Assembly (NCBI GenBank): GCA_009846685.1
Contig: VWVY01000003.1
Location: 372,001-436,000, forward strand
Direction of reading: 5' to 3'
Length of the DNA: 64,000 nucleotides
Origin: Rhizobiales bacterium SYSU XM002
Lineage (GTDB): Bacteria > Pseudomonadota > Alphaproteobacteria > Rhizobiales > Beijerinckiaceae
Part shown: piece after piece, positions 1-64,000 of the stretch
Numbering within the stretch: position 1 is the first letter of the stretch
Layout of the letters: each line of letters starts with the position of its first letter
Translations under genes and position numbers: made by a program
Notes under the pieces: generated by a model
Database searches by the model: none
Told to the model about the DNA's origin: nothing
What the model saw: the letters and a program-made list of their open reading frames with translations, nothing else

Positions 1-74
1 CGGTCTTGGCGTATTTCGTCATGGGATCGGTGCCCTTCTTGCTGTGGAACCTTCTGGCTGATTGCTGGCCCTAG
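1..74 (+). CDS. possible C-terminal end of a membrane protein (partial)
   Basis: Reading frame 3 is open from the window edge to a TAG at 72-74. It ends in a hydrophobic, aromatic tail (FVMGSVPFLLWNLL, then ADCWP) that looks like a last membrane helix. The other two forward frames give less protein-like text. Only 23 codons are visible, so no family can be named. The 219 bases between this stop and the next gene hold no other gene I can support. Confidence 0.35.
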   Translation, partial: VLAYFVMGSVPFLLWNLLADCWP

Positions 75-293
75 ATGGGAGTCGGACGCCGGATTTGCCA
101 TTTCGTGCCGATAAACTTCGCGTGAGCAAGCGTTTAGCAGGAGGATTGACGAACAAGGGCGGTCCAGCCTATCCATTCCCCCAAGGGGCGGATCGCGAAG
201 GCCCCGTGAGGCGTCAGCCCAACATTCGCGTCCTGTTTGTCTGCCCGCGCGGATTTCTCCCTCGGGCAAGGACGCCATGAAGGGAGGGGTGCC

Positions 294-1133
294 ATGTCAT
301 CGCCCACCGAAATCACGCCCGCGCAGCTTGCCCGCCTTGTCGGCACGCCCGAAGCGCCGCTTGTCATCGATGTCCGGATCGACGAGGACCACGCCCTCGA
401 CCCCCGGATGATTCCCGCCTCGCAACGGCAATCGCACAGGGATGTCGCCCTTTGGGGTGAAACCCTTGCCGGCCGCGCCGTCGTCGTCTCCTGCCAGAAG
501 GGGCTGAAGCTCTCGCAGGGCGTTGCCGCCTGGCTGCGTCACCTCGGCGCGGAGGCCTCTTCTCTCGAGGGCGGTTTCGTGGCCTGGCAGGAACAGGGTT
601 TGCCACTCGCGAATCTCTCCACCCTTCCGCCGCGCGATACACAAGGGCGTACGCTCTGGGTGACCCGTGCCCGGCCGAAGATCGACCGCATCGCCTGCCC
701 CTGGCTGATCCGACGCTTCATCGATCCAGCGGCCGTGTTCCTCTTTGTCGCACCATCCGAGGTCGAGGCCGTGGCGGATCGCTTCGGCGCCACCCCGTTC
801 GACGTCGAGAACGTGTTCTTCTCCCATCGCGGCGATCCGACCGGCCCCGATCACACCTGCACTTTCGATACGATGGTCAGCGAATTCGGCCTCGCGACGC
901 CGGCCCTGTCGCGGCTCGCCACGATTGTCCGCGCCGCCGATATCGCGCGACCCGAACTCGCGCCGCAAGCGGAGGGGCTGCTGGCCGCTTCGCTCGGGCT
1001 CTCGCGCATGTTCCGGGATGATCTCGCCCAGCTTGACGCGGGCATGTTGCTCTACGATGCCTTCTACCGCTGGTGTCGCGATGCGGTGAGCGAGACGCAC
1101 AACTGGCCGAACCCCGGTGTGAGGGCATCATGA
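294..1133 (+). CDS. rhodanese-ChrB domain chromate resistance protein
   Basis: 279 residues. The first ~110 residues are a rhodanese-like domain with a candidate active cysteine, Cys67, in SCQKGLK. From about residue 125 the chromate-resistance ChrB C-terminal domain follows, recognised by RPKIDRIACPWLIRRFIDP, a DHTCTFDTM segment and a LYDAFYRWC end. ChrB proteins act as chromate-responsive regulators or accessory resistance proteins next to ChrA; which role applies here cannot be read from sequence. The ATG at 294 is preferred over upstream frame-open codons because AGGGAGGGG lies just 5' of it. The stop overlaps the chrA start (ATGA), so the two genes should be translationally coupled. The rhodanese half suggests a link to thiol or sulfane-sulfur chemistry (inference). 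Confidence 0.85.
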   Translation: MSSPTEITPAQLARLVGTPEAPLVIDVRIDEDHALDPRMIPASQRQSHRDVALWGETLAGRAVVVSCQKGLKLSQGVAAWLRHLGAEASSLEGGFVAWQEQGLPLANLSTLPPRDTQGRTLWVTRARPKIDRIACPWLIRRFIDPAAVFLFVAPSEVEAVADRFGATPFDVENVFFSHRGDPTGPDHTCTFDTMVSEFGLATPALSRLATIVRAADIARPELAPQAEGLLAASLGLSRMFRDDLAQLDAGMLLYDAFYRWCRDAVSETHNWPNPGVRAS

Positions 1134-2470
1134 GAGAGGCCGCGATCAATCGAGCCGGCGAGGGGTCGCCGGCTCACCCCACGTTCGGCGAGGCCTTCGC
1201 GGTCTGGCTCAAGATCGGCCTCACCAGCTTCGGCGGACCGGCAGGGCAGATCGCGCTGATGCACCGCATCCTGGTCGAGGAAAAACGTTGGATCGACGAG
1301 CCGCATTTCCTGCACGCGCTCAACTATTGCATGCTGCTGCCCGGCCCTGAGGCCCAGCAGCTCGCGACCTACATCGGCTGGCGGCTGCACGGATATCGCG
1401 GCGGGCTTGTCGCCGGCATCCTGTTCGTGCTGCCCGGCTTCTTCGTCATCCTCGGCCTTTCGATCCTTTACGCGCTCTATCGCAACACGGGCTGGCTCGG
1501 CGCATTGTTCTTCGGCCTGAAGGCCGCCGTTCTGGCGGTGGTGATCGAGGCCCTGCTCCGCGTCGCCCGCCGGGCGCTGAAGACCCGAGCCCATCTCGCC
1601 GTCGCCGGCGCGGCCTTTCTGGCCCTTTTCGCCTTCGCGCTGCCGTTTCCGCTGGTGATCGCGGCGGCGGCACTGATCGGCTGGCTGGCGCCGAATTTCC
1701 GCCCCCCGGCTGCTGGCGGGAAAACAGACGAGGCAACGCCGATCCAGGGCGGCGGTTGGCTCGGTTCACTGGCGACCCTCGTAACCGGGTTGGCGCTGTG
1801 GATGCTGCCGCTTGTCCTGCTAGTCGCCATTTTCGGCATGCAGAGCGTCTTCGTGCCCATCGCCGCCTTTTTCTCGAAGATGGCGGTGGTTACCTTCGGC
1901 GGCGCCTACGCCGTTCTCTCCTATGTGGCGCAGGAGGCAGTCGAGACCTTCCGCTGGCTTCGACCTGGCGAGATGCTGGACGGGCTTGCCCTTGCGGAAA
2001 CCACGCCCGGCCCGCTGATCCTCGTGCTGGTCTACGTCGGTTTCCTCGCCGCATTCCGCGATCCCGGCCCGCTGACGCCACTTGTCTCGGGGATTATCGG
2101 CGCCGGGCTTACAACCTGGGTGACCTTCGTGCCCTGTTTCCTCTGGATCTTCCTCGGCGCGCCCTACGTCGAACGGCTCCAGCGCAACCGGGCACTATCG
2201 GGCTCGCTCTCGGCCGTCACGGCGGCGGTTGTCGGTGTGGTGCTCAACCTTGCGGTCTGGTTCGGCCTGCACGTCCTCTTTCGCGAGGTGGGGAAGGCGA
2301 AGCTCGGGCCATCCGAATTCGCCTGGCCAAACCTCGCGAGCCTCGATCTCGCCTCGGCCGGACTTACGGCACTGGCGATGCTCGCACTGTTCCGCTTCAG
2401 GCTGGGGATGGTGCCGACACTCGCGCTGTGCGGCGCTCTGGGTTACGCGCTTCGGCTGGCTTTTCCCTAG
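1130..2470 (+). CDS. chrA: chromate efflux transporter ChrA
   Basis: 446-residue inner-membrane protein of the CHR superfamily. It has two homologous halves, each starting with a conserved Phe/Gly-Gly segment: TSFGGPAGQIALMH near residue 28 and VTFGGAYAVLSYVAQEA near residue 255. Each half has a following proline-glycine motif (LPGPEAQQLATY; TTPGPLILVLVYVGF). About ten hydrophobic helices are visible. Family members export chromate in exchange for protons or reduce its accumulation. The start codon at 1130 overlaps the stop of the rhodanese-ChrB gene. The 3' end overlaps the convergent ABC ATPase gene by a few bases, so the two transcripts run into each other. Confidence 0.93.
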   Translation: MREAAINRAGEGSPAHPTFGEAFAVWLKIGLTSFGGPAGQIALMHRILVEEKRWIDEPHFLHALNYCMLLPGPEAQQLATYIGWRLHGYRGGLVAGILFVLPGFFVILGLSILYALYRNTGWLGALFFGLKAAVLAVVIEALLRVARRALKTRAHLAVAGAAFLALFAFALPFPLVIAAAALIGWLAPNFRPPAAGGKTDEATPIQGGGWLGSLATLVTGLALWMLPLVLLVAIFGMQSVFVPIAAFFSKMAVVTFGGAYAVLSYVAQEAVETFRWLRPGEMLDGLALAETTPGPLILVLVYVGFLAAFRDPGPLTPLVSGIIGAGLTTWVTFVPCFLWIFLGAPYVERLQRNRALSGSLSAVTAAVVGVVLNLAVWFGLHVLFREVGKAKLGPSEFAWPNLASLDLASAGLTALAMLALFRFRLGMVPTLALCGALGYALRLAFP

Positions 2471-3153
2471 CCGCTATCGCCCGTGATCCGCCCGTCGTCC
2501 ATCGTGATGATGCGGTCGGCCCGGTCGAGAATTTTGCTGTCGTGCGTCACCATCAGCGTGGTGGTGCCACGCTCCGCGCCGAGGCGTTTCAGCAGATCGA
2601 CGGCATTCATCGCGCTCGCCTTGTCGAGCGCGGCGGTCGGCTCGTCCGCGAAGACGATATCCGGATTTCCCACCAGCGCCCGCGCGATCGCGACGCGCTG
2701 CTTCTGCCCGCCGGAGAGATTGCCGGGCAGGTATTCGAGCCGATCCTCGAGGCCCAGCAAGGTGAGGATATGACGCGCGGCCTCTTGCCAGTTCTCGGCC
2801 GCCGCCCGGCCGTGCACGTCGAGCCCCATGCGCACGTTCTGCATCGCCGTGAGACTGTCGTGGAGGTTATGCGCCTGAAAGATGAAACCGAGCCGGCGCC
2901 GGCAGGCGATCAGCAGACCCTCTTCGGCGCCGGCCAGCTCCGTGCCGAGAAGCCTAACCGATCCCGTCTGCACCCGGCGCAGACAACCAATCAGCGTCAA
3001 CAGCGTCGTCTTGCCGGAGCCGGATGCCCCGACCAGCACGGTGAGCTTTCCGGCCTCGATTTCAAGGTCGATGTCAAACAGGGCCTGCTTGCGCGCCTCG
3101 CCCTCGCCGAACCAGTGGCATAGCCCGCCTGTGACAATGGGGTGCGCGGCCAT
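2467..3153 (-). CDS. DevA-type ABC transporter ATP-binding protein
   Basis: 228 residues with a complete nucleotide-binding domain: Walker A GASGSGKTT at 42-50, the signature LSGGQ at 146-150, and Walker B IVFADEP at 166-172, followed by a switch histidine (VTHD). The sequence belongs to the MacB/LolD/DevA group, whose members power export driven from the periplasmic side. It is the third gene of a devB-devC-devA-like operon; its ATG overlaps the permease stop by 4 bp (ATGA). Together the three products should form a tripartite exporter with an outer-membrane TolC-like channel encoded elsewhere. The substrate is not predictable from sequence. Confidence 0.9.
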   Translation of the reverse strand: MAAHPIVTGGLCHWFGEGEARKQALFDIDLEIEAGKLTVLVGASGSGKTTLLTLIGCLRRVQTGSVRLLGTELAGAEEGLLIACRRRLGFIFQAHNLHDSLTAMQNVRMGLDVHGRAAAENWQEAARHILTLLGLEDRLEYLPGNLSGGQKQRVAIARALVGNPDIVFADEPTAALDKASAMNAVDLLKRLGAERGTTTLMVTHDSKILDRADRIITMDDGRITGDSG

Positions 3154-4328
3154 CAGAACAGATCAGCCGGGTTGGCGCGCGCGAGCTTGCGCGTGGCGAT
3201 AGCGCCGGAAATCGAACACATGATGATCGTGCCGCCGAGAACGCCGAGCGCGCGCGGGACGGTCATCGCCAGGGGGAGGCTTATTGCCTTCGAGACGACA
3301 AAGTAGAGCAAAAGCGAGATCAGGAATCCGGGAATGAAGCCGAGAACCGCAAGGATGAAGGCTTCCTCGAAGATGATGCTCATGAAAAAACGTTGCGGAT
3401 AGCCGATCGCCTTGAAGGTCGCATATTCGCGCATGTGGTCCGCGACATCGGTCGAAAGCACCTGATAGACGATGATGAGCCCGACCAGAATGCCGATGAT
3501 CACCCCGAAGCCGAAGACGATACCGACCGGACGCTGCGTCGTCTGGAATTTCTGGTCGCGCCAGACCGCCTCCTCGACCGTGCGTACCGCTGAATCGTAA
3601 TCCGGCAGGAGGGCGCGAAGGCCCGCCAGCACGCGCGTCGGCTGGGCACCGGGTTCGAGCCGGACCAGCACGAGGTTCGGCGCGCCGGCCATCCGGTTCG
3701 GGAACAGCTTGAAGAAGGTCTGGTCCGAGACGACGAGTTCGCCGTCCGCAGAGAACCCGCCGCCGACACCGAAGGTGCCGATCACCTTGAGCGTGCGGCC
3801 CTTGGTCTCGAAGGTATAGGCCTGACCCGCATCGATCGAGGCGAAAAGACCCTTCGGCGCATTCCGTGTCTTGCGGTCGATCAACGCGATATCGGACATC
3901 GACAGGTCGGCGAGACGCGCGTTGATCTCGGGATTGCGGAAGGCGCGCGCCGCCGGATCGACTCCGAAAACATCGAGCGTGCGGATGGTCCCATCCGGTT
4001 GCTTCCAGTCGAGTTTGGCGAAATAGAGGGGTGTCGCGCCGGCAACGCCCGGCACCGCCAGCGCCTCAAACATTCGCTGGCGCGGCAGCGGGCTGCCATC
4101 CGTCAAAGTGTTCATATCGGATGCAGAAATGAGAAGATCCGCGTTGAACTGGTCGTAGGGAAAGCGCACGGAGCCGATCAGGGCGCCGAAGAAACCGAGC
4201 TGCATCAGCACGAGGAGGTTCGCGAAGGCAACGCCCGCCACTGCGGCAACGAGCCGCATCCGGTTATGCGAAAGCTGGAGCCAGCCGATCGGCACGCGCC
4301 CAAGCAGCCTTTCGAGGAAAGCGGTCAC
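3153..4328 (-). CDS. DevC-type ABC transporter permease
   Basis: 391 residues with FtsX/MacB-like topology. There is one membrane helix near residues 25-50, a large periplasmic region to about residue 265, then three C-terminal helices. The loop between helices contains DVADHMREYATFKAIGYP, the coupling segment typical of FtsX-like permeases of the DevC group, and the C-terminus ends in RKLARANPADLF. It should form the membrane part of the exporter with the flanking ATPase and adaptor. The start overlaps the adaptor gene stop by 4 bp and the stop overlaps the ATPase start by one base, so the three genes form a tight operon. Confidence 0.9.
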   Translation of the reverse strand: MTAFLERLLGRVPIGWLQLSHNRMRLVAAVAGVAFANLLVLMQLGFFGALIGSVRFPYDQFNADLLISASDMNTLTDGSPLPRQRMFEALAVPGVAGATPLYFAKLDWKQPDGTIRTLDVFGVDPAARAFRNPEINARLADLSMSDIALIDRKTRNAPKGLFASIDAGQAYTFETKGRTLKVIGTFGVGGGFSADGELVVSDQTFFKLFPNRMAGAPNLVLVRLEPGAQPTRVLAGLRALLPDYDSAVRTVEEAVWRDQKFQTTQRPVGIVFGFGVIIGILVGLIIVYQVLSTDVADHMREYATFKAIGYPQRFFMSIIFEEAFILAVLGFIPGFLISLLLYFVVSKAISLPLAMTVPRALGVLGGTIIMCSISGAIATRKLARANPADLF

Positions 4329-5593
4329 GGCGGCGGACCGGCAGCGATCCGCGCCGTCACCTGCAAATTGGTAATGCGCCGCGCGATTTCAGCCGAAGCG
4401 GCATCGAGCGCAACGCTCACTTTCACCACCCGCGCGTCGGTATTCGCGGCGGGGCTCGAATCGACCAGCGTCTGCTTGGCGACCTCAAGCCCGATCCGCG
4501 AAACCTTGCCTGCGAGCGGCTTCGGCAGCGCTTCGGCCGTGATCTCGACCGGCGCGCCGAGCGTCACCCGGCCGATCATCGTCTGGTAGATCTCGACCTC
4601 GACCTTCATGTGCTCGATATCGCCGAGGTTCATGATGCCCTGCTGACCGGGTTTTTCACCGGCGCGGGCGCTGATCGAAAGCACAGTCGCGTCGAGCGGC
4701 GCACGAACATAGGCCTTGTCGAGATCCGTGGTCGCGCGATCGAGGTCGGCGCGGGCGGAATCGAGATTACGGGCCGCGACCACGACATCCGGCTGGTTGC
4801 CGATCTCTCCGGAAAAGCGCGACAGGGTCGCGCGCAGGCGCTCGGTCTCGCGCACGGCCTCGTCTCGCTGCGTGCGGCGCAGGTCATATGTCTGGTCGGC
4901 AGCAAAGCCCTTGCGTCGAAGTTCCTCGACACGCTCGAAATCACGTTCTGCGTTGGCCTTCAACGTTTCCGCGCGCGAAAGGGCCGCCTCGGCTTCGGAC
5001 CGGCTCGCCATCGTTGCCGCGCGAACCTGCACGAGAACCGCCTCCTTGGCCGCGACATTGGCCTTCGCCGTTTCAAGCGCGGCGATCAACTGCTTCTCGT
5101 TGTCGAGCACCGCGAGCACCGACCCGCGCGCGACGCGATCGCCCTCCTTCACATGAAGCGCCGCCAGCCGCGCGTCGCCAGCGCCATAGGGCGGCGCGAC
5201 TGTAACCACCTCGCCTTCTGGCAGAATCTTGCCAAGCCCGACGATCTGCGGCGGCAAAGCCGATTCCTGCTTTTTGGCGTCCGCCGGCGCCGGCACGGCG
5301 ATGGGCGACGAAGTGCCGCCTCCCGGCTTGAGGTTGAGGAATTCCATCGCCTTGCGCACGCCCGGCGGCTGAAAATAAAGCCCGATGACGCCCCCGGTCA
5401 GCATGAGCGCCATCAGCAACGGCACGAAGCGGGCGACCTTGAAGACCCGCCACGGCAGTGAGGGTGGGGACTGTTCCGTCGTTGCAGGCGGCGCTCCCTT
5501 GCGAATCACAAGCGGCAGCGCATCCGTCTGCTGGTGTTCCTTGCGGGCCGGATCCGGCGCTTCCAGAAGCGGCGGTTGGGATTCGGAGGACAT
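4325..5593 (-). CDS. HlyD/DevB-family periplasmic adaptor subunit
   Basis: 422 residues. There is a cytoplasmic N-tail of about 65 residues, one membrane helix (residues ~67-88), then a biotinyl-lipoyl half-motif (KEGDRVARGSVLAVLDNEKQL). A long alpha-helical hairpin follows, rich in Ala, Glu and Arg (about 185-290), then the second lipoyl half and a beta-barrel. This is the membrane-fusion architecture used to link a DevAC pump to TolC. The ATG at 5593 (MSSESQPP) is chosen over an upstream frame-open codon at 5659 that would add 22 uncharacteristic residues. It is the first gene of the three-gene exporter operon. Confidence 0.88.
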   Translation of the reverse strand: MSSESQPPLLEAPDPARKEHQQTDALPLVIRKGAPPATTEQSPPSLPWRVFKVARFVPLLMALMLTGGVIGLYFQPPGVRKAMEFLNLKPGGGTSSPIAVPAPADAKKQESALPPQIVGLGKILPEGEVVTVAPPYGAGDARLAALHVKEGDRVARGSVLAVLDNEKQLIAALETAKANVAAKEAVLVQVRAATMASRSEAEAALSRAETLKANAERDFERVEELRRKGFAADQTYDLRRTQRDEAVRETERLRATLSRFSGEIGNQPDVVVAARNLDSARADLDRATTDLDKAYVRAPLDATVLSISARAGEKPGQQGIMNLGDIEHMKVEVEIYQTMIGRVTLGAPVEITAEALPKPLAGKVSRIGLEVAKQTLVDSSPAANTDARVVKVSVALDAASAEIARRITNLQVTARIAAGPPP

Positions 5594-5709
5594 CGACGAC
5601 CTTGCTCGGCGGCAGAAAACGCGAATTGAAACGTAAACGACCCTTATAGGCCCTGGCACCGCGTGTGCAACAAGGCACGCCGGGCGACAGTTCCCGTCTC
5701 GGGACCGGT

Positions 5710-7062
5710 TCAGCCTGCCAGCATCGACGCGAATTTCTCAACCCGCCCTGCACCGAAACCGCAAATAGCCATCCAGAACGCCTCCGCCCGGTCTTTCCCG
5801 AGCAGCGAAGCAGCCTTGGCCCGGATTTTTGCCTCTCGAACCTCAACTGGAAGCGGCGCATCGAGATCGAAGGCCTGTTCAATCGTCACGCCGCTCCGCA
5901 AGCGAAGACGGACGTGCGTCGCGGTATCCGCCAGCGTCTCGTCGGTCTCGACCACGACCCGGTCGCGAAGCGAGACCAGCACCGGGTCCGCCGCAAGGGC
6001 ATCGGTAAAACTCGCGAGCGCGCCGGTATCGACCTGCCGGAGCACCATCGCCGCTGTCAGCCGATAGCTGAACTTAGCCTCGAGACCTGTCACCGGCGAA
6101 AGGATATGGCAGACCCTGAGCCAGCGCGGGTGGGTGGTCACCGCGATGCTCTCGATGTCATCCAGCTTGACGTTGTCGCGCAATGCCGCAAGCGCTTCAA
6201 GCATGGCATGGGTGCCGTGGCAGCAGGCATGGAACTTGTGTTGCACGCGCTCGAACCGGAACTCGGTGCCGAGCCCTTCGAGGATCGGCCCCAGTGCCAG
6301 CGCCGCACCGGCGTGGGTCGGCCCGAAGCCCTGCTCGCATTCGAGGCCGTCGGGCCGCGAGACAAAACCGGCCTTCGCCAGCAGCACGGCCTCCACCCCG
6401 TTCGCGGCTGCCATCCCCGCATGATAGGGTTTGCCCATCGTCCCGAACTGCGATTTCAGCCCGGAAGCACGCGTTGCTACGATGCCGAGCGCCTGCGCCA
6501 TTGTTGGGCCGTCAAGCCCCGCAAGCCGCCCCGCAGCAACGGCCGCGCCGAAGGCTCCTGCCGTCGCGGTCTGGTGGAAACCGTGCTGGTAATGTTCGCG
6601 CCCGAGCCAGGTACCGATCCGAACGGAGGCTTCCACACCGATCAGCGCCGCGTCGAGAAAGGCCGCGCCGCCTGCGCCCGTCATTTCCGCCAACGCCAAC
6701 GCCGCCGGAATGATGGCGACGCTGGGGTGGCCGATATGATCGAAATGGGTGTCATCATAGTCGAGCGCATGCGAGGTCGCACCATTGACGAGCGCCGCCG
6801 CGCGCGCCGGAACCTTGCGCGTCGAACCGACGAGGCTCGCGACTGGCGCGCCGGCTTCCGCCTCGATCATTTCCCGCGTGATGAAGCTGACCGGCTCGTC
6901 CCTGCCTGCGAGCGCCACAGCACACCAATCGATGAGCGACAGGCGCATGACATGTCGCGCGGAGTTGGGAATCGCTGTGGCGGGCATCTCCGCAAAGGTA
7001 ACGATTGCCTCGGTGAGAGGTGCGCCCTTGATGGCGAATGCGGGCGTTAGGGAATCGGTCAT
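5710..7062 (-). CDS. MmgE/PrpD family protein
   Basis: 450 residues, full length for the MmgE/PrpD family (2-methylcitrate dehydratase, cis-aconitate decarboxylase and related lyases). Family features are the segment VNGATSHALDYDDTHFD, then HPSVAIIPAALALAE, GREHYQHGFHQTATAGAFGAA and KFHACCHGTHAMLEAL. The exact substrate cannot be assigned. There are no prpB/prpC neighbours, so a role in the methylcitrate cycle is not supported. The ATG at 7062 is chosen because the upstream extension has no protein-like sequence. It is divergent from the SDR gene at 7168, which may share its control region and pathway. Confidence 0.85.
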   Translation of the reverse strand: MTDSLTPAFAIKGAPLTEAIVTFAEMPATAIPNSARHVMRLSLIDWCAVALAGRDEPVSFITREMIEAEAGAPVASLVGSTRKVPARAAALVNGATSHALDYDDTHFDHIGHPSVAIIPAALALAEMTGAGGAAFLDAALIGVEASVRIGTWLGREHYQHGFHQTATAGAFGAAVAAGRLAGLDGPTMAQALGIVATRASGLKSQFGTMGKPYHAGMAAANGVEAVLLAKAGFVSRPDGLECEQGFGPTHAGAALALGPILEGLGTEFRFERVQHKFHACCHGTHAMLEALAALRDNVKLDDIESIAVTTHPRWLRVCHILSPVTGLEAKFSYRLTAAMVLRQVDTGALASFTDALAADPVLVSLRDRVVVETDETLADTATHVRLRLRSGVTIEQAFDLDAPLPVEVREAKIRAKAASLLGKDRAEAFWMAICGFGAGRVEKFASMLAG

Positions 7063-7167
7063 CGGCAAAACCCCGAAATCGGCATTGAGGCGCCTTCGCG
7101 CGCCGTCTTGCGCTTCATGCTGCCTATAGACGAGGATGGGGCAAGTTGAAATGCGAAAGGAATCGGC

Positions 7168-7875
7168 ATGGCGCCATTCGCGCTTGTCACTGGCGGAACC
7201 CGCGGCATCGGCGAGGGCATCTCGCGCGAACTCGCGCGGCAAGGCTATTCCGTGCTGGCCTGTGGCCTGACGGAAGCCGAGTGCGCCGCCTTCGCGCCGC
7301 AGGCCGGGGTCAAAACGGCGGTTCTCGATGTCACCGACGCGGATTCGGTCGAACGGGTGATCGCGGCGTGTCCGCAGATCGATCTTCTCGTCAATTGCGC
7401 CGGGATCATCCAGCGTAACGGCGCGGAATTCTCAATCGACGCCTTTTGCCGCACCATCGAGGTCAATCTCAACGGCACGATGCGCATGTGCCTCGCCGCG
7501 AAGGCAAGACTCGCGGCAGCGCATGGCGCTATCGTCAACATGGCTTCGATGCTGAGCTTCTTTGGCTCGGCCTATGCGCCGGGCTATTCCGCGTCGAAAG
7601 GCGGGGTCTCGCAGCTGACGAAAAGCCTCGCCGCGGCCTGGGCGGCGGAGGGTATCCGCGTCAACGCCGTCGCGCCGGGCTGGATCGAGACCGAGCTGAC
7701 GCGCCCGCTGGTCGAGGACCCTTCCCGATCCGGCGCAATCCTCGCCCGCACGCCGATGAACCGTTGGGGCAAGCCGGGTGATGTCGCCGCGGTCGTTGCC
7801 TTTCTCGCTTCCGATGCCGCCCGTTTCGTCACCGGCACCGTCCTGCCGGTCGATGGCGGCTATCTCACTGTCTAA
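7168..7875 (+). CDS. SDR family NAD(P)-dependent oxidoreductase
   Basis: 235 residues, classical short-chain dehydrogenase. The coenzyme motif TGGTRGIG is at 8-15, the structural NCAG at 76-79, catalytic Asn100, Ser127, and Tyr140-x3-Lys144 in YSASK. The C-terminus ends with GTVLPVDGGYL as usual. Cytoplasmic reduction or oxidation of an alcohol/ketone is expected; the substrate is unknown. A GAAAGG ribosome site lies 5' of the ATG. It is followed after 15 bp by the cupin gene and is divergent from the MmgE/PrpD gene. That arrangement suggests a small catabolic unit (inference). Confidence 0.9.
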   Translation: MAPFALVTGGTRGIGEGISRELARQGYSVLACGLTEAECAAFAPQAGVKTAVLDVTDADSVERVIAACPQIDLLVNCAGIIQRNGAEFSIDAFCRTIEVNLNGTMRMCLAAKARLAAAHGAIVNMASMLSFFGSAYAPGYSASKGGVSQLTKSLAAAWAAEGIRVNAVAPGWIETELTRPLVEDPSRSGAILARTPMNRWGKPGDVAAVVAFLASDAARFVTGTVLPVDGGYLTV

Positions 7876-7890
7876 TTGCCGGAGTTCCTG

Positions 7891-8421
7891 ATGACCAAGC
7901 CCGTGCCGACCGATTCCGAGAAATGGCTGCCCTACCGCCATCCCATGCCGAAGGAGTCCCCGCCCGAACTCGTTGTGCCCAATGCCATTCCGCAAGACGA
8001 ACGCATTTGGGTGCCGGTTGACGACAACGTCTGGTTCCGCCCGCTCTGCATGTGCGTGACGCGCGGCTACTGGGTGAACCTCCTGCGCGTGAAGCGCTCC
8101 GGCGTGCTTTCCCGCCATCGCCATCCCATGCCCGTGCACGGCCTCGTGCTGAAGGGCGAGTGGCGTTACCTCGAACATGACTGGGTCGCCACCGAGGGTG
8201 CCTATGTGTACGAGGCGCCGGGCGAGACGCACACGCTGGTGGTCGATCCGCACGTCGAGGAGATGATCACGCTTTTCAACGTCAACGGCGCGATGATCTA
8301 TGTCGATCCCGACGGCAACACCACCGGCTACGACGATGTCTTCACCCGGATCGACAAATGCCGCAGGCATTATGCCGCCAATGGCCTCGGCGAGGGTTAC
8401 GTCGATCAATTCATCCGCTAA
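7891..8421 (+). CDS. cupin, 2,4'-dihydroxyacetophenone dioxygenase-like protein
   Basis: 176 residues. The central RHRHPMPVHGLVLKGEWRY segment is a cupin motif 1 with His ligands, and EAPGETHTLVV followed by FNVNGAMIYVDPDGN completes the barrel. The overall pattern matches the DAD/ChrR-like cupin family, in which a mononuclear metal cleaves a carbon-carbon bond next to a carbonyl. True activity here is unproven. The ATG at 7891 is selected over the TTG at 7876 because GGAG sits 6 bases before it. It lies directly downstream of the SDR gene and is probably co-transcribed. A short ACCGCC-GTT-GGCGGT hairpin without a T-run follows the stop. Confidence 0.82.
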   Translation: MTKPVPTDSEKWLPYRHPMPKESPPELVVPNAIPQDERIWVPVDDNVWFRPLCMCVTRGYWVNLLRVKRSGVLSRHRHPMPVHGLVLKGEWRYLEHDWVATEGAYVYEAPGETHTLVVDPHVEEMITLFNVNGAMIYVDPDGNTTGYDDVFTRIDKCRRHYAANGLGEGYVDQFIR

Positions 8422-8477
8422 AGGCTAGCTGCGACCGCCGTTGGCGGTGAGGTGCTCCCAGGCAACGGACGGATGAA

Positions 8478-8891
8478 ATGAAGGCACGAGCGAAACTGAT
8501 CGAAGGCATGGCATTCATGGGCGAGGCTGGCTCCGGCCATGCGCTTGTGATGGACGGCTCGCCTGAATATGGCGGGCGCAACCTCGGCTTCCGCCCGATG
8601 GAGCTCATTCTGCTCGGCGTCGCCGGCTGCACAGCCTTCGATGTCGTCAACATCCTGCGCAAGGGCCGCGAGGATGTTGCAGATTGTATCGTCGAGGTCG
8701 CGGGCGAGCGCGCGGGCGAGGACCCGAAAGTCTTCACCAAGGTTCATCTCGTCTACCGGGTAAAGGGAAAGAACCTTTCGCCGGCCAAGGTTGAGCGCGC
8801 CATAAAGCTCTCGAAGGAGAAATACTGCTCGGCCTCGATCATGGTCGCGAAAACCGCCGAAATGACCTTCGAATACCACATCGAGGAATGA
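8478..8891 (+). CDS. OsmC family protein
   Basis: 137 residues, the usual OsmC/YhfA length. Conserved features are Glu42 in FRPMELILLGVAGC, the first redox cysteine Cys51, and the second Cys117 in KYCSAS. Members of this family are thiol peroxidases that reduce organic hydroperoxides, although YhfA-like members have no proven substrate. The stop is followed four bases later by the sulfurtransferase ATG, so the two are likely co-translated. That pairing suggests a thiol/sulfur-stress role (inference). Confidence 0.9.
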   Translation: MKARAKLIEGMAFMGEAGSGHALVMDGSPEYGGRNLGFRPMELILLGVAGCTAFDVVNILRKGREDVADCIVEVAGERAGEDPKVFTKVHLVYRVKGKNLSPAKVERAIKLSKEKYCSASIMVAKTAEMTFEYHIEE

Positions 8892-8894
8892 CGG

Positions 8895-9731
8895 ATGGCC
8901 CTGCCGCCGCTGATTTCGCCCGAAGCGCTCGAAGCTGCGCCGGGCGCCTTGCTGATCGACCTGCGCCTGCCGGCTGACGGCGGTCGCCCTGCCTATGAGG
9001 AAGCGCATGTTCCCGGCGCCATTTTCTCGGATTATGCGGGTGATGGTTGGCGTACACGTGTTGGCAACGCGCCGGGCATGCTCCCCTCGGCGGAACATCT
9101 GGCATCGCTCTTCGCGCGGCTCGGCATCGCACCGGGGCAGCCGGTTGTGCTGATCCCCGTCGGCTCTTCGGCGAATGATCTCGCGGCCTCGGCCCGCGCC
9201 TACTGGACCCTGAAGCTCGCCGGACATGACGCGGTCTCGATCCTCGACGGCGGCACGAAGGGCTGGATCGCCTCGGGACGCCCGAGCGAGAGCGGCTGGG
9301 TCGAGCCCGAGCCGGCCGCGCCCTATCCGATCTGTTTCCAAGCGGGCTGGCGCAGCGATGGCACGGCCTCGCGCGCAGCGCTCGATACCCGAGCCGCCGC
9401 ATTTATCGACGGGCGCTCGGCGAGCTACTTCGCGGGAACGGAAAAAGCAGGCGAAGCGAAGCGCGCCGGGCATATCCCCGGCGCGATCCATGCCGACTAT
9501 GCGCGGCTCTACGATCCCGCCCGCTTCGGGCTGTGTTCGCGCGACGAGATGGCGACGCTGCTCGCTGCCGTGCCCGCCGGCCCGATCGTAAGTTATTGCA
9601 ACACCGGGCACACCGCAGCGCTGAACTGGTTCGTATTACGCGAGATTTTTGGCCATGAAGCCGTCACGCTCTACGACGGCTCGATGACCGAATGGACGCA
9701 GGACGAATCGAATCCGGTGGCGACGCTCTAA
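8895..9731 (+). CDS. thiosulfate/3-mercaptopyruvate sulfurtransferase
   Basis: 278 residues with two rhodanese domains. The N-terminal domain (about 1-145) is inactive-type. The C-terminal domain carries the active cysteine Cys235 in SYCNTGHTAA. The loop CNTGHTA resembles thiosulfate sulfurtransferases as much as 3-mercaptopyruvate enzymes (usually CGSGVTA), so the donor is left open. A GAGGAATGA sequence overlapping the end of the OsmC gene provides the ribosome site. The gene ends one base before the convergent metZ stop. It joins an area rich in sulfur-related genes. Confidence 0.88.
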   Translation: MALPPLISPEALEAAPGALLIDLRLPADGGRPAYEEAHVPGAIFSDYAGDGWRTRVGNAPGMLPSAEHLASLFARLGIAPGQPVVLIPVGSSANDLAASARAYWTLKLAGHDAVSILDGGTKGWIASGRPSESGWVEPEPAAPYPICFQAGWRSDGTASRAALDTRAAAFIDGRSASYFAGTEKAGEAKRAGHIPGAIHADYARLYDPARFGLCSRDEMATLLAAVPAGPIVSYCNTGHTAALNWFVLREIFGHEAVTLYDGSMTEWTQDESNPVATL

Positions 9732-9732
9732 C

Positions 9733-10938
9733 TCAAACCAGCGCAAGCGCCGCTTCGAGATCGGCAATCAGATCATCGGGGTGCTCAAGGCCGACCGAAA
9801 GCCGGACGAGGCCGTCGCCCACGCCCATCGACGCGCGAACCTCGGGCGTGAAGCGCTGGTGCGTTGTCGTCGCCGGGTGGACGGCAAGGCTCTTGGCGTC
9901 GCCGAGGTTGTTCGAGATCCGGAAGATCTTCAGCGCGTTGAGGAAGCGGAATGCCGCCGCCTTTCCGCCAGCGACCTCCAACGCGATCAGCGTCGAGGGT
10001 CCGCCCATCTGCCGGGCGATGATCTCGGCTTGCGGGTGGTCCTTGCGCCCCGGGAAAATCAGCTTCGTGACCTTCTTCTGGCCCGCGAGCCAGTCGGCCA
10101 GCGTTGCCGCCGTGCGGGTCTGCCGCTCGATGCGCAGCGACAGCGTCTCCATGCCCTTGAGCAAAACCCAGGCGTTGAAGGGCGACATCGCCGGCCCGGT
10201 CTGTCGCAGCAGCGTATGCACATGGGTGGTAATGAATTCCTCCGAGGCGAGGATCACTCCGCCGAGGCAGCGCCCCTGCCCGTCGATATGCTTTGTGGCG
10301 GAATAGGTGACGCAATCGGCGCCGAGCGCCAGCGGCTTCTGCCAGAGCGGGGTTGCGAAGACGTTGTCGACGATCAGTTTCGCGCCGCAGGATTTGGCGA
10401 TCTTCGCCACCGCCTCGATGTCGATAACCTCGAGCGTCGGGTTTGCCGGGCTTTCGAGGAAGAAGACTTTGGTGTTCGGGCGAACCGCCTTGCGCCAGGC
10501 GTCAAGATCGGTGCCGTTGACGAGGGTTGATTCCACGCCGTAGCGCGGCAGATGCTCCTCGACGACATAGCGGCACGAACCGAACAGCGCCTGCGCCGCC
10601 ACCACGTGATCGCCGGCTTTGACGAGCCCCATCAGCGCCGCGGTCACAGCCGCCATGCCGGTCGCGGTAGCGCGGGCGGCTTCCGCGCCTTCGAGCAGCG
10701 CCATGCGCTTTTCGAACATCGCGACGGTCGGGTTGGAGAAACGCGCGTAGATGAAACCGGCATCCTCGCCGAGGAAGCGCTTCTCGCATTGTTCGGCGCT
10801 GTCGTAGACATGGCCCTGCGTCAGGAACAGCGCCTCGGAGGTCTCGGCGAACTGCGACCTCAGCGTGCCGCCGTGGACAAGTTCGGTTTCAAAATGGCGC
10901 GCAAGCGACGCAGCCTTGTTTGCGGCGGAATTGGACAT
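9733..10938 (-). CDS. metZ: O-succinylhomoserine sulfhydrylase
   Basis: 401 residues of the Cys/Met-metabolism PLP family. The PLP lysine is Lys216 in the YSATKHIDGQGR segment. FIYARFSNPTVAMFEKR, ATATGMAAV and VDNVFATPLWQKPLALGAD are the expected cofactor and substrate motifs. The VYDSAEQ opening and the HIDGQGRCLGG loop fit MetZ better than cystathionine enzymes. The product would make homocysteine directly from O-succinylhomoserine and sulfide. The ATG at 10938 is preferred to an in-frame GTG at 10956. No SAM-II riboswitch is visible upstream; a palindrome is present instead (10989-11010). Confidence 0.92.
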   Translation of the reverse strand: MSNSAANKAASLARHFETELVHGGTLRSQFAETSEALFLTQGHVYDSAEQCEKRFLGEDAGFIYARFSNPTVAMFEKRMALLEGAEAARATATGMAAVTAALMGLVKAGDHVVAAQALFGSCRYVVEEHLPRYGVESTLVNGTDLDAWRKAVRPNTKVFFLESPANPTLEVIDIEAVAKIAKSCGAKLIVDNVFATPLWQKPLALGADCVTYSATKHIDGQGRCLGGVILASEEFITTHVHTLLRQTGPAMSPFNAWVLLKGMETLSLRIERQTRTAATLADWLAGQKKVTKLIFPGRKDHPQAEIIARQMGGPSTLIALEVAGGKAAAFRFLNALKIFRISNNLGDAKSLAVHPATTTHQRFTPEVRASMGVGDGLVRLSVGLEHPDDLIADLEAALALV

Positions 10939-10988
10939 CTCGGACCCCGGCAGCACGTGAAAATCGCCGCAGAGCTACCAGATTTCAT

Positions 10989-11010
10989 ATCGTTCGTAAA
11001 GACGAACGAT
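10989..11010. promoter_or_regulatory. 9-bp perfect inverted repeat upstream of metZ
   Basis: ATCGTTCGT and ACGAACGAT form a perfect 9-bp inverted repeat around a 4-base centre (AAAG). It sits 51 bp upstream of the metZ start, in the gap between metZ and tRNA-Gly. The symmetry and spacing fit either a dimeric repressor operator or an RNA hairpin in the metZ leader. There is no clean T-run directly after it in the metZ direction, so it does not look like a terminator of metZ transcription. No regulator gene adjoins it. Confidence 0.55.
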
Positions 11011-11087
11011 TGTTCTTTTCATCGGACGATTAGGACGCGAGATCGCATCGGTGCTGGACGACGACGACAATCGCGGAAAAGAGAAAA

Positions 11088-11162
11088 TGGAGCGGGTAAA
11101 GGGATTCGAACCCTTGACCCCAACCTTGGCAAGGTTGTGCTCTACCCCTGAGCTACACCCGC
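11088..11162 (-). tRNA. tRNA-Gly (anticodon GCC)
   Basis: A full cloverleaf on the minus strand. The acceptor stem is GCGGGTG / TACCCGC with the discriminator T and an encoded CCA. The D arm is GCTC..GAGC, and the anticodon stem CAACC/GGTTG encloses loop TTGCCAA with anticodon GCC. The T arm AAGGG-TTCGAAT-CCCTT is intact. The 75-nt length fits tRNA-Gly. It lies alone in a gap between metZ and the ProX-like gene. Confidence 0.97.
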
Positions 11163-11316
11163 ATCCATGACCGGCGAATTCACCGGAGGCAGGCCTAATG
11201 CCCTATCTTGGCGGTGAAGGCAAGACCTTGATGATCGCGTTGTCAAAATTTTTCCGCTCGCCTAAACCGCTCGGGAAACCCGATCCCGCCCACGCGCCGC
11301 ACGACACCTGAAGCCG

Positions 11317-11868
11317 ATGACAGCCGAAACAAATCCTTCAACCGACCCTTCACTTGCCGCCTTCGCCCTGCTCGACCGGCTGGGCATCGCTCATCCGACG
11401 CATGACCATCCGCCGTTGCACACGGTGGAGGATTCGCGCGCCCTGCGCGGCGAGATCGGCGGCGGGCATATCAAGAACCTCTTTCTCAAGGACAAGGGCG
11501 GGAACTTCTTCCTCGTCACCGCCGAGGAGGATTCGCCGCTCGATCTCAAGACCATCGACAAGGTGATCGGCGCGAAGGGCCGCGTCTCCTTTGCCAGCGC
11601 CGAGCAGCTTATGGCGCATCTGGGTATCTTGCCAGGCTCGGTCAGCCCGCTTGCGCTGGTCAACGATACCGGGCGGGCCGTCCGCTTCGTCCTCGAGAGG
11701 AAACTGGTGCGGCATGACATCCTCAATGTCCACCCGCTCGTCAACACCCGCACCACCTCGATCACACGCGACGATCTCTTCCGCTACGTCGAGGCGACGG
11801 GCCATGAAACCACCGTGCTCGATCTGCCCTATCGCGCGCCGGCACCGGAGACCGGGTCTGACCAATAA
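11317..11868 (+). CDS. prolyl-tRNA deacylase-like (YbaK/ProX domain) protein
   Basis: 183 residues covering one YbaK/aminoacyl-tRNA editing domain. HTVEDSRALRGEIGGGHIKNLFLKDK, with the conserved lysine in HIKNLFL, and the later SPLALVND and FNVHP-like NVHPLVNTRTTSI motifs match the ProX (ProXp-ala) branch. Stand-alone members hydrolyse mischarged Ala-tRNAPro and compensate for ProRS lacking an INS domain, as is usual in alphaproteobacteria. Catalytic residues beyond the lysine are inferred. The start gives a short disordered N-tail of about 12 residues. It is transcribed away from tRNA-Gly and has its own upstream gap. Confidence 0.88.
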   Translation: MTAETNPSTDPSLAAFALLDRLGIAHPTHDHPPLHTVEDSRALRGEIGGGHIKNLFLKDKGGNFFLVTAEEDSPLDLKTIDKVIGAKGRVSFASAEQLMAHLGILPGSVSPLALVNDTGRAVRFVLERKLVRHDILNVHPLVNTRTTSITRDDLFRYVEATGHETTVLDLPYRAPAPETGSDQ

Positions 11869-11950
11869 TTCCGCGAGGAACCGGTTGCGAACCGCGCCGG
11901 ACGCGCCCAAATAGGCTGTAACGTTTTCGACCGCCGGGGATTTCAGAACG

Positions 11951-12829
11951 ATGAGCGACGCCGCAGATCTGGTGAAGGATACGACCACCGCAACCTTCCG
12001 GCAGGATGTGCTCGCGGAATCGATGAAACAGCCCGTTCTCGTCGATTTCTGGGCGCCCTGGTGCGGCCCCTGCAAGCAGCTCGGCCCGATCATCGAGAAG
12101 GCCGTGAAGTCGGCCAAGGGCCGGGTCAAGCTCGTGAAGATGAACATCGACGAGCATCCACAAATTGCAGGGCAGCTCGGCGTGCAGTCGATTCCCGCGG
12201 TTTTCGCCTTCGATCGCGGCCAGCCGGTAGACGGCTTCGTCGGCGCGCTGCCGGAAAGTCAGATCAAGGGTTTCATCGAGCGCCTCGTTGGCCCCTTGGG
12301 CGCCGATACCGCCGCGATCCTGGAGGAAGCGAACACGCTCCTCGAAACCGGTGACGTCGCCGGCGCGGCCGAACGCTTCGCGATGGTTCTCGCCGAGGAT
12401 TCCGAAAATCCGGATGCGCTCGGTGGCATCATCCGCGCGCAGGTGATGGCCGGAAACCTCGATCAGGCCCGCCGCATCCTCTCGACCGTGCCGGAGGCCA
12501 AGGCGGATCACCCCGCGATCGCCGGCGCGCGCGCCGCGCTCGATCTTGCCGAGCAGACCGCCGCGATGGGCGATGTCGGCGATCTCGTCGCCAGGGTCGA
12601 GGCCAATCCACTCGATCATCAGGCCCGCTTCGATCTTGCGATGGCACTCGCTGGTCACAACCGGCGCGTTGATGCCGTCGAACACCTCATCACCATCATC
12701 CGCAAGGACCGGAAGTGGAACGACGAAGCCGCTCGCAAGCAGCTCCTCCAGTTCTTCGAAGCCTGGGGGCCGATGGACGAGGCGAGCCAGACCGGCCGCC
12801 GCCAGCTTTCGGCCACGCTTTTCTCGTAA
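11951..12829 (+). CDS. thioredoxin domain protein with C-terminal TPR-like region (CnoX/YbbN type)
   Basis: 292 residues. A thioredoxin fold occupies ~10-115 with the active site WCGPC (Cys38, Cys41) and the cis-proline in QSIPAVFAF. The remaining half is Ala/Glu-rich and helical with TPR-like repeats and ends DEASQTGRRQLSATLFS. This layout is that of CnoX/YbbN, a chaperone holdase-redox protein. Unlike the E. coli SxxC version, the redox pair is canonical WCGPC, so it may be a real oxidoreductase as in Caulobacter CnoX (family knowledge). It is followed by a LON-domain gene 44 bp later, on the same strand. Confidence 0.9.
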   Translation: MSDAADLVKDTTTATFRQDVLAESMKQPVLVDFWAPWCGPCKQLGPIIEKAVKSAKGRVKLVKMNIDEHPQIAGQLGVQSIPAVFAFDRGQPVDGFVGALPESQIKGFIERLVGPLGADTAAILEEANTLLETGDVAGAAERFAMVLAEDSENPDALGGIIRAQVMAGNLDQARRILSTVPEAKADHPAIAGARAALDLAEQTAAMGDVGDLVARVEANPLDHQARFDLAMALAGHNRRVDAVEHLITIIRKDRKWNDEAARKQLLQFFEAWGPMDEASQTGRRQLSATLFS

Positions 12830-12873
12830 GGCAAATCTTTGACGGGGTCGCGAGGCACCGGGAAGGAGATCTT

Positions 12874-13545
12874 ATGCCGAGCAACGTCCATTACAACCGG
12901 ACCTCCGTCCTGCCGGGCACACTCCCGCTGTTTCCGCTGCCCGGCGCCTTGCTGCTGCCGCGCGGCCAGATGCCGCTCAACATTTTTGAGCCGCGCTATA
13001 TGGCCATGATCGATGCCGCCCTCGCCGGTGACCGGTTGATCGGGATGATCCAACCGGACCCGGCGCACTCGACCGACATTGCCCTTCCGCCTCTCTACGG
13101 TGTCGGCTGCGCCGGGCGCATCACCCAGCTCGCCGAAACCGGCGACGGGCGCTATCTCATCCAGCTGACCGGCATCGCCCGTTTCCGCCTCGTCGAGGAA
13201 ATTCCGGCGGCAACCTTGTTTCGGCAGGCGCGGGTCAATTTTCAGCCGTTCGCAGCCGATCTTGAAGCGCGACGCGGCGAGGAGGGGGTTGATCGCGAGG
13301 CTGTTCTCACCGCCTTGCGGGACTTCAGCGAAGCGCATGGCATCGAAATCGACTGGAAGAGCATCGGCGAGGCAGCGAACGAAGCACTCGTCAATGCGCT
13401 CTCGATGATGGCGCCGTTCGGTGTTGCGGAGAAGCAGGCCTTGCTGGAGGCCGACGATCTCAAGGCGCGCGCCGACATGCTTGTCGCGCTCACAGAAATG
13501 GAACTTGCGCGCGAGGGCGGGGATGGCGGCCCCGCGATGCAATAG
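12874..13545 (+). CDS. LON peptidase substrate-binding domain protein
   Basis: 223 residues comprising only the N-terminal LON domain, with no AAA or protease part. The start region LPLFPLPGALLLPRGQMPLNIFEPRYMAMIDAAL is the family signature; GCAGRI and LTGIARFRLVEE follow. Stand-alone LON-domain proteins are widespread in alphaproteobacteria but functionally undefined. The ATG at 12874 is fixed by an AAGGAG ribosome site 5 bases upstream, although the frame remains open for a further ~50 codons. It sits between the thioredoxin-TPR gene and the Trm112-like gene, in one probable transcription unit. Confidence 0.9.
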   Translation: MPSNVHYNRTSVLPGTLPLFPLPGALLLPRGQMPLNIFEPRYMAMIDAALAGDRLIGMIQPDPAHSTDIALPPLYGVGCAGRITQLAETGDGRYLIQLTGIARFRLVEEIPAATLFRQARVNFQPFAADLEARRGEEGVDREAVLTALRDFSEAHGIEIDWKSIGEAANEALVNALSMMAPFGVAEKQALLEADDLKARADMLVALTEMELAREGGDGGPAMQ

Positions 13546-13554
13546 GGGGAGATC

Positions 13555-13782
13555 ATGGCGAACGACGACGAAAGAACAGGCTCGAAACCGATGCAGCCGG
13601 GCGCGGGGCAGGGAATCGATCCCAAGCTGCTGGAATTGCTCGTCTGCCCCGTGACGAAATCGACGCTCGATTACGATGCGGTGCATCAGGAGCTGATCAG
13701 CCGCGCCGCACATCTCGCCTATCCGATCCGCGACGGCATCCCGATCATGCTACCGGAAGAGGCACGGCGTCTCGAAGAGTGA
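13555..13782 (+). CDS. Trm112-like (UPF0434) protein
   Basis: 75 residues. After a 20-residue polar tail comes [17 protein letters not shown], then a segment ending [21 protein letters not shown], the UPF0434/Trm112 pattern. The zinc site is reduced to a single cysteine (CPVTK), as in many proteobacterial members. Bacterial homologues are small accessory proteins; eukaryotic Trm112 activates methyltransferases, but that role is not shown here. It begins nine bases after the LON-domain gene with a GGGGGAGATC ribosome site and ends just before the convergent UbiH-family gene. Confidence 0.88.
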
Positions 13783-13796
13783 TCCTCGGGGAGGGA

Positions 13797-15029
13797 TCAC
13801 AACGCTTCGCCGCGGAAAAGCCGAGGCGAGAGCCCGGTCTGGCCCGAGGCGGCCTTCATCAGCCGCTGTTTCAGACCCGGCATCCGATTGACGAGGCCGA
13901 CACCGGCATCGCGCATCACCCGTAACGGCCCTGAATCGTTCGAAAACAGCCGATTCATCCCTTCCATCGCATAGCCCATCGCGGCGGCGGCCGGGCGACG
14001 GCGCGCCTGATAGGTTTCCAGCAGATCCGGCATGCCGGGATCGAGCCCCGCGCGCAACCGTTCGACAACGAGTTCGGCCAGCATCGCGCAATCCTCGAAG
14101 CCAAGGTTGAGGCCCTGCCCGGCGAGGGGATGGACGACATGGGCGGCGTCGGCGACGAGCGCGATCCTTTCGCCGACGAATCGACGTGCGAGCGCAAGCT
14201 GCAACGGATGCGACGACACCGCCTCGACCTCGAGGATGTCGCCACGCCAGCCGGCGGCGCGCGCCGAAATCGCGCGCTTGCGCTCCGCCGGGCTCGCGGC
14301 CAGCATTTCCGCGGCTTTTTCCGCCCGCTCGCTCCAGACGATCGAGGAGCGGTATTCGTCGAGCGGCAGCAGCGCGAAGGGGCCCGAAGGCAGGAAATGC
14401 TGCGCGCCCTCGCCGTGATGCGGCAGCGAATGGCGGATCGTGGCAACGATCGCCGTTTGCCCATAGGGCCATCCGTGCATCGGAATACCGGCCATCGTCC
14501 GGATCGCCGAACGCGCGCCATCGGCGCCGACAAGGAGCCGCGCGCGACGCGTTTCGGCATCGATTCGAACCTCGATGGCGGTGGAAGAGGCCGTTCTCCC
14601 GCTGTATCGTCCCTTCAGCACCTCGATGCCCGCGTCCCGGCAGAGGCCCCGCAGGACATGATTCAACCGGCCAAGCGCAACGAGATGCGCGAGTGGTCCG
14701 CCCTCCGCCTCAGGTTCCATATCGAGCAGGCGCGGCCGGATGCCCTCCTCGAGGCCCGTATCGGAAATCGCGATCGACCGCATAGGATAGGCCTGATCCG
14801 CGAGCTTTTCCCAGGCCCCGAGCGCCTCAAGGTAGCGGCGCGAGCCGGCGTTGAGGGCGAGAATGCGGGCATCGGGTTTATCCGGTGCCTGGTCGCTGTC
14901 CGGATTGGCATCGAAAACAGTAATCGCGCCGGGCTCGACTCCGCCACGCACCAGCGCCAGCGCCAGCGATGCGCCGGCTGCGCCGAAACCGCCGATAATG
15001 ATCGTCCGATCCGTGCCGCCGTTAGCCAT
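13797..15029 (-). CDS. UbiH/UbiF/Coq6-family FAD-dependent hydroxylase
   Basis: 410 residues. The N-terminal dinucleotide fold is IIIGGFGAAGASLALAL (residues ~9-25). The second FAD motif is RIALVADAAHVVHPLAGQGLNLGFEDC near residue 290, the hallmark of ubiquinone-biosynthesis aromatic-ring hydroxylases. Which ring position is hydroxylated (UbiH, UbiF or UbiL type) cannot be settled by reading. The start is taken at the ATG at 15029, with GGCAAGG upstream. The first Gly triplet is GGFGAAG rather than GGGxxG, a mild variation. It is divergent from the tesB gene. Confidence 0.88.
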   Translation of the reverse strand: MANGGTDRTIIIGGFGAAGASLALALVRGGVEPGAITVFDANPDSDQAPDKPDARILALNAGSRRYLEALGAWEKLADQAYPMRSIAISDTGLEEGIRPRLLDMEPEAEGGPLAHLVALGRLNHVLRGLCRDAGIEVLKGRYSGRTASSTAIEVRIDAETRRARLLVGADGARSAIRTMAGIPMHGWPYGQTAIVATIRHSLPHHGEGAQHFLPSGPFALLPLDEYRSSIVWSERAEKAAEMLAASPAERKRAISARAAGWRGDILEVEAVSSHPLQLALARRFVGERIALVADAAHVVHPLAGQGLNLGFEDCAMLAELVVERLRAGLDPGMPDLLETYQARRRPAAAAMGYAMEGMNRLFSNDSGPLRVMRDAGVGLVNRMPGLKQRLMKAASGQTGLSPRLFRGEAL

Positions 15030-15087
15030 ATGCCTTGCCTTTCCCGTGCGGGAGCCGTTTCCGAAACTATAGCCTGTCTGCATGCTT

Positions 15088-15114
15088 GCCGGCCACATCT
15101 AAACGCCGGCCACA
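15088..15114. repeat. 10-bp direct repeat in the ubiH-like/tesB intergenic region
   Basis: GCCGGCCACA occurs twice, at 15088-15097 and 15105-15114, 17 bases from start to start. Each copy contains the palindrome GCCGGC. It lies in the 162-bp divergent gap between the hydroxylase gene and tesB. It could be an operator for a regulator of either gene, or chance in a GC-rich genome. Confidence 0.35.
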
Positions 15115-15191
15115 ACGACGCCTTGACGCGGCGCAACACGACCGACAGGGTGGCGACAGCATTCTTTCCCGATCCGGCTCCGGACCCTCTG

Positions 15192-16055
15192 ATGACATCC
15201 CCTATCGCCGCCCTTCTCGACATTCTCGATCTCGAACCGCTGGAGAAGAACCTCTGGCGCGGCCGTTCGCCTGATGCCGCGCGCTACCGCGTTTTCGGCG
15301 GGCAGGTCATCGCCCAGTCGCTCGTCGCGGCGCAACGGACGGTCGAGAACCGGCGCGTCCATTCGCTGCACGGCTATTTCATGCTCGGGGGCGACCCGAA
15401 AATCCCGATCCTCTACGAGGTCGACCGTATCCGCGACGGTCGCAGCTTCACGACCCGCCGCGTCCGCGCGATCCAGAATGGCGAATCGATCTTCGCGATG
15501 ATGGCTTCCTTCCACGTCGAGGAGCCGGGCCTCGCCCATGACATCCCGATGCCGGACCTGCCGATGCCAGAGGAGCTGCCGGACGAGGAGGAAATCATCG
15601 CCCGCTTCGTGCCTGCCATGAGCGAGATGCGGCAACGTTACTGGAAGAGCCAGCGGGCAATTGAACTGCGGCCGGTCAACCCGGAAGGCTATTTCGACCG
15701 CAAGCCCACCAAGCCGGAACAGCACGTCTGGTTCCGCGCCCGCGAGCCCCTGCCGGATGGGCAGGACCTGCACGATTTCGTGCTCGCCTATGCTTCCGAC
15801 ATGACCTTGCTCGACGGTGCTGCCATAGCCCACGGCCGCTCGGTTATCGATCCGGAAATCCAGGCCGCGAGCCTCGATCACGCACTCTGGTTCCACGGGC
15901 GTTTCCGGGCTGACGAATGGCTGCTCTATACGCAGGACAGTCCGTGGTCCGGTCATGCGCGCGGACTCGGGCGCGGCCTGATCTACACGCGCGATGGTCG
16001 CCTTGTCGCTTCCGTGGCCCAGGAAGGCCTGATGCGGTTGCGGACGAAGAGCTGA
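15192..16055 (+). CDS. tesB: acyl-CoA thioesterase II (TesB)
   Basis: 287 residues, matching the double hot-dog TesB family. The N-terminal half has FGGQVIAQSLVAAQRTV and HSLHGYFMLGGD; the C-terminal half ends with AWF-like HALWFHGRFRADEWLLY, then a RGLGRGLIYTRDGRLVASVAQEGLMR tail, as in E. coli TesB. The product hydrolyses medium/long acyl-CoA esters. The start at 15192 matches the family N-terminus (LLDILDLEPLEKNLWRG). Its ribosome site is weak. The long in-frame extension upstream overlaps the opposite-strand hydroxylase gene and is not used. It stands alone before the glnK promoter region. Confidence 0.92.
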   Translation: MTSPIAALLDILDLEPLEKNLWRGRSPDAARYRVFGGQVIAQSLVAAQRTVENRRVHSLHGYFMLGGDPKIPILYEVDRIRDGRSFTTRRVRAIQNGESIFAMMASFHVEEPGLAHDIPMPDLPMPEELPDEEEIIARFVPAMSEMRQRYWKSQRAIELRPVNPEGYFDRKPTKPEQHVWFRAREPLPDGQDLHDFVLAYASDMTLLDGAAIAHGRSVIDPEIQAASLDHALWFHGRFRADEWLLYTQDSPWSGHARGLGRGLIYTRDGRLVASVAQEGLMRLRTKS

Positions 16056-16251
16056 CAGCCGAATTTCACATCAAATTGCCTATTTTTTAGGCGGTAAATT
16101 CTCATCGCTGCATTCGTTTTCAGCGTTCCGCCATGTTTTCAGGCGTTGACGGCGTCGCATTCGGCAGCGCGGCCGCCCGACCGGCATTCCCTGCACGCCG
16201 ATTCTCTCCCGATTCACCCCGACTCGCCCGATTCATATCCATCGTCACTGA

Positions 16252-16701
<450 letters not shown>

Positions 16702-16727
16702 TTCCGGCATCGCAAGAGGTCCAACCC

Positions 16728-18206
16728 ATGACGAAGTTCGAAAACATTTTCCGGCGGGGCGCGGCGACGACCGCTGTCCTCACTGCTTCCGCGCTTCCGG
16801 CGCTCGCCCAGGCGGCCGCGGCCCCCACACCGAACAAGGGCGATATCACCTGGATGATGCTCTCCACCATCCTCGTCCTTCTGATGACGATTCCAGGCCT
16901 CGCGCTGTTCTACGGCGGCCTCGTGCGCTCGAAGAACATGCTCTCGGTGCTCACCCAGGTTCTCGCGACCGTCTGCATGGTCTCGCTGATCTGGGTGTTC
17001 TACGGCTACTCCATGGCATTCACCGGCGGTGGCGGCCTCAACGATTTCGTCGGTGGTTTCGACAAGATCTTCCTCAAGGGCGTCGATGTGAACGCCGTCG
17101 CGGCGACCTTCTCGAACGGAGTCGTCATTCCGGAACTCGTCTACATGGCGTTCCAGATGACCTTCGCTTGCATCACCCCGGCCCTGATCGTCGGCGCATT
17201 CGCCGAGCGTATCAAGTTCTCGGCCCTGATGGTGTTCATCGCCCTCTGGGTGACGCTGGTCTACTTCCCGATGGCGCATATGGTCTGGTACTGGGCCGGC
17301 CCGGATGCGGTTGCCGCTGCTGCCAAGGCCGTTGCCGCCGCCACGGATGAAGCCGCCAAGAAGGCTGCGCAGGTCAAGCTCGACGAAGTGAATGCCGATG
17401 CCGGCATGCTCTTCAAGTGGGGCGCGCTCGATTTCGCCGGCGGCACGGTTGTCCACATCAACGCGGGTATTGCCGGTCTTGTCGGCTCGCTCATCATCGG
17501 CAAGCGCATTGGCTTCGGTCGTGACCTCCTGGCCCCGCACTCGCTGACGATGACGATGGTCGGCGCGGCGTTGCTGTGGGTCGGCTGGTTCGGCTTCAAT
17601 GCCGGCTCCAACCTTGAGGCCAACTCGACCGCCGTTCTGGCGCTCGTCAACACCTTCGTCGCTACCGCAGCAGCCGGTTTCGCCTGGCTGATCGTTGAAT
17701 GGGCAGTGAAGGGCAAGCCCTCGCTGCTCGGCCTCGCCTCCGGCGTAGTCGCCGGCCTCGTCGCGGTCACTCCGGCCTCCGGCTTCGCCGGCCCGATGGG
17801 CTCGATTGTTCTTGGCCTTGTCGCCGGCGTGGTCTGCTTCTTCGCCTGTACCACGTTGAAGAACGCTTTCGGCTACGACGACAGCCTCGACGTCTTCGGT
17901 GTGCATTGCATCGGCGGCATCATCGGCGCGATCGGAACCGGCATCCTCGTCAACCCGGCCCTCGGCGGCGTCGGAATTCCCGACTACACCACCAAGCCGG
18001 GCGAGCTGGTCGCGGCGGCCTACGAGTTCGGTCCGGCGGTGATGGCACAGGTCAAGGCCGTGCTGTTCACTCTCGTCTTCTCCGGCGTGATGTCCGCGAT
18101 CCTCTTCAAGGTCGTCGATGTCATCATCGGTCTGCGGGTGCCGCAGGAACAGGAGCGCGAGGGTCTCGACATCGCTTGCCACGGCGAGCGTGCCTACAAC
18201 CTCTGA
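16728..18206 (+). CDS. amtB: ammonium transporter
   Basis: 492 residues. A cleavable signal peptide (residues 1-25, ending LPALAQA) is followed by 11 predicted helices. Key sites are the Trp/Phe gate region YGGLVRSKNMLS, the first pore histidine in GGTVVHINAGIAGLVG, and the second in FGVHCIGGIIGAIGTG. Family proteins form trimers that conduct ammonium. Between helices, after MVWYWAGPDA, a ~35-residue Ala/Lys-rich stretch is inserted; similar loops occur in some alphaproteobacterial Amts. AAGAGG precedes the ATG. It is co-transcribed with glnK and ends at a strong terminator. Confidence 0.94.
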   Translation: MTKFENIFRRGAATTAVLTASALPALAQAAAAPTPNKGDITWMMLSTILVLLMTIPGLALFYGGLVRSKNMLSVLTQVLATVCMVSLIWVFYGYSMAFTGGGGLNDFVGGFDKIFLKGVDVNAVAATFSNGVVIPELVYMAFQMTFACITPALIVGAFAERIKFSALMVFIALWVTLVYFPMAHMVWYWAGPDAVAAAAKAVAAATDEAAKKAAQVKLDEVNADAGMLFKWGALDFAGGTVVHINAGIAGLVGSLIIGKRIGFGRDLLAPHSLTMTMVGAALLWVGWFGFNAGSNLEANSTAVLALVNTFVATAAAGFAWLIVEWAVKGKPSLLGLASGVVAGLVAVTPASGFAGPMGSIVLGLVAGVVCFFACTTLKNAFGYDDSLDVFGVHCIGGIIGAIGTGILVNPALGGVGIPDYTTKPGELVAAAYEFGPAVMAQVKAVLFTLVFSGVMSAILFKVVDVIIGLRVPQEQEREGLDIACHGERAYNL

Positions 18207-18261
18207 TCGGAAACATAACGGACCGGCGGCACCTTCCTCCTCCGCCGGACCGGACTTGCCG

Positions 18262-18295
18262 GGCGGGTCTCCAAAAGAGGCCCGCCTTTTCTTTT
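18262..18295 (+). terminator. Rho-independent terminator after amtB
   Basis: GGCGGGTCTC pairs with GAGGCCCGCC (ten pairs, one T-G) around a CAAAA loop, followed directly by TTTTCTTTT. It lies 56 bp after the amtB stop, in the transcription direction of glnK-amtB. This is the clearest intrinsic terminator in the window. Confidence 0.88.
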
Positions 18296-18455
18296 GCGCC
18301 TCCCTTTCTTCGCCTCGACGCAAATTGAAAACAGACCCTTAACCGGATTACCGCATAACTCTGGTTTGTCCGGCGGATCAGGTATCTCCCGCTTCGCTGG
18401 CGCTGTCCGGAGGACGGCCATTGATTTGGTTGGTATTGCGTAAGGGAACGGCATC

Positions 18456-21029
18456 GTGATGCGAACGACGCGCCTCACACATTCTTCTCTCGATGTCCTG
18501 CCGCAGAACGTGCGCGAGGGATTGAGCCGCCGCATGAATGATCTCGTCGGGTTGGGGCTGATCGGCGCGGCGCTGGCGCTGGGCCTCGCCTTCGCCTCGT
18601 GGTCCGTCGGCGATCCGAGCCTGAGCCACGCGACCAATGGCCGGGTCCGCAATCTCCTCGGCTACCCTGGCGCGATTCTCGCCGATCTCGGGATGCAGCT
18701 TTTCGGTATCGGCTGCATCGCGCTCGTCGTCTCCCTGGCGACCGTCGGCGCTCGGATGCTCTGGATCAAGCAGGAAGCAGGCTGGAAATATCGCGCCGTC
18801 CTCGCCGTTCTCGGTCTTATTACCGCCTCGGGCTTTGCCTCCGCTCTGCCACCAGCCGAACGCTGGCCGCTGCCGACCGGGTTCGGTGGCGCATTCGGCG
18901 ATGCGTTACTGGGGATTTCCGCTTTTGTCGGTCTTGGTTCGGTCGGTTTCGGCAGGCTGCTCGCCGGCGGGTTGTTCGGCGTGCTGACGTTGCTGTCCTT
19001 CAGCCTGCTCATGCGGGGCCTCTCGCCCACCGCTACGATCGACGAGGATCGCGACGAAACCCCGGCCGATGATGAACCCTCGGCCGCGATCCTCTCCATT
19101 GGCGCATTGTTCCACTGGTTCTATGTCCTGCGCGGATTTTTCGGCCGCCTTGCCCCGCGCGAGGAGAAGATCGCCGGTCGACCGGGCCTGCTTGCGCGCC
19201 TCAAGCATCGTCTCTTCGCCCGCCGCCTCCCGCCCCCTGCGGAAACGCCACGTACTGCCCCAAGGCCAGCACAACGGCAGGAGCCGACATTCGGCGCGCC
19301 GCCGGCTCCGCTGCCCGAGATGCATTTCGAGGATTTCGACGACGAGCCGGCGCCGCCCCCGGTCCTTCATCACGCACCGCAACCGGCAGCACCCCCCGTG
19401 CCGGAAACTTCCACGCGCGTTACCGCGCCTGTCGGCGCGCTGAAGCCAGGCAAGCGGGAGACACGCGAGGCCCAGGTCTCGATCTTCCAGCACGAGGAAT
19501 TCCAGTTCCCGCCGCTCTCCCTGCTCGCGGAACCGAAGCGCGTGGCGACGCCGCAGGTTTCAACCGACGCGCTTGAACAGAACGCACGCCTGCTCGAAGG
19601 CGTGCTCGACGATTTCGGTGTCCGTGGCGAGATCATCAACGTCCGCCCCGGCCCTGTCGTGACGCTCTACGAGCTTGAGCCTGCGCCTGGCACGAAATCA
19701 TCGCGCGTCATCGGCCTCGCCGAGGATATCGCCCGCTCGATGAGCGCCGTCGCCGCGCGCGTCGCGGTCGTGCCGGGCCGCAACGCCATCGGTATTGAAC
19801 TGCCGAACGCGAAGCGCGAGACCGTGCTGTTGCGTGAACTTCTCGCCTCCGAGGATTTCGAGAAATCAAAGCTCCGCCTGCCGATCTGCCTCGGCAAGAC
19901 CATCGGCGGCGAGCCGGTGATCGTCGATCTCGCCCGCATGCCGCATCTGCTCGTCGCCGGCACCACCGGCTCCGGCAAGTCGGTCGCGATCAACACCATG
20001 ATCTGTTCGCTCCTCTACCGGCTCAAGCCGGAGGAATGCCGCCTGATCATGATCGATCCGAAGATGCTCGAACTCTCGATTTACGACGGCATTCCGCACT
20101 TGCTCTCCCCCGTCGTCACCGATCCCAAGAAGGCGGTCGTCGCGCTCAAATGGGCCGTGCGCGAGATGGAAGAGCGCTACAAGAAGATGTCGAAGATCGG
20201 CGTGCGCAACATCGACGGCTTCAACGCCCGCATGGAGGAGGCGCGCGCGCGCGGCGAGTGCCTCACCCGCACGATCCAGACCGGCTACGACCGTGAAACC
20301 GGCGAGGCGATCTACGAGGAAGAGGTGATGGAGCTTGAAAAGCTCCCCTATATCGTCGTCATCGTCGACGAGATGGCCGACCTCATGCTCGTCGCCGGCA
20401 AGGAGATCGAAGGCGCGGTGCAACGCCTCGCCCAGATGGCGCGCGCCGCGGGCATCCACATCGTCATGGCGACGCAGCGCCCCTCGGTCGATGTCATCAC
20501 CGGCACGATCAAGGCCAACTTCCCGACCCGCATCTCGTTCCAGGTCACCTCCAAGATCGACAGCCGCACGATCCTCGGTGAGATGGGCGCGGAGCAGCTC
20601 CTCGGCCAGGGCGACATGCTCTACATGGCCGGCGGCGGCCGTATCTCGCGCGTCCACGGCCCGTTCGTCGCTGACGGCGAGGTCGAGAAGGTCGTCGCCC
20701 ACCTCAAGACGCAGGGTCGCCCGGACTATGTCGAGGCCGTCACGGCGGAACTTGAGGGCGAGGACGGCGTTGGAGACGATGACAGCCCGGTGTTCGACAA
20801 GGGCGAATTCGGCGACGAGAGCGCGGATCTCTACGATCAGGCGGTCGCAATCGTCCTCCGCGACAAGAAGGCCTCGACATCCTATGTCCAGCGCCGCCTC
20901 CAGATCGGCTATAACCGCGCCGCCTCGATCATCGAGCGCATGGAGCGCGAAGGCATCGTCGGCCCGGCAAATCACGCTGGCAAACGCGAAATCCTGCTTG
21001 AAAACACTGGCGCCCGGCACGATGACTGA
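18456..21029 (+). CDS. ftsK: DNA translocase FtsK
   Basis: 857 residues. Four N-terminal membrane helices (about 25-185) anchor it at the septum. A Pro/Arg-rich linker (about 250-350) is followed by the motor: Walker A GTTGSGKS with Lys508, then Walker [13 protein letters not shown], a [13 protein letters not shown] sensor motif, and the C-terminal gamma winged helix ([22 protein letters not shown]) that reads KOPS and activates XerCD. GTG at 18456 or ATG at 18459 may start; GGGA upstream is 8 bases from the GTG. The linker is short compared with E. coli FtsK (1329 aa), so the protein is SpoIIIE-like in size. lolA follows on the same strand. Confidence 0.95.
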
Positions 21030-21108
21030 AGATGCTGCCGGTCGCGATTCCGCCACAAGCGCGGGCTAGTGAACGATCGATCGATTTCAGGAAGGTTTCG
21101 AGCAAGGC

Positions 21109-21777
21109 ATGTCCGGCAAACTTCTTTCCGCTTCTTTCGTTCTCGCGCTCGCCGGGTTTATCGCCGGACCTGCGGTGGCGCAGAAGCCGCTTTCCCTTTC
21201 GCCGGCTCCCGCGCCCGCCAAGGCTGCACCGGCAAACGCGGAAGCGCCGAGCCTCGACCGGATCAACGCCTATTTCAATGCGATGCGCGGCCTTCAGGCC
21301 GATTTCGTGCAGGTTTCGCCTGATGGGCGTCGCTTCGGCGGCATCCTCTACCTGCTGCGCCCTGGCCGTATGCGTTTCGAGTATCATCCGCCCGCGACGC
21401 TCGAAGTCGTGGCCGACGGGCGTTCCGTTGCCATCCGCGACCGCAAGCTGAAGACGCAGGATGTCTACTTTATCGGCCAGACGCCGCTGAAATTCCTTCT
21501 CCAGCCGAAAATCAATGTCGCCAAGGACTCCAAGGTCACCGATCTCAAGCGCGACGGCGATGCGATCGTGCTCGACCTTGAGGACAAGTCGACCTTCGGC
21601 GGCACCTCGCGCATCCGCGTCGTATTCGATGGCGCGAATTACGCCTTGCGCGAATGGACCGTGACCGACCCGCAGGGTCACGACACCCGCGTGCTGCTCT
21701 CGAACATCAATCTCGCCGCGCTGCCGGCCAAAAACCTGTTCGAGATCGAGGAGCAGCGGCTCGTCGAGCCAAAATAG
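21109..21777 (+). CDS. lolA: outer-membrane lipoprotein carrier protein LolA
   Basis: 222 residues with an N-terminal signal peptide (about 1-24, LAGFIAGPAVA then Q). The mature part has the LolA pattern: LDRINAYFNAMRGLQADFVQVSPDGRR, GILYLLRPGRMRFEYHPP, then a beta-sheet half. It carries lipoproteins through the periplasm from LolCDE to the outer membrane. The C-terminus is diverged, with an unusual VEPK end. A GCAAGG ribosome site precedes the ATG. The gene follows ftsK on the same strand, an arrangement often seen in alphaproteobacteria. Confidence 0.9.
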   Translation: MSGKLLSASFVLALAGFIAGPAVAQKPLSLSPAPAPAKAAPANAEAPSLDRINAYFNAMRGLQADFVQVSPDGRRFGGILYLLRPGRMRFEYHPPATLEVVADGRSVAIRDRKLKTQDVYFIGQTPLKFLLQPKINVAKDSKVTDLKRDGDAIVLDLEDKSTFGGTSRIRVVFDGANYALREWTVTDPQGHDTRVLLSNINLAALPAKNLFEIEEQRLVEPK

Positions 21778-21857
21778 GGGGTCGAGCCGGTTTTCCCGCT
21801 TCCTGACCGGCAATCCTTCGCGCTAGTCATATCCGCCTCACGCGAAAAGGATTCGGC

Positions 21858-22673
21858 ATGGCGGATACGCTCTCGGTCGTCACCTGGAACATCAACTCGG
21901 TTCGCCTGCGGCTCGACCAGGTGTTGCGTTTCCTCACCGAGCAGCAGCCGGATGTGCTCTGCCTCCAGGAAACGAAGTGCCCGAACGATCTTTTCCCGAA
22001 GGGCGCGTTCGAGAAGGCAGGCTATCGCCATCAGGCCATCATGGGCATGAAGGGTTACAACGGGGTCGCAATCCTTTCGCGTCGGCCGCTCGAGCCTCTC
22101 TCCGCTCGCGAGATGTGCGGCAAGCCTGATGCGCGCCACATAGCCGCACGCATCGGCGAGGGCGCGGGAGCCGTGACACTGCACAATTTCTATGTCCCGG
22201 CCGGCGGCGATATCCCCGATCCCGAAGCCAATCCGAAATTCGCGCACAAGCTCGATTTCGTGAAGGAATTGCAGGTCTTCTCGGAGGAAGCACGGAGGAC
22301 TGAACCGCGCGCCATTCTCGTTGGTGATCTCAATATCGCGCCGCTCGAACACGACGTCTGGAGCCACAAGAAGCTTCTGGACATCGTCAGCCATACCCCG
22401 ATCGAGACCAACGGGCTGATGGATGTCATCGCTGCTGGCGAATGGGGCGACGCTATGCGGCTCCTGAAGCCGGAACCCGAGAAAGTCTATTCCTGGTGGA
22501 GCTATCGCTCGCCGGATTGGGAGACGCGCGACCTTGGTCGACGGCTCGATCATGTCTGGCTGGGTCGTGATCTCGTCGGCGGGCTGCAGTCCGGCCGGAT
22601 TTTTCGCGAGACGCGCGGCTGGGAGCGCCCGTCAGACCATGTTCCCGTGCGGATCGATCTCGAAATCGATTGA
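21858..22673 (+). CDS. xth: exodeoxyribonuclease III (AP endonuclease)
   Basis: 271 residues of the exonuclease III/APE1 family. Metal and catalytic sites are visible: the opening TWNINSVRLR, LQETKCPND (catalytic Glu), the NFYVPAGG segment, GDLNIAPLEHDVW, and a C-terminal SDHVPV with the Asp-His pair. It repairs abasic sites and 3' blocks. The ATG at 21858 gives the canonical N-terminus. It follows lolA after 80 bp and is convergent with the cyclic-nucleotide-domain gene (gap 4 bp). Confidence 0.93.
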   Translation: MADTLSVVTWNINSVRLRLDQVLRFLTEQQPDVLCLQETKCPNDLFPKGAFEKAGYRHQAIMGMKGYNGVAILSRRPLEPLSAREMCGKPDARHIAARIGEGAGAVTLHNFYVPAGGDIPDPEANPKFAHKLDFVKELQVFSEEARRTEPRAILVGDLNIAPLEHDVWSHKKLLDIVSHTPIETNGLMDVIAAGEWGDAMRLLKPEPEKVYSWWSYRSPDWETRDLGRRLDHVWLGRDLVGGLQSGRIFRETRGWERPSDHVPVRIDLEID

Positions 22674-22677
22674 AATT

Positions 22678-23115
22678 TCAGGCAAGGCGCTGGAGCCGGG
22701 CGGCCATCTCACGCGCCTCGCGCGCAAGTGCCTGATGGAGAACCGCCGCGCTTTCGGGATGTGCGTCGAGCACCTTCATCATCAGGTCGCGGGAAAAAGC
22801 CAGCACCACCGTCTGGCCCCGTGCGAGCGCCGTCGCGGGACGCTGGCCCTGTGCGAAGAGCGCCGATTGCCCGATCAACGCTCCGGGGCCGAAGACATGC
22901 GGCGAGGGCGCGCCGCTATCCGCCATGTCGAGAACGATCTCGCCTTCCACGACGAGATAGCCGCCATCCGAATAGTCGTTTCGGCGGAACAGGATATCGC
23001 CGGGCCGCAACTGACGGCGCGCGGCCGAGAAGGCGAGCAGGCGCAGCGCTTCGGGATCGACCTTCTCGAAGATCGGTATCTGGCGGAGCAGACCGATGAT
23101 CTCGTCGAGCCGCAT
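22678..23115 (-). CDS. lone cyclic-nucleotide-binding domain protein
   Basis: 145 residues forming one cNMP-binding fold and nothing else: the beta-roll FEKVDPEALRLLAFSAARRQLRPGDILFRRNDY, and a phosphate-binding cassette GALIGQSALFAQGQRPATALA, then two helices. It lacks the winged-helix DNA-binding domain of Crp. Whether it binds cAMP, cGMP or another ligand is unknown. It lies 12 bp downstream of the response regulator gene, so the two are surely co-expressed and may act together (inference). Confidence 0.82.
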   Translation of the reverse strand: MRLDEIIGLLRQIPIFEKVDPEALRLLAFSAARRQLRPGDILFRRNDYSDGGYLVVEGEIVLDMADSGAPSPHVFGPGALIGQSALFAQGQRPATALARGQTVVLAFSRDLMMKVLDAHPESAAVLHQALAREAREMAARLQRLA

Positions 23116-23127
23116 CGCCGGTTCTCC

Positions 23128-23814
23128 TTACGGCACGAGCTTGTAACCGCCACTCTCCGTGAGGAGGATGCGCGCGCGGCCGGGATCGACCTCGATCTTC
23201 TGGCGCAGGCGATAGATATGGGTTTCAAGCGTGTGGGTCGTAACATTGGCGTTGTAGCCCCACACCTCCTGCAACAGGATGTCGCGGCCGATGACCCGTT
23301 GCCCGGCGCGATAGAGGAATCGCAGGATCGCTGTTTCCTTCTCGGTGAGCCGAACCTTGGAGCCCTTTTCCGTCACGAGCAGCTTGGCGCCCGGTCGGAA
23401 CGAGTAGGGGCCGATGGTGAAGATGGCATCGTCGCTTGATTCATGCTGGCGCAAATGCGCGCGGATGCGCGCGAGTAGCACCGCAAAACGGAAAGGCTTC
23501 GTAACATAATCGTTTGCCCCGGCCTCGAGCCCGAGAATGGTGTCAGCCTCGCCGTCCTGTCCCGTAAGCATGATAACGGGGCTGCGGAACCCACCCTTGC
23601 GGAGGATCTTTACCGCCTCGCGACCGTCGATATCCGGCAGGCCGACATCCATGATGACAAGATCGAAATGATCGTTTTTCGCCTGTTGCACCGCGGCGGT
23701 CGCAGTGTCGACTTCCTTGATCTGGAACTCGTCGTAAAGTCGCAACTGCTCGACGAGAGCGCCACGCAGCTCATTATCGTCGTCGCAAACGAGGATCTTG
23801 CGGACATTACTCAT
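23128..23814 (-). CDS. OmpR-family response regulator
   Basis: 228 residues. The receiver domain has Asp11/12, phosphoacceptor Asp56 in VIMDVGLPD, Thr84 and Lys106, so it is fully equipped for phosphorylation. The C-terminal winged helix (EKETAILRFLYRAGQRVIGRDILLQEVWGY through RLRQKIEVD) is OmpR/PhoB-type. The start is the ATG at 23814, not the TTG before it, because GGAG lies 6 bases upstream. There is no kinase gene next to it; its partner is elsewhere. It is divergent from an L,D-transpeptidase gene and co-oriented with the cNMP-domain gene. An envelope-related regulon is an inference only. Confidence 0.88.
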   Translation of the reverse strand: MSNVRKILVCDDDNELRGALVEQLRLYDEFQIKEVDTATAAVQQAKNDHFDLVIMDVGLPDIDGREAVKILRKGGFRSPVIMLTGQDGEADTILGLEAGANDYVTKPFRFAVLLARIRAHLRQHESSDDAIFTIGPYSFRPGAKLLVTEKGSKVRLTEKETAILRFLYRAGQRVIGRDILLQEVWGYNANVTTHTLETHIYRLRQKIEVDPGRARILLTESGGYKLVP

Positions 23815-23998
23815 CAAAAACTCCGTTCCGGGGAGAACGACGACGTCATCGTCGCGATTCTTGTTGGCATTCGGATCGCTTCATCGACAGCTTGTGCCGA
23901 ATCGCCGGAAGATGGCAAGCCGCACCGCGAAAGGAAAGGGCCTCACGGACCCTGTCACGCGAAAGTGCAGTCCAGTTGAATAAGAGGCTTCGGACAGG

Positions 23999-24541
23999 AT
24001 GAGCGGTCTTCTTTCAACGATCTTCGTCGATCGCTGCGGCTTTCGCAAAGATGGGCGGGAGCGGCATGTCGCCCGCCTTCGCTTCGGCATGGTGAGTCTG
24101 CCATGCCGGATCGGCCGTTCCGGAATCGTCCACCTGAAGCGGGAGGGCGACGGCGCCACCCCAGCCTTCGTCATGCATCCGGTGCGCGGATTCTGGCGGG
24201 CCGACCGACGGCTACGGCCACGCACGCTCCTGCCGATGCGGCCGATCCGCAAGGGTGACGGCTGGTGCGAGGTGCCGGGTGACCGCAACTACAATCGTCT
24301 CGTGAGGAAACCCTATGCCGCGAGCCACGAGGACATGCGGCGCGAGGACCGGCTTTACGATGTCGTGCTCGAACTCGACTGGAACCGCATCCCGCGTCGG
24401 CAGGGGCGCGGCAGTGCCATTTTCTTTCATCTGACGCGTGAGAACGGCGGACCTACGGCCGGCTGCATCGCCGTCGACCCGCGACGCGTGGATTTCCTGC
24501 TCGCGCGGATGGATCAGCGAACGCGCTTTGTGGTCCGGTAA
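23999..24541 (+). CDS. L,D-transpeptidase (YkuD) family protein
   Basis: 180 residues. The core has SAIFFHLTRENGGPTAGCIAVD, the YkuD-like catalytic His and Cys (AGC) pair. Upstream of it are RNYNRLVRKPYAASHEDM and DVVLELDWN, typical of a subgroup found in alphaproteobacteria. These enzymes form 3-3 cross-links or attach proteins to peptidoglycan. No signal peptide or membrane anchor is visible, so its location is unclear. It is divergent from the response regulator gene (184-bp gap, which holds no other gene I can support). Confidence 0.82.
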   Translation: MSGLLSTIFVDRCGFRKDGRERHVARLRFGMVSLPCRIGRSGIVHLKREGDGATPAFVMHPVRGFWRADRRLRPRTLLPMRPIRKGDGWCEVPGDRNYNRLVRKPYAASHEDMRREDRLYDVVLELDWNRIPRRQGRGSAIFFHLTRENGGPTAGCIAVDPRRVDFLLARMDQRTRFVVR

Positions 24542-24543
24542 CC

Positions 24544-25230
24544 TCAGCCATTCTGACGGTGTGGCGGGCGGGCGCCGAAGATCGCGCTGCCGACCCGCAC
24601 ATGCGTCGCGCCAACCTGGATCGCAGCCTCGAAATCCGCGCTCATCCCCATCGAGAGCACGGAAAGCCCGTTTCGACGTGCGATTTTGGCCAGTAAGGCA
24701 AAATGCGGTGAGGGGGGCTCATCAACGGGCGGTATGCACATCAGCCCCTCGATGGGGAGCTGCAAGTCGTCGCGGCAAAGCCGGATGAACGCATCAGCTT
24801 CAGCCGGAACAATTCCCGCCTTCTGTGGTTCCTCGCCGGTATTCACCTGAATCAGGAGACTAGGGCAGTGCCCCCGCTTCGCCCGTTCCTCGGCAAGCGC
24901 CCGCGCAAGTTTCTCCCGGTCGAGCGTCTCGATCACATCGAAAAGATCGATGGCATCGCGCACCTTGTTGGTTTGGAGCGGGCCAATGAGGTGCAGCTCG
25001 ATATCCGCAAATGCGGCCTTGAGCGACGGCCATTTGCTCTCGGCCTCCTGCACGCGGTTCTCGCCGAAGACGCGCTGGCCGGCCACGAGCGCGGGCCGAA
25101 TCTCGTCAGCGCTCTTGGTTTTGGAGACCGCGACGAGGCGCACGCTGCCTGTCTCGCGACCGGAATCCACCTCGCAGCGCCTGATCCCGGCGAGAACTTC
25201 GGCCAGATTTTCGGCCACATCGTCTGCCAT
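24544..25230 (-). CDS. YggS-family pyridoxal-5'-phosphate-binding protein
   Basis: 228 residues. The PLP lysine is Lys37 in VAVSKTKS. Further family motifs are FGENRVQEAESKW, HLIGPLQTNKVRDAI, LLIQVNTGEEPQKAG, MCIPP, LSMGMSADFEAAIQVGATHVRVGSAIFG. The YggS/PLPBP family holds PLP and supports cofactor homeostasis; no reaction is known. The ATG at 25230 is set by a GGAG ribosome site 8 bases away; the upstream in-frame extension is not protein-like. It is divergent from leuS across a 202-bp gap with no other gene. Confidence 0.93.
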   Translation of the reverse strand: MADDVAENLAEVLAGIRRCEVDSGRETGSVRLVAVSKTKSADEIRPALVAGQRVFGENRVQEAESKWPSLKAAFADIELHLIGPLQTNKVRDAIDLFDVIETLDREKLARALAEERAKRGHCPSLLIQVNTGEEPQKAGIVPAEADAFIRLCRDDLQLPIEGLMCIPPVDEPPSPHFALLAKIARRNGLSVLSMGMSADFEAAIQVGATHVRVGSAIFGARPPHRQNG

Positions 25231-25432
25231 GGTGTGATCTCCGTCTTTGAAAACGCATCTCGCCCGCCGGGCGGAACAAATCTCCGTTGACCCCAAAGGC
25301 GGAATGATGTCCATACCCAATCGGATTTGCCGTTATCCGTCTGTGATTTGGCCGGTGCGGCGTTCGGATGCCACAGGAAGCCACGCGGGCTCATCCCCCT
25401 GCGATCAGTAAAGACCCAGTCGATAAAAGCCC

Positions 25433-28045
25433 ATGCGCTCGAGCCGTTACAATTTCCGCGAAGCTGAAACCCGCTGGCAGAAGGTCTGGGAAGACGGGAA
25501 GGTCTTCGAGACCCGGACCGACGACCCGCGCCCGAAATACTACGTGCTCGAGATGTTTCCCTATCCCTCGGGCCGCATTCACATGGGCCATGTCCGCAAC
25601 TACGCGATGGGCGATGTCGTCGCGCGCTATCGTCGCGCCAAGGGTCACGCCGTGCTCCACCCGATGGGCTGGGACGCCTTCGGCATGCCGGCCGAAAACG
25701 CCGCGATGGAAAAGAAGTCCCACCCTGCGACCTGGACCTACGCGAATATCGCCACCATGAAGGGCCAGCTCAAGTCGATGGGCCTCTCCCTTGACTGGGC
25801 GCGCGAATTCGCGACCTGCGATCCCAGCTACTACAAGCACCAACAGCGCATGTTCCTTGATTTCCTCAAGGGCGGGCTGGTGGCGCGCAAGACCTCGAAG
25901 GTCAACTGGGACCCGGTGGATCAGACCGTTCTCGCCAATGAGCAGGTGATCGACGGGCGCGGCTGGCGCTCGGGTGCGCTGGTCGAGCAACGTGAATTGA
26001 CGCAATGGTTCCTGAAGATCTCGGACTACTCCGAGGACCTGCTCTCCGCTCTCGATGGTCTCGGCCGCTGGCCTGAGAAAGTCCGCCTCATGCAGGCGAA
26101 TTGGATCGGACGATCGGACGGGTTGATGCTGCGCTGGCAGCTTACGGCCGGCACCGCTCCCGCCAGCTTCGACGAGATCGAAATCTACACCACCCGCCCG
26201 GATACGCTATATGGCGCTTCCTTCATGGCGGTTGCGGCCGATCACCCGATCGCAAGAGCGGCGGGCGAGAAGAATCCCGCTCTTCAGGCCTTCATCGGGG
26301 AATGCCGCCAAATGGGCACCTCGCAGGCCGCCCTGGAGACGGCCGAGAAGAAGGGTTTCGACACCGGCATCCGCGCCAAGCATCCGCTCGACCCCGCATG
26401 GGAAGTGCCGGTCTATGTCGCGAACTTCATCCTGATGGATTACGGCACCGGTGCGATCTTCGGCTGTCCGGCGCATGACCAGCGCGACTACGACTTCGCG
26501 ATGGCCTACGACCTGCCGATCAAGCCGGTCGTTCGCTCCGCGAACCTCACGGATGCGGAGGCCAATGCCGCGTTTGATCGCGAAAATCCGCCGACGGTGG
26601 AAGACGGCGTTCTGTTCAATTCCGGCTTCATGAATGGAATGAGCGTTGCTGAAGCCAAGGAGGCGGTGGCAAAGCGTTTCGAGGGCGAATCGCTCGGCAA
26701 TCGGCCGGTGGGGCAGCGTAAGGTGAATTTCCGCCTGCGCGACTGGGGTATTTCGCGCCAGCGCTACTGGGGTTGCCCGATCCCGGTGATCCACTGCGAG
26801 GCTTGCGGCACCGTTCCGGTTCCGAATCGGGATTTGCCGGTGAAACTGCCGGATGATGTCACCTTCGATATGCCCGGCAACCCGCTTGACCGGCACCCGA
26901 CCTGGAAGCACGTCGATTGTCCGCAATGCGGCAGGAAAGCCCGCCGCGAAACCGACACGATGGACACTTTCGTGGACAGTTCGTGGTATTTCGCGCGCTT
27001 CACCGACCCGTTCAACGCCGATGAGCCGACAACAATGTCGGCAATCGCGAAATGGCTGCCGGTCGATCAGTATATCGGCGGCATCGAGCACGCGATCCTG
27101 CACCTGCTCTATTCGCGTTTCTTCACCCGGGCGATGACCAAGACCGGCCACGCCAATCTCTCCGAGCCTTTTGCAGGACTTTTTACGCAAGGCATGGTGG
27201 TCCACGAGACCTACAGGGACGACTCCGGCAATTGGGTGCCCCCGGCTGACATCCGCATCGAAATGATCGATGGCGAGCGCCGGGCGACCGAAATCGCCTC
27301 CGGCAAGCCGCTGACCATCGGCTCTATCGAGAAAATGTCGAAGTCGAAGAAGAATGTCGTCGACCCGGATGACATCATCGCCAGCTACGGCGCCGATTGT
27401 GCACGTTGGTTTATGCTGTCCGACAGCCCGCCCGAGCGTGACGTCATCTGGTCCGAAGAGGGCGTGCAGGGTGCCGGGCGCTTCCTGCAGAAGGTCTGGC
27501 GGATCGTCGGCGAGGCGATTGACTTGCCAGATGCGGCATCGGCCGCCGACGCCCCCCATGCCGTCACCAAGGCAGCGCACAAGGCGATCATCGCGGTAAG
27601 CGAGGATCTGGAACGGCTGCGATTCAACCGCTGCATCGCCCATATCCACGACCTCTCGAACACGCTTTCAAGCGCGCTCGGGGAAAAGGACGCCGCGACC
27701 CACGGCCGTGCAATCCGTGAGGCCGTGTGCATCATGGTTCAACTTTTCGCCCCGATGATGCCGCATCTCGCCGAGGAGTGCTGGGGGGAACTGGGTGGCA
27801 AGGGCCTGATCGCCGATGCGGCCTGGCCCGTGGCGAATGCATCGCTCGTCGTCGAATCGTCCCTCACCCTTCCTGTCCAGATCAACGGCAAGAAGCGGGC
27901 CGATATCATTGTCCCCGCCGAGGCGGACAATGCTGCCGTCGAAGCGATTGTGCGGGCCGACAGCGCGATCGCCGCGGCGCTCGCGGGGCAAGACATCCGC
28001 AAGATTATTGTGGTTCCGAAGCGGATTGTGAATATTGTCGTCTGA
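25433..28045 (+). CDS. leuS: leucyl-tRNA synthetase
   Basis: 870 residues, full-length bacterial LeuRS. The ATP-site HIGH motif is HMGH at 50-53 (preceded by FPYPSGRI) and KMSKS starts at Lys634. The CP1 editing domain (about 220-420) includes the Thr-rich [16 protein letters not shown] and the Asp-containing [14 protein letters not shown] loop. It charges tRNA-Leu and removes misacylated residues. The C-terminal domain ends with [16 protein letters not shown]. Unusually for a synthetase there is no leader signal in the upstream gap. lptE follows after 13 bp. Confidence 0.96.
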
Positions 28046-28058
28046 AACGGGAGTTCGC

Positions 28059-28667
28059 ATGATCCGCAAACGCTTGGCGCTTCTTGCCCTGCCGGTCGCT
28101 CTCGCGATCGGGCTGTCGGGCTGCATCCAGCCGGTTCATGCGCCCCACCTCGGTGCAACGGGCGGCGGCTCCCGCATCACGCCGCTGCTCCGGCAGGTGC
28201 AGGTCGCGAATGTCGAGGGTTATCTCGGTTACGTACTGAAATCCGAGCTCGATTTTCTTCTGACGGGCGGGGGCGAACCTGTCAGCGGCGGCCGTTACCT
28301 GCTCAGCGTGAAGACGCAGCAATCCAAGGCGTCCAGCATCATCGACGCCTCGACAGGTCGCGCGCAAATCGCCACGCTCCAGATCGAGGCTGTCTATGTC
28401 CTGACCGACCAGCAGGACGGCGGCAAAATCAAGGCCTCCGGCAAGACCTTCGCCTCCGCATCCTTCGACCGCTCCCAACTCCGCTTCGCCACCCTGCGCG
28501 CAGAACGCGATGCCCAGCAGAAGGTCGCGAAATCACTGGCCGAACGCTTGCGGATCATCGTCACCACGGCACTGGCGCACGAAGGATCGATCGGACCACG
28601 CACGATGCCGGAGCTTTCGCCGCCTGATCCGGACGCGCCCGCCGCCGAACCCGGCAACGAGAATTAG
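28059..28667 (+). CDS. lptE: LPS-assembly lipoprotein LptE
   Basis: 202 residues with a lipoprotein signal: a basic start, a hydrophobic stretch (LALLALPVALAIG) and the lipobox LSGC, so Cys21 is the lipidated residue. The rest is low-similarity but has the LptE-family ISLRRD-like organisation (VEGYLGYVLKSELDFLL). Position between leuS and holA is the usual place of lptE in proteobacteria and is the main support. LptE plugs the LptD barrel in the outer membrane. A GGGAG site precedes the ATG. The C-terminal 30 residues are Pro-rich. Confidence 0.86.
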   Translation: MIRKRLALLALPVALAIGLSGCIQPVHAPHLGATGGGSRITPLLRQVQVANVEGYLGYVLKSELDFLLTGGGEPVSGGRYLLSVKTQQSKASSIIDASTGRAQIATLQIEAVYVLTDQQDGGKIKASGKTFASASFDRSQLRFATLRAERDAQQKVAKSLAERLRIIVTTALAHEGSIGPRTMPELSPPDPDAPAAEPGNEN

Positions 28668-28676
28668 GCATACGCC

Positions 28677-29690
28677 ATGAGCGTCATCCGTGCCGGCGAC
28701 GTTCGCAGGTTCGTCGCGACAGGATGCCGCGAAACGCCACTGATTCTGGTCTTCGGGCCGGACGAAGGTTCGGTCCGCGTTCGCGCCCGCGACATCCGCA
28801 ACACAATCCTCGGTGCGAAGGCCGACGACCTCGCGCGCGTTGATTTCGACGCCGAATCGGTCAATGCCGATCCCGTCCGTCTCCTCGACGAGGCGAATGC
28901 GATTGGCCTCTTCGGCGACAAAAGGGTTATCACCGTCACCAATGCCGGCAAGCTCCGCAAGGAGGCGTGGCAGCCGCTGTTGGACGCCCCTCCGCTCGGA
29001 ACCACCGTTCTTCTTCTGGCTGAGGATCTCTCCAAGTCCGCACCACTGCGGGTGTTCTTCGAGAAAAGCGCGGATGCCGCCGCCATCGCTTGCTACGCGC
29101 CCAGCCATCAGGATATCCTTGAGCTGATCGACATACGGATCCGCGAGGCCGGTGTAACCATTACACCGACCGCCCGATCTTACCTCGCGGAACTGCTGGG
29201 CAGCGATCTTGCTTTGTCGGAGAACGAGATCGACAAGCTCATCCTCTATTGTCAGGACCGGCTTGTCGTCGACGTTGCCGATATCGACGGGCTGATCACC
29301 GATTCATCAAGCTTGGCCGGAACCGACCCCATCGACCTTGCCTTTGAAGGCAAGCTCGAGGAGATCGAACATGTCGCACTCCGGTCGTTTCGGGAAGGAA
29401 TCAATCCCTCAGGGCTGATCCTTCTTGCAATTAATCACGCTATGCTATTGAAAAAACTTGTGAATATAGGGCACGGCTCTCTGGATACGGCCATCAGAAG
29501 CGAAGGTGTTTTTTTCCGGCGAACCGACCGCGTCCGTGCTCAGGTCAATCGCTGGGATAGCGCAATGCTGAACCGTGCCATTGAGACACTCGCCGGTGCC
29601 CAGCTCCAGAGCCGAAAGGTTCCGGCTCTGGAGGAAATCATCGTTGTCCGTGCCCTCTGGAGCCTTGCACTGGCGTCACGCCGTCGATGA
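28677..29690 (+). CDS. holA: DNA polymerase III delta subunit
   Basis: 337 residues with the HolA three-domain layout. A degenerate AAA+ N-domain begins PLILVFGPDEGSVRVRARDIR, with no functional Walker A as expected. A lid then contains LLGSDLALSENEIDKLILY, and a C-terminal clamp-loader collar domain follows. The product opens the beta clamp within the clamp loader. It follows lptE by 9 bp in one unit with leuS. Its 3' end overlaps the convergent parB end by 15 bp. Confidence 0.9.
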   Translation: MSVIRAGDVRRFVATGCRETPLILVFGPDEGSVRVRARDIRNTILGAKADDLARVDFDAESVNADPVRLLDEANAIGLFGDKRVITVTNAGKLRKEAWQPLLDAPPLGTTVLLLAEDLSKSAPLRVFFEKSADAAAIACYAPSHQDILELIDIRIREAGVTITPTARSYLAELLGSDLALSENEIDKLILYCQDRLVVDVADIDGLITDSSSLAGTDPIDLAFEGKLEEIEHVALRSFREGINPSGLILLAINHAMLLKKLVNIGHGSLDTAIRSEGVFFRRTDRVRAQVNRWDSAMLNRAIETLAGAQLQSRKVPALEEIIVVRALWSLALASRRR

Positions 29691-30578
29691 GCCGCTCTGA
29701 GCCAGTCTATGGCTCAAAATCTCCAGTTGCTCCAGGGTCCGGTAGCGGATCTTGACGATACCGCCGCCAGCCCCCTTGTGGTCAATCGACACATCAAGGC
29801 CGAGAACTTCCGATAGTCGCTTTTCGAGCGCGAGCGTATCTGCATCACGCGGTGTCGTCTTCCGCGCCGGTGCAGGCTGGTCGCCCCCTTCGACCTCACG
29901 CTGGGCGATCTTCTCGACGTCGCGCACGGTCAGTCCGTGCTCGACGATCCGCCGAGCCACCATCTCAGGGTCGGCCACCGCCAACAGGGCGCGAGCATGG
30001 CCGGCGGAAAGGGTGCCGGCAACAACCTTCTCCTTCACGGTATCCGGAAGCCGCGCCAGCCGCAGTGTATTGGCGACATGGCTGCGGCTCTTACCCATCA
30101 CCTTGGCGAGATCGCTCTGCGTGTAGGCAAATTGGGCGATCAGGTTTTCATAGCCTCGCGCCTCGTCAATCGGATTGAGATCGGCACGTTGGATATTCTC
30201 GATAATGGCAAATTCAAGCGCCTGACGATCATCAGCCTCGACGATCACGACGGGGACATCGTGGAGACCAGCGCGCTGAGCAGCGCGCCAACGTCGTTCG
30301 CCAGCAACGATCTCGAAAGCATCTACATTACCCGTGACACCCCGCACGATGATCGGCTGGATAATGTCACGCTCCCGAATCGAAGCGGCCAACTCCTCAA
30401 GTTCGGCTTCCGGGAAATTCCGTCGCGGATTCTGCGGGTTGGGGCGCAGAAACTCAATCGGAACCCGCCGTTGAGCGCGGTTGCGCTGTTCGGCCTGAGT
30501 TTCAGAGCCGACATCCCCCAGGAGTGCAGCCAATCCCCGTCCGAGACGCATACGGGGGTTGTTGTTCTCGTCAGCCAT
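29676..30578 (-). CDS. parB: chromosome partitioning protein ParB
   Basis: 300 residues. The N-terminal CTPase domain has the GERRWR motif at 93-98 and the second conserved box ENIQRADLNP at 127-136. The helix-turn-helix for parS (TQSDLAKVMGKSRSHVANTLRL) follows, then a C-terminal dimerization domain. It binds parS sites and slides as a clamp on CTP, driving origin segregation with ParA. It lies 11 bp downstream of parA on the same strand. Two parS sites are found 1.5-3.4 kb upstream (32020 and 33965). The 3' end overlaps convergent holA. Confidence 0.95.
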   Translation of the reverse strand: MADENNNPRMRLGRGLAALLGDVGSETQAEQRNRAQRRVPIEFLRPNPQNPRRNFPEAELEELAASIRERDIIQPIIVRGVTGNVDAFEIVAGERRWRAAQRAGLHDVPVVIVEADDRQALEFAIIENIQRADLNPIDEARGYENLIAQFAYTQSDLAKVMGKSRSHVANTLRLARLPDTVKEKVVAGTLSAGHARALLAVADPEMVARRIVEHGLTVRDVEKIAQREVEGGDQPAPARKTTPRDADTLALEKRLSEVLGLDVSIDHKGAGGGIVKIRYRTLEQLEILSHRLAQSGSSTA

Positions 30579-30589
30579 GATCCCGCTCC

Positions 30590-31378
30590 TTACTCCGCAG
30601 CCTGAAGCAGGCGCTCGCGCTGGATGATCTCAGAAGCAAGCTTGAGATAGGCCTGGCTGCCCGCGCACTTGAGGTCATACAGCAGGACCGGCTTGCCATA
30701 TGACGGTGCCTCGGAAACACGGACATTCCGGGGGATCACCGTCTCGAAAACCTTTGGCCCCAGAAACTGCCGGACATCACGGATCACCTGGCCTGCGAGG
30801 TTGTTACGCGGATCAAACATTGTCAGGACCACGCCCTGAATCTCGAGGGCCGGATTAACCGACGCGCGAACCTGCTCAACAGTCTTGAGCAACTGGCTGA
30901 GCCCTTCCAGCGCAAAGAATTCGCATTGCAGCGGCACAAGAACGCCGTCCGCTGCTGCCATCGCATTGATGGTCAGGAGATTCAGCGACGGGGGGCAATC
31001 GATCAGAATATAGGAATAGGCACCGTCCGGCAGTGCATCGATCGCAGCCTTCAGTCGATGCGTCCGATCGCGCTGCGCAGCCAGCGTGATTTCCGCTCCA
31101 AGAAGATCCATTGTCGCGGGGACGATCGAGACGCGCGGCACATCGGTCGGCACCGCCGCCTCGGCGATCGTCGACTCGGACATGAGAACGTCAAAGGCGG
31201 AAAGCTTGCGGACGCGGCTTTCGATTCCGAGCCCCGTCGAGGCATTTCCCTGCGGATCAAGATCGATCAGCAAAACCCGCTCGCCGATGGCAGCCAGCGC
31301 CGTTCCCAGATTGATAGCGGTTGTCGTCTTTCCAACCCCGCCCTTTTGATTGGCAATGGTTAAAACCCGCGGTTTCAT
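30590..31378 (-). CDS. parA: chromosome partitioning ATPase ParA
   Basis: 262 residues. The deviant Walker A KGGVGKTTT spans Lys12-Thr20, with the signature Lys12; the Walker B-like box is LIDLDPQGNAS, and the ISPPSL-like motif is IDCPPSLNLLTINA. The ATP-dependent DNA-binding surface is not readable by eye. It is encoded upstream of parB with the expected gap. The ATG at 31378 is chosen because the homologous N-terminus begins there; the 19 extra upstream residues are not conserved-looking. It positions ParB-parS complexes on the nucleoid. Confidence 0.95.
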   Translation of the reverse strand: MKPRVLTIANQKGGVGKTTTAINLGTALAAIGERVLLIDLDPQGNASTGLGIESRVRKLSAFDVLMSESTIAEAAVPTDVPRVSIVPATMDLLGAEITLAAQRDRTHRLKAAIDALPDGAYSYILIDCPPSLNLLTINAMAAADGVLVPLQCEFFALEGLSQLLKTVEQVRASVNPALEIQGVVLTMFDPRNNLAGQVIRDVRQFLGPKVFETVIPRNVRVSEAPSYGKPVLLYDLKCAGSQAYLKLASEIIQRERLLQAAE

Positions 31379-31449
31379 CGATCGATCTCGCTTTCTTTTC
31401 CCGAATCGGCTCGATTTTCGAGGTGTCGGGAGCAAGAAAACTGTCGTTT

Positions 31450-32094
31450 TCAGGTTCCGCGAAGGTTGACCTCGATGATTCGCGCCTTCGGATCGGTCAC
31501 GCTCGGGTGGAGCGAGTAAGAGAATTGCCAGTTTCGCAGGGCTTCGGTCAATTCCTCCTGATGGTCACGGCCTTTAGGAAACAGCCCGACAGCGCCGTTT
31601 TTCAACAGGAGATTACTGTAGTCGAGCAATCTATCCAGCGGTGCCAGCGCTCGTGCGGTGACAACCTCGGGCTGTTCGACATGCGGCAGACAATCCTCGA
31701 TGCGAAGCGCATGGACCACGGCGGGGAGGCCAAGTTCTTGCACGACATACCGGAGGAAGGCCGCCTTTTTCTGATTGCTCTCGACCAAGTGGACACGCCC
31801 CGTGCCCCTGTTCTTGACAAGAATCGCGATCACGATCCCGGGCAGCCCTCCGCCGGACCCGAGATCCAGCCAAACCTCGGCTTTCGGTCGTAAAGCGAAA
31901 ACCTGTGCGCTATCGACGATGTGGCGATCCCAGATCTCGGACAGCGTATTCGGCGAGATCAGATTGATCCGGCTTTGCCATTGCCGGAGGAAAGCGACAT
32001 ATCGCTCGAGATCAGACAGCGTTTCACGTGAAACACCAAGCCTTGCAAGCTGGCTCCTTGCTTCCACGCCATGCCCCCTCCCTTCAGGCGACAT
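31450..32094 (-). CDS. rsmG: 16S rRNA (guanine527-N7)-methyltransferase RsmG
   Basis: 214 residues. The SAM-binding Rossmann fold has [17 protein letters not shown], with the acceptor strand [16 protein letters not shown] and later [15 protein letters not shown]. This is the RsmG/GidB family that methylates G527 of 16S rRNA. The start is the ATG at 32094, which overlaps the mnmG end by 11 bp; an in-frame TTG at 32118 is a weaker alternative. A parS site lies inside the coding sequence (32020-32035), encoding V-S-R-E-T. The mnmG-rsmG pair is the usual gidAB arrangement near an origin. Confidence 0.92.
32020..32035. other. parS site inside rsmG (ParB box 1)
   Basis: The 14-bp core GTTTCACGTGAAAC (32021-32034) is flanked to give one mismatch against the 16-bp consensus TGTTTCACGTGAAACA. 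It lies near the 5' end of rsmG, about 6.3 kb from the putative oriC. parS sites inside coding sequence near parAB are well known. ParB should load here. Confidence 0.93.
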
Positions 32095-33946
32095 CGTTCT
32101 GTGGCTCCCGCCTGACAACCGCAGCCAAAAGGATCAAAGCGGCAGGAGTCATGCCCTCGATCCGCGATGCCTCCGCAATGCTCCGGGGGCGAATCGATTG
32201 GAGCTTCCCTCTTAGCTCGCCCGACAACCCCTTGAGTTCGGAATAATCGAGAGCAACCGGAATTTTCATCGCGCTGTCCCTATTCAGCCTATCAATATCG
32301 GCCCTCTGCCGGTCGAGATAAACACGATATAGCGCTTCCGTCTCCAGCAGCTCTTGCGCCCAACCGGGGCAAGCTCGGAGCGCCGGATCAAAATTCTCAA
32401 GCTGATTCAGGGAGACACCCGGGAGCGAAAGCAGATCGAGGCCGCTCCTACGCAACCCGTCCTGATTGACATCGATTCCTGCGTCGCGAGCAGTCTTCGG
32501 ACTCACGTCGATTGCTTTCAGCATGGCGCGGAACTGCTCGAGAGTCGCCGACTTCCGGCCGAAGATCTCTTCTCGCTGCCTGCCGACCAACCCGAGCTCG
32601 ATCCCGCGCGGCGTTATCCGCAAATCGGCATTGTCAGCCCGAAGCGAAAGCCTAAACTCTGCGCGCGAAGTGAACATCCGATAAGGCTCGGTCACGCCCA
32701 TTCGGGTCAAGTCATCGATCATCACGCCGATATAGGACTCTTGGCGCGAGAACTCCGCCCCTTCCTGCCCGGCGGCGCGACGGACGGCATTGAGGCCGGC
32801 AACGACACCTTGCGCAGCCGCTTCCTCATATCCGGTTGTGCCATTGATCTGGCCTGCCAGAAAAAGGCCCCTTACCTTCGCCAGCTCAAGCGTCGGATTC
32901 AGCTGCTGCGGATCGACAAAGTCATATTCGATCGCATATCCATGCCGAATGATGCGGGCCTTTTCGAGGCCCGGTATCGTTGCCATCATGGCTTCCTGCG
33001 CATCGCGCGGCAGCGATGTTGACAAGCCGTTCGGGTAGACCGTGTCGTCATCAAGCCCTTCGGGCTCGAGAAAGATCTGATGGGAATCACGATCGGCAAA
33101 CCGGACGATCTTGTCCTCAATCGATGGGCAATACCGCGGTCCCCGGCCCTCGATCTTTCCGGAGTACATCGCCGAGCGTGCCAGATTCCGTTCAATAACG
33201 CGGTGCGTTTCATCCGTAGTCCGCGTAATGCCGCAGACAATCTGCCGATTCGTGATTTCCTTCGTCAGGTATGAAAATGGTTCCGGAATCGAATCACCTT
33301 CCTGCCTCTCGCAGCGATCCCAATCAATGGTTTTCCCATCCAGTCGAGCTGGCGTACCGGTCTTCAAACGTCCTGTGCGAATGCCAAGCGCTTTGAGGCG
33401 ACGCGCTAGCACGACACTCGGGCGATCCCCCACTCTCCCGCCGGGCGCGGTCTCATGACCGACATGGATCACGCCGCCAAGGAAAGTGCCGGTGGTCAGC
33501 ACGACCGCGTCCGTCGGAACAGGGTTCTCCCAACCGGCAATTGATACGGACACGACTCGATTATCGCTGATACCGATATCAACGACTTCGCCTTCGACAA
33601 TATCGATTCCAATGTGCTCACCAAGCAGAACGGCGATGGATTTGCGATAGAGCCTCCGGTCAGCCTGAGCTCGGGGGCCCCGAACCGCCGGCCCCTTCGA
33701 ACGATTGAGCATTTTGAAGTGAATCCCGGCGTGATCGATGGCCCGGCCCATAATCCCGTCAAGAGCGTCGATCTCACGAACGAGATGGCCTTTCCCGAGC
33801 CCGCCGATGGCGGGGTTGCAGGACATTGCACCGATCGTGTCCCGCCGATGTGTGACCAAGGCAACGCTGGCGCCCAGTCGGGCCGCAGCCGCAGCGGCCT
33901 CCGTTCCGGCGTGGCCGCCACCTACGACAATGACGTCATATTGCAT
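32084..33946 (-). CDS. mnmG: tRNA uridine-5-carboxymethylaminomethyl modification enzyme MnmG
   Basis: 620 residues. The FAD-binding motif is [20 protein letters not shown] at the N-terminus. Characteristic boxes include [24 protein letters not shown] and the C-terminal [28 protein letters not shown] region. It acts with MnmE to modify wobble uridine 34 of several tRNAs. The start is the ATG at 33946; the frame stays open upstream through a parS site and the mnmE end, but that extension is not protein-like. It lies between mnmE and rsmG. Confidence 0.94.
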
Positions 33947-33964
33947 GGATGGGCTCCAATACGG

Positions 33965-33980
33965 TGTTTCACGTGAAACG
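33965..33980. other. parS site between mnmG and mnmE (ParB box 2)
   Basis: TGTTTCACGTGAAACG matches 15 of 16 bases of the parS consensus, with the perfect 14-bp core at 33966-33979. It lies entirely within the 37-bp gap between the mnmG start and the mnmE stop. About 1.95 kb separates it from the first site and about 4.3 kb from the putative oriC. Confidence 0.95.
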
Positions 33981-33983
33981 CGC

Positions 33984-35291
33984 CTACTTGCCGATACAGA
34001 AACGGGAAAAAATCTCCCCAAGAACGTCCTCGTATCCGATCCTGCCGATCAACGTTTCCAGGGCCACCTCAGCCGCCCTCAGCTCCTCGGATCTCAACTC
34101 CAGCGCAGCGCCAGCTGTACACCTGTAGCGCAAAAGGGCATCTCTCGCCCGAATCAATGCATTTCTCTGCCGCTCGTGCGCTACAACGATCTCGTCACCA
34201 GCATCCATCGCCCTGCGCGCCTCACCGACAAGAGCAGCCATCAATCGCTCCATGCCCTCTCCGGTTTTCGTCGAAACGGCAAGTGTCCGCTGTTCTCGTA
34301 ACGCCTTCGAATCGATCAAGTCGATCTTTGTTGTCACTTTCCAGCAGTCCAGTATCTGCGGCTCTCGCAGTTCGTCCGACGCGCTGAGCCACAGTTTCAA
34401 GTCGGCCGAACCGGCTCGATCGAGCGCTCGTCTAATACCTTCCTGTTCGATGACATCATTCGCGTCGCGTATCCCTGCCGTATCCCAAAGCACGATCGGA
34501 TAGCCCTCCAGTTCCAGATGGACTTCGATTACATCGCGGGTCGTTCCTGCCTGGCTCGACACGATCGCCGCGTCCCTCCCCGCCAACGCATTGAGCAGGC
34601 TCGACTTGCCGGCGTTCGGTGCCCCGAGAATTGCAACACGAAGACCGGTTCGCACCCTCTCTCCCTGTCCGAAGGTAGCGATCGCCCGATCGAATTCCTC
34701 GACAAGGGCGTCAACCAGGGGTGCCGTTGCGACCTCCCCCTGACGGACTATGTCGTCCTCATCAGAGAAATCGATTAAGGCTTCCGATAGCGCTCTCAAT
34801 TCCAAGATTCGCTTCCGCCAAGCGTCACCGCCTTTTCGCAATCGTCCCTGCGCATCGCACGCGAACCGGGCCTGCATGATGGTATCGGCCGCTAAAAGAT
34901 CGCCAAGCGCCTCTACATCGAGCAAATCCATCTTTCCGTTCCGGAGCGCCCGTTCCGTAAACTCTCCTGCCTGGGCGGCCCGAAGCCCCGGCATATCGCC
35001 GAGGCATCGTAACAATTCACGAATGATCGCGCGGCTGCCATGCACCTGCAGTTCGGCGACATCCTCTCCGGTAAAACTCGCAGGACCCGCGAAGAAAAAG
35101 ATCAGAGCCGAATCGATTTCAAGCCGCGTCGCCGGATCAACGACCCGGCAAAGGGTAGCCCGCCTCACCGGCGGAACTGTACCGCACAGCTGCCTGAGCG
35201 CCTCACTGGCAAGAGGCCCGGAGATACGAACAACCGCAACACCGGCAACGCCCGCGCCGCTCGCAAGGGCAAAGATCGTCTCTGCTCCCAT
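33984..35291 (-). CDS. mnmE: tRNA modification GTPase MnmE
   Basis: 435 residues. The N-terminal tetrahydrofolate-binding domain starts [26 protein letters not shown]. The G domain carries [14 protein letters not shown], then GTTRDV and [19 protein letters not shown]. The final residues CIGK supply the conserved C-terminal Cys motif. Together with MnmG it installs the cmnm5 group on U34. The K-loop and switch motifs look complete. The ATG at 35291 is followed by the canonical start; rho is 43 bp upstream on the same strand. Confidence 0.94.
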
Positions 35292-35334
35292 CTACCGCTC
35301 CCGAAAAATCGAAACGGAGACGAATCGAGTCGTC

Positions 35335-36600
35335 TTACGTGTTCATTGAATCGAAGAAATCCGAATTCTGCTTCGTCTGGCGCAGCTTATCCAGCAGGAA
35401 CTCGATCGCATCCTGCGGCCCCATCGGGTTGAGAATACGACGCAACACGTAGGTCTTCTGCAGTTGCTCGCGCGGCGTGATAAGCTCTTCCTTGCGCGTG
35501 CCGGACTTGAGGATATCGAGCGCCGGGAAGACACGCTTGTCGGCGACCTTTCGATCCAGCACGATTTCCGAGTTGCCCGTGCCCTTGAACTCTTCGAAGA
35601 TCACTTCGTCCATACGCGAGCCGGTATCGATCAGCGCTGTCGCGATGATCGTGAGCGAGCCACCCTCTTCGATATTGCGCGCCGCACCGAAGAAGCGCTT
35701 CGGACGCTGGAGCGCATTGGCATCGACACCGCCGGTGAGAACCTTGCCCGAGGACGGCACAACCGTGTTGTAGGCGCGACCGAGGCGCGTGATCGAGTCG
35801 AGCAGAATCACGACATCGCGGCCATGCTCCACAAGGCGCTTGGCCTTCTCGATAACCATCTCGGCAACCTGGACGTGACGCGCCGCAGGCTCGTCAAAGG
35901 TCGAGGACACGACCTCGCCGCGCACCGAGCGCTGCATATCCGTAACTTCTTCCGGGCGCTCATCGATCAGAAGGACGATGAGGTAGCACTCCGGATGGTT
36001 GGTGGTAATGGACTGCGCAATGTTCTGCAGCAACACGGTTTTGCCGGTGCGCGGCGGGGCGACGATCAGCGCGCGCTGGCCTTTACCGATCGGCGAGACA
36101 ATATCGATCACGCGCGCGGACATGTCCTTGCGGGTCGGGTCGCCGTGCTCGAGACGGAGGCGCTGGTCGGGATAAAGCGGTGTGAGGTTGTCGAAGTGAA
36201 CCTTGTGACGGGCTTTCTCTGGATCCTCGAAGTTTATGGTATTGACCTTCAGCAGCGCGAAATAGCGTTCACCATCGCGCGGTGATCGAATCTGACCCTC
36301 AACGGTGTCGCCGGTACGCAATGAGAACCGGCGAATCTGAGCAGGCGAGATGTAAATGTCGTCCGGACCGGCGAGATAATTCGCATCCGGAGAGCGCAGG
36401 AAGCCGAACCCGTCCTGCAGGACCTCAACGACGCCCTCACCAATAATATCGGTGTCGTTGGCCGCCAGTTGCTTCAGGATCGCAAACATCAGCTCCTGTT
36501 TGCGCATCGTGCTGGCGCCCTCGACCTCGAGCTCTTCCGCAAAGGCGAGCAGTTCGGTCGGCGATTTCCGCTTAAGGTCGTGCAGCTTGATTTCTGCCAT
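35335..36600 (-). CDS. rho: transcription termination factor Rho
   Basis: 421 residues. The N-terminal OB/RNA-binding part ([38 protein letters not shown]) precedes the ATPase with P-loop PPRTGKT and a glutamate-rich Walker B ([21 protein letters not shown]). The secondary site and Q/R loops are present. It acts as a hexameric RNA helicase terminating transcription. The ATG at 36600 matches the family start [15 protein letters not shown] small GC hairpin sits 41 bp upstream of the start. The following gene on this strand is mnmE. Confidence 0.95.
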
Positions 36601-36640
36601 GGAATAATAGCCTTGTTTTCTTGATTGCTGGAATTTTGGC

Positions 36641-36657
36641 GCGCCGTAGACCGGCGC
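36641..36657. promoter_or_regulatory. 6-bp GC hairpin in rho leader
   Basis: GCGCCG-TAGAC-CGGCGC forms a perfect 6-bp stem with a 5-base loop in the region between hemJ and rho, about 41 bases 5' of the rho start. No T-run follows. rho is commonly autoregulated in its leader, so a role there is conceivable. Chance is possible in GC-rich DNA. The remaining ~150 bp of the gap hold no gene I can support. Confidence 0.35.
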
Positions 36658-36806
36658 ACATGAAACGCTGGATAGACCCAGGATTGACGGATGGGCGCGT
36701 GGCCCGAAACCTCGTGAGCCAGGTCCGCAGATCGGGGGACCCTCTCGTTGGCGCGCTGTTAGCGCGATTCAAGCCAAATCACAAGAACAACTTCGGTAGG
36801 AGCCAA

Positions 36807-37232
36807 TCAGAACGGCTTCACGATCACAAAGATGACAATGCCGATCATCAGCAATGTCGGAATCTCGTTCTGGGCTCGGAAAAAACGCTGCGAGTGCGCG
36901 CGTCGGTCTTCGGCAAACTCCCTGAGCCACCGACCTTGCATCTCATGATGCACCGTGAGCAGCACAACAAAGAGCAGCTTCGCGTGCAGCCAACCCCCGC
37001 GGAAGCCAAAACTCGACCAGGCAAGCCACAATCCCGCGATCCAAGCCACGATCATCGCCGGCCGCATAATGTAACGGAACAACCGCCGCTCCATGATCTT
37101 GAAGCGTTCGCTCGTTTCCGAACCCACCGGCTCAACCACATGATAGACGAACAGGCGCGGCAGATAGAGCAATCCCGCCATCCACGAGATGATGGCGATA
37201 ACGTGCAGCGCCTTGATCCAGAGGTCGATCAT
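36807..37232 (-). CDS. hemJ: protoporphyrinogen oxidase HemJ
   Basis: 141 residues with four hydrophobic helices. MIDLWIKALHVIAIISWMAGLLYLPRLFVYH is the typical HemJ N-terminus with its conserved His10 near the start; the central LFRYIMRPAMIVAWIAGLWLA and the later HAKLLFVVLLTVHHEM carry the other family residues. HemJ oxidises protoporphyrinogen IX to protoporphyrin IX in most alphaproteobacteria. The start overlaps the hemE stop by 4 bp (ATGA), and position next to hemE supports the role. Confidence 0.93.
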   Translation of the reverse strand: MIDLWIKALHVIAIISWMAGLLYLPRLFVYHVVEPVGSETSERFKIMERRLFRYIMRPAMIVAWIAGLWLAWSSFGFRGGWLHAKLLFVVLLTVHHEMQGRWLREFAEDRRAHSQRFFRAQNEIPTLLMIGIVIFVIVKPF

Positions 37233-38251
37233 CCCCGCACCTTCTCGACGAGCCGCTCGACATGGGCGATCGACGTTGACGGCAAGATCCCGTGGCCGAG
37301 ATTGAAAATATGTCGCGCTCCTTGCGTGGCATCGAGGATTTCGTCGATCGCCCGATCGAGCGCCGCTCCGCCTGCAACCAGAACCAGTGGATCAAGATTG
37401 CCTTGCGTGACGACATCGACCGAAATCGCCGCGCGCGCTTCACGGAGCCGCGCCGCCGTGTCGAGCCCGATCGCATCCGGTTTTGCCTCCGCAGCAAAAC
37501 GGCCAAATCCGCCACTGATGGCACGCGGGAAAGCGATCACCGGCACCTCGGGGTGGCGCGCCTTCACCCCCCTGATAATGTCCCCAACCGGCTTCTCACA
37601 CCAAGCCCGGAACTCCCCCTCGGGCAAGGGCCCGGCCCAGGAATCGAAAATCTGCACAACCTCGGCTCCGGCTCCAATCTGCGCAACGAGATGTTCGACA
37701 CAAGCCAGCACAAGCTTTTCGATCAGCAGGGCGAAGGCCTCCGGCTCCGCATAAGCGAAGCTCCGCGCCGGTGCCTGATCCGGGGTGCCCCGACCCGCAA
37801 TCATATACGTCGCCAGGGTCCAGGGCGCACCGCAGAAGCCGATCAGCGTTGTCTCGGCAGGTAGTGCCGCGCGCGTACCCCGAAGAGCCTCGTAGACCGG
37901 TTCAAGCTTCGTGCGGTCGATTTCGGCAGGCAGCGCACGAACGGCTTCAACACCCTCTAGGGCATCCAGCCTAGGTCCTTCGCCTTCAACGAACCGAACA
38001 CCCTGCCCCAACGCATCCGGGATCACCAGAATATCCGAAAAGATAATTGCCGCATCGAAGCCGAACCGCCGGATCGGTTGAAGCGTCGCCTCGATCGCGA
38101 GCTCCGGTGTGTAGCAAAAATCGAGGAAGGACTTCGCAGTCGCGCGGATTTCTCGATATTCCGGCAAATACCGACCCGCTTGCCGCATCATCCAGAGTGG
38201 CGGCCGTTTCGGCACTTCGGCCTGACGAAACAATTCGAGGAAGGGCTTCAC
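37229..38251 (-). CDS. hemE: uroporphyrinogen decarboxylase
   Basis: 340 residues from the GTG at 38251 (345 from a TTG at 38266). The UroD signature PPLWMMRQAGRYLPEYREIR is near the start. Later boxes are DAAIIFSDILVIPDALGQGV, LIGFCGAPWTLATYMI, QIFDSWAGPL, NLGHGILPSTS. It decarboxylates uroporphyrinogen III to coproporphyrinogen III. The GTG is favoured because GGAA lies 6 bases upstream. The gene is coupled to hemJ. Upstream lies the putative oriC. Confidence 0.94.
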   Translation of the reverse strand: MKPFLELFRQAEVPKRPPLWMMRQAGRYLPEYREIRATAKSFLDFCYTPELAIEATLQPIRRFGFDAAIIFSDILVIPDALGQGVRFVEGEGPRLDALEGVEAVRALPAEIDRTKLEPVYEALRGTRAALPAETTLIGFCGAPWTLATYMIAGRGTPDQAPARSFAYAEPEAFALLIEKLVLACVEHLVAQIGAGAEVVQIFDSWAGPLPEGEFRAWCEKPVGDIIRGVKARHPEVPVIAFPRAISGGFGRFAAEAKPDAIGLDTAARLREARAAISVDVVTQGNLDPLVLVAGGAALDRAIDEILDATQGARHIFNLGHGILPSTSIAHVERLVEKVRG

Positions 38252-38266
38252 GGCAGTTCCGATCAA

Positions 38267-38631
38267 AATAAAGAGAAAAGATTCTTCTCTTGTCTGTTTT
38301 TATATCTGGAGCCGCTTTTTGTGACATTCGACCCTCATCCACAAGAGGCAAAGACCAATCTCAAATTCGTTTCGGCCTAAATACCAATTAGATCCATCTT
38401 ATCTATTTGATAAAAAATACATTTATCCGCCATGGCGACTATCAGTCGGACAATCCCGCTATTCCCACAATTCACATAGTTAGTCTCCCGCCTGCGCAGG
38501 TGTTGAAAGAACCGGCTGTTTTCTACAGGGCGCCCGTCCGTGAAGGGTAACTCGACCCGAAACACAGCAACCACCCACAGTGACCAACAGGGCTGTGTGC
38601 AACCCGGTTGAAAACCCTTTCTGGCAATGCG
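38267..38631. other. putative chromosomal replication origin region (oriC)
   Basis: This non-coding stretch lies between divergent hemE and the PPSR gene, the conserved location of the origin in Caulobacter and several other alphaproteobacteria. A 49-bp AT-rich tract (38378-38426, about 82% A/T) is the least GC-rich piece seen here. TCATCCACA at 38335-38343 differs from the DnaA box TTATCCACA by one base; TTATCCGCC at 38423-38431 is a weaker candidate. A 10-bp palindrome CCTGCGCAGG is at 38491-38500. No further DnaA boxes, CtrA half-site pairs or IHF sites were confidently seen by eye. Confidence 0.7.
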
Positions 38632-39477
38632 ATGGATCAGCGCATGGGCCGCAATTTCTTCCATCTTCATCTCGTTTCCGACTCGACCGGCGAAACGCTG
38701 ATCACCGTCGCCCGGGCCGCTGCCGCACTCTACTCCGGCCTTTCGCCAATAGAGCATGTCTACCCGTTGGTCCGTTCCGAGCGTCAACTTGACCGGGTGA
38801 TCAGCGAAATCGAAAACGAGCCCGGCATCGTCCTCTATACGATGGTGGACCAACACCTCGCGAAAAAGTTGCAGGCCGCCTGCGAAGAACAAAGCTGTCC
38901 CAGCCTCTCGGTACTTGAACCGGTCCACAATCTCTTCCAGTCCTACCTCGGCGTTGTCACCACGCCCCGCGCCGGTGCGCAACACGTTCTCAATTCCGAT
39001 TACTTCCGCCGCATCGACGCCCTGAACTTCACGATGGTGCACGACGACGGGCAGATGACGGAAAATCTTGATCAGGCCGATATCGTGCTGATCGGCATCA
39101 GCCGGACCTCGAAGACACCAACGAGCATCTATCTTGCCAATCGCGGGATCAAAACAGCGAATATCCCGCTCGTACCGCGTGTTCCGTTACCGGCAAATGT
39201 TCCGCATCTGAAGCATCCGCTCGTGGTGGGACTCGTTGCCTCTCCTGAACGGATCGTCCAGATTCGCCAGAACCGGATGTTGGCGCTGAATGCCAACGAC
39301 AAGGACGCCTCCTACATCGATCGCCGCGCGGTCGCCGAAGAAATCTCCGAAGCGCGCAAACTCTTCGACCGGCACGATTGGCCCGTGATCGATGTCACGC
39401 GACGCTCGATCGAGGAAACCGCTGCCGCGATCATCGATCTTTATCGCTCGCACAAGGCCGCTCAGGAGATTGCGTGA
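38632..39477 (+). CDS. pyruvate, water dikinase regulatory protein (PPSR, DUF299 family)
   Basis: 281 residues, a bifunctional serine/threonine kinase-phosphorylase family. The N-terminus [14 protein letters not shown] and the P-loop [15 protein letters not shown] are diagnostic; the latter is the DUF299 nucleotide site. Members regulate PEP synthase or pyruvate-phosphate dikinase by ADP-dependent phosphorylation. Its target gene is not in the window. The ATG at 38632 is preferred to a TTG at 38608. It is the first gene rightward of the putative origin. Confidence 0.9.
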
Positions 39478-40100
39478 GCGGGACGGCTGGGTTCTGGATC
39501 GGTGCTCGCCCGCTGGTCCTTGCATCGGGTAGTGCCGCACGACGGCAAATGCTGGAGACGGCCGGCATTCCGGTTCTGGTGAAACCGGTTGTGCTCGATG
39601 AAGCCTCCATCGCGAATCGGCTCGCTGGCAATAACACCTCCGCGAGGGACATTGCCGCTGCGCTCGCGCAGGCGAAAGGCATGGAGGCGTCCAGCCAATG
39701 GCGGAACGACATTGTGCTTGCTGCCGACCAGACGCTGGAATTCAAGGGTCATCTCGGGATGAAACCGGCGAGTGTCGCCGAGGCGCACGATCAGCTCGCT
39801 GCGATGCGTGGATGCACACATCAACTGCACGCGGCTGCCTGCCTCCTGCGCGATGGCAAGGTCTTGTGGGAAGGCTGCGCGACTGCTGAACTGACAATGC
39901 GCTTCTTCTCCGATCACTTCCTGGAGATCTATCTCGAGCAGGTGGGAGATCGGATCTGCAAGACGGTCGGCGCCTACGAGTACGAGGCCCTTGGCGCCCA
40001 TCTCTTCGAGCGCGTCGAGGGTGACCAAGCAACGATACTCGGCTTGCCTCTTCAACTGCTGCTGGATGCGATGCGGCGCCTGGGTCTCTTGCTTTCATGA
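39474..40100 (+). CDS. Maf-family nucleotide pyrophosphatase
   Basis: 208 residues. The substrate-binding [16 protein letters not shown] (SASPRR-type) segment and the catalytic acid in [10 protein letters not shown] are visible, with the base-discrimination loop HQLHAA. Maf proteins hydrolyse non-canonical nucleoside triphosphates or modified pyrimidines. The GTG start at 39474 overlaps the PPSR stop (GTGA), with AGGAGA upstream. It is followed by aroE; the maf-aroE-coaE-dnaQ run is a typical alphaproteobacterial order. Confidence 0.88.
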
Positions 40101-40166
40101 ATGGATGCACTTGACCTTCCCCGCCGCCTCCGGCACCGCTTGGCGACGATCGAAGCGGAGCCGCAC

Positions 40167-41021
40167 ATGACGACCCACGCTAAAGCCGTGATAATCGGAA
40201 AGCCCGTGAGCCATGCCCGCTCGCCGCTCATCCACGGCTTCTGGCTGCATCAGCTCGGGTTAGACGGTCGTTATGACCGTCTGGAGGTTGAGCCCGGCGC
40301 GGTCCGGAAGACCTTGCAGCAATTCCGCGCCGAGGGCTATCGCGGCGGCAATGTCACGGTGCCGCATAAGGAAGAAGCCTTCGCCGCCTGCGACGAACTG
40401 ACCGAGGCCGCCCGCATTGCCGGCGCGGTCAATACCTTCTGGTTCGAGGACGGCCGCATCCACGGCGATAACACCGATGGATCAGGCTTCGTTGCGCATC
40501 TCGATGCAACCCATCCGGGATGGGATGCGAACAGGCCCAATATTCTGGTTGTCGGAGCTGGCGGCGCGGCGCGCGGGGTGATCGTTCCGCTCCTGAATCG
40601 ATCCATCGGCGCGATGACAATCGTCAACCGGTCGTCGGAACGGGCCCGAATCCTTGCCAACGACATCGTCCGGGCGCGACCCGGCACGAACATCGCGGTC
40701 GAGAACTGGACCGATCTTGCCGGGTTGCTGGCAAGAACCGATCTCCTGATCAATACGACCAGCCTCGGCATGAAAGGCCAACCGCCGCTCGACCTGCCGT
40801 TGCAACAACTGCCATCAAGTGCGATCGTCGCCGACATCGTCTATGTCCCTCTGGAAACCCCGCTGCTCGCGGCGGCGAAAGCGCGCGGCTTGCGAACCCT
40901 CGACGGGCTGGGGATGCTCCTGCATCAGGCCGTGCCCGGTTTCGAGCGCTGGTTCGGAGCGAGGCCGGCGGTTGACGCTGCGCTGCGCGCCCATATTCTC
41001 GCTGATCTTGCAGGATCATGA
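40167..41021 (+). CDS. aroE: shikimate dehydrogenase
   Basis: 284 residues. The shikimate site KPVSHARSPLIHG begins near residue 12. The catalytic lysine and aspartate are in NVTVPHKEEAF and the later NTDGSGF. The NADP motif is VVGAGGAARGVIVPLL. It reduces 3-dehydroshikimate in aromatic amino acid synthesis. The ATG at 40167, preceded by GCGGAG, is selected because the upstream extension from 40101 does not match the family. It follows maf by 66 bp and precedes coaE by four bases. Confidence 0.93.
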   Translation: MTTHAKAVIIGKPVSHARSPLIHGFWLHQLGLDGRYDRLEVEPGAVRKTLQQFRAEGYRGGNVTVPHKEEAFAACDELTEAARIAGAVNTFWFEDGRIHGDNTDGSGFVAHLDATHPGWDANRPNILVVGAGGAARGVIVPLLNRSIGAMTIVNRSSERARILANDIVRARPGTNIAVENWTDLAGLLARTDLLINTTSLGMKGQPPLDLPLQQLPSSAIVADIVYVPLETPLLAAAKARGLRTLDGLGMLLHQAVPGFERWFGARPAVDAALRAHILADLAGS

Positions 41022-41025
41022 GGTG

Positions 41026-41616
41026 ATGTTCCGGCTCGGCCTCACCGGTTCCATCGCCACCGGCAAATCGACAACCTCGGCAATGTTCCGGCAGGCCGGC
41101 GTGCCGGTTTACGACGCGGATGCTACCGTGCATCGCCTCTACGCCGGCGCCGCCGTGCCACTGATCGACGCTGCTTTCCCCGGTGCCGTGCGCGAGGGTA
41201 TCGTTGACCGGAAGGCGCTTGGCGCGCTGGTTGCCGGAAAGCCCGAAGAATTTGCGCGGCTCGAAGCCATCGTTCATCCGCTGGTCCATGAGGAGGAGCG
41301 CAAGGCCGTCGCCGGGGCACAGGCGGCCGGGCACCGGCTGATCGTACTCGACATTCCGCTCCTCTTTGAATCCGGGGCGCAGGGGCGCTGCGATGCCGTG
41401 CTGGTGACGGTCGTCGATCCCGTCGAGCAGAAGCGCCGCGCGCTTGCCCGGCAGGGTGTGACGGAAGCGCTTTTCCACGCCATTCTCGCCCGGCAGATGC
41501 CGATGGCGGAGAAATGCCGCCGCGCCCATGCGATATTGGATACCGGGCGCGGGCTCGAAGCGGCGGCACGGGAAATCGCCGCGCTGTTGCGGGCGCTGGC
41601 GCCGGCGACAAACTGA
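41026..41616 (+). CDS. coaE: dephospho-CoA kinase
   Basis: 196 residues. The P-loop is GSIATGKST (residues 8-16), the CoA-binding AP.YDADATVHRLY segment follows, then the lid and LDIPLLFE. It phosphorylates dephospho-CoA in the last step of CoA synthesis. The ATG at 41026 overlaps the end of aroE region closely; the start is placed on the family N-terminus MFRLGLTGSIATG. It is followed by dnaQ after 14 bp, and coaA (pantothenate kinase) is also in this window. Confidence 0.93.
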   Translation: MFRLGLTGSIATGKSTTSAMFRQAGVPVYDADATVHRLYAGAAVPLIDAAFPGAVREGIVDRKALGALVAGKPEEFARLEAIVHPLVHEEERKAVAGAQAAGHRLIVLDIPLLFESGAQGRCDAVLVTVVDPVEQKRRALARQGVTEALFHAILARQMPMAEKCRRAHAILDTGRGLEAAAREIAALLRALAPATN

Positions 41617-41630
41617 CTACGGAACCCGGA

Positions 41631-42344
41631 ATGCGCGAGATCGTCCTCGATACCGAAACAACCGGACTCGATCCGCTGCGCGGCGATCGGCTCGTCGAGA
41701 TCGGCTGCGTCGAGATCGTCAATCGCTTCCTCACCGGGCGCGTCTTTCATCGCTACCTCAACCCCGAACGGGCGATGTCGCCCGAGGCCTTCGCGGTGCA
41801 CGGGCTTTCCGATGCCTTTCTTGCCGACAAGCCCTTTTTCCGCGATGTCGCCGCCGAGTTCATGGATTTCATCGGCCCCGACCCGCTGGTGATCCACAAC
41901 GCGTCCTTCGATATCGGTTTCATCAATCACGAACTGAAGCTGGTGAAGCGCCCACCGGTCGAATTCTCACGGGTGATCGATACGCTGACGATGGCGCGCC
42001 GTCGCCATCCCGGCCAGCAGAACTCGCTCGATGCGCTCTGCGCACGCTACGGCATCGACAATTCGCACCGCACGCGACACGGCGCCTTGCTGGACGCTGA
42101 AATTCTCGCGGAAGTCTACATGGAGTTGACCGGCGGGCGCCAGTCGAGCCTCGGTCTCGGCGATTTCGGGGGCGGGGTGGAAGGCGGTGGAACGATCGTT
42201 GCGCTAGGCGCGCCGCCAGTGGGTACGCGCCGCGAGCTGCCGCAGATCGATCTTCTGACACCGGAGGAAGACGAAAAACACAGGGCCTTCATCGCCCAGA
42301 TGGGAGACAAGGCCCTGTGGAAACAATACCTCGAAAACGAATAG
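41631..42344 (+). CDS. dnaQ: DNA polymerase III epsilon subunit
   Basis: 237 residues, proofreading exonuclease. Exo I DTETTGLD (residues ~7-14), Exo II VIHNASFDIGF and Exo III HGALLDAEI give the DEDDh catalytic set, including the histidine in NSHRTRHGALLDAE. The C-terminal region carries the alpha-subunit interaction tail, less conserved here. It associates with the polymerase alpha subunit. It is the last gene of the maf-aroE-coaE-dnaQ run and is convergent with secB. Confidence 0.94.
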   Translation: MREIVLDTETTGLDPLRGDRLVEIGCVEIVNRFLTGRVFHRYLNPERAMSPEAFAVHGLSDAFLADKPFFRDVAAEFMDFIGPDPLVIHNASFDIGFINHELKLVKRPPVEFSRVIDTLTMARRRHPGQQNSLDALCARYGIDNSHRTRHGALLDAEILAEVYMELTGGRQSSLGLGDFGGGVEGGGTIVALGAPPVGTRRELPQIDLLTPEEDEKHRAFIAQMGDKALWKQYLENE

Positions 42345-42372
42345 ACAGGACTGGGCGCCCGGCCCGGCCCGA

Positions 42373-42834
42373 TCAGCTGTTCATCTTGCCCGGCTGGTTC
42401 GTCTCGGTCATGCGAGCCTGATAGAGCTGCGCGAAATCGATCGGCTGGAGCAGGAAGGGCGGGAAACCGCCATCGCGCACCGCGTTCGCAAGGATCGAAC
42501 GGGCGAACGGGAACATCAGGCGCGGGCACTCGATCATCAGCACCTGGTGCTCGTGCTCCTGCGGGATGTTCTGCATCCGGAAGACACCCGCGAAATTCAG
42601 TTCAAAGCTGAACAGCACTCCCTCACCTTCGCCGGCCGTGCCTTCGAGCACGAGTTCGACTTCATACTCGTCGCCGCCGAGCGGCTTGGCGTTGACATTG
42701 ACCTGAATGGAAATGTTGGGCGGGGTGTCCTGCGGGCGCAGGGAGCGCGGGGCGTTCGGATTCTCGAAAGAGAGATCCTTCACATATTGCGCCAGCGATT
42801 CGAGAAGCGGCGCGCCGCCATTGCCTTCGGCCAT
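42373..42834 (-). CDS. secB: protein-export chaperone SecB
   Basis: 153 residues. The family segments [14 protein letters not shown], a long beta-strand region with [12 protein letters not shown], and C-terminal [32 protein letters not shown] are clear. SecB holds unfolded preproteins and passes them to SecA. The start is the ATG at 42834, the family N-terminus MAEGNGG, with GGAG 12 bases upstream. It lies convergent with dnaQ (28 bp gap). Confidence 0.94.
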
Positions 42835-42934
42835 GTTATTCTGTCTCCGGATTGCGCTTTCCATCGGTTGATCCGGAGATCAGGTAGGCGCTCGTTAGTT
42901 GCGTGGACCCGCTTACACCGACATGGCGCGCGCC

Positions 42935-43456
42935 TCAAGCCATGCTTTTCGGCTTGCGACGGCTCGGAGCAAGCTTCTTGCGCCGCGTTTCCCGCCACTC
43001 GTCGGCGGAAAGGTCGATCTGGCGCGGCGGTCCCGACGGTTTTGACCGCCCGAAGCGTGCGAGGATCGCGTTCTGGAGCGAGGGCGAGAACAAAGCGATC
43101 CCGACGAGCGGCGGCACAATGCCCGGCAGGGTGATGAGAACGCCGCTTGCGACCCCGAAACCGGCCCTGAGGCTCCGCTCGCCCGGCCCCGCAGCATTCG
43201 CGCGGATGGAATGGAAGCCCCGCCAGGCCAACACCGCGATCAGGAGAAGGCCAATGCCGCCCTTCACACTCAGGATGGCGAGCATCGCTCCCCAGCCGAT
43301 CCGGGCTGCGACGAGCTGAAGCAACGCCGCTTCAAGCAACAGCCATCCCGCCAGAAGAATGATTCCAGCGCGAAGGAAGCGAGAGGAGAGGGCGGAGGAA
43401 GGCGCCAAGGAGGATCTCGTCTTGCAGGAGGTTGGCGAAAGCCTCAAATACGCCAT
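42935..43456 (-). CDS. FxsA family membrane protein
   Basis: 173 residues. Three or four hydrophobic helices: FLRAGIILLAGWLLLEAALL, GAMLAILSVKGGIGLLLIAVLAWRG, and VLITLPGIVPPLVGIALF, followed by a basic tail RRKKLAPSRRKPKSMA. The layout and the internal Gly/Leu pattern fit FxsA (suppressor of F exclusion); function is uncertain. The start at 43456 is weakly supported, with no clear ribosome site. It is divergent from the Tim44-like gene at 43574. Confidence 0.75.
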   Translation of the reverse strand: MAYLRLSPTSCKTRSSLAPSSALSSRFLRAGIILLAGWLLLEAALLQLVAARIGWGAMLAILSVKGGIGLLLIAVLAWRGFHSIRANAAGPGERSLRAGFGVASGVLITLPGIVPPLVGIALFSPSLQNAILARFGRSKPSGPPRQIDLSADEWRETRRKKLAPSRRKPKSMA

Positions 43457-43573
43457 CAAGAGTGGCAAAACAAAGAGCAATTCGCATGGGAAGGATAGCG
43501 AAGCGTCGCGACAGGTCCTATATGAATAATATCGTTTCGCCGTCCCGTCCGTGCCTCTGATCGGAAACCGTCT

Positions 43574-44293
43574 ATGCAGAATTTTGATGTCCTCACCCTC
43601 GTCTTTCTCGGCCTGGCGATTTTCGTGATCTACAAGCTGCGCTCGGTGCTGGGCACACGGACCGGCGCGGAAAAGCCGCCGCGCGATCTTTTCGAACGCC
43701 GCCCGCCCGCCGAGGAGGCCGGAAAGGCGACGCCGCTCGAGGGGGGCAGCAATGTCGTGCCGATGCCGGGCGTGCGCCGCGAGCCGGTTCAGGCCGCCGA
43801 TCCCGAAGCCCGGCTTGCTGGCGTGGTCGCCAAGGAGGCCCCGGCGTACGAGGGTCTGTCGAAGATCATGGAAGCCGATCCGAGTTTCGATCCGAAGGAA
43901 TTCGTCGGCGGAGCCCGCGCGGCCTACGAGATGATCGTCGTGGCCTTCGCCAATGGCGACCGCCGCACGCTGAAGGATCTTCTCTCTCGCGAGGTCTTCG
44001 AAGGCTTCGAGGGTGCGATCGCCGATCGCGAAAGCCGCGGCGAGAAGGTCGAAACCCAGTTCGTCTCGATCGACAAGGCCGATATCAGCGATGCGATGCT
44101 GCGCGCCCGCAACGCGCAGGTCACGGTCCGGTTCCATTCCAAGCTGATCACCGCGACGCGCGATTCCGCCGGGCAGGTGATCGACGGCAACGCCGAGAAG
44201 GTGATCGACGTTACGGACATCTGGACCTTTTCGCGCGATGTCACAGCCCGCGATCCCAACTGGCGCCTGATCGCCACGGAATCCGCGCATTGA
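43574..44293 (+). CDS. Tim44/TimA domain protein
   Basis: 239 residues. An N-terminal membrane helix (FDVLTLVFLGLAIFVIYKL) is followed by a Pro/Ala-rich linker, then the Tim44-like domain (DPKEFVGGARAAYEMIVVAFANGDRRTLKDLLSREVFEGFEGAI). The mitochondrial homologue tethers Hsp70 at the import channel; the bacterial role is unclear. It is followed by mltA after four bases, suggesting envelope-related co-expression. It is divergent from the FxsA-like gene. Confidence 0.88.
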   Translation: MQNFDVLTLVFLGLAIFVIYKLRSVLGTRTGAEKPPRDLFERRPPAEEAGKATPLEGGSNVVPMPGVRREPVQAADPEARLAGVVAKEAPAYEGLSKIMEADPSFDPKEFVGGARAAYEMIVVAFANGDRRTLKDLLSREVFEGFEGAIADRESRGEKVETQFVSIDKADISDAMLRARNAQVTVRFHSKLITATRDSAGQVIDGNAEKVIDVTDIWTFSRDVTARDPNWRLIATESAH

Positions 44294-44297
44294 GACA

Positions 44298-45506
44298 ATG
44301 AAACGGCGAGCCGGAGTTCTCCTGCTCGTCTTTCTGGCCGTTTGCCCGGTGAGTCCGGCATGGACTTCTCCGGCGGGCAGGACGAGCGAAACAATGAACC
44401 CGCTTTCCGTCATCGCGCTGCCATCCGGAACTCGAGCGATTCCGATTGATTTCATGGCTCTGCCGGGTTGGCAGGCCGATGATCACGCCGCTGCCTTTTC
44501 AGCCTTTCTGGAAACTTGTCGTCCGCTGGTGGAAAAAAGTGCGACGTTGCGGGCTGCCGTGCCACCGTCGCCCACTCTTGTCGAAACTTGCCGCAAGGCG
44601 CTGTCGCATGGTTCATTGCTGGCGCCCGGTGCCGCCCGCAGTTTCTTCGAAGCCCATTTCACACCCCATGAGATCATTCCGGAGGCGGGCAGCGGTTTTC
44701 TGACTGCCTATTTCGAGCCGGTGATCGAGGCCTCGCTCGTGCCGAGCGAGGCCTTCCCGGTGCCGGTGCTGGCACGCCCGCCGGATCTGGTGACCTTGCA
44801 GCCGGGCGAGACCCTCGCGCCGCCCTTCGATCATCTTCAGGCTGCCCGCAGCGCGAAAGCAGGGCTCGAACCTTTTGCGGATCGCGCGGCAATCTGGGCT
44901 GGAGCGCTCGAGGGGCGCGGGCTCGAAATCGCCTGGCTGAGGGATTACGCCGAACTCTTTATCACGCAGGTGCAAGGCTCGGCGCGCCTCCGTCTGCCCG
45001 ATGGCCGGATGACGCGGCTCGTCTATTCCGGTCGCAACGGTCATCCCTACACTTCCATAGGCCGGAAACTGGTCGAAAGCGGCGAGATCCCCCTCCCCGA
45101 GATGTCGCTTGGCCGCCTGATGGGCTGGCTACGCGCCAATCCCACGCGCGGTCGCGCGCTGATGGAGGAGAACCGCTCCTACGTCTTCTTCGCGCGGGAC
45201 GATTCCGCGCCGCAGGATAGAGGCCCCACCGGTGGCGCAGGCATTTCCCTCACGACAGGGCGCAGCCTCGCCGTCGACCGGACAATCTGGCCCTACGGCC
45301 TACCGGTGCATATCGCGGTCGAACCACTGGTGCCCGAAGGCGGTCGCCGCAAGATCGAGCGCCTGATGATCGCGCAGGATACGGGTTCCGCGATTGTCGG
45401 CCCTGCTCGCGGTGATTACTTCATGGGAACGGGTCCGGAAGCGGGGGAGCGCGCCGGGCTCGTGCGCGATGCCTGCCGATTCATCGTGCTCTGGCCGAAA
45501 GGGTGA
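44298..45506 (+). CDS. mltA: membrane-bound lytic murein transglycosylase A
   Basis: 402 residues with an N-terminal signal peptide (residues 1-24). The MltA domain spans LTAYFEPVIEASLVPSEAFPVPVLARPP to SARLRLPDGRMTRLVYSGRNGHPYTSIGRKLV. The 3D domain ends with AQDTGSAIVGPARGDYFMGTG, containing the catalytic Asp in the QDTG segment. It cleaves glycan strands with 1,6-anhydro product. No lipobox is visible, so anchoring may be by a soluble periplasmic form. It begins four bases after the Tim44-like gene. Confidence 0.9.
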   Translation: MKRRAGVLLLVFLAVCPVSPAWTSPAGRTSETMNPLSVIALPSGTRAIPIDFMALPGWQADDHAAAFSAFLETCRPLVEKSATLRAAVPPSPTLVETCRKALSHGSLLAPGAARSFFEAHFTPHEIIPEAGSGFLTAYFEPVIEASLVPSEAFPVPVLARPPDLVTLQPGETLAPPFDHLQAARSAKAGLEPFADRAAIWAGALEGRGLEIAWLRDYAELFITQVQGSARLRLPDGRMTRLVYSGRNGHPYTSIGRKLVESGEIPLPEMSLGRLMGWLRANPTRGRALMEENRSYVFFARDDSAPQDRGPTGGAGISLTTGRSLAVDRTIWPYGLPVHIAVEPLVPEGGRRKIERLMIAQDTGSAIVGPARGDYFMGTGPEAGERAGLVRDACRFIVLWPKG

Positions 45507-45510
45507 GGCG

Positions 45511-46092
45511 TTGAAACGCGGACGCTCGATACCGGTGCTCGACCGGCCGAAGCGACGAAAGCCGGAGATTTCGCCGGAGGATCGCGCGCTTTGGGCGCAT
45601 GTCGCCCGCTCGGCGGTCCCGTTACCGGGACGCGTCCTACCTGAATTGCCTGAGGTGTCGCCCTCGCCGGAGCCGGAGGCGCACCCGATCGACGCACAAG
45701 TCCCTCCCCAGCCACGCCGGAGCCGCGCGCTGTTGCCGTTATCAGGGCTCGAAAAGACCCTCGCGCGCGATCTGCGCCGCGGCCGTGCCGAGATCGACGG
45801 TCGGATCGACTTGCATGGCATGCGGCAGGCCGAGGCTCATGCGGCGCTGCTCGCGTTCGTCCACCGGATGCATCACCGGGGCGCGCGCTTGGTGCTGGTC
45901 ATCACCGGCAAGGGGAGTCCCGAACCCGGACCCTATGGCGACGAGCGAGGCGTTCTCCGGCGGATGGTGCCGCATTGGCTGGCCGACCCGGTGCTGCGCC
46001 GCTGCGTGATCGGCTACGAGCCGGCCGGCCGTGCACATGGTGGCGAGGGCGCGCTCTACGTGCGCATCCGCCGGGCAAAGTCCGAGCCTTGA
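45511..46092 (+). CDS. Smr domain (MutS2-type) protein
   Basis: 193 residues from a TTG at 45511, which follows AAAGGGTGAGG, four bases after the mltA stop. An upstream in-frame ATG at 45469 would overlap mltA. After a basic, Pro-rich N-half, the Smr domain has IDLHGMRQAEAHAALLAFVH and LVLVITGKG, then YVRIRR at the end. Smr domains are nucleases or RNA-binding modules; this stand-alone form has no defined role. It is downstream of mltA and precedes the adenosine-kinase-like gene. Confidence 0.86.
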   Translation: MKRGRSIPVLDRPKRRKPEISPEDRALWAHVARSAVPLPGRVLPELPEVSPSPEPEAHPIDAQVPPQPRRSRALLPLSGLEKTLARDLRRGRAEIDGRIDLHGMRQAEAHAALLAFVHRMHHRGARLVLVITGKGSPEPGPYGDERGVLRRMVPHWLADPVLRRCVIGYEPAGRAHGGEGALYVRIRRAKSEP

Positions 46093-46143
46093 CCAGATCG
46101 CCTGCTTCGTCCATGCGAGGCAGAACAGGGAAAGGCACGCTTC

Positions 46144-47139
46144 ATGAAGACCGAAATTGATATCCTCGCCATCGGCAATGCCATCGTCGATGTGATCGCC
46201 CGCGCGGAGGACGATTTTCTCGTTGCTCAAGGCGTCGCCAAGGGCTCGATGACGCTGATCGATGAGGCGCAGGCCGAAAAGCTCTACGCGGCGATGGGGC
46301 CGGCGACGATCGTTTCCGGCGGTTCGGCCGCCAATACGGTCGTCGGCGCGGCGTCGTTCGGTGCCGCCTGCGCCTTTATCGGCCGTGTGAAGAACGATCC
46401 GGTCGGCGAGGTCTTCGCCCATGACATCGTGAAATCCGGTGTCGCCTACGGTACGGCGATGGCGCTCGACGGCGCGGCGACGGCGCGCTCCTTCATCCTC
46501 GTCACACCCGACGGCGAGCGGACGATGAACACGTACCTCGGCGCCAGCCAGAATCTCGCCGAGCGCGATATCGACGCAGCGGTGGTGCGCAAGGCCAAGG
46601 TGACCTACCTCGAAGGCTATCTCTGGGATCCGCCGGAAGCGAAGGCAGCGTTCCGCAAGGCGGCGCAGATCGCGCATTCGGCGGGGCGCGAGGTTTCGCT
46701 CACGCTCTCGGATTCCTTCTGCGTTGATCGCTATCGCGACGAATTCCGCTTCATGATCCAGTCCGGCATGATCGATCTCGTCTTCGCCAACGAGCACGAG
46801 CTGAAGGCGCTCTACCAGACCGCCGACTTCGACACCGCGCTCGCTGTTCTGCGCAAGGAAGCGAAACGCGCCGCCGTGACGCGCTCGGAGAAGGGCGCCA
46901 TCATCGTCGAGGGCGTGATGACAATCGAGATCCCGGCTTTCCCGATCGAGACGCTGGTCGATGCCACCGGTGCCGGCGATGCCTACGCCGCCGGGTTCCT
47001 GCACGGGTACACGCAGGGCATGGGTTACGAGAAGGCTGGCCGCCTCGGCGCGCTCGCAGCCAGCCACGTTATCCAGAAGATCGGCGCACGCCCCGCCGTG
47101 CCGCTCAAGGAACTGGCAGAGCAGGCAGGGCTGGCATGA
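46144..47139 (+). CDS. PfkB-family kinase, adenosine kinase-like
   Basis: 331 residues. It opens with EIDILAIGNAIVDVIARAEDD; the substrate region is SGGSAANTVVGAASFGAACAFIGRVKND, and the PfkB C-terminal signature DATGAGDAYAAGFLHGYTQG holds the catalytic Asp. The N-terminal half and DDFLVAQGVAKGSM pattern fit adenosine kinase, but other nucleoside/sugar specificities are possible. AGGGAAAGG precedes the ATG. It is convergent with coaA (130-bp gap with no supported gene). Confidence 0.88.
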   Translation: MKTEIDILAIGNAIVDVIARAEDDFLVAQGVAKGSMTLIDEAQAEKLYAAMGPATIVSGGSAANTVVGAASFGAACAFIGRVKNDPVGEVFAHDIVKSGVAYGTAMALDGAATARSFILVTPDGERTMNTYLGASQNLAERDIDAAVVRKAKVTYLEGYLWDPPEAKAAFRKAAQIAHSAGREVSLTLSDSFCVDRYRDEFRFMIQSGMIDLVFANEHELKALYQTADFDTALAVLRKEAKRAAVTRSEKGAIIVEGVMTIEIPAFPIETLVDATGAGDAYAAGFLHGYTQGMGYEKAGRLGALAASHVIQKIGARPAVPLKELAEQAGLA

Positions 47140-47269
47140 GCGGCCTAAAATTTCACCGAAGCCTACGGCGTCGGGCTCCGGCGAGGCCCTAGGGCGATGC
47201 TAGAAGCAGTACAACACCGAGCAGGGCCGTTGCGAGGGACCTTCTGACGCGCTGCGCATCAGGTAAATC

Positions 47270-48238
47270 TCACAACTTCCGCAACGCCACTTCCTCGATG
47301 AGGTGGCTCTCGCCCTTGCGCAGGATGAGGTCCGCGCGCGGGCGGGTGGGGAAGATGTTTTCCCTCAGGTTCGGCAGGTTGATGCGGTCCCAGAGCCCAT
47401 TGGCGATGCCGAGCGCTTCCGTCTCGCCGATTTCGGCATAGCGGCGAAAGAAGCTCTCCGGCTTACGAAAGGCGGTCTGCCGCAGCGCCATGAAGCGATC
47501 GACATACCATTTGCGCAGGAGATCCTCGTCGGCGTCGATATAGACCGAAAAGTCGAAGAAATCGGAGACGAAGGGCACCGGGCGAGCATCCTTCGGCAGG
47601 CGCGGCGGCTGAAGCACGTTCAGCCCCTCGACGATGAGGATGTCCGGCCGGTCAACGACCGTCTCCTCGCCGGGGATCACATCATAGACAAGGTGGGAAT
47701 AGAGCGGGGCCGCGACATTGCGCTCGCCGGCTTTCACGCGGCTGAGGAATTTGAGCAGGGCGGGCGTGTCATAGCTTTCGGGGAAACCCTTGCGTTCCAT
47801 CAGGCCGAGGCGGCTCAATTCGGCATTCGGCAGCAGGAACCCGTCCGTGGTGATGAGCTGAACCTTCGGCGTATTGGGCCAGCGGGCGAGGAGCGCCTCC
47901 AGCACACGCGCCGTGGTCGATTTGCCAACCGCGACCGAGCCCGCGACGCCGATGATATAGGGCGCCTTGCCATCGCCGGCGTTGAGAAAGCGCTGCGTCG
48001 CCTTGAACAGCCCCTGCGTCGCCGCGACATAGAGCGAGAGCAGGCGCGAGAGCGGCAGATAGATTTCCATCACCTCTTCGATGGAGAGCCGATCATTGAG
48101 CGATTGCAGGCGTTTGAGTTCGTCGAAGGCGAGGTTGAGCGGCGTATCCGCGCGCAATCCGGCCCACTCCTGGCGACTGAAAACGCGGAACGGTGAAAGA
48201 TCGACATCGGGCGATAGCTTCGAAGTGACCGCGTCCAT
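47270..48238 (-). CDS. coaA: pantothenate kinase (type I)
   Basis: 322 residues. The P-loop [15 protein letters not shown] (residue ~100) and [28 protein letters not shown] are hallmark CoaA segments; [28 protein letters not shown] and [19 protein letters not shown] follow. It phosphorylates pantothenate, the first CoA step. The ATG at 48238 has an AGGAGG ribosome site 6-7 bases upstream. It is downstream of the hisE gene by 49 bp on the same strand, possibly in the same operon. Confidence 0.94.
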
Positions 48239-48287
48239 TCCAGTCCTCCTGCGCCCGTGGAACCGGGGATCGCCCGGTTCTCTCCGC

Positions 48288-48611
48288 TTAGTTCTTGCCC
48301 CGATTTGCCTTTTCTTCGAGGCCCGATTGCACGGTTCGCCGTTCCAACTCGTCGAGCACATCCTTAACGCCGATCCCGGCGATGTGAAGCACGACCAAGA
48401 GATGATAGAGGACGTCGGCGCTTTCCTTTGTCAGCTCCGCGACATCGCCCTTTATGGCCGCGATAACGGCCTCGACGGCCTCCTCGCCGAGCTTCTTGCC
48501 GGCGCGTTCCATGCCGCCCGCCCTGAGCTTCGCGGTGTAGGATTGCGCCGGATCAGCGGCTGCACGCGCTGCGACGATGGCTTCCAGATCGGCGAGGGTG
48601 AAACCGCTCAT
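48288..48611 (-). CDS. hisE: phosphoribosyl-ATP pyrophosphatase
   Basis: 107 residues of the MazG-like all-alpha HisE family. [33 protein letters not shown] has the EEAVE metal-binding core, followed by [13 protein letters not shown]. It hydrolyses phosphoribosyl-ATP in histidine synthesis. Its start overlaps the hisF stop by 4 bp (ATGA). It is the last his gene of the run, ahead of coaA. Confidence 0.94.
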
Positions 48612-49396
48612 GCATAACCTCCATCCAACCTGACCGGAATCCCGGCTTTCGCCATATGCGCCTTGGCCTCGGCGATGGAAAACGTACCATAGTGGAAGAT
48701 CGAGGCGGCGAGGACAGCGCTCGCCTTCCCGAGGGTAACCCCTTCGACGAGGTGATCGAGCGTGCCGACCCCGCCGGAGGCCACCACCGGGATGGTCACG
48801 GCCTCGGAAATCGCGCGGGTGAGCGCGAGGTCGAAGCCGGCCTTGGTGCCGTCGCGGTCCATTGAGGTGAGGAGGATCTCGCCCGCGCCGAGATCCGCAA
48901 CGGCGACTGCATAGTCAATCGCGTCGATCCCCGTGGGATTTCGCCCGCCGTGGGTGAAGATCTCCCAGCGATCTGCCTCGCCTTCGCCGCTCACGCGTTT
49001 TGCGTCGATCGCGACGACGATCGCCTGTGCGCCGAATTTTTCCGCAGCACGACCGACGATCGAACGATCCTTCACCGCGGCGGTGTTGATCGAGACCTTG
49101 TCTGCACCGGCGAGCATCAATGCGCGCACGTCCTCGACGTCGCGCACGCCACCGCCCACCGTCACCGGCATGAAGCAGTTTTCGGCCGTTCGCCGCACGA
49201 CATCGAGGATAGTACCGCGATTTTCATGACTCGCGGTGATGTCGAGGAAGCAGAGCTCGTCCGCGCCGGCGGCGTCATAGGCCTTGGCGCTTTCCACCGG
49301 GTCGCCGACATCGGCGAGATCGAGAAAGTTGATGCCCTTGACGACGCGGCCGTTCTTGACGTCGAGGCAGGGGATGATCCGGGTCTTGAGGGTCAT
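48608..49396 (-). CDS. hisF: imidazole glycerol phosphate synthase cyclase subunit
   Basis: 262 residues, a (beta/alpha)8 barrel. The first strand [15 protein letters not shown] contains the catalytic Asp11; [58 protein letters not shown] (second catalytic Asp) and [11 protein letters not shown] follow. With HisH it makes imidazole glycerol phosphate. The start overlaps the hisA stop by 4 bp. Confidence 0.96.
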
Positions 49397-50127
49397 GCCG
49401 CCCTCCGCTGCATCAGCGCCAGCGCCTCGGCCGCATTGAGGCGCCCGTCATAGAGCGCGCGGCCGGTGATCGCCCCGGCGAGATGCGCACAATCGGGCTG
49501 CATCAACCGTTCGATATCCTTGATCGAGGCAAGCCCGCCCGAGGCGATGACCGGGATCGAGAGCGCGGCCCCGAGGGCGATGGTGCCCTCGAAATCGAGG
49601 CCGGAGAGCATGCCATCCCGGGCGATATTCGTGTAGATGATCGCCGCGACGCCCGCATCCTCGAAGCGCCGGCCGAGATCGACCGCGAGCATATCCGATG
49701 TTTCCGCCCAACCCTCGACCGCGACGCGCCCGTCACGCGCATCGATGCCGACGGCGACCTTGCCGGGAAAGGCCTTTGCCGCCGCTTTGACGAAAGCCGG
49801 GTCGCGTAGCGCCGCGGTGCCGATGATGACCCGGGAAATACCGAGCTTCACCCAGCCCTCGACCTGCGCCATGCGACGGATACCGCCGCCGAGCTGCACC
49901 GGAAATTTCACGCGCGAAAGGATGCTCTCCACCGCCGCGCCGTTGATCGCTTCGCCCGCAAACGCCCCGTCGAGATCGACGACGTGCAGCGCCTCGAAAC
50001 CCTGGGTTTCGAAATGGGCGGCCTGCGCGCCGGGATCGTCGTTGAACACGGTCGCCTTGTTCATGTCACCCTGCTGGAGGCGCACGCATTGGCCGTTTTT
50101 CAGGTCGATAGCGGGATAGAGGATCAT
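49393..50127 (-). CDS. hisA: ProFAR isomerase (HisA)
   Basis: 244 residues, (beta/alpha)8 barrel. It starts [21 protein letters not shown], with Asp8 as catalytic base; [12 protein letters not shown] and [31 protein letters not shown] follow, then the phosphate-binding [14 protein letters not shown]. It isomerises ProFAR. The ATG at 50127 is chosen; upstream in-frame codons lie within non-homologous sequence. It overlaps hisF by 4 bp and lies 31 bp from hisH. Confidence 0.96.
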
Positions 50128-50158
50128 GTCAGGTCTCTTTGCCGGGCCTCTCGCCGGA

Positions 50159-50809
50159 TCAGGGCGCCCAGCGCAGGAAATTGGCAAGGAGCGCGATGCC
50201 GAGTTTCTGGCTCTTCTCCGGATGGAACTGCGTGCCGATCACGGTATCGCGCCCGACAATCGCCGAGACTGCGCCGCCGTAGTCGGCGGTCGCGAGAAGA
50301 TCGGTGTTGTGGGTCGGCAGCAGGTGAAAGGAGTGCAGGAAATAGGCGTGCAGGCCCTTCTCACCGAACGGCAGGCCCTCGAGCACGGGGTGCTCGCCGG
50401 TTTTTCGCAGCGTGTTCCAGCCCATGTGCGGCACCTTGAGGTGCCGCGCCTTCGGATCGAGCGCGACGACGCGGCCGGGAATCCAGCCCAAACCCTCGGT
50501 CTCGCCTCTTTCTTCGCCAATCTCGCTGAGGAGCTGCATACCGACGCAGATTCCGAGAAAGGGCCTTCCCTTGACGCGCACCTGCTCGTTGAGCGCGTCT
50601 TCGAGCCCGTCGACTTCCGCAAGGTGCTCGCGGCAGTCGCGATAGGCGCCATCGCCCGGCAGGACGATGCGGTCGGCGGAGGCGATCTCATCAGGGTTTG
50701 CGCCGAGCACGACATGCCCCGTCACGCCGATCTCGTCGAGCGCGCGCATCAGTGCCTTGCCGGCGGAGTGGAGATTACCGGCGCCATAATCGATCAATGC
50801 GATCTTCAT
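50159..50809 (-). CDS. hisH: imidazole glycerol phosphate synthase glutaminase subunit
   Basis: 216 residues, class I glutamine amidotransferase. The opening [19 protein letters not shown], nucleophile Cys in [11 protein letters not shown], and catalytic His-x-Glu in [10 protein letters not shown] are intact. It releases ammonia that is channelled to HisF. It overlaps the DUF2628 gene by 4 bp. Confidence 0.95.
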
Positions 50810-51255
50810 TTACCCGCCCTCGGGAAGAGGCCGAGTACCGAGGGAACGCCGACACGTGCCGAAGAAGCGGCTCCGCCGGCGCCGAGGCTCGCGAACGCGC
50901 GTTGCTCGAGCGTTTCGCCTGCCTCGCCGACCACCACGCCCGCCTCTTCGTAACCGGCGCGCCGGAGCGCGAGGCGGCGCAGGGACGAGCCCTCGATGCC
51001 GAAAAGCCAGCCAACGAGCAGCCAGACCGCAGCCTTCGCGCCGGCGGCGACCGGCAATGCCGCGATGCCGGCGAGAACCAGTGCCAGCGCGATCAACGCG
51101 AAGAACCCGGTCAGCCAATGGCGATGCGCCATCAGCCAGAACGGTCCGAACAGGAAGGCGCCCCAGCTCCAGCCGTCCCGAACGAAAACAGCGCGTTCGA
51201 GCCCCGCTTCGCGGTTCGGCGCGTCTCCCGGCACATGGATCGTAAACCGGGCCAT
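50806..51255 (-). CDS. DUF2628 membrane protein inside the his operon
   Basis: 149 residues. The N-terminal [45 protein letters not shown], two hydrophobic segments ([34 protein letters not shown]) and a C-terminal Ala/Gly-rich cytosolic tail fit DUF2628. No function is known. It is embedded between hisB and hisH with tight overlaps, a conserved position in Hyphomicrobiales, so its expression follows histidine synthesis. The ATG at 51255 is selected; the long upstream extension overlaps hisB. Confidence 0.85.
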
Positions 51256-51848
51256 CAGACCGACAACGTCCCCTTGGTGGAGGGAACGCGATCCGACGCG
51301 CGCGCGTCGCGCTCGGTGGCGTGGCGTAGAACGCGGGCGAGGCCCTTGAACAGGCTCTCGGCGATATGGTGCGAATTCAGCCCGTAAAGGCATTCGGCAT
51401 GGAGCGTCACACCGGCGTTCGAGGCGAAGGCCTGGAACCACTCACGCACGAGTTCCGTGTCGAAGGTCCCAATCTTGTGGGTCGGAAACTCGACGCGGAA
51501 CACGAGAAACGCACGACCGGAAATGTCGAGCGCGAGGCGCGAGAGCGTTTCGTCCATCGGCATCAGGCAATCGGCATAGCGGGTGATGCCTTTTTTGTCG
51601 CCGAGCGCCTTGGCGAAGGCCTGCCCGAGCGCGATGCCGACATCCTCGACTGTGTGGTGATCGTCGACGTGAAGGTCACCCTCCGCTCGCACAAGCAGGT
51701 CGATCATCGAGTGCCGGGCGAGAAGGTGGAGCATGTGATCGAGAAAGCCGACGCCGGTGGCGACATCCGCCCGGCCGGTTCCGTCGAGATCGATCCCGAC
51801 CTCGATCTTCGTTTCACCCGTCTCCCGCCTGATTTCCGCGCGGCGCAT
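51255..51848 (-). CDS. hisB: imidazoleglycerol-phosphate dehydratase
   Basis: 197 residues, monofunctional IGPD (no phosphatase domain). [44 protein letters not shown] carries two His-rich manganese ligand clusters, and [35 protein letters not shown] the third. It dehydrates imidazole glycerol phosphate. The ATG at 51848 is preferred with AGGACAGG upstream. It opens the his run and shares a 150-bp divergent gap with hslV. Confidence 0.95.
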
Positions 51849-51945
51849 CGGACCTGTCCTTTTGCAATGCGGCACAAAGCCGAAACCCGCCTTTAGCGAA
51901 AAAGCAGGGTCCGGGCAATTCCAACCTCAGATGGAAGGGCACCCT

Positions 51946-51973
51946 TTGCAAGCCGGAGCTTGCCTCCCTACAT
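51946..51973 (+). promoter_or_regulatory. candidate promoter of hslVU (heat-shock type?)
   Basis: TTGCAA at 51946-51951 and CTACAT at 51968-51973 are 16 bases apart. The -10 region reads CCCTACAT, resembling the RpoH form CCCCATNT more than a housekeeping box. hslVU is usually under heat-shock control. The call is by eye only and other spacings exist in this GC-rich gap. Confidence 0.35.
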
Positions 51974-51998
51974 TGCGGGGGAGCAGAAGGAGAACCGC

Positions 51999-52565
51999 TT
52001 GGCCGAGGATCACGCACCCCAGAGCTGGCAAGGAAGCTGGCATGCGACGACCATTCTCATGGTCCGCAAGGATGGACAAACCGTGATTGGCGGCGACGGG
52101 CAGGTCTCGCTCGGCCAGACCATCATCAAGGGCAACGCGAGGAAAGTCCGCCGCCTCGGCAAGGGCGACGTCATCGCCGGTTTTGCCGGCGCGACGGCGG
52201 ATGCTTTCACTCTCTTTGAGCGGCTTGAGGCGAAGCTCGAACAATTCCCCGGGCAGTTGACACGCGCCTGCGTCGACCTTGCGAAGGACTGGCGCACGGA
52301 TCGTTATCTCCGTCGCCTCGAAGCGATGATGCTGGTCGCGGACAAGACCACCGGTCTCGTCCTCTCCGGCACCGGGGATGTGCTCGAACCGGAGGGCGGC
52401 GTCATGGGCATCGGTTCGGGCGGCATGTATGCGCTTGCCGCCGCCCGTGCGCTGTATGACTCAGCGCATGACGCTGAAAACATCGTCCGACGGGCGATGA
52501 AGATCGCTGGCGAGATCTGCGTCTACACCAACGAAAATCTCGTGATCGAGATGATCGAAAGCTAA
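51999..52565 (+). CDS. hslV: ATP-dependent protease subunit HslV
   Basis: 188 residues from a TTG at 51999, with AAGGAG six bases upstream; no ATG is in frame nearby. The proteolytic threonine becomes N-terminal after removing about 16 residues: [28 protein letters not shown], where Thr17 is the mature Thr1. Core residues [21 protein letters not shown] and [22 protein letters not shown] are family sequence. Its propeptide is longer than in E. coli, where only Met is removed. It precedes hslU by 64 bp. Confidence 0.92.
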
Positions 52566-52629
52566 ATTCCGGCGTCGGACGGCGTGTCTGCGTCCGTCCG
52601 ACTCGCTGCCCGACATTGACGGAACCCTG

Positions 52630-53940
52630 ATGACATCCTTTTCCCCCCGCGAGATCGTTTCCGAACTCGATCGCTACATCGTCGGCCAGAAGGAGGCAAA
52701 GCGCGCGGTTGCCATCGCGCTGCGCAACCGCTGGCGGCGTCAGCAGCTCGAAGGCCCGATGCGCGAAGAGGTTTTGCCCAAGAACATCCTGATGATCGGC
52801 CCGACCGGCTGCGGCAAGACCGAAATCGCCCGCCGCCTTGCAAGGCTCGCTGGAGCGCCATTTCTGAAAGTCGAGGCGACGAAGTTCACCGAGGTCGGCT
52901 ATGTCGGCCGCGATGTCGAGCAGATCGTGCGCGATCTGGTTGAGGTCGGCATCGGGCTCGAGCGCGACAAGCGCCGCAAGGATGTCAGCGCCAAGGCGCA
53001 GGTCGCGGCGGAGGAACGCGTGCTCGATGCGCTCGTCGGCGCGACCGCTTCGCCTGCGACGCGCGATGCCTTCCGCAGGAAGCTGCGAAACGGCGAACTC
53101 GCGGACAAGGAAATCGAGATCGAGCTCGCAGGCCCGGCGAACTCCGGCCTGCCGATGTTCGAGATTCCCGGCATGCCCGGCGGGCAGATCGGCGCGATTT
53201 CCCTCGGCGATATCCTCGGCAAATCCTTCGGACAGAAGGGTAAGCCGCGGCGCACCACCGTGCAGGACGCCTACGAGCCGCTGATCGCCGAAGAAAGCGA
53301 CAAGCTGATCGATCAGGACCGCATCGTTGCGGATGCGGTCAGGTCCGTGGAAGAGAATGGCATCGTCTTCCTCGACGAGATTGACAAGATTTCGGTGCGG
53401 GAAGGCCGCTCCGGCGGCGACGTTTCCCGCGAGGGCGTGCAGCGCGATCTCCTGCCGCTGATCGAGGGCACGACTGTTGCAACCAAGCATGGGCCGGTGA
53501 AGACCGACCATATCCTCTTTATCGCCTCCGGTGCCTTCCACGTCGCCAAGCCCTCGGATCTCTTGCCCGAGTTGCAGGGCCGGCTGCCGATCCGGGTCGA
53601 GTTGAAGCCACTCGGCGAAGCCGACTTCCGCCGTATCCTCACCGAAACCGAGGCCTCGCTTATCAAGCAGTATGTCGCGCTGATGGCGACCGAGGGCGTG
53701 ACGCTTTCCTTCACGGATGACGGCATCGCGGCGGTTGCCAAGGCGGCCTTCGAGGTCAACACCAATGTCGAGAATATCGGCGCGCGCCGGCTCCAGACTG
53801 TGCTCGAACGCGTTCTGGACGAGGTCAGCTTCACCGCGACCGATCGTTCGGGCGAAACGGTGGTGGTCGATGCCGCGGCGGTGACGAAGGAGGTCGGAGA
53901 ACTCGCAAAAAACGCCGATCTCTCGCGTTTCATTCTCTAA
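52630..53940 (+). CDS. hslU: ATP-dependent protease ATPase subunit HslU
   Basis: 436 residues, ClpY-type AAA+. It starts [33 protein letters not shown]. Walker A is GPTGCGKTE, Walker [12 protein letters not shown], with an intermediate I-domain (about 110-240) and sensor 2 near [15 protein letters not shown]. It ends in ...LSRFIL, as needed for docking into HslV. It unfolds substrates for HslV. It is co-transcribed with hslV. The metallophosphoesterase gene follows on the same strand after 23 bp. Confidence 0.96.
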
Positions 53941-53963
53941 CGGACCATTCCGGAGACGAATCC

Positions 53964-54713
53964 ATGCGCATCGCGATCATCTCCGACATCCACGGCAACG
54001 TCCTTGCGCTGGAGGCTGTCCTCGCCGATATCGCCCGGCAGGGAGCGCAAAGGATCGTCGATCTCGGCGATCGCGTTTCCGGCCCGCTCTGGCCCAGGGA
54101 GACCTTCGACCGGCTGAAATCGCTCGGCATTCCCGGTGTGCGCGGCAATCATGATCGCATCGTCGGCGAAGGAGCGCGGGAAGGCATGGGCCCGCCCGAT
54201 GCCGTCGCATGGGACGCGCTTGACGCTCCGTCCCGCGCGGAACTCTCGGCCCTGCCGTTTACCGCCGACTTCGCGCCCGGCCTGCGCGCCTTCCATGCGA
54301 CGCCCGCCCACGATGATCGCTACACCCTCGACGATATTCACGAGGGGCGCCTTTTCCGAGCGGATATCGCCAAGATTGCGCTGCGACTCGGCGGGTTCGA
54401 AGCGCGAATCATCCTGATGGGTCACAGCCATCGCCCGGAGATGGTCCGCCTGCCGGACGGTCGCGTGCTCATCAATCCCGGCTCGGTTGGCGATCCCGGC
54501 TACGAGGACACCACAGGACAGCGCCATGTTTCCGAAGCCGGGACACCCCACGCCCGCTATGCTCTTCTGGATACTGCCGATCTTGCCTTTCCGGATGTGA
54601 CCTTCCGTGCCGTGACCTACGATTTCGAACGCGCCGCGCGGCAGGCGGAAAAGCACGGTCGGGCCGAATGGGCCCACGCGCTCAGAACCGGGTTGATGCC
54701 CCGCCCCGCTTGA
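53964..54713 (+). CDS. metallophosphoesterase family protein
   Basis: 249 residues. The metal ligands are IISDIHGNVLALEAVL (Asp/His), DLGDRVSGP, VRGNHD and LMGHSHRPEM, ending INPGSVGDPG, a YfcE/MJ0936-type calcineurin-like phosphoesterase. A phosphodiesterase or phosphatase activity is expected; the substrate is unknown. It sits between hslU and murJ. A short CCCCG-CTTGA-CGGGG hairpin overlaps its stop. Confidence 0.87.
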   Translation: MRIAIISDIHGNVLALEAVLADIARQGAQRIVDLGDRVSGPLWPRETFDRLKSLGIPGVRGNHDRIVGEGAREGMGPPDAVAWDALDAPSRAELSALPFTADFAPGLRAFHATPAHDDRYTLDDIHEGRLFRADIAKIALRLGGFEARIILMGHSHRPEMVRLPDGRVLINPGSVGDPGYEDTTGQRHVSEAGTPHARYALLDTADLAFPDVTFRAVTYDFERAARQAEKHGRAEWAHALRTGLMPRPA

Positions 54714-54744
54714 CGGGGCCCTCCTGCTGGGGGAGTCTCGCGCG

Positions 54745-56322
54745 ATGTCGCTGGCCCTGCCTTTCACCATCGTCGGTTCGGCGACGCTGCTTTCGCGCGT
54801 GACGGGCTTCCTGCGCGACGTGCTGATTGCGGCGATGCTCGGCTCCGGTCCAGTAGCGGACATTTACGTCGCGGCCTTCCTGATTCCGAACCTTTTCCGC
54901 AAGATGATGAGCGAGGGTGCGCTCAACGCCGCCATCGTGCCGCGCCTCGCCCGGCTCGAACAGGAGGGCGGCAAGCAGGCGGCACGCGGTTTTTCCGACG
55001 ATGTGCTCTCGCTAATGCTGGTGGCGGTGATCGTGATGATCGCTCTCGCCGAATTCGCGATGCCGCAGATCATGTCGGCGCTGGCGATCGGTTTCAAGGC
55101 GAGCACCGCCAAGTTCGACGATGCGGTACTCTTCGCGCGGATCGCTTTTCCCTTCGTTGGCTGCGTGCTGCTTGCGGCGCTGATGTCGGCCCTGCTTAAC
55201 ACCACCGAGCGTTACGCCGTGGCTGCGCTGGTGCCGCTGGTGCTCAACCTGCTGTTGATCGGCGTGTTGCTCGCATTGCTGCTGTTGCCTGTCGAACGTC
55301 GCGATGCCGGGCTAGCGCTGGTGACGACCGTATTGATTGCGGGCGTCGTCCAGCTCGTACTGCTTTGGCGCGCGACCGGTCGTGCCGGTTTCGATGTCAC
55401 GCCCCGCCCGCTCGACGCGATGACGGGACGCATCGATCCGGGCGCGAAAACGCTACTGCTGGTCGCCTTGCCGGGCATGATGATCGCCGGCTCCGGGCAT
55501 GTGCACATGATCATCGCCAGCCAGTTCGCCTCGCTGGAGCCGCGCGCGATATCCTGGCTCTACTACGCCGACCGGCTGTTCCAGCTACCGCTCGGTTTCG
55601 TGGCGGCGGCGGTGGGGGTGGTGCTGCTGCCGCGCCTCTCGAAGGCGCTCAATCAGGACGACCGCCAGATGATGGCGGAAGCGCAGAGCGAATCCTTCGT
55701 GTTTTCCTCGCTGCTGATCCTGCCGGCGACCGTGGCGCTGATCGTGCTGGCGAAGCCGATCACGCTGGTGCTGTTCCAGCGCGGTGCCTTCGGTTTCGTC
55801 GATGTCCGGGCGACGGCGGCGATGCTCAAGGTGCTCGCCTTCGCGTTACCGGCCTTCGTGCTGATCAAGGTGATTCTGCCCGGTTTCCTCGCGCGGGAAG
55901 AAATGCGTCCGCCGCTGATCGCGGTGGGGATCGCCATCGCGGCCAATATCGCGACCGGGCTGTTCTTCCACCACGGCGGCAAGTGGCTCGCGCCCGCCAT
56001 CGGCGTTGCGGTCGGCGCCTGGACCAATGCGCTGGTTCTGCTGGCGATGGCGATCTGGAAAGACCGGCTCAACCTCTTGAGGAGCGCGATCTGGCGGGCT
56101 GCGGGCGCCGGACTCGCCGCAGCGATCATGGGCCTGCTCGTCGGCTGGATGGCGGTCGAGTTGAAGGGCTTCATGCAGGTCAGCCGCCCCTTCGCGATGA
56201 AGGGCGCAGCGCTGATGGCGATCTGCACTTCGGGGCTTCTGGTTTATTTGCTGGCCGCGCGCCTTCTCGGAGTCTTCACCGTCGCCGCCCTGAGAAAAAG
56301 CACGCGCAGCGGCGCGAATTGA
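54745..56322 (+). CDS. murJ: lipid II flippase MurJ
   Basis: 525 residues with fourteen hydrophobic helices. The N-terminus SATLLSRVTGFLRDVLIAAMLGSGPVADIYVAAFLIPNLFRKMMSEGALNAAIVPRLAR is diagnostic of the MurJ/MviN family, and AISWLYYADRLFQLPLGFVAAAVGVVLLPRLSKA the second signature. It flips lipid II across the inner membrane. GGGGGAGTC precedes the ATG. trpS follows after 69 bp; the murJ-trpS pair is common in alphaproteobacteria. Confidence 0.95.
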   Translation: MSLALPFTIVGSATLLSRVTGFLRDVLIAAMLGSGPVADIYVAAFLIPNLFRKMMSEGALNAAIVPRLARLEQEGGKQAARGFSDDVLSLMLVAVIVMIALAEFAMPQIMSALAIGFKASTAKFDDAVLFARIAFPFVGCVLLAALMSALLNTTERYAVAALVPLVLNLLLIGVLLALLLLPVERRDAGLALVTTVLIAGVVQLVLLWRATGRAGFDVTPRPLDAMTGRIDPGAKTLLLVALPGMMIAGSGHVHMIIASQFASLEPRAISWLYYADRLFQLPLGFVAAAVGVVLLPRLSKALNQDDRQMMAEAQSESFVFSSLLILPATVALIVLAKPITLVLFQRGAFGFVDVRATAAMLKVLAFALPAFVLIKVILPGFLAREEMRPPLIAVGIAIAANIATGLFFHHGGKWLAPAIGVAVGAWTNALVLLAMAIWKDRLNLLRSAIWRAAGAGLAAAIMGLLVGWMAVELKGFMQVSRPFAMKGAALMAICTSGLLVYLLAARLLGVFTVAALRKSTRSGAN

Positions 56323-56391
56323 GCATCCTCCTTGCGGTCCAACTGCGCGATTGCTAGAGCGCGCGATGAAAACCGAACCGGATGACAACCC

Positions 56392-57465
56392 GTGACCTCG
56401 AAGCCCGTCTCCCTCTCGCCTTACAAGCCGCGCGTCTTTTCCGGCGTGCAGCCCACCGGCAACCTGCATCTCGGCAATTATCTTGGCGCCATCAAGCGAT
56501 TCGCTGAATTGCAGCACGCGCATGATTGCATCTATTGCGTGGTCGATCTCCACGCGATCACGCAGGGCGTCGAGGTCTGGGGTGGTCCTGAGGGCCTGAG
56601 GCGCGCGACCCGTGAGGTCACTGCGGCCTATATCGCTGCCGGGATCGACACGAAGAAGCACATCGTCTTCAACCAGAGTCAGGTCGTCGAGCACGCCGAG
56701 TTGGCCTGGATCTTCAACTGCATCGCGCGGATGGGCTGGGCCAACCGCATGACGCAGTTCAAGGAAAAGGCCGGCAAGGACCGGGAAAATGCCTCCGTCG
56801 GCCTCTTTGCCTACCCGATGCTGATGGCGGCGGACATCCTCGTCTACCGCGCGACGCATGTGCCGGTGGGCGACGATCAGAAACAGCACCTCGAACTGAC
56901 ACGCGATATCGCCCAGAAGTTCAACTTCGACTTCGCCGATCGGATCCGGGAACTCGGTCTGTCATCGGGTGAATATTTTCCGCTTCCCGAACCGCTGATT
57001 GCGGGCCCGGCGCCGCGTGTCATGTCCTTGCGCGATGGCTCGAAGAAAATGTCGAAATCCGATCCGTCGGACTATTCGCGACTCAACCTCACGGACGACG
57101 CCGATGCGATCGCGCAGAAGGTCCGCAAGGCCAAGACCGATCCCGAACCGCTGCCGTCCGAGGAAGCAGGCCTGAAGGGTCGGCCGGAAGCCGAGAATCT
57201 GGTCACGATCTTCGCCGCGCTCTCCGGCGAGGCGCCGGCTTCCATTCTGCAGCAGTACGGGGGCGGGCAGTTCTCGACCTTCAAGAACGCGCTGGTCGAA
57301 CTCGCGGTGGCGAAGCTCTCGCCTGTCGGTGCCGAGATGCGGCGATTGACGGCTGATCCGGCGATGATCGACGCAGTTCTGGCCGATGGCGCCGAGCGTG
57401 CCCGCGCCATCGCCGCGCCGGTGATGCGGGACGTTCGCGAGATTTACGGGTTCATCCAAGAGTAG
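56392..57465 (+). CDS. trpS: tryptophanyl-tRNA synthetase
   Basis: 357 residues from a GTG (no in-frame ATG nearby). [20 protein letters not shown] holds the HIGH-like motif, and [10 protein letters not shown] the KMSKS motif. The tryptophan pocket [11 protein letters not shown] and [13 protein letters not shown] are intact. It charges tRNA-Trp. It lies between murJ and the decayed RidA-like gene. Confidence 0.95.
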
Positions 57466-57466
57466 C

Positions 57467-57718
57467 CATGGAGAAGATCTCGATGCGCAGCTCATACTGA
57501 TCTGGAACAATATCCGCACAATCCTCGCGAGCGCCGATATGGGCCTCGACAATATCGTCCGGCTGACCAGCTACCTGCGCGATGCGTCCTATGCGGAAGC
57601 GAACGGGCGTACGCGCATCGCCGCACTCGGGGGGTGAGCCATTCCGACGACGGCAATTGTCGCGCAAACGCTTGTCAGCGATTGGCTGGTCGAGATCGAG
57701 GTTATTGCAGCAGCGTGG
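57467..57718 (+). pseudogene. RidA (YjgF)-like pseudogene, 5'-truncated with in-frame TGA
   Basis: In one frame the sequence reads HGEDLDAQLILIWNNIRTIL and continues through DMGLDNIVRLTSYLRDASYAEANGR, a good match to the middle of RidA-family imine deaminases. A TGA at 57635-57637 interrupts it, after which the same frame continues PTTAIVAQTLVSDWLVEIEVIAAA, the typical RidA C-terminus. The first ~40 residues are missing; the piece abuts the trpS stop. A CGA-to-TGA change is the simplest cause of the stop, since RidA usually has an arginine in this part (inference). The 320-bp gap between trpS and the stress-protein gene contains nothing else. Confidence 0.85.
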
Positions 57719-57785
57719 CCGAGCTTGCGATTCTGCGCCCGCTTTGGCACTCTGAATTTTCTTCCGAGACTCCACGGGGACATGC

Positions 57786-58280
57786 ATGGCCTTCCGGCGG
57801 CGCGCCTATGAACCGGGCCATCGGCCCAAGATTCTCGTCGTGATCGACGAAACACCGGAGTGCCGGCGCGCGGTGCTGTTCGCCGCACGCCGCGCGCGCC
57901 GTTCGGGCGCGAATATCGTCATGCTCTCGGTGATCGTGCCGGACGATGGCCAGCCCTGGCTCGGCATCGGCAATCTGATGCAGGCGGAAGCCGAGGCGGA
58001 AGCCGGCGAACGGCTCGACAAATCCGCTGAGATCGTGCGGCGCGAGGCCGGGTTCGAGCCCGAGCGTATCATCCTCACCGGCGTGCCGGCCGATCAGGTA
58101 ATGACCCTGATCCAGGAAGACGAAGATATCGCCGTGCTGGTGCTGGCTGCGGGAACCGGCAAGGAGGGACCTGGCCCGCTCGTTTCTCATATCGCCGGAA
58201 AGGTCGCGGCGAGTTTCCCTGTACCGGTGACGATCGTGCCGGGCGGGCTCGCCGAGGCTGATTTCGAGGCGCTTGCCTGA
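57786..58280 (+). CDS. universal stress protein family
   Basis: 164 residues, one Usp domain. ILVVIDETPECRRAVLFAARRAR starts it and LVLAAGTGKEGPGPLVSHIAGKVAASFPVPVTIVP contains a GxxGx(9)G-type ATP-binding pattern in modified form. USP proteins are stress-induced with uncertain biochemical role. ACGGGGA precedes the ATG. It follows the RidA remnant and precedes the NifU-like gene. Confidence 0.85.
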   Translation: MAFRRRAYEPGHRPKILVVIDETPECRRAVLFAARRARRSGANIVMLSVIVPDDGQPWLGIGNLMQAEAEAEAGERLDKSAEIVRREAGFEPERIILTGVPADQVMTLIQEDEDIAVLVLAAGTGKEGPGPLVSHIAGKVAASFPVPVTIVPGGLAEADFEALA

Positions 58281-58371
58281 CAGGTCTTTTCGCCGGCGCG
58301 ATGCAGGGCTATGTAGGGCGGGGCGGCCGGCCGGAGCTTGAAACCGGACCTTTCCCGCCAACGAGGCAGCC

Positions 58372-58929
58372 ATGTTCATCCAGACCGAAGTGACCCCCAA
58401 TCCCGCGACGCTGAAGTTCCTGCCGGGCCGCGATGTTCTCGGCGCGTCAACGCGCGAATTCCGCTCGGCGGAAGAAGCAGCAGCCTCGCCGCTCGCGAAC
58501 GCGCTGTTTGGCATCCCCGGCATCGTCGGCGTGTTCTTCGGCGGCGATTTCGTCTCGGTTACCAAGACAGACGGCGAGTGGCAGCACCTCAAGCCCGCGA
58601 TTCTCGGGGCGATCATGGAGCATTACCTCTCCGGTGCGCCGATCCTGGCCGAGGGCGCCGCCGCCGAGCAGACGGGCGACGAGTTCTTCGCACCGGAAGA
58701 CGCGGATACCGTTGCGACGATCAAGGAACTGCTCGAAACGCGCGTGCGGCCGGCGGTGGCGGGCGACGGCGGCGATATCACCTTCCGCGGCTTCCGCGAC
58801 GGGGTCGTCTATCTCACCATGAAGGGCTCGTGTTCGGGCTGCCCGAGTTCGACCGCGACGCTCAAGCACGGCATCCAGAACCTGCTTCGCCATTTCCTGC
58901 CGGATGTCCAGTCCGTCGAAGCGGCCTGA
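58372..58929 (+). CDS. NifU family Fe-S scaffold protein (Nfu type)
   Basis: 185 residues. The N-terminal domain (FIQTEVTPNPATLKFLPGRDVL) is the Nfu N-terminal fold. The C-terminal domain RVRPAVAGDGGDITFRGFRDGVVYLTMKGSCSGCPSSTATLKHGI has the CxxC pair Cys154/Cys157 that binds the [4Fe-4S] cluster. It carries clusters to client proteins. The position next to a universal stress protein and tsaB/rimI is typical for alphaproteobacteria. Confidence 0.93.
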   Translation: MFIQTEVTPNPATLKFLPGRDVLGASTREFRSAEEAAASPLANALFGIPGIVGVFFGGDFVSVTKTDGEWQHLKPAILGAIMEHYLSGAPILAEGAAAEQTGDEFFAPEDADTVATIKELLETRVRPAVAGDGGDITFRGFRDGVVYLTMKGSCSGCPSSTATLKHGIQNLLRHFLPDVQSVEAA

Positions 58930-58950
58930 CGGCGCGGTCCGGAGGCTCCC

Positions 58951-59646
58951 TTGCGCGTCCTCGCTCTTGACACTGCCCTTGGCGCAACCGCCGTCGCCCT
59001 GCTGGACACGGATGCGAACCTGATCCTCGCCGAGGAGAGCCAGGCGATGGAGCGCGGTCATTCCGAAGCGCTGATGCCGATGGTCGAGCGCGTGATGGCC
59101 GCAGCCGGTGTCGAATTTTCCGCAATCGACCGGTTCGGCGTCACGATCGGGCCGGGAAGCTTTACGGGGCTGCGTATCGGCATCGCGGCGGCCCGTGGCT
59201 TTGCGCTGGTGCATGATCGTCCGGCGGTCGGCGTCTCGACGCTCGCGGCATATGCAGCGCCGGTCCTGTTCGGGGGCGAGCGGCGCCCTGTCGCGGCGGC
59301 GATCGACGCGCGCAACGGCATGGCCTTCTTTCAGGCCATGGGCGTAGACGGTCGCACGATCGCCGGCCCCGGCCTCTACCGGATCGAGGAAGCAGCGCGG
59401 AAAACCGGCGACGGCGCGATCAGCTTCGTCGGCAATGCGGCGGACAAGCTCGCCGCCGCTCGCCGCGACGGGCAGGTGGATTTCCGTTTCGGGGCCGGCA
59501 CCGTCTCCGCGCTTCCTGCGCCGCCGATCGCCTGGGTGGCGCGGCTCGCGTCCGCCGCCAATCCCGCGACCTCGCCTGCCCGGCCGATGTATCTGCGCGA
59601 GGTTAACGTCACGATGGGCGATCGCGCCCGGCTGCAGCGCGCCTGA
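58951..59646 (+). CDS. tsaB: tRNA threonylcarbamoyladenosine biosynthesis protein TsaB
   Basis: 231 residues from a TTG at 58951 with GGAGG five bases upstream. VLALDTALGATAVALLD, the TsaB core VTIGPGSFTGLRIGIAAARGFAL and a later GVSTLAAYA are clear. TsaB pairs with TsaD and TsaE to make t6A37. TsaB lacks catalytic metal histidines, as here. rimI follows after 8 bp. Confidence 0.93.
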   Translation: MRVLALDTALGATAVALLDTDANLILAEESQAMERGHSEALMPMVERVMAAAGVEFSAIDRFGVTIGPGSFTGLRIGIAAARGFALVHDRPAVGVSTLAAYAAPVLFGGERRPVAAAIDARNGMAFFQAMGVDGRTIAGPGLYRIEEAARKTGDGAISFVGNAADKLAAARRDGQVDFRFGAGTVSALPAPPIAWVARLASAANPATSPARPMYLREVNVTMGDRARLQRA

Positions 59647-59654
59647 GGCCGGCG

Positions 59655-60188
59655 ATGTTCTGGCTCTGGCCCTGGTTCTGGCTCGGACAGCTTTACACGA
59701 CCTTCCGCCCGGCCTCGATCCTCGATTCCTCGCGCATCGCCGCGATTCACGACGAGAGTTTTGCCATCGGCTGGGACCGGAGCGAGATCGAGCGTATGAT
59801 CCTCGATGGGCATGTCGCCGATGTCATGATCTCGCGCGCGCCCATCGGCGAGGTGGTCACCGGCTTCGCCATCAGCCGCGTGGTGCTCGACGAGGCCGAA
59901 CTCCTCACCATCGCACTCGACAGCGAGGTCCGCGGGCGCGGCTTCTCCGAAAGCCTGCTCGAACGGCACAGCCAGCGCGTGCGTCAGGCGGGCGCGACGA
60001 GCCATTTCCTCGAAGTCGCGGATGCCAACGAGCCCGCCCTCGCGCTTTATCGCAAGCTTGGTTTCGTCGAGATCGGTCGCCGCAAGGGATATTATCCGAA
60101 TGCCAAGGGGGTTGGCGCCGCGCGGCACGATGCCTTGACCATGCGGCGCGATCTCTCTCCGCTCGACCCCACCCCGCGCTTCGCCTGA
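59655..60188 (+). CDS. rimI: ribosomal protein S18 alanine N-acetyltransferase-like (RimI)
   Basis: 177 residues, GNAT fold. The acetyl-CoA site is ELLTIALDSEVRGRGFSESLLERHSQRVR, and FLEVADANEPALALYRKLGFVEIGRRKGYY is the RimI signature. A short hydrophobic N-tail (MFWLWPWFWLGQLY) is unusual. The substrate (S18 or another N-terminus) is inferred from position after tsaB. It is in the same run as tsaB. Confidence 0.88.
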   Translation: MFWLWPWFWLGQLYTTFRPASILDSSRIAAIHDESFAIGWDRSEIERMILDGHVADVMISRAPIGEVVTGFAISRVVLDEAELLTIALDSEVRGRGFSESLLERHSQRVRQAGATSHFLEVADANEPALALYRKLGFVEIGRRKGYYPNAKGVGAARHDALTMRRDLSPLDPTPRFA

Positions 60189-60271
60189 ACGAACGGCGGC
60201 TTTCCAAGCGCGGCAAGCCTTGATATGCCGCAGGGAAACAGCGTGGGGGAAGGATGAGCGGGGAGACCGGC

Positions 60272-60724
60272 ATGGATCGCGATCTCGGCAGCGTCGCCGA
60301 ACGGTGCCGTGCGCAGGGCCTGCGCATGACCGGGCCGCGTCGCGTCATCGCCGAGGTTCTCGACCGCTCGGTCGATCACCCCGATGTCGAGGAACTGCAC
60401 CGCCGCGTATCCGAGATCGAGCCGCGCATCGCGCTCTCGACCGTCTATCGCACGGTGCGGCTTCTGGTCGAGGCGGGCATCCTCGAACGCCACCTCTTCA
60501 ACGACGGCCGCGCCCGCTACGAAAACGCCGATCACGAGCACCACGATCATCTCATCGACATGACAACGGGGAATGTCATCGAATTCCGTTCGCCGGAGAT
60601 CGAGGAATTGCAGGCGAAGATCGCGGAGAGCCTCGGCTATCGCATCACCGGGCACCGGTTGCAGTTGTTCTGCGTACCGATGAAGGATCGCGGCCGTCGC
60701 CGAACCGTCACAAAGCGCGATTAG
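60272..60724 (+). CDS. Fur-family transcriptional regulator
   Basis: 150 residues. The winged helix (RMTGPRRVIAEVLDRSVDHPDVEELHRRV.. STVYRTVRLLVEAGILER) is followed by a metal-sensing domain HEHHDHLIDMTTGNVIEF. The structural CxxC zinc motifs are absent; only one cysteine remains in the C-terminal half (FCVPMKD), as in rhizobial Mur/Fur. It may regulate manganese or iron uptake. The ATG at 60272 has GGGGAG seven bases upstream; an ATG at 60254 is also possible but its ribosome site is too close. It precedes plsC. Confidence 0.9.
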   Translation: MDRDLGSVAERCRAQGLRMTGPRRVIAEVLDRSVDHPDVEELHRRVSEIEPRIALSTVYRTVRLLVEAGILERHLFNDGRARYENADHEHHDHLIDMTTGNVIEFRSPEIEELQAKIAESLGYRITGHRLQLFCVPMKDRGRRRTVTKRD

Positions 60725-60763
60725 AAGCCTCGCCAGCGCTCCATCGAGGCTCATCGTTCCCCC

Positions 60764-61582
60764 ATGATCGAACAGGGTCCAATACGGTATCTGAAGATCG
60801 GCGTTCGGGTCGCGGCGATGGCGCCCGCCTTCGCACTCGGTCTGCCGGCGCAATGGCTTGCGCTGCGACTGGCGCCGGGGCTTGCGCGCTGGATGCCGGT
60901 TCTGTTTCATCGCTACCTGCTGTTCGTGCTCGGCGTGCGTGTCGAGAAAGTCGGCGCGCTCGATGCCAGAAAGCCGATCCTGATCGCCTCGAACCACCTC
61001 TCCTGGCTCGATATCGTTGTCATTTCCTCGCTCGCGCCGGTTTCCTTCATCGCCAAGAGCGAGGTCGGCGCCTGGCCGCTGTTCGGCACGCTCGCCCGTC
61101 TCCAGCGCTCGATTTTTGTCGAGCGCGAGAGGCGTGGCAAAACCGGCGAGGTCAACCGCTCGATCGCCGCACGCCTTGCGGAGGGCGATGCGCTTGTGCT
61201 GTTCGCCGAGGGCACGACCAGCGACGGATCGCGCATTCTTCCGTTCCGCTCGGCGCTGATCGGCGCGGCGCAGGCGGTCGCCGGTGGCGGCGAGGCGGGA
61301 CGGTCGATCGTCCAACCACTCAACATCGCCTACCCGCGCATTGCCGGGTTGCCGACGGGGCGCGTCGATCATCCGCTGATCGCCTGGCACGGCGACATGG
61401 ATCTCCTGCCTCATCTCGGCGATTTCCTCACCTTGCCGAACGTTGACTGCCGCGTGACCTTCCTCGATGCGCGCGATGTTGAGCCCGGCAGCGACCGGAA
61501 GGCCCTCGCCCGCGAGATGGAAACCGCGATCCGTCGAAGTCATGCCCGTGCGTTGACCGGGCGTGAACCCTCCGTGGCGTGA
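60764..61582 (+). CDS. plsC: 1-acyl-sn-glycerol-3-phosphate acyltransferase (PlsC family)
   Basis: 272 residues. The catalytic HX4D box is NHLSWLD; the second motif is [13 protein letters not shown], in place of FPEGTRS. A hydrophobic N-terminus (about 15-50) anchors it to the inner membrane. It acylates lysophosphatidic acid; other lysophospholipids are possible. It follows fur by 39 bp and is followed by miaB. Confidence 0.88.
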
Positions 61583-61643
61583 CGCACGAACAAAGCCATG
61601 CCGCCTCTTTGCGAAACAGCCTGCGGCGGGTAAAGAACGGGCG

Positions 61644-63080
61644 ATGACCAAACTCGATACCGATCTTTCCGGCAGCCCCGATGCGCCGCGTCGTGCGCAT
61701 ATTAAGTCCTACGGCTGCCAGATGAACGTGCATGACGCCGAACGCATGGCCGATCTTCTGGCTGGCGAGGGCTATGTCATGACGGAGGAGGCGGAAAACG
61801 CCGATCTCGTGATCCTCAATACCTGCCATATCCGCGAGAAGGCCGCCGAGAAGGTTTATTCCGAATTGGGCCGGCTGCGCGTCACCAAGGAGCAGCGCGC
61901 TGCCGACGGGCGAACCACGCTGATCGCGGTCGCCGGCTGCGTCGCGCAGGCCGAGGGCGGCGAGATCATGAAGCGCCAGCCGAACGTGGATATCGTCGTC
62001 GGCCCGCAGAGCTATCATCGCCTGCCTGGCCTGATCGCCCGCGCCGAGGCACGCGACCGCAGGGGCGCGATCGACACCGAGTTTCCGGAAGAAGACAAGT
62101 TCACGGCGCTGCCGAAGCCCGAAGCGAAACGGCTGATGGCGCGTGGCCCCTCCGCCTTTCTCACAGTGCAGGAGGGCTGCGACAAGTTCTGCTCGTTCTG
62201 CGTTGTGCCCTTCACGCGCGGCGCCGAAACCTCGCGTCCCGTCGCGGCAATCGTTGAGGAAGCGCGGGCGATGGTCGAGGCCGGCGTGCGCGACATCATG
62301 CTGCTCGGCCAAAACGTCAACGCCTATCACGGCGATGACGGGAAGGGCGGCACCGCCGATCTCGCCCGGCTGTTCGACAGGCTCTCTGCGATCGACGGGC
62401 TCGCGCGCCTGCGCTATGCAACGAGCCACCCGCGCGATATGAACGCCGCGCTGATCGCGGCGCACCGCGACAATCCCAAGGTGATGCCCTATCTTCACCT
62501 GCCGGTGCAGAGCGGCTCCGATCGCGTGCTCAAGGCGATGAACCGCAGGCACACGCGCGACTTCTACCTGCGAATCATCGACGAAGTGCGCGCCGCGCGG
62601 CCCGATATCGCGCTGACATCGGATTTCATCACCGGCTTTCCCGGCGAGACGGATGCGGATTTCGAGGACACGATGGATCTTGTCCGCCAGGTCGGCTTCG
62701 CCTCGGCTTATTCGTTCAAGTACAGCCCTCGCCCCGGCACGAAATCGGCAGAGGGCGAGGATTCGGTTCCCGAATCGGTGAAATCGGATCGACTGCTCGC
62801 GCTTCAGGCGCTTATCGTGGCGCAGCAGACGGCCTTCAACGCCGCCTGTCTCGGCCGGCGGATGCCCGTGCTGTTCGAGAAGGCAGGCCGTTTTCCGGGG
62901 CAGGCTTCCGGCAAGTCGCCTTACCTTCAGGCCGTCAATGTCGAAATTCCGGCGGAGAACGCGATTTCCGACTTTATCGGCCGCATCGTCGATGTTGATA
63001 TCAGCGAACTGGCATCGAATTCGCTTCGCGGAAAATTGGCGGAGGGCCAGTCTTCCGCCGTCGGAGGAAAAGCCGCTTGA
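61644..63080 (+). CDS. miaB: tRNA-2-methylthio-N6-dimethylallyladenosine synthase MiaB
   Basis: 478 residues. The N-terminal MTTase domain has Cys25 (SYGCQMN) and further cysteines in NTCHIR and VAGCVAQ. The radical-SAM cluster is Cys179-x3-Cys183-x2-Cys186 ([10 protein letters not shown]). A C-terminal TRAM domain ends the protein. It adds methylthio to i6A37. The ATG at 61644 fits the family. phoH starts overlapping its stop (TTGA). Confidence 0.96.
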
Positions 63081-64000
63081 CCTTGCGCCTCAGCGAGCCC
63101 TCGCGCCTCGCCGCTTCCGTTCAGGCCTCGCTCGACGGGGTCGAGGAAGCCCTGATGCTGGATGACAACCGGGCCGCGAGCCTCGTTGTCGGCAACTATG
63201 ACCAGAATATCGCGCATCTGGAGCGACGGCTGAACGTCGTTGCTCATGTCAACGGCAACGCGATCGTGCTGCGCGGCGCCCGCGAGGCGGTGGACCATGC
63301 CCGCCGCGTGGTCGAAAGCCTCTACGCCACGGTGAAGCGCGGCAAGGCAGTCGGACCCGGCGATGTCGATGGCGCGATCGAGGAAACCGCGCTTCAGCGC
63401 GGTCTTTTCCCGGAGAAATCAGAGCCCGATCCCGAGCCCGTCCGCGCGCCGGGTCGCGAGAATTACGCCGGGTTCGGGCATATCACCACGCGGAAGAAGG
63501 GTATCGTCAAGGCCCGCAACGCGGCGCAGGACAGCTACCTGCGTGTGCTCGCGCGCCACGAACTGGTCTTTGCCGAGGGGCCGGCCGGTACCGGCAAGAC
63601 CTGGCTTGCGGTCGGCCATGCGGTGCAGCTTCTCGAAGCCGGGCATGTCGAACGCCTGATTCTCTCGCGCCCGGCTGTCGAGGCTGGCGAGAAGATCGGC
63701 TTCCTCCCCGGCGACATGCGGGAGAAGGTCGATCCCTATCTCCGCCCGATCTACGACGCGCTCTACGATTTCATGGAGGGCAGGATCGTCGAACGCGCAC
63801 TCCAGACCGGGGTCATCGAAGTGGCCCCCCTTGCCTTCATGCGCGGTCGCACGCTTTCGAATGCGCTGATCCTGCTCGACGAGGCCCAGAATTCCTCCTC
63901 GATGCAGATGAAGATGTTCCTGACCCGCCTTGGGGAGGGTTCGCGCATGATCATCACCGGCGATCCGACGCAGGTTGATCTACCGCCGGGGCAGAAGAGC
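63077..64000 (+). CDS. phoH: PhoH family ATPase (5' part; runs off the window)
   Basis: 308 codons, open to the window edge. An N-terminal KH-like segment ([16 protein letters not shown]) and a linker precede the PhoH ATPase with Walker A G168PAGTGKT175 and Walker [11 protein letters not shown]. The TTG at 63077 overlaps the miaB stop with an AGGAAA ribosome site upstream. PhoH proteins are ATPases/RNA-associated helicases of phosphate or RNA metabolism. In alphaproteobacteria the usual follower is ybeY, expected beyond the window. Confidence 0.93.

Follow-up and report, generated by a model that had tools for sequence, protein, structure and literature searches.

The non-coding gap between the divergent genes hemE and PPSR is very probably the chromosomal replication origin (oriC), of the hemE/RP001 type, of this Hyphomicrobiales bacterium. 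Gene order, parS sites, a switch in GC skew, and the rank of the gap under a DnaA-box model all support this assignment and bear out an earlier note that had proposed a putative chromosomal origin here. As an origin it is ordinary, given that many relatives initiate replication at this same junction. At the sequence level, the locus exhibits this gene order, the skew switch, an enrichment of box cores, an AT-rich tract, a conserved GANTC element, and the absence of a CtrA box. The assignment would place the origin of the genus, and the accompanying comparison of related loci supplies a view of a CtrA site coming and going at otherwise conserved origins, along with a CcrM-type site whose position in the gap is conserved.

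Gene order and GC skew around the gap

The window, by which we mean the entire 64,000-nucleotide stretch analyzed, corresponds to bases 372001 to 436000 of contig C9 (478983 bp) in a genome of 3.46 Mb and 15 contigs. Leftward from the gap, the minus strand carries hemE, hemJ (UPF0093), rho, mnmE, mnmG, rsmG, parA, and parB. Rightward lie PPSR, maf, aroE, coaE, and dnaQ, followed by secB on the minus strand. This order constitutes the full origin neighborhood of alphaproteobacteria. The earlier note had described a non-coding gap at the hemE/PPSR junction with two parS sites 4 to 6 kb away, and both statements hold: the flanking genes match the expected protein families (Table 1), and the parS pair, for which 100 shuffles gave 0 matches, is 4.3 and 6.2 kb from the gap.

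Table 1. Positions of genes and sequence elements at the predicted origin, numbered from the first letter of the window.
Feature	Position	Strand	Basis or remark
parB + parA	29676..31435	-	PF02195/PF17762 and PF13614
parS	32020..32035	+	One mismatch to typed consensus TGTTTCACGTGAAACA
parS	33965..33980	+	One mismatch to typed consensus TGTTTCACGTGAAACA
hemE	37229..38251	-	PF01208, E 4.1e-110; start GTG 38251
Predicted oriC, non-coding gap between divergent hemE and PPSR	38252..38631		Synteny, skew switch, DnaA-box model rank, hemE-gap-PPSR in 94/110 related loci
AT-rich near-palindrome AAGAGAAAAGATTCTTCTCTT with GANTC site 38280-38284 (GATTC)	38271..38291		352 bp before PPSR start
DnaA box TCATCCACA, strongest in gap	38335..38343	+	Model score 13.5 (trained without the genus)
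49-bp tract, candidate unwinding part	38378..38426		81.6% A/T (40/49), highest 49-bp value of the window
IHF-like site TATCAAATAGATA	38400..38412	-	One mismatch to WATCAANNNNTTR; inside 49-bp tract
Weak DnaA-box-like site	38499..38509	-	Score 7.4
Weak DnaA-box-like site TTTTCTACA	38519..38529	+	Score 5.4
Four weak DnaA-box-like sites before PPSR	38571..38614		Scores 9.9, 7.1, 3.2, 7.2
PPSR (kinase-pyrophosphorylase, RP001/COG1806)	38632..39477	+	PF03618, E 3.2e-90

For comparison, we assembled 110 loci, comprising 30 from the genome set (our own included; 54 of 61 relative genomes have a PPSR match, and two of the 17 genus genomes, G010 and G016, have none) and 80 named loci that are the best of at least 597 confirmed. 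The named relatives are sampled unevenly, with many from Bradyrhizobium, Mesorhizobium, and Rhizobium, and thus the number of loci with a feature does not give the number of events. An additional 40 distant members of the class were picked among the better scores from 80 genomes with a PPSR match, the other 35 of the 115 genomes searched yielding none. Shuffled controls throughout keep single-base composition but not dinucleotides.

The hemE-gap-PPSR arrangement is present in 94 of the 110 loci, a set that includes the best 80 of at least 597 named ones, and hemE is divergent from PPSR and within 1.2 kb of it in 37 of the 40 distant class members. The nearest named relatives of PPSR among the matches listed include those from Alsobacter, Microvirga, Methylobacterium, and Enterovirga (67-69% identity), which places the organism in Hyphomicrobiales and probably in Beijerinckiaceae as GTDB defines that family. 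The remaining 16 of the 110 loci have hemJ, not hemE, adjoining the gap (no hemE was found), with the hemJ start 404-515 bp from PPSR. In these loci, which come from a Bradyrhizobium/Rhodopseudomonas-like clade plus three further genomes (L104-L110, L114-L116, L119, L137, L141, L032, L093, and L097), hemE is gone from the origin junction while an origin-like gap is kept.

GC skew on contig C9 is negative in 25 of the 26 10-kb bins between 150 and 410 kb, and from 410 kb onward five of seven bins are positive, with the two nearest the gap slightly negative. The change point from a two-mean fit falls at 414 kb (bootstrap 5-95%, 404-428 kb), compared to 410252-410631 for the gap, and cumulative skew reaches its minimum at 414080 (window 42080), inside dnaQ. 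The sign change is therefore located at the gap with a resolution of about -7 to +18 kb, as judged from one contig of 15 rather than from a complete-genome curve, and the origin proposed in the earlier note withstands this check. In the family member G025, whose chromosome is a single contig, 20 stretches were sampled. One side is negative in 10 of 10 stretches and the other is positive in 9 of 10, with the switch falling between the stretches at 680-700 kb and 704-724 kb (PPSR is at 702.6-703.4 kb) and the opposite switch, at a distance of about half the chromosome, between 2.8 and 3.1 Mb. Data from the genus member G002 are noisier: nine of 12 stretches before the junction are negative, the next five are positive, and the last three of eight are negative again.

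The chromosomal oriC of Sinorhizobium meliloti has the same gene order and junction. According to published accounts, Caulobacter and Rickettsia have their origins at the hemE/PPSR junction (PMC1914354). The Caulobacter crescentus origin (Cori), as described, has in common with the present gap the hemE/COG1806 junction, an AT-rich part, few and weak DnaA boxes, and parS within 8 kb, and its IHF site may have a counterpart in the IHF-like site here (PMC1914354, PMC4468827). Likeness by description extends to the oriC of Methylocystis sp. SC2, an Ori-Finder prediction with three boxes and a GC content 10% below that of the chromosome, which is reported to lie away from all dnaA genes of that organism; the predicted region measures 1063 bp, unlike the gap examined here (PMC3794950).

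No Rfam family is represented in the gap, and both matches from the Rfam search fall outside it. A chrB-a cis-regulatory RNA (RF03078) is found at window positions 180-279 on the plus strand, with 55.7 bits compared to a gathering score of 43.9.

A GANTC element and its possible roles

Of the 110 loci (the best 80 of at least 597 named ones included), 99 have a GANTC site between 270 and 400 bp ahead of PPSR, compared to a mean of 42.1 and a maximum of 61 in 200 shuffles. The longer motif AGANTCT is found in this same zone in 67 of the 110 loci (shuffles: mean 3.2, maximum 9), and GA.TC has the largest excess among the 16 NN.NN palindromes tested there. Across the 15 genus gaps, AGANTCT appears six times at -350 to -400. 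The signal is weaker among the distant class members, where AGANTCT is present in 14 of 40 loci, with 17 matches in 600 bp versus about four expected. Our genome encodes CtrA, GcrA, and a RAMA-domain (CcrM-like) protein. In the open-access literature consulted, we found no description of GANTC or CtrA sites at the origins of Hyphomicrobiales.

One possibility is that the element belongs to a hemE promoter of the CcrM/GcrA type and is unrelated to replication, which would be compatible with the gap serving as an origin and is therefore weighed separately from the alternatives to that assignment. The element precedes the start of hemE by about 30 bp, and GANTC in promoters is described as a known CcrM/GcrA device (PMC3973325, PMC8116508). 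However, the 16 loci in which hemJ adjoins the gap retain GANTC 270-400 bp before PPSR in every case and AGANTCT in 13 (shuffle means 6.2 and 0.4, respectively). This retention suggests that the element is tied to the gap rather than to hemE, although 13 of these loci form one Bradyrhizobium-like clade, and thus the independent losses of hemE number at most about four. A role purely as a hemE promoter element is disfavored by these loci, and we consider it unlikely, if still deserving of some weight.

What part a gap-bound GANTC element might play in replication can be judged from precedents in other genera. GANTC sites are known at Caulobacter origins, where deletion of ccrM is reported to leave the control of initiation intact (PMC3973325). 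For Agrobacterium, depletion or excess of CcrM is described as affecting ori2, and not detectably ori1 (PMC11514494). Given these two precedents, any role that the element may have in initiation is not likely to be essential.

DnaA boxes, AT-rich parts, and the placement of the origin

Only one box in the gap is within one mismatch of the E. coli-type consensus TTATCCACA. This is the one-mismatch box at 38335 listed in the earlier note, and its presence is secure. Inspection of the genus alignment by eye shows TCCACA at the corresponding position in 13 of the 15 gaps. The significance of the box alone does not hold up, because the window contains six one-mismatch boxes compared to 3.45 expected, a number reached by 12 of 100 shuffles. 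Cori G-boxes carry a T to G change at position 2. The box examined here has a T to C change at its position 2, whereas the G-boxes are described with T to G (PMC4468827). The second, weaker box that had been suggested, TTATCCGCC at 38423-38431, was dropped because the genus alignment shows no conservation of it.

The earlier note also regarded sparse DnaA boxes as unusual, but the comparison with relatives reverses this view. Among the 94 hemE-PPSR gaps, boxes within one mismatch of TTATCCACA number zero in 14, one in 33, two in 24, and three or more in 23. Thus, 47 of 94 gaps have at most one such box, and sparseness is the rule, not the exception. The core TCCACA is nevertheless present in 93 of the 94 gaps (which include loci from the best 80 of at least 597 named), versus 17.7 expected from shuffles.

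A box model was trained on 361 sites from 79 gaps outside the genus, which are homologous to the tested gap and so provide a test that is not fully independent. The model finds seven sites with a score of at least 3 in the gap. When 400-bp segments over 329 kb of C9 are ranked, the first (56.3) starts inside the gap and reaches into PPSR. The segment over the gap itself scores 50.5, and the next unrelated segment scores 47.6, indicating a DnaA-box cluster above background at the gap by a small margin. Several of the weak sites in our gap have other forms elsewhere in the genus. Some members carry TTTTCCACA or TTTCCCACA at the place of the site at 38519, and several have TTATCCA...CTTGACAACAG..CTGTGG at the place of the four sites nearest PPSR. 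A block like CTTGACAACAG..CTGTGG..AAGTC before PPSR is conserved in many genus members and degenerate in the genome from which the window is taken.

By composition, the locus is raised in AT, and the gap ranks among the highest 0.45% of 400-bp segments. The 49-bp stretch of about 82% A/T mentioned previously, for which no place was given, is best matched by the tract at 38378-38426, one of two places with this A/T level in 329 kb of the contig. Measured from PPSR, the location of this tract coincides with that of the CtrA box in relatives. The averaged AT profile rises twice ahead of PPSR, at about -380 to -320 and again at about -240 to -200. Furthermore, the best IHF match is on the minus strand, 140-151 bp into the gap, in eight of the 15 genus gaps (0-2 mismatches, with two having two), and the mean best mismatch over all 15 is 1.4, compared to 2.0 for shuffled sequences. 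Two 10-bp palindromes are present in the gap (38428-38437 and 38491-38500), but at least one arises in 156 of 500 shuffles, and we discarded the proposal that such a palindrome is an origin signal.

These features can be assembled into a scheme for initiation. DnaA, whose gene is on another contig, would bind the box at 38335 and also, cooperatively, the row of weak boxes toward PPSR, possibly with bending of the AT-rich middle by IHF. Either the AT-rich part at about 38271-38310 or that at 38378-38426 would then melt and the helicase would be loaded, after which ParB on the two parS sites would segregate the new origins. Within this scheme, we infer the binding of each protein, the part that melts, and any effect of methylation.

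It might be argued that the gap is solely a divergent promoter region for hemE and PPSR and that the origin is elsewhere nearby, for example near parS/mnmG or in PPSR-maf. Two divergent genes do require promoters in the gap, the skew leaves a range of about -7 to +18 kb for the switch, and the best 400-bp box segment extends into PPSR. However, the box cores and the GANTC element hold their positions before PPSR even without hemE, and a scan for one promoter type found no sigma-70-like promoters at 38200-38700. The S. meliloti origin has reportedly been mapped likewise to the hemE/PPSR junction. The mapped Caulobacter origin, as described, is at this same junction (PMC1914354). We therefore judge it very unlikely that the gap contains promoters only. 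There is scarcely any chance that the origin is instead next to dnaA on contig C11, an arrangement known from many other bacteria. A dnaN-like frame (named by eye) does accompany dnaA there, but the box cluster that the earlier note had named as possible counterevidence does not rise above background (the best segment in 20 kb around dnaA scores 38.9, below both the gap and the best unrelated segment of C9), and the skew lacks a clean switch in nine sampled C11 stretches.

A second, short coding stretch with the C-terminal DNA-binding domain of DnaA is present in G000 on contig C8 (247312-247479; L002). Its open frame has 154 aa, and the domain match scores 41.1 bits, over the Pfam cut-off.

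CtrA boxes in relatives and in the genus

Perfect TTAA-N7-TTAA matches within 460 bp before PPSR occur in 25 of the 110 loci (including the best 80 of at least 597 named ones), compared to 0.72 expected and a maximum of three in 50 shuffles. These candidate CtrA boxes are sequence matches, and 19 of the 25 are at -195 to -263 from PPSR. Among hemE gaps, a box is present in nine of 14 other genome-set relatives and 14 of 65 named loci, versus none of the 15 genus gaps. Boxes are also found in seven of the 40 distant class members, where about 0.8 are expected.

With one mismatch allowed, two of the 15 genus gaps have a match. TTAA itself appears nine times in these gaps compared to 17.1 expected, and our own gap has no TTAA at all. 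Cori is described as having five CtrA sites, in contrast to our gap and the other 14 of the genus, all of which lack TTAA-N7-TTAA. By this measure, the genus origins are not of the CtrA-controlled Cori subtype.

The absence of the box has a defined place on the PPSR tree. The genus and a sister genus represented by one locus (L018) make up 16 rows without a box, and these are located within a 38-row clade whose other 22 rows include 16 with a box. Because the box-free rows are nested in a box-bearing clade, loss is the simplest reading. Over the 110-row tree, however, the box needs 15 changes and is thus labile, such that its absence from one genus is unremarkable alone. The S. meliloti origin is likewise described as having no CtrA motif although CtrA is present (PMC4433202), but the absence examined herein differs in being nested in a clade where most other rows carry the box.

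All 17 genus genomes searched encode CtrA itself, at 81% identity to the Caulobacter protein, and the proteins of G000 and G025 are nearly the same in their DNA-binding halves. Genome-wide searches used the strict pattern TTAAC-N6-TTAAC, for which a palindromic site matched on both strands is counted as two hits. G025 has four hits, G036 nine, and G034 11, with one at the origin in each; G000 has 11, none at the origin. Relative to a control pattern, hits are more frequent in G000 (11 vs 1) and hardly above control in G008 (4 vs 2), and the genus members G002 (2 vs 4) and G014 (5 vs 7) exhibit no enrichment.

We speculate that the GANTC-centered, AT-rich AGANTCT element, with its near-fixed spacing, acts in Hyphomicrobiales as a methylation switch at the origin, whose CcrM-timed state (full, hemi- or unmethylated) gates melting by DnaA. 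In the genus, this switch would replace direct repression by CtrA, the box at about -230 having been lost on the branch to the genus and its sister genus while CtrA remained unchanged. This proposal is a long shot, and we offer it with little confidence.

A 2015 review limits the CtrA sites observed in origins to Caulobacters and possibly Rickettsia (PMC4468827). Brucella CtrA is reported not to bind the origin (PMC2877005), and in Hyphomonas CtrA is reported to bind beside it (PMC7200025). The perfect CtrA-type boxes before PPSR have a wider spread than this review states (PMC4468827), being present in L019, L021-L024, L027, L028, L030, L031, L093-L095, L097-L100, L102, and L112, and further in L117, L122, L124, L136, L139, L162, and L169.
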